Assembly: GCA_027624795.1 (NCBI GenBank) | Contig: JAQBTX010000002.1 | Span: 1-43,669 of the forward strand | Length of the DNA stretch: 43,669 nucleotides | Reading direction: 5' to 3' | Origin: a bacterium | Lineage (GTDB): Bacteria; Patescibacteriota; Microgenomatia; UBA1406; GWC2-37-13 | Shown: positions 1 through 43,669 of the stretch, one piece after another | Position numbering within the stretch: the stretch's first letter is position 1 | Layout: every line of letters starts with the position of its first letter | The notes under the pieces: generated by a model | Told to the model about the DNA's origin: nothing | Database searches by the model: none | The model's input: the letters and a program-made list of their open reading frames with translations, nothing else | Translations under genes and position numbers: made by a program

Positions 1-3000
1 GGTGTTATGGTTGATGCGGTGTAACCTGTTCCGTTTCCGATGAGTAATGCTCCATTTGATGGATTGGTGGTGCCTATTCCTGTTCCTCCTCTTGCAAGTG
101 ACAGTTGACCTGTCCAGCCCAGAGTCCAGCTTCTGTCTGATGTTAAGTCTTGTGCTGCTCCCGAATTGGTAATGGTAACATTGGTATCAGATGTCAAAGT
201 CGAACTTCTATCTGCTCTTACTGCATGTGCTGTTGTGCTAGCTTGGGTGCCTAAACTTAATACTCCGCCTACATACCCTGTGCCAGCAACATTTAGATTA
301 TAAGAGCCTGGATTCGTCGTCCCGATTCCTACATTTCCATTTGCTCCGACATAGAGAGAAGGTATGACATTTGCTGCAGTTCCTCCTATTCCTACATTGT
401 TGCTTGAATCTATGTTAAATGAGATTCCTGTTGTTGCATTATCTACGAGCGTGCCATTTTCTATTCCTGTTCCGGCTGCATTCCAACGTGAAAGATAGTT
501 ATCAGTTCCTGTTCCTGTTACTAGTCCTGCACTTGCATATGATGTCCAGCTGAGTGTTCCACTTCCATTGTTTTGAAGAAGACTGTTTGCTGCTCCTTGT
601 GATGATGGGAATGATGTGGTGACGTTATTTAACTTGACGATGTTACCTGTTGAATCTACCTGAAACTGAGATGATGCTCCGACGGAGAGCATTGAAGCTG
701 GGTTCGTGGTGCCTATTCCTACATTTCCTGCAAATGAGTTGTTTCCGCTTCCTGTTTGAGTAAGAAGTCCTGAGGATAGAGTTAGGTTTCCAGATGTTAC
801 CGTTAGTGCATTACTTGCGGTGAGGAGTCCTCCAAAGGTTCCTGTTGTTGTGAAGTTTGATGCTCCTACGACATTTAACTGGTAGCTTGGATTGGTAGCT
901 CCTATGCCAAGTCCTGCAAAAAGAGGAATTGCTCCGGTGTGTATGTCTTGTGGAGTTGAAAGGGTGATGCTTCCCGATCCATTGGTCACATTTACCTGAT
1001 TGGTGGTACCTGTTAAGTTTGCAACTGTATAACCTGTTCCGTTTCCGATGAGTAATGCTCCATTTGATGGATTGGTGGTGCCTATTCCTGTTCCTCCATT
1101 TCCTACTGGTAAGGTCCCTGTTACGTCTGTTGTTAAGTCTATCTGGTTTAAGGTTATCTGTTGTCCACTTAATGTTAGGTAATCATAACTTCCTGCTAGG
1201 GTTACTGCTGTGTGACTGGTACTTTCTAGTATTGTTATGTCAGCATCCAAATCGTTTAGTACTCCTTGAACCGTTGAACTATTGCTGTTCGCAAATTCGT
1301 CATATGTTCCGATTAAGTAGGCTCCACTTGTTGTTTCATTTGGACCTGTTGAGCCGATACCAATTGAGCCTATTGTTAATCCTGCGAATGTTGGGGAATC
1401 ACTTGTTCCAAGCCCCAAAGATGTTCGAACAGTTGCTCCACTTTCGGTGGTCCATCCACTTCCGGTTCCTACAATAAAGGTGGAGTCTGCTGCTGTTAAT
1501 CCTGCTATTGTTGTTAGGTCTGCATCATATGCTTGTACGTTTGTTCCGATGACTAGTCCTAGTGTTGTTCGTGCAGTAGCCGCATCTGCGTCATCTATAA
1601 GGGTTCTTGCAAAGGAGGTAAGATCAGTAACTGCAGCAGTACCAGATCCAGTAAAGTAAGGAATCTTATCTGCAGCTGAGGTGAGTCCTGCTATGGCTGC
1701 AAGTTCTGCATCATATGCTTGGACACTTACTCCTATGTCTCCACTTGCGAGTATGCTTTCGTTTCCTATGTATAACGTGGTTGATCCTGCTCCGTTACTG
1801 GAGTCATCAATAAGGGAGTTTGAACTATCTGTTCCTATGTGAATACCAGCACTCGTAAGAATGTCTCCTACTACATGAAGGGTGTCTGTGGGGTTGGTGG
1901 TCCCGATGCCGACACGAGAGCTGGCTGTATCTAGACTCAATAGATTGGTTGCAAATGACAGAGCATTTTGTGTACTACTTTTTAAACTCACGTTCGTAGA
2001 TTGTGTAGAAAGATCAAGGGTAGATGCATTGATGTCTATACTTCCCGAACTGGGGGCAAAGGTCATCGTACCATTGCCATCAACGATGAGTTGACCCGCG
2101 TTCACATTGAGGTCGGCGGTTCCGGTGTTTATGACAATATTTTGATTGGCAGCAGAAGTAGTCATAGTCAAAATTCCTCCGGCCGTGAATGTTTGAGCAC
2201 CAGTCGTGTCTACCGTCACACTGGCGCCATCTATATCTACAGCGTCAACCGACGTGATCAGCACGTCGCCTCCCGTGCCGGTCGTTGATATGGTGAGGTC
2301 TTCTGAATCAGATGCGGAGCTTACCGTGAGTGTTGCTCCTTCATCACCGGTGAGGGTGAGTACGTCGCCAACAGCGGTTATGGATGCCGACCCGTTGGTG
2401 GTGGTGAAGGAATAGGTGCCCGTCCCCTCCACGGTCGCGCTATAATTTCCGCCGGATGTCACGGTCGTGGTTCCTTCTGTATCTATCACTAAATTTGAAT
2501 TTGCATCAAGGGTAAGCACCCCGTCGGCTTCAAGTTCTGCTGTAGATGAGAAGTCGCCCAAGAAGGTAGAGCCGATTATACTCGTGGCCACGCCCGCATG
2601 GCCAAGGTCAATGCTTGTGGCGTTAGTTTGTCCAATTTTGAGCGCTCCGGCCCCGGTAGTATCAAGTCCGTATCCGCCTTGTACCGCAATATTCCCCGTG
2701 GTTGCGATAGTTAAATTCCCTCCCGCAAAGCTCGCTGACCCATCGCTATTGATCCATCCGGCGGTGCCGGTATTGGTATTGAGGGTGATGGTGCCGTTGC
2801 CAAACGTGGCGGTGCCCGCAGACAACACGTCGCCATCTTCATCGACGGAAAACACAGAAGTAACCAAGCTGGCACCTCCATAGATATTGATGGCCTTGCC
2901 AGTGGTTATGTCGTCATCATCTACTTTGATCACAAGCGCATCACCCGATGTGAGCGCGTCGGCATTTATCACAAAGCCCGATCCGCTGGTTATAGATGTG

Positions 3001-4985
3001 GTGTTGAGAGTTGCGGCAGTATCTGCAGCGTCAAGCGTGGTGTCTACCACAAATATATCTGCCGTATCTCCATTTTTTCGAATAAGGAATGCTTCGGCGT
3101 TTGTGGCGTCGATTATGTTTGAGCCATCAAATATGGTGATGGTGCCATCATCTCCGACCGTGATATTTCCGTTATCGGCAATGCCTATACGCTCCGTGCC
3201 ATCGGTAAGGCTGAATGTGCCACCCGTTGCATCGTAGGTGATAGTCACTCCGTCTGCTGAGGTCAGAAGCAGATCGCCGGACGTAATAGTTGACACGGTT
3301 AGATTGCCGGACGTGGCAGACACATTTGAGGCACCGGTGCCATCGATGCTAAAACCAGCAGACGTAAGAATATCAAGTGTTGCACTGTCAATATCTATTA
3401 AACCTCCTGCATTGACGATATTGATGTCATTGGTTCCATCTCCATTTAAGGTTAATGCGCCGCTATCGGATGTGATGGTCACTGCCGTGCCCCCGATCGC
3501 AAAGGTGCTATCTGAATCAAGAACCACCGCGCCGGTGGCATCGATGGTATACGCACCAGAATTCATGGTAATTCCGCCGGTATTTGATATGGTGAAAAGG
3601 CCGGCGCCTGGGCCAGTAATGCTATCTGCCGTGCCAATGAATGCCAAGTCGCCCGTTGCGTTAAAACTCGCATAGTTGCTTATCTGACCATCACCAAAAG
3701 AAGAGGTGCCATTGATCGTGAGCTTCGAGTTGGGGTTGGTGGTTCCAATACCCACATTGCCGGTTGCTCCAATAAACAGTCTTTCTGTTCCGGCTGTAAA
3801 GAACCTTAATTGGTCGTTATCTGCACCGGCGCTGTTTTCTGCAATGATGTAGGTGTCTTGATCTACATCAATTAGGCCTCCCAGAGAGCCCCAAGATGCA
3901 GTGGCATACCCTTCAAACTGAGAAGTAGAAGAGTTATAACGAATGGTGCCTGTGGTCGGCGTGGTTGGTCGTTGCGCGGTAGTTCCTGCTGGTATCACGA
4001 GCCCTCCGGTATCATCTATGGTCAGTACTCCTCCTGGAGTTATAGTGGTGAGCCCGGTTATCTTTGTGACGGTTGTCAATGCAGATTTCAGATTGAATTT
4101 TGTTCCAGAAAGTTCAAGATCATTTCCTGCAGTATAGGTGGTGTCAGTATCAGCGGGACTCGTAGATGAGATGGTTATCTCTGAACCAGTTACCGACAAG
4201 CTCGTTGTGCCACCAGCTTTGAAGGTGAGTATATCTCCTACTGAATCAGCCACGATTTCTGTTGTACCAACTTTGATGGTAGAGAACGTTTGAACCGCAC
4301 TCGATATGGTTGGCGTCTGACCTCCGGTGATTATGATGCCTTCTCCTGCAGTAACACTATAAATCACGTTTGCGGCGGTTATACGTCCCTCAGCTAAGTT
4401 CAAATTCTGTCCAGGAGCTTCTATGTCATCTTCAAATATAGAAAGGCCGCGCACATTTAAGGTAGCGATTTCTACGTTTCTATTAAACTGCCATGGTACA
4501 TTCGTAGCTATGAGGCTAGCCAATCTCTTAGATTCTGCTGCAAGGACATCGGTAGCTGGTTTCACATATTTTTGAGCTATGGGACTTTTGTTAAATGCAG
4601 AATTAACCTGAGCTTTCAGATGATTGTGCATACCCATACTTACTGCCCCATAGGCAATTAAGGCTGCGCTGACTAGTATAAAAGCAATATATCCAAATCT
4701 GAAATGACCTACCAACGAATCAATTTCAGATCGGTTGTGCTTTATAGCTTCGGCAGTATAAATCACTTGATTACGCCCCCGTTCCATTTTTTGTTGCGCC
4801 TGAAGGTTCTTATGTCTTATTGCATCGGCCAATTCGCTTCCATTATATTTTCTGTATCCAGATTCTGTGCGAATTGAAGAAATAACCCCTTCTTCTTCCC
4901 ATCGGCGCACGGTAGAAGGCGAAACCCCTACTTTGTCTGCAAATTGTTTCGGCGATAAGGTAAATTTGTTCGTTTGAATGCTCAT
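1..4985 (-). CDS. Giant MerR-HTH / transmembrane / tail-fibre-like repeat protein (3' end outside window)
   Basis: The minus frame from the ATG at 4985 stays open to the window edge, giving at least 1661 residues; the C-terminus lies outside. Residues 8-58 read as a MerR-type helix-turn-helix ([20 protein letters not shown], then a wing with SGYRKY). Residues 60-90 are charged and helical, and 96-118 form one membrane helix. The rest is Gly/Thr/Ser/Asn-rich beta-repeat sequence with about seven GIGTTNP-type motifs, NGTGYT motifs and tail-fibre signatures such as [16 protein letters not shown] and [21 protein letters not shown] repeats occur in phage tail fibres and S74-peptidase-type surface proteins. 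I infer N-in, C-out topology with a cytoplasmic DNA-binding-like head and a long surface fibre. The function is unknown. Frame continuity was read by eye. Confidence 0.85.
22..89. repeat. 68-bp direct repeat, copy 1
   Basis: These 68 bases are identical to 1030-1097. Both copies lie in the giant repeat gene in the same frame and encode the stretch around [19 protein letters not shown]. An exact DNA-level repeat about 1 kb apart suggests recent internal duplication or recombination. Confidence 0.9.
1030..1097. repeat. 68-bp direct repeat, copy 2
   Basis: Second copy of the exact repeat at 22-89, inside the same tail-fibre-like coding region and in the same frame. Recombination between the copies would delete about 1 kb and keep the frame (1008 bp, divisible by 3). 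Confidence 0.9.
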
Positions 4986-5351
4986 GAAAGTTTGGTATGT
5001 CCTTTCATTAAAGCACATACAAAGATCATTTGTCCAGTGGATTAAGGCTCCAAATAAGGGAGATGGGGATAATATCTTTCTATATATCCTATATTGTTCA
5101 TATTATATGATCTTTATAAAGACTTTTGTGAAAGGGTTTTTAATGTATTTGCTACTTTTTATGCAAATAAATTTAGGATTTTATGCATGGTGCATTAATT
5201 GTTGTCATGAGCCTCTGTAGAGCTCCAAGAAAATCTTTTTTTTGTCAGTTTTTTAATAAAATCTATGAAGAACTTACTATATCCTTTTGGTACAGTCTGA
5301 AGAGAAACAGAAAAATGACGAAAAATTGATCTTTTATTTTTTACTACCTCA

Positions 5352-5416
5352 TGTCATCCTCGCGGACGCGGGGATCCACCATAGAATATGGATTCCCGAT
5401 CAGGTCGGGAATGACA
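5352..5416. repeat. Dispersed TGTCAT...ATGACA palindromic element
   Basis: Ends in TGTCAT and ATGACA, with a strong inner hairpin TTCCCGA-TCAGG-TCGGGAA near the right end and a GGATCC/GGATTC core. It belongs to the same broad class as 5452-5546, 10376-10471 and 20247-20302. Non-coding; it could act as a transcription terminator or RNA-end element. Confidence 0.75.
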
Positions 5417-5451
5417 AAGTATGTCGACAAGAGAGCGTCGGGGTATCTCCT

Positions 5452-5546
5452 TGTCATTCTGACCCCGAGCACTCGGGGGAAGAATCCATACCCTTCGTAT
5501 TAACGATACATGGATCCTTCCCCCGCTAAGCGGGGTCAGGATGACA
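5452..5546. repeat. Dispersed TGTCAT...ATGACA palindromic element
   Basis: A 95-bp element with 16-bp terminal inverted repeats (one mismatch): TGTCATTCTGACCCCG at the left and CGGGGTCAGGATGACA at the right. The core contains GAATCCAT and TACATGGATCCTTC. The right half closely matches 10376-10471, so the two copies are homologous. Confidence 0.85.
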
Positions 5547-5710
5547 GTATTCCTCAGTATGACAATCACGACGCAGTTCCTCCCGTGGTGAAATACACCC
5601 TTTATAAGCGAGAACTATCTAACTTGTTATAGAGCCTCACTAAAGTACATACTAACGTTTTTTTCCTTCATTCTATTACTATAGTATGTATTATAGGACT
5701 AGTAACTTTC

Positions 5711-6505
5711 TTATACCGTAATGATGATATATGCCACCACCACTCCTATCACCACCAGGATCACGGTAAGAACAGAGTTTACTATAATACCGGTCATGAT
5801 AGTGGTGCGCGCCAATGGATTTCTTCCCAGTGCTTCTATTCCCCGAAGGGCAATTCTCCCAAACATATAAAATCCACCAAATACAAATACGAGTAAGATG
5901 ATGGTAGAGAGCGAATATTTGACAAATGAAGATGTATTACTCAGTCCCTGAGGGCCAAACTTCAGCAGATCATTTGCCGTCCGTACAAATTGTTCAATAG
6001 GTCCCAAACTCGGGAGCGCGCGTACATCAATCCGCACTAAAATGGTGCCAACTTCTTCGGGGTCATCAGGCGCATAATCTTCCAATGCAGTGCCTATAAT
6101 CACTCCGCCTGACTTTGCTTTCATGCCTATGCCAGGGGTACTTGAAGAGGTAATAAAATCTCCTTTTGCTATTTCTCCAGACGATGTATTGACCAATACC
6201 AAAAGCTCTCCACTGGTTGCTATTATATGTTGCTCTCTATCTGATTCATCTGGGATTTGCACGACGATATCAGAGGTATCTACTATAACCCCGAGCACAT
6301 TTGCGTCATAGGCCACATCACTTAATCGGAATATATCGACCTGGCGAACTACTATCATGCCAGGACGTATGCTTGAGGGGTCTTCTGCCTGTATATACGC
6401 GGTCTCAGCCGCAGAAAAAGGCAGATATGCGTGTATTTGTTGAGGTGAGACAAGAGAACTTATTACGATGATGCATGTGGCTATTAAAAGTGACATATCT
6501 CTCAT
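5711..6505 (-). CDS. Secreted KGD-type domain fused to an ATP-synthase-c-like two-helix hairpin
   Basis: 264 residues. Residues 5-26 form a signal peptide ending near HAY. Residues 40-165 form a beta-rich domain whose core (GEIAKGDFITSSSTPGIGMK followed by IGTALEDY) matches the C-terminal part of the 8710-10317 product (IKKGD, PGYGAK, IGIALEDF). Residues 195-264 contain two membrane helices joined by a polar loop, EALGRNPLAR. That loop resembles the RNP/RQP loop of F-type ATP synthase c subunits, but helix two has no Glu or Asp. This is not a normal AtpE: it carries a large exported domain and no atp genes lie nearby. The role is unknown; membrane anchoring or assembly of surface fibres is a guess from the neighbours. 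Confidence 0.75.
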   Translation of the reverse strand: MRDMSLLIATCIIVISSLVSPQQIHAYLPFSAAETAYIQAEDPSSIRPGMIVVRQVDIFRLSDVAYDANVLGVIVDTSDIVVQIPDESDREQHIIATSGELLVLVNTSSGEIAKGDFITSSSTPGIGMKAKSGGVIIGTALEDYAPDDPEEVGTILVRIDVRALPSLGPIEQFVRTANDLLKFGPQGLSNTSSFVKYSLSTIILLVFVFGGFYMFGRIALRGIEALGRNPLARTTIMTGIIVNSVLTVILVVIGVVVAYIIITV

Positions 6506-6561
6506 TAAACCATATACTAAATAGACTGTCTACTGAGAAACCGCGTACTTAACGCGCTGCA

Positions 6562-8649
6562 TTATGGCTTCAACTTTGCTCCTGGAGATGCCTGCTCCTC
6601 ATCTAGCTCAATCTTATCATCTAACCGTGCGGGAGGAGGTTTTGGTAAATTTAATTCCTGCTCTGATTGCTGTTCTTGAAGCTGCTCTTGCTGTTCTTGA
6701 AGCTGCTGCTGTAATACAATCTGTTGCTCTTCAAATGCTTCTTTAAAGGTTTTAAGATCTGCCTGTGCTTGCTTAAAGTCTGCTTCTTGAGTAGCGGGAT
6801 CAAGCAAGCTTACCACGATCTGCATTTGGTCAAACGCTGGGCTATACAGTTCTTTTTTATAATACGTCCACGCTAAGTTATAGCGTGCGTTTGGCCAATC
6901 TGACTTCAGAGATACTGCCTGTTCAAATAACTGTTGCGCACTATCATAGTTTTCAAATAGGTAGAACACTCCTCCCAAATCTTGACGCAATATGGGATTT
7001 CTTGGGTCCAGGGCAATTGCTTGCTGATATGTTGACACTGTCCACGTTGGTGCATTTTCAGCTACATTGATAATTTGTCGATATATTCCTGCCAATACTT
7101 CCCAGTTAGCTACTTTATTTGGATTGAGATTTGCTGCAATCTTTGCTTGATCAATGGAGGCTTGGATAGCTTGTGAGATCGTTTGTCTATCTTGATCAGT
7201 GAGATCTTCAGCAGGTATAGAAGCAATATTGTTGGCCAAAATCAGATTCGTTTGAGCAAATTCTCTATGAAAATCTTCACTACTATTGTTAAATTGCAGA
7301 GCTTTTACTTGATTGTCATAGAGCTGTTGCAAGCTGTTTGAACTTATTGCATCTAACGATTTTTTAAAATAGAACTCACTCATAAAGTTTCTTCCCATAA
7401 AGTAGAACGAGCCACCGTACATCAAAGAAAATATCACAATAATGCCTATATATATAGGAACTAACTGTGAAGAAGAAAAGTCAATAATATATTCATCATG
7501 ATGCTTTTTGCCTCGCAAATCAGATGCCATGAGTGCAATACTTACAAAGAACAAGAAAAACGAGATGATTGAAGGAGGTAATAGAATAAGTATTAATACA
7601 GACACGATAAAATATCCGGCATGTTCTAGTTTTACGTTCTTTAACTGACGCATAAATATGCCAATAAGAAGCATATATCCAGTCAATCCAAGTACGCCAA
7701 GTTCAGTAAGAATATGCAATAGTGCCGAACGTGAAGTATTAAATGTATTGATCTGCCATAATTCAGAATTATTGTAACTTGCGGTGCGAACTTGCGTAAA
7801 CATTGAAGCAAAGTTGTCTACCCCTACTCCAAATATGCCTGTCATAGGATTTTTCAAAACTTCCACTGCAGCATGCCACGAAATCATAAGTGGTGGTAAT
7901 ATGATCTGTGCTCCTTCATTCATGATTTGCTGTGCAATCGTAAATATATAGAAAATAAGTGAAATGAGAGTAAAGGTAATAATTGAACCAAGAAGTATCA
8001 TCACAACCTTAGGATCACTGTCATGACTATGGCGGGTATTGTGGGTTCTCCACATGTATAAGCTTGAACCGACAAGTATAAACATGAGAAACGCTACGAA
8101 GTGTATCGATGAACCAACAGTATTAAAGGTGGTACCAGAAAGGAATGACCAATAACTTGGTAAAGTCACACTTTGAAATGGATCTACCATTATGATGAGT
8201 CCAAATACTGCAACGAGTAATCCAGATACCGATATTACTAGAGCAGGTGGTGTTGATACTTTTTCAAACACATGTGAGGCAAAAAAGTACATAATGATCA
8301 TTGCCACAATCATGACTAATCCATATTGAGGATTGTAAAGTGCTTGAAATTTGTTGGGAGACATTAACACTACAGAGAGCGTATATGCAAGAATGATAAG
8401 AATCAGAGATTGTGTTGCAGGATTATGAACCCATCGAAACTTTTTAGATACAATAAAGCCACCAACTGAAGCTCCCAATAATACAAGCATAGCAAACACG
8501 ATAAAGTAAAATTTGCTATAAACCAAAAAGTCTCTCGTAATAGGAAAGAAGATGAGCGGAAGAAGAAAAATAACTCCATACATGAACATTTTCTGAAGTG
8601 ACTGAAAAAGCTTTGCCGGCGATTGAAATTGATCTTGTAAATTATCCAT
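6562..8649 (-). CDS. O-antigen-ligase-like polytopic membrane protein with C-terminal TPR domain
   Basis: 695 residues. The first 400 or so contain about 11 hydrophobic helices in the pattern of the Wzy/WaaL O-antigen ligase family, including a large loop with GIFGVGVDNFASMF. Residues 470-650 are soluble and helical with TPR units (AIALDPRNP; AVSLKSDWPNARYNLAWTYY). The tail is Gln/Glu-rich (QQQLQEQQEQLQEQQ), probably a coiled coil, and then Pro-rich. Family members polymerise or transfer glycans at the outer face of the membrane. The neighbours encode surface proteins, so surface glycosylation is a reasonable inference, but the acceptor is unknown. Confidence 0.8.
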   Translation of the reverse strand: MDNLQDQFQSPAKLFQSLQKMFMYGVIFLLPLIFFPITRDFLVYSKFYFIVFAMLVLLGASVGGFIVSKKFRWVHNPATQSLILIILAYTLSVVLMSPNKFQALYNPQYGLVMIVAMIIMYFFASHVFEKVSTPPALVISVSGLLVAVFGLIIMVDPFQSVTLPSYWSFLSGTTFNTVGSSIHFVAFLMFILVGSSLYMWRTHNTRHSHDSDPKVVMILLGSIITFTLISLIFYIFTIAQQIMNEGAQIILPPLMISWHAAVEVLKNPMTGIFGVGVDNFASMFTQVRTASYNNSELWQINTFNTSRSALLHILTELGVLGLTGYMLLIGIFMRQLKNVKLEHAGYFIVSVLILILLPPSIISFFLFFVSIALMASDLRGKKHHDEYIIDFSSSQLVPIYIGIIVIFSLMYGGSFYFMGRNFMSEFYFKKSLDAISSNSLQQLYDNQVKALQFNNSSEDFHREFAQTNLILANNIASIPAEDLTDQDRQTISQAIQASIDQAKIAANLNPNKVANWEVLAGIYRQIINVAENAPTWTVSTYQQAIALDPRNPILRQDLGGVFYLFENYDSAQQLFEQAVSLKSDWPNARYNLAWTYYKKELYSPAFDQMQIVVSLLDPATQEADFKQAQADLKTFKEAFEEQQIVLQQQLQEQQEQLQEQQSEQELNLPKPPPARLDDKIELDEEQASPGAKLKP

Positions 8650-8657
8650 ATCTAAAG

Positions 8658-8686
8658 ATTCTAAGGATTAATATCTTTCTTGTCAA
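8658..8686 (-). promoter_or_regulatory. Promoter of the O-antigen-ligase-like gene
   Basis: On the minus strand, TTGACA (8686-8681), a 17-nt spacer and TAGAAT (8663-8658) stand 8 nt before the ATG at 8649. Transcription would start at or next to the start codon, giving a leaderless or nearly leaderless message. Confidence 0.7.
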
Positions 8687-8709
8687 CCTCATTTTATACA
8701 GTTTCTAAT

Positions 8710-10317
8710 CTATCTTGTCACATCAAGCAATATACGTATTTTTCCACATGCTGTGTCACGTTGCTCGTCGTCTTCGCTTATATAATACATATGAGGACAG
8801 ACATCTTGAATTGATGTATTTTTATCAAAATCCTCAAGTGCAATTCCAATCGTATCAAATTCAGCCGATAATTCTTTTGCTCCATAACCAGGGATGAAAC
8901 TTGCAGAAATGACATCTCCTTTTTTTATTGATCCGTTTTCTGTAGAAACAAGCACCGTGACTTGACCCATGAGTCCGACAAGAATAGATGATTCACGTTC
9001 GTGATCATTTGAGTTCCCTACAAATCCCGGCGTGTCGGTAGTCACCCCAACAAGTCGATCCTCTCTCGTTGCCGGAACAATACCGTCCGTATTTATTCCA
9101 ACGATCATATGCGTGATAAACAAATCTCGATGCTCTGTTTCAAAATATTCTGCAAAATCTGCTCCTTTCGTTTCATACACCACCCCACCATTCCCCAAAC
9201 GTATTCTCCCCACATTAACTCCTGGGTCATCCCTACTTGCCTCAGCATTAAAATTTACGAACGTTGCATTTATTCCATCTTTGAGTGCACCAACAGACAA
9301 ATCAACTACAGATGAAGAGCGTACATCTTCTGGTGACAGATTAACTACGGACATAATTGATTCATAGGGCTCAATGCCTAAAACAGAGAATTTATGTTGT
9401 GGCTCCAAGATCCCTAACCCTACTTTCCCACTGGTAAAGAGTGTGTTTGCACCTATTGCAGGTTGAATCATTATATCTCCTCCTTGTTCAAGAGTAGTTT
9501 TTATTAATAATTTCTGACCTTCAAAAGTAAATAATCCGTTCGTACTCAATAGTTTAGGATTGCTCTCAGTAAGCTCTAATATATTAGACGCATTGATAAA
9601 TGGTATACTTCCAGCAACTGAACCTAATGATAGATTTTGTAGCATTGATGCATTTTCACCGGACTTTCCCGTAGAAACATGCGTTCTGGGCACAATCTCA
9701 GCTTCATCTCCTATTTGTACTCCCAGAAATAAAACGTCATGAGTATCAATAATGTCTTGAGAAATTGGACTCATACCACAATCTGATCCAAGTACAATGG
9801 TAAAAGACCCATCAACTTCTGGAGTTAAACCTTGCTCACCAATACATTCCCCACTATATACTGGTTGCCCCCCCTCTTCTTTTGGATACAAACGGAATAG
9901 TACATCACGCTTATCAGTAATGGGTATACCATCTATATCCTTAAGCACTCCATTAAAGGGTAATAATATGGGTGGTGATTTTTCACTGGTAATAGTATTT
10001 GAATTAAACGCATCCGAAAGACTAAAATAGAAGGAAATGAAAGAAATAATTAAGGCAAGGATTGAAATCCCAACAACAAAATTGCGATTAGATGATTGAC
10101 TGATATTTGATGACTTCAATACATTTGACACCTTACTTTGTAACATATTACGAGCTAAATGGTAATCAGATAAGCTTATTGAGTTATTTACCTTATGCCA
10201 GTCAAGCCAGTTAAATACTGATTTTAACTTCAGAGATTGTTTTGTCGTATCTAATTCATGAATAATCTCATCTATGTACTTATTTAAAGTAGATTGAGAG
10301 AAAAAAGTTTTTTTCAT
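8710..10317 (-). CDS. Type II membrane protein with tail-fibre/S74-like exported region
   Basis: 535 residues. Residues 1-78 are cytoplasmic, helical and Lys-rich; 80-100 form one membrane helix; the rest should be exported. The exported part has a beta-sandwich-like start (FNGVLKDIDGIPITDKRDVL, resembling carboxypeptidase-regulatory or fibre domains), a degenerate fibre motif (KVGLGILEPQHKFSVLG), and a C-terminal region with GADFAEYFE followed by the KKGD / PGYGAK / IGIALEDF module. GADxAEYFE plus this module is typical of tail-fibre/S74-related surface proteins. No Ser-Lys protease dyad could be assigned. It shares domain order with the giant protein at 1-4985 (cytoplasmic head, one helix, exported fibre). 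The substrate or partner is unknown. Confidence 0.75.
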   Translation of the reverse strand: MKKTFFSQSTLNKYIDEIIHELDTTKQSLKLKSVFNWLDWHKVNNSISLSDYHLARNMLQSKVSNVLKSSNISQSSNRNFVVGISILALIISFISFYFSLSDAFNSNTITSEKSPPILLPFNGVLKDIDGIPITDKRDVLFRLYPKEEGGQPVYSGECIGEQGLTPEVDGSFTIVLGSDCGMSPISQDIIDTHDVLFLGVQIGDEAEIVPRTHVSTGKSGENASMLQNLSLGSVAGSIPFINASNILELTESNPKLLSTNGLFTFEGQKLLIKTTLEQGGDIMIQPAIGANTLFTSGKVGLGILEPQHKFSVLGIEPYESIMSVVNLSPEDVRSSSVVDLSVGALKDGINATFVNFNAEASRDDPGVNVGRIRLGNGGVVYETKGADFAEYFETEHRDLFITHMIVGINTDGIVPATREDRLVGVTTDTPGFVGNSNDHERESSILVGLMGQVTVLVSTENGSIKKGDVISASFIPGYGAKELSAEFDTIGIALEDFDKNTSIQDVCPHMYYISEDDEQRDTACGKIRILLDVTR

Positions 10318-10324
10318 ATAGGTA

Positions 10325-10333
10325 ATTGTAACA
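10325..10333 (-). promoter_or_regulatory. Extended -10 promoter of the S74-like gene
   Basis: The minus strand reads TGTTACAAT, an extended -10 (TGn plus TACAAT), ending 7 nt before the ATG at 10317. That spacing predicts a leaderless transcript. Confidence 0.6.
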
Positions 10334-10375
10334 ACGATCGAAAGAAAACAATATAGGTATCATTAAATATGATCA

Positions 10376-10471
10376 TGTCATTCTGAGTAGGAGTGAAAAC
10401 GACGACCGAAGAATCCATGTTCCGACAATACATGGATCCTTCTCCCGACGAATGTCGGGGTCAGGATGACA
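10376..10471. repeat. Dispersed TGTCAT...ATGACA palindromic element
   Basis: A 96-bp element starting TGTCATTCTGAG and ending GTCAGGATGACA. It shares GAATCCAT, TACATGGATCCTTC and the right end with 5452-5546. It lies upstream of the S74-like gene, outside coding sequence. Confidence 0.85.
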
Positions 10472-11117
10472 GTATTCTGAGGTTATTTGTGGCTTCATAC
10501 AGCCATAAGACATATATTTTGCGATCGGATATATTTATAAATATGCCAAAAGTAGAATACAATAATATAAAATCAAAATGGAACTATATAAAGTACATAA
10601 TATATCAAATAATTACGTGTGTGAATTAATTATTTCAAGCTTTACATAGCCTTACTAAAGTATTTCATACGTAGGCAATATTTAGAATATTTTTGATCGA
10701 TGAGCTAATAATTTATCAATTAATTATCTAATAGCACTTGAAAATAATTAATTAAATCTTGTAATATATATGAATTAATTTGACTTATATTACCGCATTT
10801 AATTGTTGGGCTTTGTGTCAAACAATAATTAATTATTTGAAATATGTCATACTGTTAAGAAATTCAATATAGTATTTCTGTAGACTACTATGGGTTCTAA
10901 AGGGTATTTTTATTTCCATTTGATTGCTTTACTTCATATTAAACGTTCGCAATCATATCACAATACTGCTAGGGTACTGCTCTCTATTTTGATGATTAGC
11001 TTGCTAATATAACCCCCAAATAATCGTTTATATATTAGCATTCAACTATCACTCTTGCTAAAATTATGTATTTCTCATTGTTTTTATCTTATTTCAAAAG
11101 CCTAAATATATTTACAA

Positions 11118-11146
11118 TTGACAGACGTTCAATTCTCTGATAATTT
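11118..11146 (+). promoter_or_regulatory. Promoter of the PaaX-like gene
   Basis: TTGACA at 11118-11123, a 17-nt spacer, then TAATTT at 11141-11146, 7 nt before the ATG at 11154. GATAAT at 11139-11144 is an alternative -10 with a 15-nt spacer. The in-frame TTG at 11118 is therefore better read as the -35 box than as a start codon. Confidence 0.6.
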
Positions 11147-11153
11147 ATACACT

Positions 11154-11924
11154 ATGGGAATTAAAGATAGACGAACGAAACTATTATTGTCACTTCTCTT
11201 TATGTCATCTAGCATGTATAGCGCGGTGGTATTTAATGATGATATCTGTAGAATATTTGATCTTACTCTTAATCGAAAGACTATCTCTACTTTAGATTCG
11301 CTCCAAAAAGATGGTTTTATTGTGGCAAAATCTGATGGTTCTACAGATTCTATCTCGTATATGCTTACTGATGCTGGTTTAGATGAAGTAGCGCTCAATT
11401 TTCCATTCTTTCGCTTTATAAATAATGTATGGGATGGTAAGTGGCGCATATTATCTTACGAGATTCCTGAAAAAAAGAGAGAGCTTCGTGATCGTCTCAG
11501 AAGAGATGTATCAAGTTGGGGTCTTGGGCCTTGGCATCGATCCTTTTGGCTTACACCACACCCTATTATCCCCTGGCTTAAAAAGAGGATATCTGATAAA
11601 GAAATTGAAATATATGTCCAGGCATTTGAATCTGACCATACCTTTGGAAACAAAGAAATATTAATAGAGAAAGTATGGCAAAAATCTCTAATTGAAAAGA
11701 AATATCGTGCTTTATTTAAATCTTGGCATTCCACATTATCTACCAATCAGGATAAAATAGATAAATTACAGCTCGTGGTAAAAGATTACGTATCAATCTT
11801 AAAAGATGATCCTGGGCTACCAAAAGAGCTCTTAGGTGACTCATGGATAGGATTTGAAGCACTCAACCTCTTCCGAGAGATTCGCAATATACTTCTTACT
11901 GAGCCTACTCCTGTACAAGCTTGA
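11154..11924 (+). CDS. PaaX-family transcriptional regulator-like protein
   Basis: 256 residues. The N-terminal third is a winged-helix-like domain (ISTLDSLQKDGFIV). It is followed by the PaaX core WDGKWRILSYEIPEKKRELR and WGLGPWHRSFWLTPH, and a C-terminal PaaX segment (LPKELLGDSWIGFEALNLF). PaaX represses phenylacetate genes in proteobacteria, but no such pathway is here, so the target is unknown. The central part is ferredoxin-like and related to Cas2, but there is no CRISPR array nearby. I chose the ATG at 11154 because the only earlier start, a TTG, coincides with a -35 box. Its 3' end overlaps the convergent gene by 20 bp. Confidence 0.75.
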   Translation: MGIKDRRTKLLLSLLFMSSSMYSAVVFNDDICRIFDLTLNRKTISTLDSLQKDGFIVAKSDGSTDSISYMLTDAGLDEVALNFPFFRFINNVWDGKWRILSYEIPEKKRELRDRLRRDVSSWGLGPWHRSFWLTPHPIIPWLKKRISDKEIEIYVQAFESDHTFGNKEILIEKVWQKSLIEKKYRALFKSWHSTLSTNQDKIDKLQLVVKDYVSILKDDPGLPKELLGDSWIGFEALNLFREIRNILLTEPTPVQA

Positions 11925-12480
11925 ATTTCCGAACATCGCCCAACTTCATAGGAATAAATGATGCGAGATCTTCCCGTGAATCTTTGATGACTAATTCTTG
12001 AATTATGGATTCGAGTTCTGGGCCTACTATAAAGGAATATTTAGTGTTTTTAACCGTTCGTATAAATTCAAATGGGTCAGTGATCTCTTTTGAGTATAAC
12101 GCATAAGTGATGCCCTGATTGCTTATTATTGTCCGTTCGTTGTTGTTTGATAGTTCAACTTCCTCAATCGTATATCTTTTTTTAAGTTGTGATAATACGG
12201 TGTCGTTTTCTTTAATTGCATAGAACACATCCACTGTTCGATCATAGAACATCATCCCTCGCCCCATGCACGTAATAGTGTCTTTGGCCGAGGAAGATGG
12301 GATTACTATTTCATACGTTCGACTTGTTTTAATGATATACGTTATCCCAGAAGCTTCATTGCACGCAATGATATGAGGAGAAAAAGATACATAATTAAAT
12401 ACTACAGACGTGATTAAAATTAAAATACCACATCCTATCACTATGACAAGAAGTTTTGAAGAAATAATATGGTGTTCCAT
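11905..12480 (-). CDS. Hypothetical single-pass membrane protein
   Basis: 191 residues, not recognised. Residues 8-32 form a strong membrane helix or uncleaved signal anchor; the remainder is a soluble alpha/beta domain presumably outside. It contains two cysteines, one just after the helix (HIIACNEA) and one at TITCMG, which could pair. It starts 9 bp after the stop of the LysM/M23 hydrolase gene, so the two are probably cotranscribed and may act together at the envelope. The 3' end overlaps the convergent PaaX-like gene. Confidence 0.7.
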   Translation of the reverse strand: MEHHIISSKLLVIVIGCGILILITSVVFNYVSFSPHIIACNEASGITYIIKTSRTYEIVIPSSSAKDTITCMGRGMMFYDRTVDVFYAIKENDTVLSQLKKRYTIEEVELSNNNERTIISNQGITYALYSKEITDPFEFIRTVKNTKYSFIVGPELESIIQELVIKDSREDLASFIPMKLGDVRKFKLVQE

Positions 12481-12489
12481 ACCTAGAAA

Positions 12490-13554
12490 CTACTGTAAAA
12501 ATCCAAGAGGACTTACGAGTGTGCCGCCTGATCGTATCTCAAAGTGTAAATGGGTTCCCGTTGATTGACCAGTAGATCCCATTAGTCCAATACGCTGACC
12601 TTTAGATACAGCTTGACCGGCTGCTACATCTATAGAAGATAAATGGGCATACAACGATTGATACCCATTCCCATGATCTACTATTATGTGACATCCATAT
12701 CCCCAACCCAGACATCCAGCGTATGTAACGGTCCCCGTATCTGAGGCAATGATCGCTGGCGCTGAACTATTAGCTATATCAAGTGCCATATGCCACCAAG
12801 ATGGGTAGGAAGTAATTGTTCCAGAAGCAGGCCATATGAAGCTTGATGTTCCTTGCAATCCTGCTTGTGCCTGAGCAAAATACTGTTGGCCGGTTTGTGT
12901 TGTAGGCTTTGGTGAAATGGTGCCATCTGGTAAATAGAGCGTCTGGCCGGGATTTAATTGAAATGTGTCTTGATCGACAAAGTCATTAAAGGGGAAGTTT
13001 ACAATTCCCTGTGCATCAATGTTGTATTTTTTTGCAATAGCATAGATGTTATCTCCAGCGGCAACGGTATATACAATTCCGGTAACGGGTGGAATATCAA
13101 GTATTTCTCCCGGCTTTATTAAATCTGAGCTTAAATTGTTCTCCCATTTGATGGTATCTACCGAAATGTCATATCGACTTGCCAGTGATGCGAGCGTTTC
13201 TCCATCTGCCACGGTGTGCTGTATTATTCTGTCGCGTGGTTTTGCCGAAATAATTGTGGTGACAGCATTTTCAAATGGATCAAATGCTATGGATGAGCTT
13301 TGAAAATAGGCTTCTTCATCTGGTGCTGCCTCATCATATAAGTTATTTTCAGCGATTATAGGACCTGCGACAAGAATAGTTATCATGAGAAGAAAAAATG
13401 AAGTGTTTATAAAAGAATTTGAGTACTTTCCACGCTTCACTACAAGGAGCGCTACAATCACATCTTTAACCTGTTCAAATCGTCTTCCCATAGAGATAGC
13501 ACGAGAAAAACTATACTCTTTGAGAAATTGCATATAACTGATTAGTGATTTCAT
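12490..13554 (-). CDS. LysM - M23 peptidoglycan endopeptidase
   Basis: 354 residues. There is one membrane helix near residues 48-68 (signal anchor), then two LysM modules (HTVADGETLASLASRYDIS and YTVAAGDNIYAIAKKYNI), a linker and a C-terminal LytM/M23 zinc peptidase domain. Zinc ligands are visible as WHMALD (HxxxD) and GTHLHFE (HxH), with SLYAHLS supplying the remaining active-site His. It should cut peptide cross-links of peptidoglycan during growth or division. On the minus strand TATAAT lies 11 nt before the ATG, so the leader would be very short. Confidence 0.9.
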   Translation of the reverse strand: MKSLISYMQFLKEYSFSRAISMGRRFEQVKDVIVALLVVKRGKYSNSFINTSFFLLMITILVAGPIIAENNLYDEAAPDEEAYFQSSSIAFDPFENAVTTIISAKPRDRIIQHTVADGETLASLASRYDISVDTIKWENNLSSDLIKPGEILDIPPVTGIVYTVAAGDNIYAIAKKYNIDAQGIVNFPFNDFVDQDTFQLNPGQTLYLPDGTISPKPTTQTGQQYFAQAQAGLQGTSSFIWPASGTITSYPSWWHMALDIANSSAPAIIASDTGTVTYAGCLGWGYGCHIIVDHGNGYQSLYAHLSSIDVAAGQAVSKGQRIGLMGSTGQSTGTHLHFEIRSGGTLVSPLGFLQ

Positions 13555-13695
13555 AGAATGATTTAATTATAGTATATCTGATTTAAGGCTCTCTATGGTA
13601 AAACGGGTCATTATCTGAACTATTTTATTAGCAGTCGTGTGGCTTTAATGCTTTTCAATTTACCAATGAATGCAGATTATTGTTAAGCGCTATAC

Positions 13696-14709
13696 CTATT
13701 TTGTCGCTATCCAGCGCTCTGCATCAAGTGAGGCAGCTATCCCCATTCCGGAAGCTGTTCCCGCTTGACGGTAGGTATGATCAACACAGTCACCAGCCGC
13801 AAATATACCAGAAATTGAAGTCATTGATTGATATTTATAGTTAAACATACCCTCCATAGATCCCCCTTCAAGAAGGGGGTGCCCGTCAGGGTGGGGGATG
13901 TTCTTTGCGATATTAATTGCCGCCACTGCACTTGTTACTATATATCCTTTTTCATCAAGTATCACATTATCTTTAAATACTTCAGTATCCGGTTTGTGTC
14001 CAATGGCGATAAATAATCCATCAACCGATAATGATCGGGCATCAATCTTTGACGTACCCACTTCAAGCTTAATCCCCTCTACTCTCTGTTCACCAACCAC
14101 CTCACGAATAGATGCGTTCATAATAGTCTCAATTTTAGGATTTTCTTTCACCCGAGCCTGCATAATTATTGAGGCTCTGAAGCTATCTTTTCGATGAATC
14201 AGGTACACTTTTTTAGCAAACTTCGAAAGGGTCTGCGCTTCTTCCATCGCTGTGTCTCCGCCCCCAACTACAGCCACTATTTTATCTTTAAAAAAGAAGC
14301 CGTCACAAGTGGCGCAAGCAGACACGCCCTTACCCCTAAGTCTTGTTTCAGACTCAAGTCCGAGCCAGAGGGCTTTGGCACCTGTGGCTATAATGATAGA
14401 TTTTGTTGAGTATTCTGTTTTTGATGTCTTAATGGTAAAGGGTAATGAGGAGCTTACTATTTGTTTTACATTATCGTCGAGTATTTCCGTGCCGAATCTT
14501 AGTGCTTGTTTACGCAGTGTTTGAATCAAATCCGGACCCATTATTTCTTCGTATCCAGGGAAGTTTTCTACTTCAGTAGTAAGCATCAGTTGACCACCTG
14601 GAGGGGATCCTGCAAAAACAAGAGGGTTGAGCCCAGCTCGAGCAGTGTAGAGGGCTGCACTTAAGCCTGCAGGGCCTCCACCGATGATTATAACGTTACG
14701 TGTCTCCAT
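13696..14709 (-). CDS. trxB: Thioredoxin reductase with an in-frame palindromic insertion
   Basis: 337 residues. NADPH-dependent flavoprotein that reduces thioredoxin. It has the FAD motif GGGPAGLSAALYTARAG, the redox centre CATCDGFFF, the NADPH motif VVGGGDTAMEEA and the C-terminal FAD motif GIFAAGDCVD. It is longer than the usual 305-320 residues because of an extra segment around residues 269-283 (NIPHPDGHPLLEGG), encoded by a palindromic DNA repeat. The insertion lies in a surface loop just before the last FAD-binding motif and keeps the frame, so the enzyme is probably active. It lies 20 bp downstream of the csoR-like gene but appears to have its own -10 box. Confidence 0.93.
   Translation of the reverse strand: METRNVIIIGGGPAGLSAALYTARAGLNPLVFAGSPPGGQLMLTTEVENFPGYEEIMGPDLIQTLRKQALRFGTEILDDNVKQIVSSSLPFTIKTSKTEYSTKSIIIATGAKALWLGLESETRLRGKGVSACATCDGFFFKDKIVAVVGGGDTAMEEAQTLSKFAKKVYLIHRKDSFRASIIMQARVKENPKIETIMNASIREVVGEQRVEGIKLEVGTSKIDARSLSVDGLFIAIGHKPDTEVFKDNVILDEKGYIVTSAVAAINIAKNIPHPDGHPLLEGGSMEGMFNYKYQSMTSISGIFAAGDCVDHTYRQAGTASGMGIAASLDAERWIATK
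13859..13900. repeat. In-frame palindromic repeat inside trxB
   Basis: Contains the perfect hairpin CCCCCTTC-AA-GAAGGGGG (13862-13879), enclosed by GATCCCCC and GGGGGATG. The left hairpin is nearly identical to one inside tatD (22392-22409) and is translated in the same frame there: PLLEGG here, PLPEGG in tatD. Confidence 0.8.
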
Positions 14710-14715
14710 AGGTAT

Positions 14716-14721
14716 AGTATA
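14716..14721 (-). promoter_or_regulatory. Putative -10 box of trxB
   Basis: The minus strand reads TATACT ending 6 nt before the trxB ATG, inside the short csoR-trxB gap. No good -35 is seen. The spacing fits leaderless initiation. Confidence 0.5.
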
Positions 14722-14729
14722 TATTATCG

Positions 14730-14960
14730 TCAGAGTTCTATGGCGCGATTGATGATCTTTTCAAATTTCTTTGCTTGATCTGGAGTTAGCTCTTTTTTCA
14801 TGTACAAAGATATAATCTCCAGTGATAGTCCATCTATTGCTTTTTTTACGGCAGACATTTGCTGAAGAATTTCAATACAATCGCGTTCTTCCTTTACCAT
14901 ATTTTGAATACCGCGCATTTGGCCCAGTATCCTGCTTACGCGCTTATCGAGTTGATCCAT
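14730..14960 (-). CDS. CsoR/RcnR-family (DUF156) repressor-like protein with degenerate metal site
   Basis: 76 residues, all-helical. It aligns with CsoR-type repressors (RVSRILGQMRGIQNMVKEER-DC). CsoR uses Cys-x(n)-His-x3-Cys to bind Cu(I). Here only the first Cys is kept (ERDCIEIL). The position of the HxxxC pair reads LYMKKEL, so both later ligands are missing. It may sense something else, such as persulfide or another metal, or act constitutively. It lies directly downstream of rho and 20 bp upstream of trxB; a role in controlling redox or metal genes is only suggested by this position. No copper or nickel transporter lies nearby. Confidence 0.8.
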   Translation of the reverse strand: MDQLDKRVSRILGQMRGIQNMVKEERDCIEILQQMSAVKKAIDGLSLEIISLYMKKELTPDQAKKFEKIINRAIEL

Positions 14961-14966
14961 AGTATC

Positions 14967-14972
14967 ATTCTA
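14967..14972 (-). promoter_or_regulatory. Putative -10 box of the csoR-like gene
   Basis: The minus strand reads TAGAAT ending 6 nt before the ATG at 14960, between the rho stop and the csoR start. Predicts leaderless transcription in addition to any read-through from rho. Confidence 0.45.
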
Positions 14973-14977
14973 CACTA

Positions 14978-16297
14978 TTACCCTTTTCGTAAGGTATCCA
15001 AGAATTCTTTGTTATTTTTGGTTTTGGGAAGCTTATCGATAAGAGCCATAATACCTTCTTCTGGTGTTCTTAACCCAATCATGCGACGAAGTGTAGTAAT
15101 AAGTTCGAATGTATCTTTATCATAAAGCAACTCTTCATGTCTGGTTCCCGATGCAACAATATCTATTGCAGGGTAGATGCGCTTTTCAGCTATCTTTCGC
15201 TCAAGGTGAATTTCCATGTTCCCAGTACCTTTGAGTTCCTCATAAATGAGATCATCCATGCGTGATTCTGTTCCAACGAGTGCAGTTCCTATGATGGTAA
15301 GACTACCCCCTTCTTCACAGTTACGCGCAGCTCCAAGAAATTTTTTGGCTGGGTACAATGCTTGTGGATCAAATCCACCAGAAAGCGTACGTCCGGAACT
15401 TGTTATAGTTAGGTTGAATGCACGAGCCAAACGAGTAATGGAATCAAGAAGTATAACCACATGTTTACCCATTTCAACTAACCGTTTTGCACGCTCAAGA
15501 GCAAGCCCTGCAACTTTTGTTTGCTGTTTGGGTGTTTCATCAAAATGAGATGCAGCAACTTCTCCTATCACACTCCGTTTGAGTTCAGTTACTTCTTCCG
15601 GACGCTCACCGATAAGGATTGCAATGATATAAGCGTCAGGGTAGTTCTTACTGAGTGATGCGGCAATTTCTTTCAAAAAGGTGGTTTTGCCTGCTTTTGG
15701 CTGAGAAACAATAAGTGCACGTTGGCCAAATCCTATTGGTGAAACGAGGTCAATTATGCGTGTTGACAATATATTTGAATCTGTTTCTAGCTTCATTTGT
15801 TCATGGGGATGAAGAGAAGTAAGTTGGTCGTACTTTTTACGAGTTCTACTTTCTTCTTCTGTCATCGCACGGCCGTTTATTTCTTTGATTAAAAGAAGGC
15901 TGTGAAAGCGTTCTCCGTCTTTTGGCGGACGTGCAAGACCTTTCACTTCATCTCCTTTTCGGAGCCAAAATCTTCTAATCTGAGAAGTGGACACATAAAT
16001 ATCCTCATCAGGATTAACCGTATAGTTTTTACGCAAAAATCCATAACCACCAAAGGTAATATCAAGTATTCCGTCGGCTTCATAACTGGATTTTAAATCT
16101 TCTTTCAATTTATCACTCATGCGACCAGATTGTGCCTGTGGAGCATGCGAGCTGGGGCGAGATGAAGCATAGGTGGGTTTGTGAGGAATCTCATCTATCT
16201 TTTCGATAGGCTTCTCTTCATATTTTTCTAACATAGTTGAAACGTCAAGCGACGTGTTTTGCTCTTCTGGGGAGCTCTTCAGATCTGAAGATGACAT
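14978..16297 (-). CDS. rho: Transcription termination factor Rho
   Basis: 439 residues. Hexameric RNA-dependent ATPase that ends transcription. Residues 1-70 are a variable, charged, Ser/Pro-rich extension. Residues 70-140 form the cold-shock-like RNA-binding domain (GILDITFGGYGFLR, with YVSTSQIRRFWLRKGD). The ATPase core has Walker A QPKAGKTT, Walker B HVVILLDSITRLARA, the Q-loop region SSGRTLSGGFDP and GTALVGTESRMDDLIYEE. The length is normal for the family. It is divergent from the small membrane protein gene and has an unusually long leader, which suggests autoregulation. Confidence 0.96.
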   Translation of the reverse strand: MSSSDLKSSPEEQNTSLDVSTMLEKYEEKPIEKIDEIPHKPTYASSRPSSHAPQAQSGRMSDKLKEDLKSSYEADGILDITFGGYGFLRKNYTVNPDEDIYVSTSQIRRFWLRKGDEVKGLARPPKDGERFHSLLLIKEINGRAMTEEESRTRKKYDQLTSLHPHEQMKLETDSNILSTRIIDLVSPIGFGQRALIVSQPKAGKTTFLKEIAASLSKNYPDAYIIAILIGERPEEVTELKRSVIGEVAASHFDETPKQQTKVAGLALERAKRLVEMGKHVVILLDSITRLARAFNLTITSSGRTLSGGFDPQALYPAKKFLGAARNCEEGGSLTIIGTALVGTESRMDDLIYEELKGTGNMEIHLERKIAEKRIYPAIDIVASGTRHEELLYDKDTFELITTLRRMIGLRTPEEGIMALIDKLPKTKNNKEFLDTLRKG

Positions 16298-16422
16298 AAA
16301 ATAAAAAAATTAATAATGAATTACGAGCGTATTCTCTAATATCGCAATAATCATACAAAATAAAATGGAGCTAAAAGAATAATCCTCCGCATGAATTTCT
16401 TTTCAGAATCTTTTTTTCTAGA

Positions 16423-16524
16423 TCAACGGGTGATAAGTCTTGCGCGGTTGCCCTTGCAACGGCTTATATATTCTCGCTTTCGCGAGACCTCCCTAGAAAT
16501 TTGAGTGTTCAAAAAAGATTTCAT
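16423..16524 (-). CDS. Candidate 33-residue basic leader peptide upstream of rho
   Basis: The minus strand has an ATG at 16524 and a TGA at 16423-16425, encoding a 33-residue Arg/Lys-rich peptide beginning MKSFLNTQISREV and ending in TR. It overlaps both hairpins of the rho leader, so translation could change their folding. No Shine-Dalgarno is seen and the codons could be chance. No homology was recognised. Confidence 0.3.
   Translation of the reverse strand: MKSFLNTQISREVSRKREYISRCKGNRARLITR
16433..16487 (-). ncRNA. Structured RNA element in the rho leader
   Basis: In RNA sense, UCUCGC-GAAA-GCGAGA forms a 6-bp stem with a GNRA tetraloop (16487-16472). It is followed by a stem AUAAG/CUUAU (16437-16433 with 16467-16463) that encloses GUUGC-AAGG-GCAAC (16460-16447). 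It matches no riboswitch class that I know. It sits in an otherwise AT-rich gap, so the GC-rich hairpins stand out. Confidence 0.45.
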
Positions 16525-16552
16525 TGTGAAATTACACTTGGAGGATCATCTA

Positions 16553-16581
16553 ACTATACTCTCAAGTATTTCATTTGTCAA
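16553..16581 (-). promoter_or_regulatory. Promoter of rho
   Basis: The minus strand reads TTGACA (16581-16576), a 17-nt spacer, then TATAGT (16558-16553), close to consensus. It places the start site near 16546. It overlaps the promoter region of the divergent gene at 16606, whose extended -10 TGATATACT is at 16589-16597. Confidence 0.65.
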
Positions 16582-16605
16582 GATATGTTGATATACTCAA
16601 ATGAT

Positions 16606-17010
16606 ATGAAAAAAGGCCCCATTATACTTATTGCGCTCCTCATTGTTATTATTGTATTTATCGGAGGAATGCAATACGGCAAACGTGTTGAGACAGCCGA
16701 TAAGGCGATCGCAATGATTCTAAAGATTACTCCACCCCCATATACTATTACCATTATTCCAGAACAATACATTACGATCACTGATGAGGATTGTAAGATA
16801 TCGTACTTATTGCCCGATTATGCACAAGATCAAAAGAATGTTGTTACCGTAATGTGTGGAGCTGAAATTGCCAGTGATTCTGCTTCGGTTAAAGATGATG
16901 AGTATTCACAACTTATCGTAAGTAATCCAAAGGATAAAACAAAAGTGCTCATGAGAGTTAAGAATGAATTGTTACCCCTCATTGAGCGTACATTTATGTT
17001 TTCAAAGTAA
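16606..17010 (+). CDS. Hypothetical small membrane-anchored protein
   Basis: 134 residues, not recognised. Residues 4-24 form an N-terminal membrane helix (GPIILIALLIVIIVFIGGM). The remainder is a small extracytoplasmic domain with two cysteines (EDCKISY and VMCGAE) that could form a disulfide. I chose the ATG at 16606 because an extended -10 box (TGATATACT, 16589-16597) ends 8 nt before it, and because it puts the hydrophobic helix at the N-terminus; an upstream in-frame TTG at 16501 is less likely. It stops 2 nt before fmt, so the two form an operon. Confidence 0.65.
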   Translation: MKKGPIILIALLIVIIVFIGGMQYGKRVETADKAIAMILKITPPPYTITIIPEQYITITDEDCKISYLLPDYAQDQKNVVTVMCGAEIASDSASVKDDEYSQLIVSNPKDKTKVLMRVKNELLPLIERTFMFSK

Positions 17011-17012
17011 TT

Positions 17013-17969
17013 ATGAATATCGCTTATTTTGGAAGTCCTAAGCTTTCTGAATTATTACTTACACAGCTAATCGATACTTATCACTTTTCGATATCATTAG
17101 TAGTAACTCAACCAGATAAACCTGCGGGAAAGCACCTTGCATTAACTCCTACTCCAGTAAAACTTCTTGCAAATGGCCATGCAATTGACGTATACGATCG
17201 TGAATCATTTGATGTACTCCCCACAATTCTTGAAAAAAACCATGTTGATCTCTGTATTGTGTTTGCCTATGGACGGATTATTCCAGCATCACTCCTTGCA
17301 TTACCTACCCATGGATTCTGGAACATACACCCATCATTACTGCCCAAATTCCGGGGACCTGCGCCCATAATCTACCCCTTGATATTAGGGGCAAAACAGA
17401 CAGGGATCACCCTTATGCGCATGGATCAAGGGCTTGATACCGGAGATATCATTCTTCAAGAAGTTATTTCCATAACCGATGCAGATAATCGAGAGTCTAT
17501 AGAAAACAAACTGATACCTCTCTCTGCCAAGCTCATAGCCAATGCAGTAAGTTCATTAGAGAACGGAACAATACAATACACAGTACAATCTCATAAAGAA
17601 GCAACGCAAACACGCCTTTTGAAAAAAAGTGATGGCTATATAGCTCCTCAACTCCTACGAGCTGCTTTAGAGGGAAATATGACACCTCCCGATCTCATTC
17701 CTGAAGTATTAAAAGAATATGGGAATACCTACAAAGCAGACGTGACAAAACAACAAGTACTTGCAAGCATAATCATTAATCATCTCTATAAAGGACTTCA
17801 TCCATGGCCAGGGCTTTGGACAAGTATAAATAAAGAAGGAAGCCAACTGAGAGTAAAGCTTTTGGAATTGCATATGTCAGAAAACGTACTTATTCTGGAT
17901 AAACTACAAGTAGAGGGAAAACAACCGGTTGATTTTGCTACATTTTCAAAAGCTTATAGCATAAATTGA
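17013..17969 (+). CDS. fmt: Methionyl-tRNA formyltransferase
   Basis: 318 residues. Transfers a formyl group from 10-formyl-tetrahydrofolate to Met-tRNA(fMet) for translation initiation. The N-terminal catalytic domain shows TQPDKPAGK, the active-site Asn-His in NIHPSLLPKFRGPAPI, and the catalytic Asp in MDQGLDTGDII. The C-terminal OB-like domain is present (residues 205-318). The length is normal. It starts 2 nt after the preceding gene's stop with no Shine-Dalgarno. Confidence 0.95.
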   Translation: MNIAYFGSPKLSELLLTQLIDTYHFSISLVVTQPDKPAGKHLALTPTPVKLLANGHAIDVYDRESFDVLPTILEKNHVDLCIVFAYGRIIPASLLALPTHGFWNIHPSLLPKFRGPAPIIYPLILGAKQTGITLMRMDQGLDTGDIILQEVISITDADNRESIENKLIPLSAKLIANAVSSLENGTIQYTVQSHKEATQTRLLKKSDGYIAPQLLRAALEGNMTPPDLIPEVLKEYGNTYKADVTKQQVLASIIINHLYKGLHPWPGLWTSINKEGSQLRVKLLELHMSENVLILDKLQVEGKQPVDFATFSKAYSIN

Positions 17970-18429
17970 ATATTATTGTTTCAGCTCTAAAACAATCTAA
18001 AAGAGAGTGATTACTTATAGTAATGCGCTTTACTAAGGTATATAGCATTTTTAAGAATTATTTTTATTTTAGGCTCTGCATAAGGTCAATATTTGTAATT
18101 AGATTGTTTCAACAGTATATATAGAAGCTGTAATTTATTTATTTTTGATGGTTATGAAATACTATGGTCGTGAGAAATAATAATAGTCATTTTTAAAGGA
18201 AGATTTAGCAAAAATTGTAGGTTACTATGACAAGTACCTACCCCTCGGATGCTCAATTTATCAGTATTCACTTTTATCAACAAGTCTCTACAACAACCTC
18301 TACAGAAATACAATAATCCTAGCAATTGCAGATTTATACTGCTATTTCAGACTCAAATATACATGTTACTCGAGAGGAACAGAAAAACCTTTTCTCCTAG
18401 AAGCCATCTCTAAACCTGTGGATATGGAT

Positions 18430-18524
18430 TGTCATTGCGAGCTAAACTCTTTATAGCGAAGCAATCTCATAAGAATATGGGATTGCCGCGTCATCCGCCA
18501 GCTGGCTGACTCCTCGCAATGACA
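18430..18524. repeat. TGTCATTGCGAG palindromic element
   Basis: Perfect 12-bp terminal inverted repeats, TGTCATTGCGAG at the left and CTCGCAATGACA at the right, 95 bp overall. The inner sequence includes GCGAAGCAATC and GATTGCCGCG, which also pair in part. This type of dispersed repeat is widespread in bacterial intergenic regions. Confidence 0.85.
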
Positions 18525-18709
18525 TAGAATCATGTATAGAGACAACTTCTGAGGATATATACAACCATTGTGGGCTGATCTCTTTGTCACTTGATTTGGT
18601 GTTTAATATACTATACCCCCCTACTCTATAGAAATACATTACTTATTCCCCGCATAGTTATCCACAGTCATTCCACACCATACTTTATTTTGTCCACTTT
18701 TGACAATTA

Positions 18710-18718
18710 TGATACAAT
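18710..18718 (+). promoter_or_regulatory. Extended -10 promoter of dut
   Basis: TGATACAAT (TGn plus TACAAT) ends 7 nt before the ATG at 18726. TTGTCC at 18689-18694 could be a -35 with an 18-nt spacer. This supports the downstream ATG and a leaderless mRNA. Confidence 0.65.
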
Positions 18719-18725
18719 GATGCCT

Positions 18726-19157
18726 ATGAATGTGAAAATCAAGCGCATAGACACCTCTTTACCCCTCCCTACTTACCAAACACCTGGCTCAGTTGCCTTT
18801 GACTTATATGCTCGTTTGACTACTACTGTTACCCCTTGGAAGCCAACTATTATCCCTGCAAATGTGGTCATAGAGGTTCCAGAAGGGTATTTCCTTATGT
18901 TGAGTAGTCGTAGCTCTACCCCCATGAAAAAGGGCCTTATGGTAGCTAATGGCATAGGAGTGATTGATCAGGATTATAATGGAGATGAGGATGAAATAGG
19001 CGTGCAAGTACTCAACTTCACCAAAAAAGATGTAATCATATCTAAAGGTGAGCGTATTGCACAGGCACTTTTGGTAAAAATTGCAAAAGTTGTAGAGTTT
19101 GATGAAGTTGAGCAGATGAGCTCAACATCGCGAGGAGGATTTGGAAGTACCGGTTAA
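18726..19157 (+). CDS. dut: dUTP diphosphatase (trimeric dUTPase)
   Basis: 143 residues. Hydrolyses dUTP to dUMP and pyrophosphate, keeping uracil out of DNA and feeding ThyA. The five dUTPase motifs are visible: [52 protein letters not shown]. Motif III is slightly extended (NGDEDE instead of RGE). I chose the ATG at 18726, which yields the typical start MNVKIKRID and fits the promoter spacing; earlier in-frame ATGs at 18717 and 18720 overlap or abut the -10 box. It is followed after 14 bp by thyA. Confidence 0.93.
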
Positions 19158-19171
19158 CAATACAATTTCAA

Positions 19172-20083
19172 ATGACCAATACAAGTGAACAACAATATTT
19201 AGATCTTCTGACCGATATTCGTGATAATGGTTCCTATAAAGATGACCGCACGGGAACCGGCACCTATAGCTTATTTGGCAGACAAATGCGCTTTGATCTC
19301 TCTTCTGGTTTTCCTTTGCTGACAACTAAAAAGGTATTCTTACGCGGCATTATAGTCGAGCTTTTATGGTTTCTTAATGGCGAATCGAATATCAAATTTT
19401 TAGTAGATAATGATGTCCATATTTGGGACTCGTGGCCCTACCGATACTACACTCAGCAAAATAACAACAATGGGCCGCTGCTTAGCCAAAAAGAATTTAT
19501 ACAACAGGTCAAAGACGATGCGGGATTTGCCAAAAAATGGGGTGAATTGGGCCCCGTATATGGAGTTCAATGGCGTCATTGGAAAAAGCCTGATGGATCT
19601 GAAATTGACCAGATCAGAACCGTTATTAACCAGATCAAAACAGATCCAAATTCTCGGAGAATGATCGTATCTGCATGGAATGCTGCAGATATACAAGAAA
19701 TGGCAAAAGCTGGACTCCCCCCCTGTCACACAATGTTTCAATTTTATGTGCTTGATGGCAAGTTATCGTGCCAACTTTACCAGCGAAGTGCCGATGTATT
19801 TTTAGGAGTGCCATTCAATATAGCATCATATGCCCTGCTTACCATGATGGTTGCCCAAGTAACGGGCTTAAAACCTGGTGACTTTGTGCATACCTTTGGC
19901 GACGTGCATATATATAAAAATCACTTAGATCAGGTTAAAGAGCAACTGGGCCGTGAACCAAAAGATTTCCCAACAATGAAGATTAATCCTGATGTAACAG
20001 ATATCTTCTCTTTCAAACCAGATGATTTTGAGCTCATTGGCTACGATCCACACCCTCCGATAAAGGCCCCAGTTGCTGTCTGA
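19172..20083 (+). CDS. thyA: Thymidylate synthase
   Basis: 303 residues. Methylates dUMP to dTMP using 5,10-methylene-tetrahydrofolate. It has the N-terminal [13 protein letters not shown], the catalytic cysteine in [11 protein letters not shown], the substrate-binding [17 protein letters not shown], and [12 protein letters not shown]. The length fits a ThyA with the longer insertion seen in some bacteria. It follows dut directly, so both enzymes of the dUTP to dTMP route are made together. A TACAAT lies 5 nt before the ATG, so it may also have its own weak promoter. Confidence 0.96.
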
Positions 20084-20246
20084 TAACCACTCCAAAGTAG
20101 ATCGTGTCGATTCTTATCTATTAATATTGCTATAAGATAGTAATAATATGATTTGACGAACCACTTTATTCCTTATCTTGTTTTGACAGTGTAAATAAAA
20201 ACTGTCATCATTTTTGACAAAATTTGCTCATATTTCTAGGCACTCA

Positions 20247-20302
20247 GTCATCCCAAACTTGATTCGGGATCCAGTCTGGATTCCCATTTTCATGGGAATG
20301 AC
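20247..20302. repeat. GTCATCCC...GGGAATGAC palindromic element
   Basis: A compact element with inner pairs GATTCGGGATCC / GGATTCCC and a right hairpin TTCCC-ATTTTCAT-GGGAA. It resembles 5352-5416. It lies between thyA and the glycosyltransferase gene, just upstream of the latter's promoter. Confidence 0.75.
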
Positions 20303-20311
20303 AAAAGAACC

Positions 20312-20320
20312 TGCTACAAT
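20312..20320 (+). promoter_or_regulatory. Extended -10 promoter of the glycosyltransferase gene
   Basis: TGCTACAAT (TGn plus TACAAT) ends 6 nt before the ATG at 20327, predicting a leaderless mRNA. Confidence 0.6.
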
Positions 20321-20326
20321 TATCAT

Positions 20327-21523
20327 ATGAAGCACATATCGGTCTATGATCCTACTGCCAAAGATGCGCAAAGCCGTGTTCGTGGAATTGGACGCTACTA
20401 TCAAACGTTACGAGAAGCGCTTGACACGTTAGATCATATGGAGCCTAGCAACAAGGCAGATTCAAGTAACGTCGCAGCTGTATCACCGTTTCAAACGACT
20501 TCATCAAACCCTGCAGACAATCTCCTGATTCAATATACGTCAGATATCAAAAACATAAAAAAAGAAGATATTGCGGTAAATCCCTTTTTTAGCCCTATAC
20601 AAAAGCCAGTTTCAGTTCACAAAGTAGGAAGTAAACGGATAGCGGTAATTCATGACATTATTCCGCTCAAATACCCCAAGCGGTTCCCTCTTGGACTACG
20701 GGGAAAGTGGTATGAATTCTTATGTAATCGAGCGAAGAACAAATATGACGTAATTATTACTGATTCTGAGGCAAGTAAACAAGATCTCATAAACATATAC
20801 AAAATACCACAAAACAATATCAAAGTGATATATCCTACGGTACCTCGCATGTTTTTACCCCATGTAGATTCTCATTCTGCTCATCATCCGTTTCATACTG
20901 ATGAGGAAGGAATCAAGCCCGAATTTACTCCTTTAGATTTTGCGAAAATGAGCTCAAATAAAAATCTTACAAACCTGAATGACTTTGTAATCTACGTGGG
21001 AGATGCCACCTGGAACAAAAACCTGCCTGCCCTTGCTCAAGCAGTCAAACTCGCCAATGTAAACTGCGTTTGTGTAGGAAAGGTATTTGAGCCCAAACAA
21101 GGACAAACCAAACCACACCCATGGCATACATCACTTCTACAATTTTTAAAAATGGTCGAAGGTGATAAGCGCTTTATATTCCCAGGATTTGTATCAGATA
21201 TTGAACTTTTGACGCTCTATAAAAGGGCAAAAACAAATCTCCTTCTTTCACATGATGAAGGATTTGGGTTGTCATTTATTGAAGCTGGTTTTATGAGTAC
21301 GCCAAGCATTCTTTCGGATATTCCCGTATTTCGAGAGATAGCGGGTAACGCTGCAGACTTTGTTGGCGGGAATAATCCAAAAGATATTGCTCAAAAAATA
21401 GTTGAACATTATTATGACTCAGTTAGACAAGAAAAAATGAGCATAATGGCATTTGATCGAGCTCAAGACTATCACCCAAAGCGATTTCAACAAAAATGGG
21501 TAGAAGTATTAACGTTCATATGA
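20327..21523 (+). CDS. GT-B family glycosyltransferase (GT4-like)
   Basis: 398 residues. The C-terminal Rossmann domain carries the GT4 donor site pattern: FVIYVGDATWNKNLPALAQA, a FPGFVSDIELLTLYKRAK segment, and SHDEGFGLSFIEAGFMSTPS, whose Glu contacts the nucleotide sugar. The N-terminal half has RIAVIHDIIPLKYPKRF and a Ser-rich loop near residues 40-70. It likely transfers a sugar to a membrane lipid or exopolysaccharide; donor and acceptor cannot be read from sequence. Its stop overlaps the next gene's ATG (ATGA). Confidence 0.88.
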   Translation: MKHISVYDPTAKDAQSRVRGIGRYYQTLREALDTLDHMEPSNKADSSNVAAVSPFQTTSSNPADNLLIQYTSDIKNIKKEDIAVNPFFSPIQKPVSVHKVGSKRIAVIHDIIPLKYPKRFPLGLRGKWYEFLCNRAKNKYDVIITDSEASKQDLINIYKIPQNNIKVIYPTVPRMFLPHVDSHSAHHPFHTDEEGIKPEFTPLDFAKMSSNKNLTNLNDFVIYVGDATWNKNLPALAQAVKLANVNCVCVGKVFEPKQGQTKPHPWHTSLLQFLKMVEGDKRFIFPGFVSDIELLTLYKRAKTNLLLSHDEGFGLSFIEAGFMSTPSILSDIPVFREIAGNAADFVGGNNPKDIAQKIVEHYYDSVRQEKMSIMAFDRAQDYHPKRFQQKWVEVLTFI

Positions 21524-21714
21524 CCCTCTTTTACTTTATCGTCATCGCAATAGTATATATCATGACTATGCATTTGGCAGTAAAATCTTCGAGTGGATTT
21601 AACAACTTCCAAATTGTGACGTTGTTTGTGGTGGGTGGTGTTTTAGGATGGGCATTAGATTCTTATCTTACTGGATTTGTATTTGCCATGATCATGCATC
21701 TCATGTTTTGGTAG
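21520..21714 (+). CDS. Small two-helix membrane protein
   Basis: 64 residues, not recognised. It is almost wholly hydrophobic, with helices at about 2-22 and 30-60 separated by a short polar turn (KSSSGFNNFQ). The ATG at 21520 overlaps the stop of the glycosyltransferase gene by 4 nt, which implies translational coupling and a membrane role linked to that enzyme. An upstream in-frame ATG at 21496 would overlap more and add polar residues, so I prefer 21520. Confidence 0.65.
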   Translation: MTLFYFIVIAIVYIMTMHLAVKSSSGFNNFQIVTLFVVGGVLGWALDSYLTGFVFAMIMHLMFW

Positions 21715-21718
21715 GATT

Positions 21719-22666
21719 TTACACAATATTAAACAGTCTTTTCCCATTTTCAGTAGTGATACGATCAACTTCCTCAACAGTCAATCCTTTGATTTTTGCC
21801 ACCGATTGGGCAATATAAGAGAGATTAGCTGGTTCGTTTGGGTATTTCTTTTGCGAGAGTAAGGGCTCAGGGAGAATGTATGGGCTGTCTGTTTCGAGCA
21901 CTAACATTTCGATCGGCACTGACCGAATAAAATCTTGCTTAACCTTATCATACGTTACGTCACCATCTACCCCTATGAACATATGATGGTCTTTGGCGAT
22001 AGATAAAAGACGTTCGTCTGCCTCACAACAATGAAGAACGCTTCGACCTTCAAGCTTTGGATCCCACGCATCACTTAGTATCGAAACGAGCTCATTGGCA
22101 GCTTCCCTGTTATGCAAAATGATACTTTTGCCATATTGAATGGCAAGCCGCATGTGTTTGCGAAATAACGCACGTTGTGTTTCTAAAAAGCGCTCGTCCA
22201 CCGCATATTGCGCATACTTAGTATTTTCATAAACATGCCTATCCATACCTACTTCACCAATGGCAACTACTTTTGGGTGAGAAAGGAGTGATTCAATTTC
22301 ATAAAGATCGTCTGAAATATATTTTTTGATTTCTTCTGAACATCCCTCCCCCTTCGGGTACTCCCTTTGTAAGGGAGATCTAGTAGCAGGTCCCCCTTCA
22401 GGAAGGGGGTCTCTCCCGACTTGTCGGGAGAGAGGGGATGTTTTCAATGAGTTTTTGAGATATTTAGCTACATGATGTGGATGTATGCCAACTGCCGCGT
22501 ATATATGATCGTTTTCTTGGGCAATTCTCACTGCTTCACGAGATGTTTTTACATCAGTTCCCGGAACCACCATGTGGGTAACTCTGGCTGCATGAGCACG
22601 GTCAATCACTTCTGCTACATTCTTCTTAAATCGCTTGAAATTGAGATGTGTATGAGTATCGAACAT
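21719..22666 (-). CDS. tatD: TatD-family metal-dependent DNase with an in-frame palindromic insertion
   Basis: 315 residues. TIM-barrel hydrolase of the TatD family, which acts as a 3'-5' exonuclease or in DNA repair. Metal-site motifs are visible: FDTHTHLNF, VVAIGEVGMD, ILHNREA, VLHCCEA and LVLETDSPYI. TatD is usually about 260 residues. The excess lies mostly at residues 75-108, encoded by a cluster of three hairpins (22341-22443), in a loop before the HPKVVAIGE strand. I chose the ATG at 22666 because it starts at the conserved FDTHTHL and lies 7 nt from a -10 box; upstream in-frame ATGs would overlap divergent rpiB. Confidence 0.88.
   Translation of the reverse strand: MFDTHTHLNFKRFKKNVAEVIDRAHAARVTHMVVPGTDVKTSREAVRIAQENDHIYAAVGIHPHHVAKYLKNSLKTSPLSRQVGRDPLPEGGPATRSPLQREYPKGEGCSEEIKKYISDDLYEIESLLSHPKVVAIGEVGMDRHVYENTKYAQYAVDERFLETQRALFRKHMRLAIQYGKSIILHNREAANELVSILSDAWDPKLEGRSVLHCCEADERLLSIAKDHHMFIGVDGDVTYDKVKQDFIRSVPIEMLVLETDSPYILPEPLLSQKKYPNEPANLSYIAQSVAKIKGLTVEEVDRITTENGKRLFNIV
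22341..22443. repeat. In-frame palindromic repeat cluster inside tatD
   Basis: Three adjacent perfect hairpins: CTCCCTT-TGT-AAGGGAG (22361-22377), CCCCCTTC-AG-GAAGGGGG (22392-22409) and CTCTCCCGAC-TT-GTCGGGAGAG (22411-22432). The insert is flanked by CATCCCT and GGGGATG. The middle hairpin matches that inside trxB. The frame stays open and adds about 33 residues rich in Pro, Gly and Arg. Confidence 0.85.
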
Positions 22667-22673
22667 GATATAT

Positions 22674-22681
22674 AGTATACT
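22674..22681. promoter_or_regulatory. Palindromic bidirectional -10 box between tatD and rpiB
   Basis: AGTATACT is its own reverse complement. On the plus strand TATACT (22676-22681) ends 6 nt before the rpiB ATG. On the minus strand TATACT (22679-22674) ends 7 nt before the tatD ATG. Both genes would be leaderless, and the two polymerase sites cannot be used at once. No clear -35 on either side. Confidence 0.6.
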
Positions 22682-22687
22682 AAACAT

Positions 22688-23134
22688 ATGACCATCTTCA
22701 TCGGCGCGGATCACCGAGGTTTTGAGCTTAAAAATAGGCTGGTTGAATACTTGCAAAACAAAGACATTCGTGTGGAAGATCTGGGAAATTACGAGTATGA
22801 ACCCGAAGATGACTACCCTGATTACGCACAAAAAGTAGCGCAAGCGGTACTACAACATCCCGATAACTTTCTTGGTATTGTGATCTGTGGTTCTGGTATA
22901 GGAGTGTGCATGGCAGCCAATAGAAATAAGGGGATTTATTGCGGCATGGGGGTGAATAAAGAACAGGTAAAGCATGGCAGAGAAAATGACCATATCAATG
23001 TACTTTCCTTATCATCTGATCTGTCGAGTCAAGAAGAAGCAGAACAGATGATAGATGCTTTTATTGAAACAAAGCCTATCGAGAAGGAGAAATATAAGAG
23101 AAGACTTCAAAAAATAGATGGGAATGAAGATTAA
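22688..23134 (+). CDS. rpiB: Ribose-5-phosphate isomerase B
   Basis: 148 residues. Interconverts ribose 5-phosphate and ribulose 5-phosphate. It has the RpiB/LacAB signature GADHRGFELK, the catalytic Cys in VICGSGIGVCMAANR, and the phosphate-binding ENDHINVLSLSS. The length is normal. It is divergent from tatD, with only 21 bp between the two start codons. Confidence 0.95.
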   Translation: MTIFIGADHRGFELKNRLVEYLQNKDIRVEDLGNYEYEPEDDYPDYAQKVAQAVLQHPDNFLGIVICGSGIGVCMAANRNKGIYCGMGVNKEQVKHGRENDHINVLSLSSDLSSQEEAEQMIDAFIETKPIEKEKYKRRLQKIDGNED

Positions 23135-23155
23135 ACTCGTATCTGATAGTTCCTA

Positions 23156-24022
23156 CTAAACTCCAATCTTCCAAATCCCCTTTTCGCGAAACGCAGGGAT
23201 CGTCTGCCTTTTTGCAGCATTTAAAAGAGTATGAATTGATCTGTTGTTCTTCTTTGCGTATGCTGAGACGGGAATAATTTCTCTCCCATCTAAATAGGCT
23301 AGTCGTTTATGAAGCGACTCAAGAACAGCCATTTCGATAATAGCGTTCATACTTTCTAAGTGTTGTGAATCGTCATATAAGCGTAATGCACGATAATAGT
23401 GATTTTTTTCCTTATTTCTTAGCATGATTGGGGGAAAGCCCGCCTTAATCAAAAGATAATTGTTAATGACACGCCCTATTCTTCCATTACCATCAATAAA
23501 TGGATGAATGCTTTCAAATTGTGCATGAAATTTTGCTACTCTATGAATAATCGGGATTTCAATGTCTGACTCATATTGATCAAGTGCTTCTGAAATTCTA
23601 TCTATAATAAATTCAGATGGAAGTCCAATACGATTACCAACTCTTACCATTTCTCCACCAGTACGAAATCTTCCCGCAATGTCATTGGAAATATTGGTAA
23701 GAAGTATCTTATGCATGAGGAGAATCAAGTCTGTTGTCAGGGGTCTTTTTGAAGCAATGTTTGATACATACTCATACACCTGTGAAAGACTTTTTGCTTC
23801 AAACACCTCTCGTAGTGAAGTGTGTCTACCTATATCTTGTAATAGAAGTATCTTCTCTGTTTCTGGGAGAGTAAGTGTTGAATTTTCAATTGCATTTGAG
23901 TTGTATACTCGCTCAGCCAACTCCACTTCATCAACCATCTGCAATAGTGATTCTCTTCCTCTTCTTTTTAGAAGATACTGAGAAAAGAGCTCAGATATTT
24001 TTTTTACTTTCGTTAATCTCAT
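23156..24022 (-). CDS. Fic domain protein with N-terminal inhibitory motif
   Basis: 288 residues. Fic proteins typically AMPylate target proteins. The core motif HPFIDGNGRIGR (HxFxxGNGRxxR) is intact, with the flap upstream (GGEMVRVG). The N-terminal SNAIEN fits the inhibitory motif (S/T)xxxE(G/N) of class II Fic proteins, so the enzyme would be auto-inhibited without a separate antitoxin. A C-terminal helix-turn-helix-like tail (SIHTLLNAAKRQTIPAF) may bind DNA, possibly its own promoter, which carries CGTTAA repeats. Confidence 0.9.
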   Translation of the reverse strand: MRLTKVKKISELFSQYLLKRRGRESLLQMVDEVELAERVYNSNAIENSTLTLPETEKILLLQDIGRHTSLREVFEAKSLSQVYEYVSNIASKRPLTTDLILLMHKILLTNISNDIAGRFRTGGEMVRVGNRIGLPSEFIIDRISEALDQYESDIEIPIIHRVAKFHAQFESIHPFIDGNGRIGRVINNYLLIKAGFPPIMLRNKEKNHYYRALRLYDDSQHLESMNAIIEMAVLESLHKRLAYLDGREIIPVSAYAKKNNRSIHTLLNAAKRQTIPAFREKGIWKIGV

Positions 24023-24028
24023 GGATAA

Positions 24029-24067
24029 ATAATATCATATTAACGTTATTTTGTCAATTATCGTTAA
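24029..24067 (-). promoter_or_regulatory. Promoter and operator-like repeats of the fic gene
   Basis: The minus strand reads TTGACA (24057-24052), a 17-nt spacer and TATTAT (24034-24029), ending 6 nt before the ATG at 24022. TTAACG...CGTTAA arms (24040-24067) bracket the -35 and part of the spacer. A third CGTTAA lies just inside the gene (24011-24016). This layout suggests autorepression. Confidence 0.65.
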
Positions 24068-24091
24068 TTATTACTTTATTCTTATAAAGAT

Positions 24092-25180
24092 TCATACTCG
24101 TATCTGATATTTCCCTTGATTATTTTTCTCTACTATCCCCGAGAGCTCCATGGTAGATAATAAGGTGAGAATTTGATGGATGGGTGCTTTGACCAATCGG
24201 GCAAGTTCATCGGGAGTAAATGCTTCTTTAGCTAAAAGCTCTGCAAGTGCGCGCTCTTTTTCACCTAGTTGACTCATGACTCGTTCTACTGCCTGATTGT
24301 TTTCCATCCCATATTCTTCCAACACATCTGCGCCGGAGGTGATGAGTTTGGCTCCATTTTTAAGAAGCCTGGTAGGCGCTTCAGATTGACTTGAAGTGAT
24401 AGGGACCGGTGGTGCAAATACGTCTTTGCCTTGTTCGAGAGCGAGGCGAGCGGTGATGAGTGAGCCAGAATTTTTGAGTCCTTCGGTAACTATCACCCCG
24501 CGCGATAATCCAGACACGATGCGATTTCGTGATACAAACATCCCTTTAATGGTTTGCATATGTGATGGGAATTCAGACATTACCAGACCGCCCGACGCGA
24601 TGATCTTGTAGTAGAGCTCTTCATGGGTGGGTGGCGAGATGTAATTAATGCCAGAACCAAGCACGGCAATGGTACGCTTTCCTTCGTTTAAGGCTGCCCA
24701 GTGAGCAATACCATCAACTCCGAGTGCCATGCCAGATACAATCACGCAGCCCGCTTGTGCGAGTTCTCTACTAAATTTGGTTGTTATCTGTCTGCCATAA
24801 TCTGACGGCTTGCGGGTCCCCACAATAGCTATGAGCAGATCCTTTTCCCAATTATATGAAGAGATGTCCCCTTTTACATACAGGCAAATAGGCGGATCAT
24901 ATAAATTCATAAGCTGAGGTGGGTATTGTGGATGTTCGCGCGTAAGTACTGTGATACCTGATTTTATAATTGATTCAATTTCCTTTTGAGGATTAAATGA
25001 GTTACGAAATACGACAAACTTGTTTGCCAATGATACCCCAAGATACGTGGTGAGATCTTGTGGTGAAGCGTTATATGCAGATGCAGCATCACCAAAAACT
25101 CGCATCAAAAGATCAAATTTAATGGGACCAATACCCATAAAGTAGGAAAACCCTAAGTAATACTGAAGATTATCATCCAT
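24092..25180 (-). CDS. dprA: DNA processing protein DprA
   Basis: 362 residues. Loads RecA onto incoming single-stranded DNA during natural transformation. It has an N-terminal SAM-like helical part, then the Rossmann domain with IAIVGTRKPSDYGRQ, IVSGMALGVDGIAHWAAL, AVLGSGINYISPP, FVSRNRIVSGLS and EGLKNSGSLITARLALEQGK. The C-terminal winged-helix domain (residues 300-362) is present. The length is normal. A TAGAAT lies 5 nt before the ATG. Its presence fits reports that DNA uptake genes are kept in CPR genomes. Confidence 0.95.
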   Translation of the reverse strand: MDDNLQYYLGFSYFMGIGPIKFDLLMRVFGDAASAYNASPQDLTTYLGVSLANKFVVFRNSFNPQKEIESIIKSGITVLTREHPQYPPQLMNLYDPPICLYVKGDISSYNWEKDLLIAIVGTRKPSDYGRQITTKFSRELAQAGCVIVSGMALGVDGIAHWAALNEGKRTIAVLGSGINYISPPTHEELYYKIIASGGLVMSEFPSHMQTIKGMFVSRNRIVSGLSRGVIVTEGLKNSGSLITARLALEQGKDVFAPPVPITSSQSEAPTRLLKNGAKLITSGADVLEEYGMENNQAVERVMSQLGEKERALAELLAKEAFTPDELARLVKAPIHQILTLLSTMELSGIVEKNNQGKYQIRV

Positions 25181-25246
25181 TCTTCATTCTACTATGTAAT
25201 TGTGTTATGATGGTGTAAAGGTATATATATTATACTTATGGAGCAT

Positions 25247-25268
25247 ATGTTATAATACGTTATAACAT
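25247..25268. promoter_or_regulatory. Operator palindrome with extended -10 of the AbrB-Doc module
   Basis: ATGTTATAA-TACG-TTATAACAT is a perfect inverted repeat with 9-bp arms. It contains TGTTATAAT (25248-25256), an extended -10, so a dimeric antitoxin bound here would block the promoter. The ATG at 25286 lies about 23 nt downstream of the expected start site. Confidence 0.65.
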
Positions 25269-25285
25269 TATTAATTAATACTATT

Positions 25286-25534
25286 ATGGAACAAAGAATA
25301 ATAAATATTGGGAACTCTCAAGGTATCATTTTGTCAAAAAAAATATTAGAAAAGATTGGTCTGACAACGGGTAACACTATTGTGATTGATGTTGATGAAA
25401 ATAATAAACAAGTGGTTCTACGAGACCCTGATTCTAAACCACCGGTAACAATAACTCCTCAACTTGTTAAATGGCTCGAGGGCTTCAATAAAAAGAATTA
25501 TGCGTTGTTAAAGGAATTGGCAAAAACACCATGA
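25286..25534 (+). CDS. AbrB/SpoVT-type antitoxin
   Basis: 82 residues. The N-terminal swapped-hairpin DNA-binding fold is recognisable (IINIGNSQGIILSKKILEKI, then TIVIDVDEN). The C-terminal tail (TPQLVKWLEGFNKKNYALLK) should neutralise the toxin. It overlaps the doc-like gene by 4 bp (ATGA). The pairing of an AbrB-type antitoxin with Doc, instead of Phd, is a known but less common combination. Confidence 0.85.
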   Translation: MEQRIINIGNSQGIILSKKILEKIGLTTGNTIVIDVDENNKQVVLRDPDSKPPVTITPQLVKWLEGFNKKNYALLKELAKTP

Positions 25535-25920
25535 TTGTATACTTGTCTATTGAAGAGATCATGTATATTCATGACAATATGATTCAGATATATGGCGGAA
25601 GATCTGATGTCCATGATTTTACTCTGCTCCATTCTGCAACAGAAAGATCCAAAGCCACATTCAATGGTAAGGATTTGTACGATAGTCTTTTTGATAAAGC
25701 TTCCGCACTTATTCAATCACTTATTCTTAATCATCCATTTGATGATGGAAATAAACGGACTGCGTTTACTTCTTGTGCTGGTTTTCTCTATCTGAATGGT
25801 TATGAATTAGAATTTACAAAAAATGAGGCAATTGCATTTACTTTAAATATAGACGATCATACTCTTTCATTTGATAAAATCTCAGATTGGCTAAAAGTTC
25901 ATAGTAAGAAGTTAAGCTGA
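25531..25920 (+). CDS. doc: Doc-family toxin (Fic fold)
   Basis: 129 residues. The motif HPFDDGNKRTA is the Doc version of the Fic core (HxFx(D/N)GNKR), in which the final Arg is absent and the enzyme phosphorylates elongation factor Tu instead of AMPylating. The N-terminus (YLSIEEIMYIHDNMIQIYGG) is typical of Doc. It is translationally coupled to the AbrB antitoxin. Confidence 0.9.
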   Translation: MIVYLSIEEIMYIHDNMIQIYGGRSDVHDFTLLHSATERSKATFNGKDLYDSLFDKASALIQSLILNHPFDDGNKRTAFTSCAGFLYLNGYELEFTKNEAIAFTLNIDDHTLSFDKISDWLKVHSKKLS

Positions 25921-25983
25921 TATTTACTTCCGTACTCCCCTATACTATCTCAAAGATATGCCGTTGCATTCGGATGAAGAGCT

Positions 25984-26382
25984 TTACCATAACACCGATA
26001 ATCCATGTTGTTCATACTTTTTCATTTCCTTATCTTTCGATATGAGAATATAGTTTGACTGTATGGCCTGCCATACCAGCATGCGATCAAATGGGTCTCC
26101 ATGCTCTCGGGGAAGTTGGTGCATGGATGCAGCAACTTCCGGTTGTAGATTGGTAATTGTTCCTCCTGCCGTCTGGAATTTTCTAACGATATCTTCAGGA
26201 TGTATACCTGATGGAAGCACTATTTTTCCAAGTGCGTATTTTAAAGAAATCTCCCATAAAGAAAGAGCACTCACATGCATGGTATTTTGAGGATCGGTTA
26301 TGGTAGAATGCACCTTCCCAGAAAGCTTTTTGGGAGAAAAAAGGCTCCATAGAAGGGTATGGGTATCGAAAAGATAATTCAT
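25984..26382 (-). CDS. PIN-domain toxin
   Basis: 132 residues. PIN-like ribonuclease of the COG3744 kind. Acidic active-site residues are visible in YLFDTHTLLW, SLWEISLK, DPFDRMLVWQA and ISKDKEM. The length is typical. Its ATG overlaps the stop of the Phd-like antitoxin (26379-26382). It converges with the doc gene. Confidence 0.88.
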   Translation of the reverse strand: MNYLFDTHTLLWSLFSPKKLSGKVHSTITDPQNTMHVSALSLWEISLKYALGKIVLPSGIHPEDIVRKFQTAGGTITNLQPEVAASMHQLPREHGDPFDRMLVWQAIQSNYILISKDKEMKKYEQHGLSVLW

Positions 26383-26621
26383 AATCCAAGCAACTCTTCA
26401 TCAGACATTTTAAAATCTTCGTGAAATATGACCTCACCTTTGCTTTCAAGCAATCCCAATTTATACGGCTTCTTATGTGATATATAACGATCATAGGGAA
26501 TTACCACAGCAACTTTTTCCTTTTTTTTGCCATAAGTTACTATATAGCCCTTTCCTAAGCGTATGTGCGATAATATATCAGCAAATTGTGATTTAAATTC
26601 TCCGACCGGCAATGTGTCCAT
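26379..26621 (-). CDS. Phd/YefM-type antitoxin
   Basis: 80 residues. The N-terminus (VGEFKSQFADILSHIRLGKG, then YIVTYGKKKEKVAVVIPYDRY) matches the Phd/YefM DNA-binding fold. The C-terminus is acidic (HEDFKMSDEELLGL), as expected for the toxin-binding tail. First gene of a two-gene operon with the PIN toxin; divergent from PBP1A. Confidence 0.87.
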   Translation of the reverse strand: MDTLPVGEFKSQFADILSHIRLGKGYIVTYGKKKEKVAVVIPYDRYISHKKPYKLGLLESKGEVIFHEDFKMSDEELLGL

Positions 26622-26629
26622 ATATCGGT

Positions 26630-26659
26630 ATGTTACTCTTTTCTTGACAAGTTGTCAAG
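26630..26659 (-). promoter_or_regulatory. Promoter and operator of the Phd-PIN module
   Basis: The minus strand reads TTGACA (26658-26653), a 17-nt spacer and TAACAT (26635-26630), 8 nt before the antitoxin ATG. The palindrome CTTGACAA-C-TTGTCAAG (26643-26659) covers the -35 box and part of the spacer, a natural site for antitoxin autorepression. It lies only 24 bp from the divergent PBP1A -10 box, so it could affect that gene too. Confidence 0.7.
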
Positions 26660-26682
26660 TAAAATTATTTTTTCTTCCCTGC

Positions 26683-26688
26683 TATACT
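26683..26688 (+). promoter_or_regulatory. -10 box of the PBP1A gene
   Basis: TATACT ends 6 nt before the ATG at 26695. No good -35 at 17 nt. Predicts a leaderless mRNA and supports the start chosen. Confidence 0.5.
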
Positions 26689-26694
26689 TACCTT

Positions 26695-28959
26695 ATGAGC
26701 CGTGACCAAATTATTCATCGTACCAAGGAGCTTGCAGAAAATGCAAAGGTGTTTGTCCTTGCACTTCCCAAACGATTCAAGCACCTAAGCCTTCCTATGA
26801 TGATTGCGATTATATCTGGCGGCATCATCATCGCCATCATTTTTGTAGTCACAACGTATTTATTTTTTGTAGGAGATTTGGCAACCCCTGAAAAACTCAT
26901 GAATCGTAATAATACCGGGCTCATACTCATGGATAGAAAAGGCAAGGCGTTTTACAAAACCGCCGAAGCGCGTGATATTGATATATACCCTATTGAGCGA
27001 ATACCTGATCATATGATCAAGGCCATAATTGCTATAGAAGATGATCAGTTTTATGAACATCCGGGATTTTCGCCCAAAGGGATAGCCCGTGCTTTTTGGG
27101 CAAATATTCGCGCGAGTGGATATGCTCAAGGGGGCTCTACGATAACCCAACAACTGGTGAAAAATGCGCTGTTGACCCCAGAGAAATCTATACATCGTAA
27201 ACTTCAAGAGGTGCTTTTGGCTTTAGAAGTTGATCGAAGATATACGAAAGATGAGATCCTTGAGATGTATCTTAACTCTATATACTTTGGGGCAGGAGCT
27301 TACGGCATAGAAGCCGCAGCTGCTACGTATTTTGATAAAGATGTAGCGGAACTTACGGTGGGTGAATCTGCCATACTCGCCGCGCTTCCCAAATCCCCTT
27401 CAGGACTTTCTCCCTTTGGCGGAGATTTGGAGCGGTTAGAAGCTCGGCAAACAATCATTTTAGAAAAACTGGGATATGACCCTAAAAAAGTAGGAAAGGT
27501 GAAGTATAAAGAACAAGAGGAAGAAACTCCTACTCTTGCACCTCATTTTGCCATCTGGGTTCGTGATTATTTATATGAAAAATATGGGGAAGATGAAGTT
27601 AATCGCCAGGGATTTCGGGTGATAACCACTATAGATAGAGACTATCAAACAACCGGTGAAACTCTCATTCGTCAGCATATTGGAAACTTGAACCGACGAG
27701 ATGCTACCAATGCAAGTTTAGTATCGTTAAATCCCATTACTGGTGAAATTATGGCACTCGTGGGTAGTGTGGATTGGACCGACGAAGAATTTGGAAAGTT
27801 TAATGTGGCTTTTGCCAAGCGCCAACCCGGTTCTACCTTTAAACCCATCGTATACACCCAAGCATTTACCGATGGGGCTCACCCAGAAGATAAAGTTATG
27901 GATGAAGCGATAAATATAGCCGGATATCAACCACAAAATTATGATGGCAAATTTCGCGGCGAAGTTACCCTCAGACGAGCTCTTGCCAATTCCCTCAATA
28001 TTCCCGCAGTTAAAGTCCTTCAAACGGTCGGGGTAAAAGATGCAGTAAAAATAGCTCATGATATGGGTATAACGTCTCTTGATAAAGATCAAAATTATGG
28101 ATTATCACTGGTGCTTGGTGGTGGCGAAGTAACGCTCTTTGAAATAACCCGTGCTTTTGGCGTCCTTGCTACCAATGGCGAGCTAGTTGCTTCTCATCCG
28201 ATATTAAAGATTGAAGATAAGTATGGAAAAGAAATTTACCGCTACACCTCACAAACTCGAAAAGAAATAAGCGAGAAAGAAGTAAAAGAGCCCTATGAAA
28301 AACAATTTATTGGCGGCACGTATGCAAAAAAGGTCATAGACAGTGCCGCTGCATTCCTTACAACATCAATATTGTCTGATAATGAAGCTCGTAAAGAAAC
28401 GTTAGGTGAGACCAATTGGCTCAATCTTGGTCGCCCTGCTGGAGCTAAAACCGGTACTACTAATGACTTTAGAGATGCATGGACCATAGGTTACACTCCA
28501 ACACTGGTCACTGGTATATGGGTGGGAAATAATGATAATACTCCCATGAATGGACTCTTTGGATCGGTTGCAGCAGCTCCCATATGGCATGGGTTTATGA
28601 CCGCGGCGCTCAAGGGAACTCAGCCGCGAGAATTTACCCGCCCAACATCGCTTATAGAAGTAAAGCTCTGTAAAGAAACAAATAAGTATTGTAGTTTGTG
28701 TAAAGAAACGTATTCACAATATTATTCAAAAAAACACGTTCCTGACGAAAATTGTAGTGATATAACTCCCACACCGACCCAGACTCCAACCCCACCTCCC
28801 ACCAATACTCCTGCCCCAACCAATACCCCACTTCCAACGGCAATACCAACCGCAACAACTGTTCCCAGTGCTACCTTAGTTCCTCCAACTGCAACTCCGA
28901 ATGAGCTACCAACCAATACACCAACTCCCCCTTCAGTTACCCCAACACCAACAATATAG
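26695..28959 (+). CDS. Class A penicillin-binding protein (PBP1A type)
   Basis: 754 residues. Bifunctional peptidoglycan glycosyltransferase and transpeptidase. The membrane helix is at about 38-60. The glycosyltransferase motifs are AIEDDQFYEHPGFSPKGIAR (catalytic Glu) and GGSTITQQLVKN. The transpeptidase has GSTFKP (SxxK), NSLN (SxN) and AKTGTT (KTG). After the catalytic domain comes a small Cys-containing segment (CKETNKYCSLC, then ENC), followed by a Pro/Thr-rich tail of about 65 residues (PTPTQTPTPPPTNTP). An in-frame upstream start at 26563 would overlap the divergent antitoxin and is rejected. Confidence 0.95.
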   Translation: MSRDQIIHRTKELAENAKVFVLALPKRFKHLSLPMMIAIISGGIIIAIIFVVTTYLFFVGDLATPEKLMNRNNTGLILMDRKGKAFYKTAEARDIDIYPIERIPDHMIKAIIAIEDDQFYEHPGFSPKGIARAFWANIRASGYAQGGSTITQQLVKNALLTPEKSIHRKLQEVLLALEVDRRYTKDEILEMYLNSIYFGAGAYGIEAAAATYFDKDVAELTVGESAILAALPKSPSGLSPFGGDLERLEARQTIILEKLGYDPKKVGKVKYKEQEEETPTLAPHFAIWVRDYLYEKYGEDEVNRQGFRVITTIDRDYQTTGETLIRQHIGNLNRRDATNASLVSLNPITGEIMALVGSVDWTDEEFGKFNVAFAKRQPGSTFKPIVYTQAFTDGAHPEDKVMDEAINIAGYQPQNYDGKFRGEVTLRRALANSLNIPAVKVLQTVGVKDAVKIAHDMGITSLDKDQNYGLSLVLGGGEVTLFEITRAFGVLATNGELVASHPILKIEDKYGKEIYRYTSQTRKEISEKEVKEPYEKQFIGGTYAKKVIDSAAAFLTTSILSDNEARKETLGETNWLNLGRPAGAKTGTTNDFRDAWTIGYTPTLVTGIWVGNNDNTPMNGLFGSVAAAPIWHGFMTAALKGTQPREFTRPTSLIEVKLCKETNKYCSLCKETYSQYYSKKHVPDENCSDITPTPTQTPTPPPTNTPAPTNTPLPTAIPTATTVPSATLVPPTATPNELPTNTPTPPSVTPTPTI

Positions 28960-28986
28960 TTTAGATGACAGTTTTATTCAGATATA

Positions 28987-29259
28987 TCATTCCTTTCGAT
29001 AAATATCTTTCCTATGACCAATGCGCAAGATCAGTATAACAAGATCCTCATCATACCTATCATAAAGTATGCGATAATCACCAACACGTGCACGATATTG
29101 GGCGATATTTCTCCCCTTGAGTGCTTTGTATTGATTGGAGTACCGGCGTGAAGTAAGATTTTTTATTGTTTTGAGTATTGGTTTTTGAATCGAAGGATCC
29201 AGTTTTTGAAAGTCTTTTTGTGCTCGTCTGGTAAGTTGAATGGAAAAAGAACTACTCAT
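28987..29259 (-). CDS. RelE/ParE-superfamily toxin
   Basis: 90 residues. The pattern is that of RelE-type mRNA interferases: IQLTRRAQKDFQKLDPSIQ, then YRARVGDYRILYDRYDEDLVILILRIGHRKDIY. I chose the ATG at 29259, which overlaps the antitoxin stop by 8 nt (ATGAGTAG); an upstream in-frame ATG at 29280 would add MMNWLFL, unusual for the family. Catalytic Arg/His residues at the C-terminus (RIGHRKDIY) are kept. Confidence 0.85.
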   Translation of the reverse strand: MSSSFSIQLTRRAQKDFQKLDPSIQKPILKTIKNLTSRRYSNQYKALKGRNIAQYRARVGDYRILYDRYDEDLVILILRIGHRKDIYRKE

Positions 29260-29521
29260 CAGAAATAACCAATTCATCAATTGAAATTGTTTTTCCTTTT
29301 TTATACTCCGCTCTTCCCTGCTTTATTTCTTTCTGTAGCGTTGGTGAATTTAATTCAAGTAAAATATCTTCGATTTCCTGATAATCTTCAAATGGGATTG
29401 CCACCATAGCTGGCTTACTTCTGTTCGTAACAAGATAATGACCTCCTTGCTGTTTTATTTGAGCAGCAATTTTCGGTAGGTTAGTTTGAAATTCTTTAAT
29501 GCCGAAAACGTCTTGTATCAT
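29252..29521 (-). CDS. RelB/Phd-type antitoxin
   Basis: 89 residues. Phd/YefM-like fold (FGIKEFQTNLPKIAAQIKQQ, then YLVTNRSKPAMVAIPFEDYQ) and a charged tail (RAEYKKGKTISIDELVISDE) for toxin binding. It is first in the operon. Its promoter overlaps the 3' end of the kefB-like gene. Confidence 0.85.
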   Translation of the reverse strand: MIQDVFGIKEFQTNLPKIAAQIKQQGGHYLVTNRSKPAMVAIPFEDYQEIEDILLELNSPTLQKEIKQGRAEYKKGKTISIDELVISDE

Positions 29522-29530
29522 AGTACGAAA

Positions 29531-29559
29531 AGGATACCGTAAAGAGAGTACTTTGTCAA
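29531..29559 (-). promoter_or_regulatory. Promoter of the RelB-RelE module
   Basis: The minus strand reads TTGACA (29559-29554), a 17-nt spacer and TATCCT (29536-29531), 9 nt before the ATG. It overlaps the stop region of the upstream antiporter gene, so the module is independently transcribed though it sits only 34 bp away. Confidence 0.6.
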
Positions 29560-31232
29560 CCCTCCCGCTTCTCTAAATGAGCCATATGTTTACTTCGATG
29601 CACATGGTATTCTTGCTTGTCTAATCCTGCTCTGTTTATGAGTCTGGTTGCATATTGAGCCCCCAAGTAATGAGGCATGATGACGTATGATGCACCTTCA
29701 GCGTACAATGCAAGGGTGTCTTCTCGACTATGTGAAAGCATTACCATGATGGCCCGTTTATTTACCGAACGAATGGTTCGAAGGAGAAACATATTGGTTT
29801 CAAAATCGGGAATTGTAGTTACCATATATTTCAGACCTTTTAAGTCAAGTTCGGCTAAAAATTCTGGATCTTTTGCATCACCGTATTTACAAGGAATTTC
29901 AGCTTTTTCGAGTTGTATTATGGAATCTGGATTAAAATCTACTACGATAAAATCCAATCCCAATCGTTCAAGAGAGGTGACAAAATCACTCCCTACCCGT
30001 TGGTATCCAAAAAGGATGGCATTGTACTTTTCGTTCTCTCCTCCTTTTTTATTATTACGTCGTATTTCCAAAATACTAAGGAGCTTCTCAACTTTCGGGT
30101 AAATATGGTCTGAGTATAAAATGAGATACGTTGATCCGGCTATGGTTATAAGACCAACCAAGGTAATGAGCGACAAAATATCTTGTGGAATATGCCCGAT
30201 CTGAAATCCAAGGGTAGCCAGAATAAGGGAAAACTCACTGATTTGAGCCACGGTAAGCCCCGCCTGAAAAGCAGTACGTTTACTATAGCCAAGTAAATTC
30301 ATAAGAACTACTACGATGATGGGGTTACCTATGAGCACAAAGACAGAAAGCACCAGTGCCGGAACTAAGAGTGACCCGATGTCGGTAAGCACCATCTGCG
30401 AACCCAATAAGATAAAAAATAACAAAATGAAAAAATCTCGAAGGGGTCGCATGCGAGATGCTACTTCATATGCATACGGCGTCATGGAAAGTGATACTCC
30501 GGCAATGAGTGCTCCAATTTCTACTGAAAATCCAAACACACTAAACAAGCTTGCCAACCCCAATCCCCAAGCAATAGAAAAAAGGAACAAAAGCTCTTGA
30601 GATTCAGCTATATATCTACTTACTCGTGGCAGAATATAATGACTGATTGCAAGCATAAGCCATATCAGAAGTGCTCCTTTAAGAAGGGTTATTCCGGCAA
30701 TATAGAGCACGCTTTCTCCGCTACTTGAGGCAAATGCTGATGTAACAAGTAGTATGAGTGTAGCCACAATATCTTGTACCAATAAAAATCCGATGGCAAT
30801 TTTTCCATATAACGTATTCAAGTCTCCTTTGTCTGATAACAGTTTGAGAATGATGATGGTACTACTAAAGGTAAGTGCAATTGCTACGTAGAGAGCGGCT
30901 ATTCGATCTATTCCTAACAATAATGCGATCACAAAACCCACTGCAGAGGTAAAGACCACCTGACCGATTCCAGTGATAAGAGATACTTTTCCCACTTCTC
31001 GAATCACATTCGGACTCAAGTTTAACCCAACAATAAACAAGAGGATGGTGATGCCAATTTTTGAAAAGAGCTCAATCATATCGCCATTATGAAGAACGTT
31101 GAGCATGTAAGGACCAACGATGATGCCGGTGAGGATGTAACCTACTATGAGGGGCTGCTTCAAGAGACGCATGATAAGAGATACGCCCAATGCAAGTGCA
31201 ATGATGGTACTAAGTTCATTGAATATCTCCAT
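29556..31232 (-). CDS. CPA2-family cation:proton antiporter with TrkA-N domain (KefB-like)
   Basis: 558 residues. About 12 membrane helices in residues 1-380 follow the Na+/H+ exchanger fold; LKQPLIVGYILTGIIVGP and FSVEIGALIAGVSLS are typical. The C-terminal cytosolic domain (400-540) is a TrkA-N/RCK nucleotide-binding domain (ILFGYQRVGSDFVTSLERLG, then VVDFNPD and CKYGDAKDPEFL). It probably exports K+ or Na+ in exchange for protons. The glycine pattern in the RCK domain is degenerate (GYQRVG). A 15-bp palindrome (ACCACTTCAAGTGGT, 31265-31279) lies upstream of the start. Confidence 0.9.
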   Translation of the reverse strand: MEIFNELSTIIALALGVSLIMRLLKQPLIVGYILTGIIVGPYMLNVLHNGDMIELFSKIGITILLFIVGLNLSPNVIREVGKVSLITGIGQVVFTSAVGFVIALLLGIDRIAALYVAIALTFSSTIIILKLLSDKGDLNTLYGKIAIGFLLVQDIVATLILLVTSAFASSSGESVLYIAGITLLKGALLIWLMLAISHYILPRVSRYIAESQELLFLFSIAWGLGLASLFSVFGFSVEIGALIAGVSLSMTPYAYEVASRMRPLRDFFILLFFILLGSQMVLTDIGSLLVPALVLSVFVLIGNPIIVVVLMNLLGYSKRTAFQAGLTVAQISEFSLILATLGFQIGHIPQDILSLITLVGLITIAGSTYLILYSDHIYPKVEKLLSILEIRRNNKKGGENEKYNAILFGYQRVGSDFVTSLERLGLDFIVVDFNPDSIIQLEKAEIPCKYGDAKDPEFLAELDLKGLKYMVTTIPDFETNMFLLRTIRSVNKRAIMVMLSHSREDTLALYAEGASYVIMPHYLGAQYATRLINRAGLDKQEYHVHRSKHMAHLEKREG

Positions 31233-31305
31233 ACTTCCATGGTACCGAAATTTGTGCTATTTTACCACTTCAAGTGGTGCAATTTCCGGCATAATAGTCA
31301 AAATG

Positions 31306-32366
31306 TGTGGTATTTTTGATTTTATTTTAACTTCAGATAGAAGTACCAATTAATAAAATTAATCTTCCTTTTTCTGGTTAATCCTTTATGAACTGCAAGC
31401 TTCTGTTTTAGGTGTTTAAACTCTGCTTCAAGTCCGTTTGTATCTTTACAAAGTTGAGGATAATCTAGGTAAAGAAATAGGTTATTTAAAGACATTTTTA
31501 ATGCTCTAAACGATCTCCTTACATTTTTATGAGTGTACCACCAGTGTTTGCAATCAACAGCGTAGGATCTTTCATTTAATTGGTCTTTGTGTTTTTCTTC
31601 AAATCTTTGTAACCAGCGTACCCAAATTGTCTTTTCATTTCTCGTTTTAACCTGATTTAAAAACTTCACAATTTCTAAAAGTTGTATTCCTGCCTCAGTC
31701 TCTGGATATTGTGTTAAATACGTCTGACAGAACCTTTGAGTATGTATCAAACATCTCTGATGAGGAATGTCAGGATACCTGTTTTTTGAGGCTGAAGTGA
31801 TGCTTCCATGCCAGTCACTGGTTATTCCAATCACCTTGTATCCAAGTTTATGTAACCTTGAGAAATTATCAAGATAACTAAAGTAACTTTCCCTCTGTAC
31901 AAAATCCCACAAGATAATATTTTGTTTTTCTTTAAATACTAAAACACAACCCCATCGACCAAAATATGTACCATCAACTTTTAGATATATTTCTTTACTG
32001 TTACTTAGTGGTTTTAATGTAAAAGTTTTATCCAAGAATGTATCAAAATGTCGTCTTAACGTACTTGGATATACTTTTACACCTCTGAATTTACTTAACG
32101 ATTCAATCGTTACGCTAGTTAAGATCCAGGACTTAAACAGACTGAAATAGCGGTTTGATTTTATCCTCTTTCTTGGAGTAAATGTCTTTCTGCATGTTAA
32201 GCATTTGAAGCGAAGTGTTCCTGACTTTGATCTTCCGTGACTTACTAACTTTTGACTACAAACTGGACAGTGAAATCGATACCTTTTTTAAAATTTGAAA
32301 TGTTCATATTTGAATTGTACAGGTTCAGCGCGTATTTACAAGCTATATCTCTGATTTATACCACAC
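31306..32366 (-). mobile_element. Insertion sequence with 9-bp terminal inverted repeats
   Basis: About 1.06 kb. GTGTGGTAT at the left end (31306-31314) and ATACCACAC at the right end (32358-32366) are perfect inverse copies; beyond 9 bp the match is partial. It contains a single transposase gene on the minus strand. No target-site duplication could be recognised, so the exact ends are uncertain. It lies between the kefB-like gene and a toxin-antitoxin module. Confidence 0.7.
31322..32307 (-). pseudogene. Zinc-ribbon / MULE-like DDE transposase, frameshifted near the N-terminus
   Basis: An ATG at 32307 opens a frame reading MNISNFKKG. After a run of six A (32284-32289) the rest of the protein continues in the neighbouring frame: RYRFHCPVCSQKLVSHG and CLTCRKTF form a zinc ribbon, then an IS256/MULE-like core with VDGTYFGRWG, ITSDWHGSITSA, HQRCLIHTQRF and NGLEAEFKHLKQ. 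One extra A would restore a single frame of about 328 residues. Either the element is inactive, or slippage on the A-run produces the enzyme. Translation from the TTG at 32035 alone would lose the zinc ribbon. Confidence 0.75.
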
Positions 32367-32409
32367 TTATTGAGTATTGTGCCAATAATGACATACTGCA
32401 GGATACAAG

Positions 32410-32781
32410 TCAATGAATGAATTTCAGTCCCTCTACTTTCTCAAAATCTTTAATATTCAGTGTAGCAACAGGAATATCAAGTGCGAGAGCTGTTGTGGCA
32501 ACAATAGCATCTATAAGAGATATATGAGTCATCCGTCTGATTTCTCCGGCAGATTTGAGTAATTCGTAATCAATAGCTGTCATGCTGCTCATATCAAAGA
32601 GTTTGACAATTTCCTCTTCATGCTCAGGTGAACTTTTGCCACTATATATTTCACCTACCGTAATGAGTGAAAAATATAAATTGTATTGCTTCTCTATATA
32701 GCCTGCAAGTATGGTTTTCTTGCCTGGAATATAAGTTCTCAAATGTTCAATCAGTATTGAAGTATCTATAAGAATATTCAT
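32410..32781 (-). CDS. vapC: VapC-type PIN toxin
   Basis: 123 residues. PIN endoribonuclease with NILIDTSILIEHLR, TVGEIYSGK, SLIDAIVATTALAL and TLNIKDFEKV, which supply the conserved acidic residues. The ATG overlaps the antitoxin stop by 4 bp. It starts 44 bp beyond the IS end. Confidence 0.92.
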   Translation of the reverse strand: MNILIDTSILIEHLRTYIPGKKTILAGYIEKQYNLYFSLITVGEIYSGKSSPEHEEEIVKLFDMSSMTAIDYELLKSAGEIRRMTHISLIDAIVATTALALDIPVATLNIKDFEKVEGLKFIH

Positions 32782-33122
32782 ATTTTGTCGTATTCCTGCA
32801 GTCTTTTTTCAATCATATCTCTTCCCTCTTGATAAAATTTCATATCTTCATCGTTCCATAATGGTTTCTTTGTTTTTTTTGAAAGTATTTTAAGCCCTTC
32901 TTCTTTGCTTATTAAGGGTTTTCTTGCAATCAGGGTTCGCTTTCTGTTGATTTGTGTATCTTCTTGAACGATATGTGGGGTAAGTACTATCTGATCGTCT
33001 CTCATAACTGCAGTTATGTAATCTCCTTTTTTGAGCCCAAGTTCATTGCGAAGTCGAATAGGTATCACCATCATGCCCCGATCCATAAGTTTCACAAAAT
33101 CTATGGTTGTTTGATTTTTCAT
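32778..33122 (-). CDS. vapB: AbrB-type VapB antitoxin
   Basis: 114 residues. The N-terminal AbrB fold is clear (DFVKLMDRGMMVIPIRLRNE, then LGLKKGDYITAVMRDDQIVL). The C-terminal half is charged and probably wraps VapC. It is longer than usual for VapB (about 75-90 residues). Promoter and operator are visible upstream. Confidence 0.88.
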   Translation of the reverse strand: MKNQTTIDFVKLMDRGMMVIPIRLRNELGLKKGDYITAVMRDDQIVLTPHIVQEDTQINRKRTLIARKPLISKEEGLKILSKKTKKPLWNDEDMKFYQEGRDMIEKRLQEYDKI

Positions 33123-33128
33123 ACTTTC

Positions 33129-33157
33129 ATGATAATATGCATATTCAGATTTGTCAA
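33129..33157 (-). promoter_or_regulatory. Promoter and operator of vapBC
   Basis: The minus strand reads TTGACA (33157-33152), a 17-nt spacer and TATCAT (33134-33129), 6 nt before the ATG at 33122. The spacer carries the 12-bp palindrome AATATGCATATT (33134-33145), a likely VapB-VapC operator. This is the clearest leaderless promoter in the window. Confidence 0.75.
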
Positions 33158-33170
33158 TGTGAACTTCGAC

Positions 33171-33704
33171 TTACCTTAACTGAAACCCAACTCCTCGCAC
33201 GGTTTGAATATGATGTTTGCCGATCCCCCCGCTATCGAGCTTGTCTCTCAAGCGCTGTATCCGTTTTGAAATACTGTACAAGCTGAATGCCTCATCTTTC
33301 TGCAGGACAAGACTTGCAATGTCCTCATAGGTCACGACAGCCTCTTTATTCTCAATAAGAGCCGTAAGAATACACTTTTCTCCAAAAGTTAAATTACTGA
33401 TCTTTTTCCCTTTATATAATACTTCCCCACTGAGCACATAAAACTCCGTCTGAACCCGCCCAATCTCGAGCTGTTCATAGATAGATTTGGACTCTGCTGT
33501 TATAGATCGGTCGTACCCACTGCGAATATTAGCAAGAAGTGTTTTATAGTCATCACAACCAATTTCTTTAAATACCGTACCCATTGCCGTATCAGATATG
33601 ATCCAATCTACCAATAACTGAGCTTCTTCCCAGGTATTGTGATGTCGTCTCATAAGCTTGGAACGAAGAAGTGCGGAAAGAATGGAAAAGACCAAATCAT
33701 ACAT
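33171..33704 (-). CDS. Winged-helix (OmpR/PhoB-type) DNA-binding protein without receiver domain
   Basis: 177 residues. The C-terminal 95 residues match the Trans_reg_C fold (LTFGEKCILTALIENKEAVV, then ISKRIQRLRDKLD and HIQTVRGVGFQL). The N-terminal 80 residues are helical and not a response-regulator receiver, so phosphorylation control is unlikely. No sensor kinase lies nearby. Targets unknown. Confidence 0.8.
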   Translation of the reverse strand: MYDLVFSILSALLRSKLMRRHHNTWEEAQLLVDWIISDTAMGTVFKEIGCDDYKTLLANIRSGYDRSITAESKSIYEQLEIGRVQTEFYVLSGEVLYKGKKISNLTFGEKCILTALIENKEAVVTYEDIASLVLQKDEAFSLYSISKRIQRLRDKLDSGGIGKHHIQTVRGVGFQLR

Positions 33705-34012
33705 TTGTGCGTCAACACGAAGGTATATGGTTATTGTAGTATCGTTTTTTTTACATAACTCAAAACTGGCCCGAGTACCATAATGAGTGAGACTTATATC
33801 GGTAGGAAATATTAAAGGGTGTCGTACTCTTGCTCAAATTTTTGTAGGTGCTGGTGGTATAGCAGGACTTCTTGGGTTGGGATTCTCACTTTTAGATAAA
33901 TAAAAACCGAATACTCATTGACGTGTTTTCTGCATCAATATAGGTAAATAAAGCTGTTACACGAGAGTTGAGTAAAACTAAAACTCACTTAGATAATACA
34001 AATATATCTTCC
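33705..34012. other. Intergenic region
   Basis: About 310 bp between a divergent regulator start and the end of nadM. A 38-codon frame with a GTG start (33787-33903) would encode one hydrophobic helix (AGGIAGLLGLGFSLL), but it has no promoter or neighbour support. Nothing else was recognised. Confidence 0.5.
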
Positions 34013-34450
34013 CTAAATCTCTCCCCTCTTCCTCATCTTCTCCCGAATCTTTTTCCCTTCATAAATATGTCGTTTATAAAACGGCAGCTCGATAACATCA
34101 AATCCCTCACCCCGGAATATGTCGGTCACCCAATCATTATTAGATATTACGACGTCAAATTCTTGAGCGCGACCAAGCACATCTTGAAGCCATATACCAT
34201 CATCACTGAGGGTGTCGGGAATGTCAAAGATTTGACTAATGCGATCTTCCCACCCTTCCTGCTTAGCAACTTGCTCGATCATGCTATGCACCTCATGGTA
34301 TGAAAATGGATTGTTCACCTTGTCTTCTGAATTGGTACTGCCAATGCCGATGATGATTTTTCCAACGTGCTTGAGCGCCTCGCAAACTACAAACAAATGA
34401 CCCTTATGAAATGGTTGGAAGCGGCCGATGATGAGACCCTTTTGATACAT
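34013..34450 (-). CDS. nadM: Archaeal-type nicotinamide-nucleotide adenylyltransferase
   Basis: 145 residues. Makes NAD+ from NMN and ATP. It has the nucleotidyltransferase motif GRFQPFHKGHLF, IGIGSTNSEDKVNNPFSYHE, and a C-terminal segment (LPFYKRHIYEGKKIREKM). The usual ISSTxIR motif is replaced by a related basic stretch. It is a little shorter than typical NadM (about 165-175). TATATT lies 7 nt before the ATG. It is followed by an inverted repeat of TTTAGGATTTAG type. Confidence 0.85.
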   Translation of the reverse strand: MYQKGLIIGRFQPFHKGHLFVVCEALKHVGKIIIGIGSTNSEDKVNNPFSYHEVHSMIEQVAKQEGWEDRISQIFDIPDTLSDDGIWLQDVLGRAQEFDVVISNNDWVTDIFRGEGFDVIELPFYKRHIYEGKKIREKMRKRGEI

Positions 34451-34467
34451 ACTTATTAATATAAACT

Positions 34468-34575
34468 CTAAATCCTAAACTCTAAACAAATTCCAAATTC
34501 AAATTATCATATGGTTAAAGCGTTTTGAATATTTACTATTAAAATTTTGAACATTATTTCGGATTTAGGATTTAG
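34468..34575. repeat. CTAAATCCTAAA / TTTAGGATTTAG inverted repeat
   Basis: Perfect 12-bp arms at 34468-34479 and 34564-34575, with an AT-rich middle containing CTAAAC and CAAATTC units. It lies between nadM and the phosphoglycerate-mutase fusion; the right arm overlaps the stop codon of the latter. Possible terminator or dispersed repeat. Confidence 0.7.
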
Positions 34576-36158
34576 GGCTTTGAAATGTTAATCTTCAACA
34601 GCTCCCGTGATTGTTCACCTCTGCTAAGCCGTAACGCGTCACCTTTATATTCCAAGGTATCTCGTACGGTCCAGGCATGAAATAATATACGGTACATCTC
34701 AAGTATGCCGAATTGTTCAGGTGTGAGCTTTTTAGCAATCATCTCTTTCCAAACTAATGCAACTTCCTCATGTTCTCGCTCTAACCAGCCCCAATAATAA
34801 GCATAATCCCACAGCGCATCCCCTATGCGTGCCCATTCAAAATCAATAATCCGTACAAAACTACAGGTATCTTTTTTGTCAATGTGTAAGATGATATTGT
34901 CAGTCGCTAGATCTCCGTGTATAGGAACCAGCTCAAATGACTTGGATCGAGTATATTTCTTGAGCTCTGTGAGTGCTTCGGTTATACGTTTTTGAGCTTG
35001 CAAAGACAAAGATAACTCCGTAAGATGATGAAGGGTAAAATTGATGTTGTAGATCATAAATGGATTCCACTTTTTAAAGGAACCATTGATCGGTGGTATC
35101 CAAAAATTACGAACTTCTGAGATTTTGAATGAATGGATGTGTTGCAAATTCTTCAAAACCTGACGAAGAATCGGCGTCATGGAGCGTGAATGGGCATGCA
35201 AACATTCTTTTTGAGATGTACCCTTAATAAAGTCCTGGATAAATACATCAGTTTTATAAAATACCTTACTCTTGTCGTGAAAGACTATATGTGGAGCGGA
35301 AATATTTTGGCTGTGTAAATAATCATAAAGCTCAGCCTGGCGCTCCACTGCATTGGGATCTTCGGCATGGAGTACTTTCAAAAGATAGTCACTACCATTG
35401 CTCAAATGAAACATAGCATTTTTCGATGCCGTTTCTTGCTTATGAATCTTTAATTCGGTGTTTGATTTGAGTATTCCTGTTGCATAAAATGCAATATTGT
35501 TCTTCCGCTCTGTAATGGGTTCAAAATCATTTTTTATATCAATATTTGAAAATTCCCGACCCTTGTACGTTGCCTCAATATAGGCTCCATTCTTCATACG
35601 TAAGCTATGGATATGTTTGAGAAATGCTACTTGTTGTTTTGAGGAATATGAAGCGGGATCACCATGCTGAAGAAGATAGTGCATCGTTACAATAGGGGCC
35701 TGATGACTTACGAGGATAATTTTTGAATCCGTAGCCAAAGAGGAAATGAATGAATCCACCCCTTTCCAAAGACGTGTTGCCATCATGCTCACACTTTCTC
35801 CTCCACCTGGGTATGGTGTATCGTATTCTTCACGTTTTATGCGCCATGCGGGAGGAACTTTATGAATTACTTCCCACCAATAATTTCCTTCAAATATACC
35901 ATGATCAAGCTCGGTTGCCCAATCAACTGTCTGAACCGTTAGGTTGAGGGACCGGGCAATGATATGAGCGGTTTCTTGAGCACGTGCTACCGGGCTTGAG
36001 TAGATGTGAGTAATGCCGGCACTGCGCAATTCATACGCGCTTCTTATAATCTGTACTCTACCAATAGGTGTGAGTTCACTCATGTCGGATCGGCCTGCAA
36101 TAAAGCCCTGTTTGGTATTACTCACGCTTTCCCCATGGCGCATGATGAAGAGTGTCAT
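34572..36158 (-). CDS. Fusion: histidine phosphatase (PGAM) domain + APH/choline-kinase-like phosphotransferase
   Basis: 528 residues. Residues 1-190 form a histidine-phosphatase domain: FIMRHGESVSNT (catalytic His), SSPVARAQETA, the acid LDHGIFEGN and ILVSHQAP (second His). Residues 235-515 form an aminoglycoside/choline-kinase-like fold: VPIHGDLATDNI (catalytic loop, HGDxxxxN) and IIDFEWARIGDALWDYAYY (metal-binding DFE). Both active sites look intact. One chain could remove and add phosphate on a small molecule or a sugar-like substrate. The substrate cannot be read. TATAAT lies 8 nt before the ATG. Confidence 0.85.
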   Translation of the reverse strand: MTLFIMRHGESVSNTKQGFIAGRSDMSELTPIGRVQIIRSAYELRSAGITHIYSSPVARAQETAHIIARSLNLTVQTVDWATELDHGIFEGNYWWEVIHKVPPAWRIKREEYDTPYPGGGESVSMMATRLWKGVDSFISSLATDSKIILVSHQAPIVTMHYLLQHGDPASYSSKQQVAFLKHIHSLRMKNGAYIEATYKGREFSNIDIKNDFEPITERKNNIAFYATGILKSNTELKIHKQETASKNAMFHLSNGSDYLLKVLHAEDPNAVERQAELYDYLHSQNISAPHIVFHDKSKVFYKTDVFIQDFIKGTSQKECLHAHSRSMTPILRQVLKNLQHIHSFKISEVRNFWIPPINGSFKKWNPFMIYNINFTLHHLTELSLSLQAQKRITEALTELKKYTRSKSFELVPIHGDLATDNIILHIDKKDTCSFVRIIDFEWARIGDALWDYAYYWGWLEREHEEVALVWKEMIAKKLTPEQFGILEMYRILFHAWTVRDTLEYKGDALRLSRGEQSRELLKINISKP

Positions 36159-36210
36159 AGAGGATTATTATACTCGTTCTTTAGCCTATCTATAATGTAT
36201 TCATTTAATT

Positions 36211-36219
36211 TGATATCAT
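36211..36219 (+). promoter_or_regulatory. Extended -10 promoter of eno
   Basis: TGATATCAT (TGn plus TATCAT) ends 6 nt before the ATG at 36226, predicting a leaderless mRNA. The divergent gene's TATAAT is at 36167-36172. Confidence 0.6.
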
Positions 36220-36225
36220 ATTCTT

Positions 36226-37470
36226 ATGAACATATCACTCATCCAAGCCATAGAGATCCTTGATTCTCGCGGCAATCCAACCGTTCGCACTTTTATAACC
36301 CTTCATGACGGTTCAGTTCACCATGCATCGGTGCCTAGTGGCGCTTCTACCGGCACCTATGAAGCATGGGAGCTTCGGGATGGAGATAAAGCAAGATTTG
36401 GCGGAAAAGGGGTAACAAAAGCAGTTGAGAATGTAAATACCACAATTGCTCAAGCTCTCAAAGGTCAAGATGTGAGTGATCCACGAAAGTTAGATGAAGC
36501 AATGTTGAAACTGGATGGCACGGAAAACAAAGCCAATTTGGGTGCTAATGCAATACTAAGTGTAAGCATGGCGCTCACCCGAGCTGCTGCATATGCCAGT
36601 AGAAAGCCGCTTTGGAAATTTATCAATGAATATTATATGAGCGGTACAAAGCCATCATTCCCCCGCCTCATGGTAAATGTGGTCAATGGGGGCGCTCATG
36701 CCAACTGGAATTTTGATATTCAAGAATTTATGATCATGCCCAAACCCACAAAGCCGACTGAAAGCGTACGTATGGCAGCTGAAATCTTCCAATCGTTGGG
36801 TAAAGAAATTAAGGGTCGGTCCCTTTCAACCTTAGTGGGAGATGAGGGGGGATTTTCTCCGAAACTTGCCAGCAACGATGAAGTGTTTGAACTCATAGAG
36901 CACGCTGCAAAAGCTGTAGGATACCATCGAAATGAGCACTATGAGTTTGGTGTTGACTGCGCTGCAAACGAATTCTACCACAACGGGAACTATCACTTTC
37001 AAAAAACAAATGAAGATAAAACATCTGTGGAATTGATCGAATACTATGCAAATCTTGGTCAAAAATACAACATTCAATCGTTTGAAGATGCATTTGCTGA
37101 AGATGACTGGGATGCATTCAGCAAGTTTAATGCCATGGCAACAGAACACAAATTTCAACTAGTAGGGGATGATTTATTTGTAACTAATATGAAGCGGATT
37201 CAAAAAGGCATTGATGAAAAAGCCGCAAATGCCGTGCTGGTGAAAGTAAATCAGATTGGAAGTGTGTCAGAAGCCATAGATGCAATAAACATGACTAGAA
37301 ATGCCGGATGGAATGTGATTGTTTCTCACCGGTCTGGAGAAACAGAAGATGCATTTATAGCCGACCTTGCCTACGGCGTGGGAGCCGACTTTATAAAGAC
37401 GGGGTCTATGTCCCGGAGCGATCGACTTGCAAAGTACAATAGACTTATCGAAATACAAAATGGAATATAG
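36226..37470 (+). CDS. eno: Enolase
   Basis: 414 residues. Converts 2-phosphoglycerate to phosphoenolpyruvate. Key segments are ILDSRGNPTV, SGASTGTYEAWELRD, the catalytic Glu in VGDEGGFSP, the Mg ligands in FEDAFAEDDW and VGDDLFVTN, the catalytic Lys in LVKVNQIG, and VSHRSGETED. Slightly shorter than the usual 425-430. The gene for gpmA, the preceding step, is also in this window but separately transcribed. Confidence 0.97.
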   Translation: MNISLIQAIEILDSRGNPTVRTFITLHDGSVHHASVPSGASTGTYEAWELRDGDKARFGGKGVTKAVENVNTTIAQALKGQDVSDPRKLDEAMLKLDGTENKANLGANAILSVSMALTRAAAYASRKPLWKFINEYYMSGTKPSFPRLMVNVVNGGAHANWNFDIQEFMIMPKPTKPTESVRMAAEIFQSLGKEIKGRSLSTLVGDEGGFSPKLASNDEVFELIEHAAKAVGYHRNEHYEFGVDCAANEFYHNGNYHFQKTNEDKTSVELIEYYANLGQKYNIQSFEDAFAEDDWDAFSKFNAMATEHKFQLVGDDLFVTNMKRIQKGIDEKAANAVLVKVNQIGSVSEAIDAINMTRNAGWNVIVSHRSGETEDAFIADLAYGVGADFIKTGSMSRSDRLAKYNRLIEIQNGI

Positions 37471-37484
37471 TACAATGAAGATGT

Positions 37485-38072
37485 ATGGATACACCTGCAT
37501 CATTATCACTGGGTCCAACCTCAATATCAGCCTCACAAGGGGATCAAATTCCCGTAGATCTTCTGATCTATTCAGGTAATAATAAAACTATTTCTACCGA
37601 TGCCTATATAACGTATGACCCACAAATTCTTGAAATAACCACGCAGATAGATGGTGGGGACTTATTTCAGTCTGTTGGTGTAAAGCAAATTACTCCGGGA
37701 AAAGCATATGTGTATGGTATTAATTTAGATCTGGCTCAGGCCAAACCAATGGAGGGTAATGTTGCGCGCATCTATTTTCAGGCAATTTCTTCGGGAACTA
37801 CAAAACTTCAGATTGATTGTGTACCATTTAGTGAAAAGACATCTCAAATTGTGAGTCAAAAAGAGGAACTAACCAACATCATTCATTGTGATAGTACGCG
37901 CACTCATACTTCAACCGTGACTATTTCGGGAGACAATGTGCTCGGAACAAGCACGGAGAATATGTTCGGTTTGTATAAATGGCATATCAGCGCAGCGGTA
38001 TTGGTAGCTGTTCTGACGGCCACATTATATATACGTTACCGCAACCTTACCAAACAACTTAAATCAACGTAA
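37485..38072 (+). CDS. Cohesin-like domain protein with C-terminal membrane helix
   Basis: 195 residues. Residues 5-150 resemble a cohesin/carbohydrate-binding beta-sandwich (LSLGPTSISASQGDQIPVDL, then ITYDPQILEI and IYFQAISSGTTKLQI). A membrane helix lies at about 168-188, followed by a short basic tail. There is no N-terminal signal peptide, and an in-frame stop at 37476 excludes an upstream extension. The beta domain is therefore either cytoplasmic or exported in a tail-anchored manner. Two cysteines (QIDCV and IIHCD) could pair. It starts 14 bp after eno and is followed 4 bp later by the Fn3 protein gene. Confidence 0.7.
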   Translation: MDTPASLSLGPTSISASQGDQIPVDLLIYSGNNKTISTDAYITYDPQILEITTQIDGGDLFQSVGVKQITPGKAYVYGINLDLAQAKPMEGNVARIYFQAISSGTTKLQIDCVPFSEKTSQIVSQKEELTNIIHCDSTRTHTSTVTISGDNVLGTSTENMFGLYKWHISAAVLVAVLTATLYIRYRNLTKQLKST

Positions 38073-38076
38073 TACC

Positions 38077-39588
38077 ATGCAAATAGCTACTTCCCTACCA
38101 AAGTCGATGAGTAAGAAAAATATCTCTGTCATTGCTACAGCAGTAGGGATACCAATTGTTCTTGCGGCAGTTGTCATGGGGTTTTTTATCATACAAAGTG
38201 GTACCACAAGCGCAAGTGAACTTGCTCCAAGTAATGTAGACATACGAGTGCGCGAGGATGGATCGGCTCATGTAACCTGGGAAACGGGACAAGATACCTT
38301 GGCAGTTATTGAATACGGAGAAAGTCCGGATGCACTGAGCGAAGTTGCATTTTCTGAACTGGAAACAACATCTCATAATGTAACATTGCCGGGTTTGAAG
38401 CCAAACACAAAATATTATTTTCAAATTAGAAGTGGCGACACTGTCTATAATAATGGTGGATCATTTTGGGAGTTCCAATCGAGCGCCAATACAACTTCAT
38501 CTTCTAAAGATTCATTTCCCGAGGTGTCTAATGCCTCCTCTGGGGCTGAGTTGGTAAGCCCAACAGTAAGCCAAAGTGCCAGTCCTTCTGCAACTATTGC
38601 TCCTACTCCATCGCCCATTGCTTCAATAAGTGCTACCCTTACGCCAAGCGCTTCATCAAGTGCTACACTTACGTCCGCATCTTCATCGGTGTGTAAATCG
38701 AGCAATTGTATATCTATACTTCAACAATTAGGAAGTCAATGTAATACACAAGATTACGTACAGTGTCTTTTGAATGTCAGTTTATCTATCACGCAAGGAG
38801 CCACAAACACTCCTACTCCTACCGCTATTTCTGCTGCAACTAAAAACTCATGTGCTATAAGCTCATTCCAATCAAATAGTTGTACTTCTTGGTTATGGGA
38901 AGATATGAGTGCAAAAGAAAAATCATGCTCAGACACGTTCACTAAGTATTTTGTCCAATGTAAAAGTAGTAGTTTTACTTCTAGTGATGCTTCAACCTGG
39001 TATTGTAATGAAACCGTAACAAGTAATGAGCTCACACTTCCTTGTGGTACTGCACCAACCCCGGCTCCAGGACAATCAATTTTCTGCCGTGTTCGTGCAG
39101 AAGCAGAACTTGGTGGAGATACTAATTCAACTGATTGGATTTACACCAATGGTTCCTGTTCAAGCTATGGGAATCTTTCAAGTGTAAGTAATTGCCAAAT
39201 TGGGTATATGCAACAAAATGTGTGTGGCGCTTGGAGTTGGAGCCTGAATAACGCTACTGATCCCCAATGTACAAGCGCATTAAATCATTATAAAGTGCAA
39301 TGTACCAGTAACGGCATTTTTACTACCCCCGGAGCTACTACACCTACCCCCTATTGGTACTGTAATACTACTTCAGAAACAAATTCGCTTGATATGCCTT
39401 GTGGAAATGCTTTAACTCCTGCAGATGGTCAAACATTGACTTGTAGAGTACGGCCTGAAGATGCGTATGGCACCGATTCTCATGCAGGAGATTGGACAAC
39501 TACCACCGCGACATGCCCAACATCAACGCCAACTCCAACCAATACCCCAACACCAACTAACACCCCAACAAATACCCCAACTCCTTAA
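38077..39588 (+). CDS. Surface protein with Fn3 domain and two Cys-rich repeats
   Basis: 503 residues. The signal anchor is at about 18-40. Residues 48-133 form a fibronectin-III/metallophosphatase-N-like domain (VDIRVREDGSAHVTWET, then LPGLKPNTKYYFQIRSGD). Next comes a Ser/Thr/Pro/Ala-rich linker. Then two Cys-rich repeats of about 105 residues follow, sharing WYCNETV/WYCNTTS, LPCG/MPCG, CRVRAEAE/CRVRPEDA and DWIY/DWTT. The tail is a (TPTPTNTP) low-complexity repeat, like the PBP1A tail. It is cotranscribed with the cohesin-like gene. The repeat domain was not recognised; it may bind cell wall or glycan. Confidence 0.75.
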   Translation: MQIATSLPKSMSKKNISVIATAVGIPIVLAAVVMGFFIIQSGTTSASELAPSNVDIRVREDGSAHVTWETGQDTLAVIEYGESPDALSEVAFSELETTSHNVTLPGLKPNTKYYFQIRSGDTVYNNGGSFWEFQSSANTTSSSKDSFPEVSNASSGAELVSPTVSQSASPSATIAPTPSPIASISATLTPSASSSATLTSASSSVCKSSNCISILQQLGSQCNTQDYVQCLLNVSLSITQGATNTPTPTAISAATKNSCAISSFQSNSCTSWLWEDMSAKEKSCSDTFTKYFVQCKSSSFTSSDASTWYCNETVTSNELTLPCGTAPTPAPGQSIFCRVRAEAELGGDTNSTDWIYTNGSCSSYGNLSSVSNCQIGYMQQNVCGAWSWSLNNATDPQCTSALNHYKVQCTSNGIFTTPGATTPTPYWYCNTTSETNSLDMPCGNALTPADGQTLTCRVRPEDAYGTDSHAGDWTTTTATCPTSTPTPTNTPTPTNTPTNTPTP

Positions 39589-39606
39589 TGCTCGAACTAG
39601 GCTCGA

Positions 39607-40428
39607 TTAGATTGCTCCGTACTTTTGGATTGTTAATGCTGCAGATTTGGTAGCTTGTTTCATAGCAAAAGATAGATCACCCGACTGAAGATACGACACA
39701 AAAAAAGTTGCAACATAACTATCTCCTGCACCCGTTGTATCTACCACCTTCACTCGCTGAGCAGGTTCTAAATATTTCTTGCCATTATGAATAACCATGG
39801 ATCCATCAGATCCTAAAAGTGCCAAACCAGATGTATGATTGTCTTTCATGAGCTTTTCAAACGCATCTGATTGTCCTTCTCTCCCCTCCCGTTCTATGCT
39901 AAATATATACCAATTGAATTGTGGAATGTATTGCTTGATGAATGATGTATCTCCATGATGTTCCGACAAGTCAGTAAAGTCAGCAATTTTGATGGTAGAT
40001 GACACATTCATACCTGCAAATACTTCAAAAAAGTGCTTGAATTCCGGCAGGTAAAACGAGATGGCAGCATCTTGAGTAGATATGAATTGCTCATGGATTT
40101 TGGAAGGTATAAATTCTGCCATCACCCCCAGGTTCCAGTTTTGATACTGTTGAACTTTGTGATCATCGAGCACAACTTCAATAGATTGTGTTTCTCCTCC
40201 TGGAATGATAGTAACATTTTGGATGTTGATATGTTCTTTCTGAAGCATTTTGAGAGATTTTTTACCAATACGGTCATCTCCAACTGCACTTATGATGCTT
40301 GCTTGTGCCCCGGCACGTGTGGCATGAATGGCATTATTGAGGGCCATGCCGCCAGGAAATTGCTTTCCAGTTTGAGGGTATACATCAACGCCAATATCGC
40401 CTATTGCCGTGTAGGAATGTTGTTTCAT
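39607..40428 (-). CDS. PfkB-family sugar/nucleoside kinase
   Basis: 273 residues. It has the N-terminal substrate loop FPGGMALNNAIHATRAGA and the C-terminal ATP/anion-hole motif DTTGAGDSYVATF with catalytic Asp. The overall length and the GGMALN pattern are close to ribokinase or fructosamine-kinase-like members, but the substrate cannot be assigned. It is divergent from gpmA across a 24-bp gap that holds a palindromic -10 box. Confidence 0.88.
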   Translation of the reverse strand: MKQHSYTAIGDIGVDVYPQTGKQFPGGMALNNAIHATRAGAQASIISAVGDDRIGKKSLKMLQKEHINIQNVTIIPGGETQSIEVVLDDHKVQQYQNWNLGVMAEFIPSKIHEQFISTQDAAISFYLPEFKHFFEVFAGMNVSSTIKIADFTDLSEHHGDTSFIKQYIPQFNWYIFSIEREGREGQSDAFEKLMKDNHTSGLALLGSDGSMVIHNGKKYLEPAQRVKVVDTTGAGDSYVATFFVSYLQSGDLSFAMKQATKSAALTIQKYGAI

Positions 40429-40438
40429 AATATTTTCA

Positions 40439-40446
40439 ATTATAAT
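40439..40446. promoter_or_regulatory. Palindromic bidirectional -10 box between pfkB-like gene and gpmA
   Basis: ATTATAAT is its own reverse complement. On the plus strand TATAAT (40441-40446) ends 6 nt before the gpmA ATG. On the minus strand TATAAT (40444-40439) ends 10 nt before the kinase ATG. Same design as at 22674-22681. Confidence 0.55.
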
Positions 40447-40452
40447 GTATAT

Positions 40453-41085
40453 ATGTCACACCTTATACTTGTCCGACATGGAATATCGGAATATAACAAA
40501 CTGGGCTTGTGGACTGGTTGGATCGATGTTGAACTTTCACCAGAAGGGTACGAAGAAGCAAAACGAGCTGGCACTACCATACAAGACTTCACTTTTGACA
40601 AAGCATATGTGGCAGATTTGAAACGCTGCACTGAAACCTTAAAAGAGATCTTGAAGGTGATTGGTCAAGAAGACGTGGAAACCGAAATAACCCCGGCACT
40701 GCGCGAGCGCAATTATGGCGACTTGTCAGGGAAAAATAAATGGAAGATCAAAGAAGAATACGGTGAAGAACAATTTATGAAATGGAGAAGAGGGTGGGAT
40801 GAGCCGATTAATAACGGCGAGTCATTGAAAGATGTGTATGATCGACTCGTTCCCTATTTTGAGGAGCATATTAAACCCGATCTTTCCGCAGGTAAAACCG
40901 TGCTCATTGCTGCCAGTGGCAATTCGCTTCGAGCTATGGTGAAGTATTTGGAACAGATACCTGATGATGAGATATCAAAGTTAGAGATAGGCACGGGAGA
41001 AGTGTTGGTTTATGAGCTAAATGATGATGGAAGTATAAAATCCAAAGAAACCCGAAGCACCAATCTGAAGAAGGGAAAAGTATGA
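40453..41085 (+). CDS. gpmA: 2,3-bisphosphoglycerate-dependent phosphoglycerate mutase-like protein with H-to-S change
   Basis: 210 residues. Interconverts 3- and 2-phosphoglycerate. It has LILVRHGISEYNKLGLWTGW (phosphorylated His), ALRERNYGDLSGKNK and FMKWRRGWDEPINNGES. The family's second catalytic His lies in AAHGNSLRA; here the segment reads AASGNSLRAMVKYLE, so that His is Ser (codon AGT). It is slightly shorter than E. coli GpmA (250). An upstream in-frame start at 40033 is rejected because it would run through the divergent kinase gene; TATAAT is placed 6 nt before the chosen ATG. Confidence 0.88.
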   Translation: MSHLILVRHGISEYNKLGLWTGWIDVELSPEGYEEAKRAGTTIQDFTFDKAYVADLKRCTETLKEILKVIGQEDVETEITPALRERNYGDLSGKNKWKIKEEYGEEQFMKWRRGWDEPINNGESLKDVYDRLVPYFEEHIKPDLSAGKTVLIAASGNSLRAMVKYLEQIPDDEISKLEIGTGEVLVYELNDDGSIKSKETRSTNLKKGKV

Positions 41086-41135
41086 ATAGGTTCAAATAAA
41101 CTATTGTATACTACGTTTTAATATAAATATGTAGC

Positions 41136-41163
41136 TTGACATACTACAAATTAATGATAATAT
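41136..41163 (+). promoter_or_regulatory. Promoter of the AAA/DUF4143 ATPase gene
   Basis: TTGACA (41136-41141), a 16-nt spacer, TAATAT (41158-41163), then 8 nt to the ATG at 41172. The in-frame TTG at 41136 is thus part of the -35 box and not a start. Confidence 0.55.
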
Positions 41164-41171
41164 GGTACTAT

Positions 41172-42332
41172 ATGCATGTATTTAAGCGCGCTATTGAACA
41201 TAACATTACTGCCTATCTTAAAAATAAGGATACTAAAATCCTGTTCATCTGGGGTCCTCGACGTGCGGGAAAAACGACACTCATAGATAAATATGCTAAA
41301 GAACTTGGGGTGGCAAAGTTTAATTTCGATTTCATATCTGATCGGGACAAATTTGTGCCAAGAAAAGAAATGCTTGAAAAAATTGTCAAGGACAATAAAG
41401 TAATTCTAATTGACGAAGTACAAAGTTATCCTGAGGCAACAATCATACTCAAACTGCTCCATGACGAGTTTAATGTCAAAGTAATTGCTACTGGTAGCTC
41501 TGAACTCCGACAAAAATCCTCTAAAGAATTTGATTCATTGGCGGGAAGGTTTGATGAAATCTATTGCCTCCCCTTTACTATTGCTGAAATTGTAGATAAT
41601 GAAGATATAAAAGATTCAGAAAAGGAACAACTTAAGAAAAAATTGGCAACTTCTGCACAGATTTGGGGTACTTATCCAGAAGTATATACGAATGACAGCA
41701 ATAAAGAGACAGCAAACATAGACCTTTTACAACGAATGGTCGATACGTATGTGCTTAAAGACGTAATTGATATATATGAACTGAAAAATCAAAAGCTTGC
41801 AAAAGATATATTAACCAAAGTTGCCCTTCAGTTAGGATCTGAAGTTTCAATACGCGAAATAGCAAACTCTTTGGGAGCATATCCGTCTACTGTCTCAAAT
41901 TATATTGAGATATTTATAAAAAATTACATCCTCATTCCCCTTCCATCATTTAAAACAAATATGAGGAGGGCAGTATCAGAAAATAGAAAGCTCTACTTCT
42001 TTGATCTTGGGATTCGAAATACTCTCATAAAAGACTTTCGCGATCTGGAACTTCGCCCAGATAAGGGAGGCGTATTTGAAAATTTTATCATATTGGAGCT
42101 TGAGAAGTTGCGAAGGATTACTAATGCAAAAATAAATATGTATTTTTATAGAGAATATGGAGGCAAAGAAGTAGACCTTATTATTGAAGACTACAAAAAA
42201 AACTATACCACAATAGAAATAAAGTCGAAAAAGGGAAACATGAGGGATATTTTTCCTCTCAAAAATACATCAGAGATGATACATTCTGAAAATTATTTTG
42301 AAAAACTTACATCTCTATTGAAGGAGAAATAA
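41172..42332 (+). CDS. AAA+ ATPase with DUF4143 domain
   Basis: 386 residues. Walker A IWGPRRAGKTTL, Walker B VILIDEVQSYPEA and sensor IATGSSELR are all present. A winged-helix part follows (SIREIANSLGAYPSTVSNYI), and then the C-terminal DUF4143 domain (YFFDLGIRNTLI, GGVFENFIILEL, YFYREYGGKEVDLIIED, IEIKSKKG), which has a nuclease-like E...D...ExK arrangement. Such ATPases are frequent in CPR and archaeal genomes and their role is not well defined; a stress or mobile-element function is often assumed. It is transcribed alone. Confidence 0.9.
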   Translation: MHVFKRAIEHNITAYLKNKDTKILFIWGPRRAGKTTLIDKYAKELGVAKFNFDFISDRDKFVPRKEMLEKIVKDNKVILIDEVQSYPEATIILKLLHDEFNVKVIATGSSELRQKSSKEFDSLAGRFDEIYCLPFTIAEIVDNEDIKDSEKEQLKKKLATSAQIWGTYPEVYTNDSNKETANIDLLQRMVDTYVLKDVIDIYELKNQKLAKDILTKVALQLGSEVSIREIANSLGAYPSTVSNYIEIFIKNYILIPLPSFKTNMRRAVSENRKLYFFDLGIRNTLIKDFRDLELRPDKGGVFENFIILELEKLRRITNAKINMYFYREYGGKEVDLIIEDYKKNYTTIEIKSKKGNMRDIFPLKNTSEMIHSENYFEKLTSLLKEK

Positions 42333-42372
42333 GGATGGATACGAACAGAGGGTCGATGAGTCAGTACCTGTT

Positions 42373-43047
42373 TTAATTGCCCGAAAGCTGTTCAACCTTC
42401 TGTAATGCTATGATATTTTTTGGATCTATTGCGAGAACATTTCTATATTGCTGAAGAGCTAGTTCTTTCTCTTGGATCTGTTCGTAAAATGAGGCGAAGA
42501 GGATACGGATTGAAGTGTCTTGAGGATTGGCTTGAATACCTCTGGTATATGATTCTATGACTTTTGTTTTGTTAGGTTGTTGCCTTGTATAAAGATTGGC
42601 GAGTTGAATATATGGTTGTGTGCCAGCATTCTCTTGAGTGGTTGATTGCTCATATGCCACAATTGCTTCTTCTAATTTATTCAGTTGTAAAAATACATTA
42701 CCCAAACCCAGATGCAGGGCAGGATCAGTATTATTTATTTCGATCGCTTGTTGATACTTTAATGCTGCTCTATCATATTCTCCCAATAGAAAATGCGCTT
42801 CAGCTTGTTCCTGCAAGAGTTTTGCATTCCCAGGTTGTGCCAAACTATCAATTTCAAGGTTTTTAATATCTGCCCGCGCTTTAATTTCAATGGGTGCCTC
42901 AGGGGTAGGTGTGGGAGTGATTTGTTGTTCTTTAATTTGTTTTACTGCTTGATATTGGCGCGTATTTAAATAAAGCCCAGCTGACACTATAATAATGCCA
43001 ATTATAATAAGTGCAATAAAAATATAAAGTTTAATATGAGTATTCAT
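42373..43047 (-). CDS. Membrane-anchored TPR protein
   Basis: 224 residues. N-terminal membrane helix at 8-28, a short Pro/Thr linker (ITPTPTPEAP), then four to five tetratricopeptide repeats (AEAHFLLGEYDRAALKYQQA, PALHLGLGNVFLQLNKLEEA, IRILFASFYEQIQEKELA). It probably scaffolds envelope proteins. It starts 10 bp after the HELCH protein gene, so they are likely one operon. Confidence 0.85.
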   Translation of the reverse strand: MNTHIKLYIFIALIIIGIIIVSAGLYLNTRQYQAVKQIKEQQITPTPTPEAPIEIKARADIKNLEIDSLAQPGNAKLLQEQAEAHFLLGEYDRAALKYQQAIEINNTDPALHLGLGNVFLQLNKLEEAIVAYEQSTTQENAGTQPYIQLANLYTRQQPNKTKVIESYTRGIQANPQDTSIRILFASFYEQIQEKELALQQYRNVLAIDPKNIIALQKVEQLSGN

Positions 43048-43057
43048 ATGGTACTAG

Positions 43058-43669
43058 CTATAATCCTTTGCATTGGTCTAAGGAATATGAATCACTTCCA
43101 TCTGATCCAATACCTCCCCATCCTGAGTTAACTAATAACGCCTTAAGATTCCCGTTGCCGTAAACTTCTCTCAGGTCACAAAATGCTGACCAATTACCTT
43201 TAGCTGCAAGTTCAAAATTTCCAGATTGCCTATTCTGCCCTGCCCATGTTTGTAATGAATTATATAAATTTCTGTGTTTTGCATAATAACTACCTCCAAC
43301 CTGTGCGCAAGCTAACTCAGCATATCCTTCAACTAATGACTGGTAAGTTTTGTTAATATTTTCTTTACTTTGCGCAGCTTTTGTATGCTCTGCAAGTCGT
43401 GGGTCATGCTGCGCTTGTTCGTTATGGCATAATTCATGTTTAAAAATATTCAATTGTGAAGCCTCGCTACGTTTTACTCCACCGATACATCTGCCTGTTT
43501 CGAGCTCGTCAATAAACCAAAACTGACAATATGGTTTAGTTCCACATACGTCTTTTGATTCAGGAATATCTTCAAACGTCATTGCTACAAAACAATAATT
43601 ATTCAAATAATTCGATATTGGACCACTTGTTACAGGAGTCTCGTGAATAACGTTTCCATATTTACTTTT
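43058..43669 (-). CDS. Putative zinc-dependent hydrolase with HELCH motif (N-terminus outside window)
   Basis: 203 codons plus a stop are visible and the frame is open to the right edge, so the start lies outside. FKHELCHNEQAQHDPRL contains HExxH, the zinc-metalloprotease signature, and a downstream SLVEGYAELACAQ supplies possible further ligands. At least six cysteines (for example DVCGTKPYC, GRCIGG and ELCHNE) suggest disulfides and an exported protein. The family was not recognised. It is upstream of the TPR protein, likely in one operon. Confidence 0.6.
   Translation of the reverse strand, partial: KSKYGNVIHETPVTSGPISNYLNNYCFVAMTFEDIPESKDVCGTKPYCQFWFIDELETGRCIGGVKRSEASQLNIFKHELCHNEQAQHDPRLAEHTKAAQSKENINKTYQSLVEGYAELACAQVGGSYYAKHRNLYNSLQTWAGQNRQSGNFELAAKGNWSAFCDLREVYGNGNLKALLVNSGWGGIGSDGSDSYSLDQCKGL

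Follow-up and report, generated by a model that had tools for sequence, protein, structure and literature searches.

The window analysed here, a stretch of 43,669 nucleotides from a metagenome-assembled genome (MAG) of Ca. Roizmanbacteria (1.07 Mb, 98% complete), carries on its reverse strand a tatD gene (21719..22666) whose 315-residue product includes an insert at residues about 76 to 109. Despite this insert, the ORF matched the TatD_DNase profile (PF01026, E=1e-65) over positions 1-253 of 253, the catalytic motifs were intact, and a search of the own genome with tatD returned a single match. The AlphaFold2 model of the protein with its insert showed a mean pLDDT of 89.7, residues 77-99, inside the insert, being the sole segment below 50 in an otherwise confident barrel, and its best PDB matches were TatD DNases, with a TM-score of about 0.9 (target length). 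The model thus places the insert in what would be a disordered loop. Named relatives found through TatD belonged to Ca. Roizmanbacteria (Microgenomates/Patescibacteria).

The insert corresponds to a complete composite palindromic element of 104 bp (22339..22442, reverse strand), built from a pair of inverted units, each some 45 bp long and with two hairpins, inside 8-bp terminal inverted repeats, AACATCCC (22339..22346) and GGGATGTT (22435..22442). The left unit comprises a weak hairpin, CCCCCTTCGGG (CCC-TTC-GGG, 22348..22358), as its variable module, and a perfect hairpin, CTCCCTT-TGT-AAGGGAG (22361..22377), as its conserved core. A linker that is divergent among orthologues (22378..22391) joins it to the right unit, in which the conserved core is the perfect hairpin CCCCCTTCAGGAAGGGGG (CCCCCTTC-AG-GAAGGGGG, 22392..22409), encoding PLPEGG on the coding strand, and the variable module is the perfect hairpin TCTCTCCCGACTTGTCGGGAGAGA (TCTCTCCCGAC-TT-GTCGGGAGAGA, 22410..22433). 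The order within a unit is AACATCCC, variable hairpin, conserved hairpin (CTCCCTT..AAGGGAG or CCCCCTTC..GAAGGGGG) and AYCTA, with the short linker lying between both units. The coding strand of the element was predicted to fold with -57.7 kcal/mol (z = -5.4), a value equalled by none of 200 shuffled sequences. The initial annotation had described here a cluster of three perfect hairpins, all of which are present and perfect, but it overlooked the terminal inverted repeats, the fourth, weak hairpin and the half-unit layout; its limits (22341-22443) shift to 22339-22442, and the approximately 33 residues that it proposed as added become 34 codons.

A second copy was found in the window within trxB (13696..14709, reverse strand, 337 residues, Pyr_redox_2 E=7e-46, orthologues found), where a half element, NIPHPDGHPLLEGGS (13858..13902, reverse strand), consisting of exactly one unit, the right one, is inserted in frame. 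As first noticed from the letters alone, the middle hairpin of tatD has a match in trxB, and both genes read it in a common frame, giving PLPEGG in the former and PLLEGG in the latter. The trxB gene of the congener G005 bears a matching half element, identical at 44 of 45 bases, and the tatD site is also occupied in this genome.

Searches of the own genome, completed with individual retrieved genome stretches on which copy counts are also based, detected 17 matches to the element, query included; the 16 further ones (best E = 7e-19) rule out a chance origin of the tatD palindromes. In-frame insertions were found in at least 10 unrelated host genes of this genome: in addition to tatD and trxB, those encoding leucyl-tRNA synthetase (leuS), GatB (gatB), valyl-tRNA synthetase (valS), a protein like the dihydroorotate dehydrogenase electron-transfer subunit (pyrK-like), MiaA (miaA, at two sites), an ATP-citrate-synthase-like protein, PolX (polX) and transketolase (tkt). 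In most cases, domains of the host family were found on both flanks of the insert. Congeners provided extra in-frame hosts, among them RNase H and the citrate-binding subunit of ATP-citrate lyase, and also insert-free orthologues of gatB and tatD, as in G001. The genome-wide search and the comparison with insert-free orthologues proposed in the initial annotation thus returned both the dispersed related copies in unrelated genes and the empty counterparts. The element was present in four of the seven genomes of the genus, with one weak match elsewhere, 57 genomes being searched, and neither its consensus nor its unit pattern gave any copy in collections of phages, plasmids and viral contigs. 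Most complete copies measured 94 to 126 bp, and all the full-length copies examined lay within long ORFs, whereas copies outside genes were mostly single units, several of them at 8 bp or less from a stop codon. Half-units within about 8 bp of a stop codon, as if serving as transcript 3' ends, were seen at L017 (6797-6838), L019 (10974-11014), L022 (4906-4953) and L066 (1501-1545). The tatD insert is, in summary, one copy of a palindromic element of about 100 bases present in at least a dozen housekeeping genes of an uncultured genus of Patescibacteria.

The whole dataset consists of MAG sequences, which would allow the host genes, tatD included, to be decaying pseudogenes, or the inserts to be assembly errors. 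This is hardly credible, as at least some of leuS, valS and gatB must be indispensable, no second copy of gatB was found in the own genome, the ORFs are intact, and identical sites recur in separately assembled congeners. The decay of tatD, contemplated in the initial annotation as an objection, finds no echo in an ORF that is full-length, has a single copy and keeps its conserved motifs.

Other palindromic and repeat-like sequences were also observed. Smaller palindromes appeared nested within the hairpins of the element (L036, L014, L018, L015 and L012, 1387-1528). These secondary palindromes lengthen several in-gene copies by exactly 7 codons, versus 20 bp for a non-coding copy. In relatives (L037, L040, L041, L045), the TatD loop that follows GIHPHH contains other repeat-like peptides (SFPRKRESR..IPDQVGDD, HRDSRLRGNDN, PDSDPESRKDW.. 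and SFDKLRIDPERSR), so that in-frame repeats seem to have a hotspot in this loop. Similarly, one loop of GatB (L013, L140, L143) houses different palindromic inserts depending on the genome, with VIASAAKQS..SPRNDK in the own one. A second family of elements, with ACCACC/GGTGGT ends and an identical two-unit layout, occupies in-frame sites in leuS and further ORFs of this genome, as well as in the gatB genes of G005 and another genus; its copies include those at L016 (13025-13139), L020 (855-930), L021 and L012 (7545-7590), several of them in long ORFs. Finally, three clustered GC-rich palindromes, ATTCCCGA..TCGGGAAT, CCCCGAG..CTCGGGG and CCCCGCTAAGCGGGG, are located at positions 5392-5535 of the window, with similar ones elsewhere in the genome.

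Regarding the reading frame, the right-hand unit uses the same one of the six frames at every full site, even though two to five of them are open. If open frames were equally likely, and presuming that the sites are independent, the probability of this agreement at 11 sites would be approximately 3/622,080, or about 5e-6. The phases at which the inserts start (KHP, NIP, TSP) and end (ML, DV, CS) vary, but the right-hand core is invariably read as PL(P/L)EGG or a near variant, and the left-hand core as DLPxEGST, tatD and the second miaA site being the exceptions. At the nine sites offering a choice among open sense frames, the more hydrophilic one was used in all cases, from which we infer that the bias arose after insertion, through selection for a peptide that is hydrophilic and disordered.

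These data also bear on whether the element ever reaches the protein, its translation being predicted from ORFs. An intron-like or translationally bypassed segment, removed before or during protein synthesis, would fit the stable hairpins closed by terminal repeats. However, the frames are open at all in-gene sites, the nested insertions within genes are multiples of three, a single frame is favoured, and Rfam gave no match in the window at gathering scores, all of which make such a removal most improbable. In particular, the splicing that the initial annotation held out as an objection is argued against, at the level of sequence, by an insert that is open and constrained in frame.

Five in-gene sites are common to two species (tatD, valS, pyrK-like, ATP-citrate-synthase-like and trxB), transketolase being the sixth. 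Among codons for the same amino acid, which are incompletely independent, the host genes showed synonymous differences at 686 of 1318, but the inserts at 6 of 106 (p=1.3e-23), and the low synonymous change in the inserts was visible in each of the five genes. The core hairpins differed at 11 of 146 positions, in contrast to 20 of 48 in the linkers (p=2.5e-7). An automatic comparison of stems and loops was not significant (p=0.06), because it had classed the terminal repeats as loop, whereas the narrower comparison of cores and linkers was. Thus, the hairpins are fixed at the DNA level, with the linker behaving like host sequence. Were the inserts simply selfish DNA caught within genes, this near absence of synonymous change would not be expected, and it counts against the explanation that we prefer, in which miniature elements spread through the genus and were then inherited.

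One way to account for this conservation is domestication, in which each in-gene copy would have a function at the nucleotide level, as a binding site or an mRNA structure, with selection acting locus by locus on hairpins and terminal repeats. In addition to the substitution patterns above, the features that orthologues share in a locus-specific manner, such as the frame and the CTAGATCT linker of tatD or the ERSEG module of the citrate-synthase-like gene, are consistent with it, as they suggest a vertical inheritance of the inserts. Nevertheless, the host genes have no evident pathway in common, and no single insertion site can be essential, since some congeners, G001 among them, have neither the tatD nor the gatB insert. 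Moreover, the hairpin adjoining each terminus appears swapped or interrupted between orthologues. Hence, we regard domestication as rather unlikely.

Those swapped modules point instead to some exchange between copies. The tatD gene of G000 has a module also found in copies of the second family, whereas that of G005 has another, and the same nested palindrome is present in two genes of G000 but missing from their orthologues; these sequence patterns would favour a certain degree of copy-to-copy exchange. Repeated overwriting, through short-tract conversion or template switching among copies, could then homogenise the hairpins while the consensus of the family is constrained, and we consider this a possible, if tentative, account of the conservation. 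By itself, however, conversion would let the consensus drift neutrally between species, yet the consensus is identical in G000, G001 and G005; therefore, the family must be subject to some sequence-specific constraint.

A search for a mobiliser led to two Y1 transposase genes in the own genome (L009, L010), both flanked by hairpins of their own (GGGTCTGTCCCG.. and CTCGGGAGTTGACA..) that differ from those of the element. The paired arrangement of short inverted palindromic units, together with these genes, would be expected from a REPIN moved by a RAYT (REP-associated tyrosine transposase). Nonetheless, the distribution of Y1 genes does not track that of the element, as G001 contains copies without a Y1 gene, whereas G002 and G004 contain Y1 genes without copies, and the full-length copies found sit in long ORFs instead of being mostly extragenic. 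RAYT mobilisation was consequently rejected, a REPIN of this kind being quite improbable. The window also includes a mutator/IS66-like insertion sequence (31288-32383) with imperfect 26-bp terminal repeats (GGCAYAATA..GTGTGGTAT), which was discarded as the mobiliser as its ends differ from those of the element. Thus, no parent transposase with the ends of the element was found among this insertion sequence and the two Y1 genes. No target-site duplication was visible at the insertion points, whose boundaries cannot be placed by comparison with insert-free relatives that are too divergent. The initial proposal of a mobile element that tolerates translation is then largely supported, with the element taken as originally mobile, by the dispersed copies, the insert-free orthologues and the single frame; active transposition and a mobilising enzyme were not found.

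Rickettsia provides the best-known cases of palindromes inserted in frame in functional genes. The palindromic elements of this genus (RPEs) lie in frame in many genes, and the same has been considered conceivable in other prokaryotes (review, PMC10969869). The element described here resembles them in being short palindromic DNA of mobile type, in frame in many unrelated genes, predicted to be translated and absent from some orthologues (PMC10969869), with 104 bp in a stable fold, in-frame copies in at least 10 genes and insert-free gatB and tatD. Unlike RPEs, with which it was compared by description, it belongs to Patescibacteria, has the composite structure of an inverted dimer that bears terminal repeats and contains nested palindromes, and conserves its hairpins at synonymous sites over genus-level divergence. 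REPINs, in turn, are inverted pairs of REPs, tied to RAYTs and mostly extragenic (PMC3116915). The element shares with REPINs and BIMEs the two inverted short palindromic units joined by a linker, as well as the existence of single-unit copies (PMC3116915), but its full copies are inside genes, it is not obviously GTAG-tagged, and no RAYT carries its unit. With MITEs such as QMITE1/2 of Coxiella, some copies of which are in ORFs, it has in common a non-autonomous nature, a size of about 100 bp, terminal inverted repeats (8 bp here) and copies in ORFs (PMC5896051); no target-site duplication was visible, and the insertion sequence of the window and the two Y1 genes have other ends. A literature search, covering for the most part papers available without subscription, returned no report of such elements for Patescibacteria. 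The best reading is that of a new family of protein-coding palindromes, RPE-like in the way it works and REPIN-like in its build, without the link to RAYTs.

Overall, we consider it probable that short palindromic miniature elements, forming a family specific to this lineage, spread within this genus of Roizmanbacteria, their in-gene copies being translated as disordered loops and inherited across species. Some enzyme acting in trans would have moved the elements in the past, and those copies inserted where housekeeping proteins have surface loops or boundaries between domains would have been kept. Selection after insertion may have retained the orientation and frame that give a hydrophilic, Pro/Gly-rich peptide, which would be translated as a disordered loop and then passed on across species, while a sequence-specific factor, either the mobiliser or a DNA- or RNA-binding protein, could hold hairpin and terminal sequences constant. 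For annotators, the implication is that unusual loops rich in Pro/Gly in these proteins derive from the element.

That a genus-specific factor binds the hairpin and terminal sequences in DNA or mRNA, with the inserts recruited through site-by-site nucleotide-level selection in essential genes, seems to us rather unlikely; if true, protein-coding genes would at the same time carry a dispersed recognition element. The persistence of such DNA within genes becomes testable as selfish spread, copy-to-copy overwriting or recruited function, and the presence of in-frame palindromes in essential genes of the streamlined Patescibacteria suggests that the phenomenon is broader than Rickettsia.
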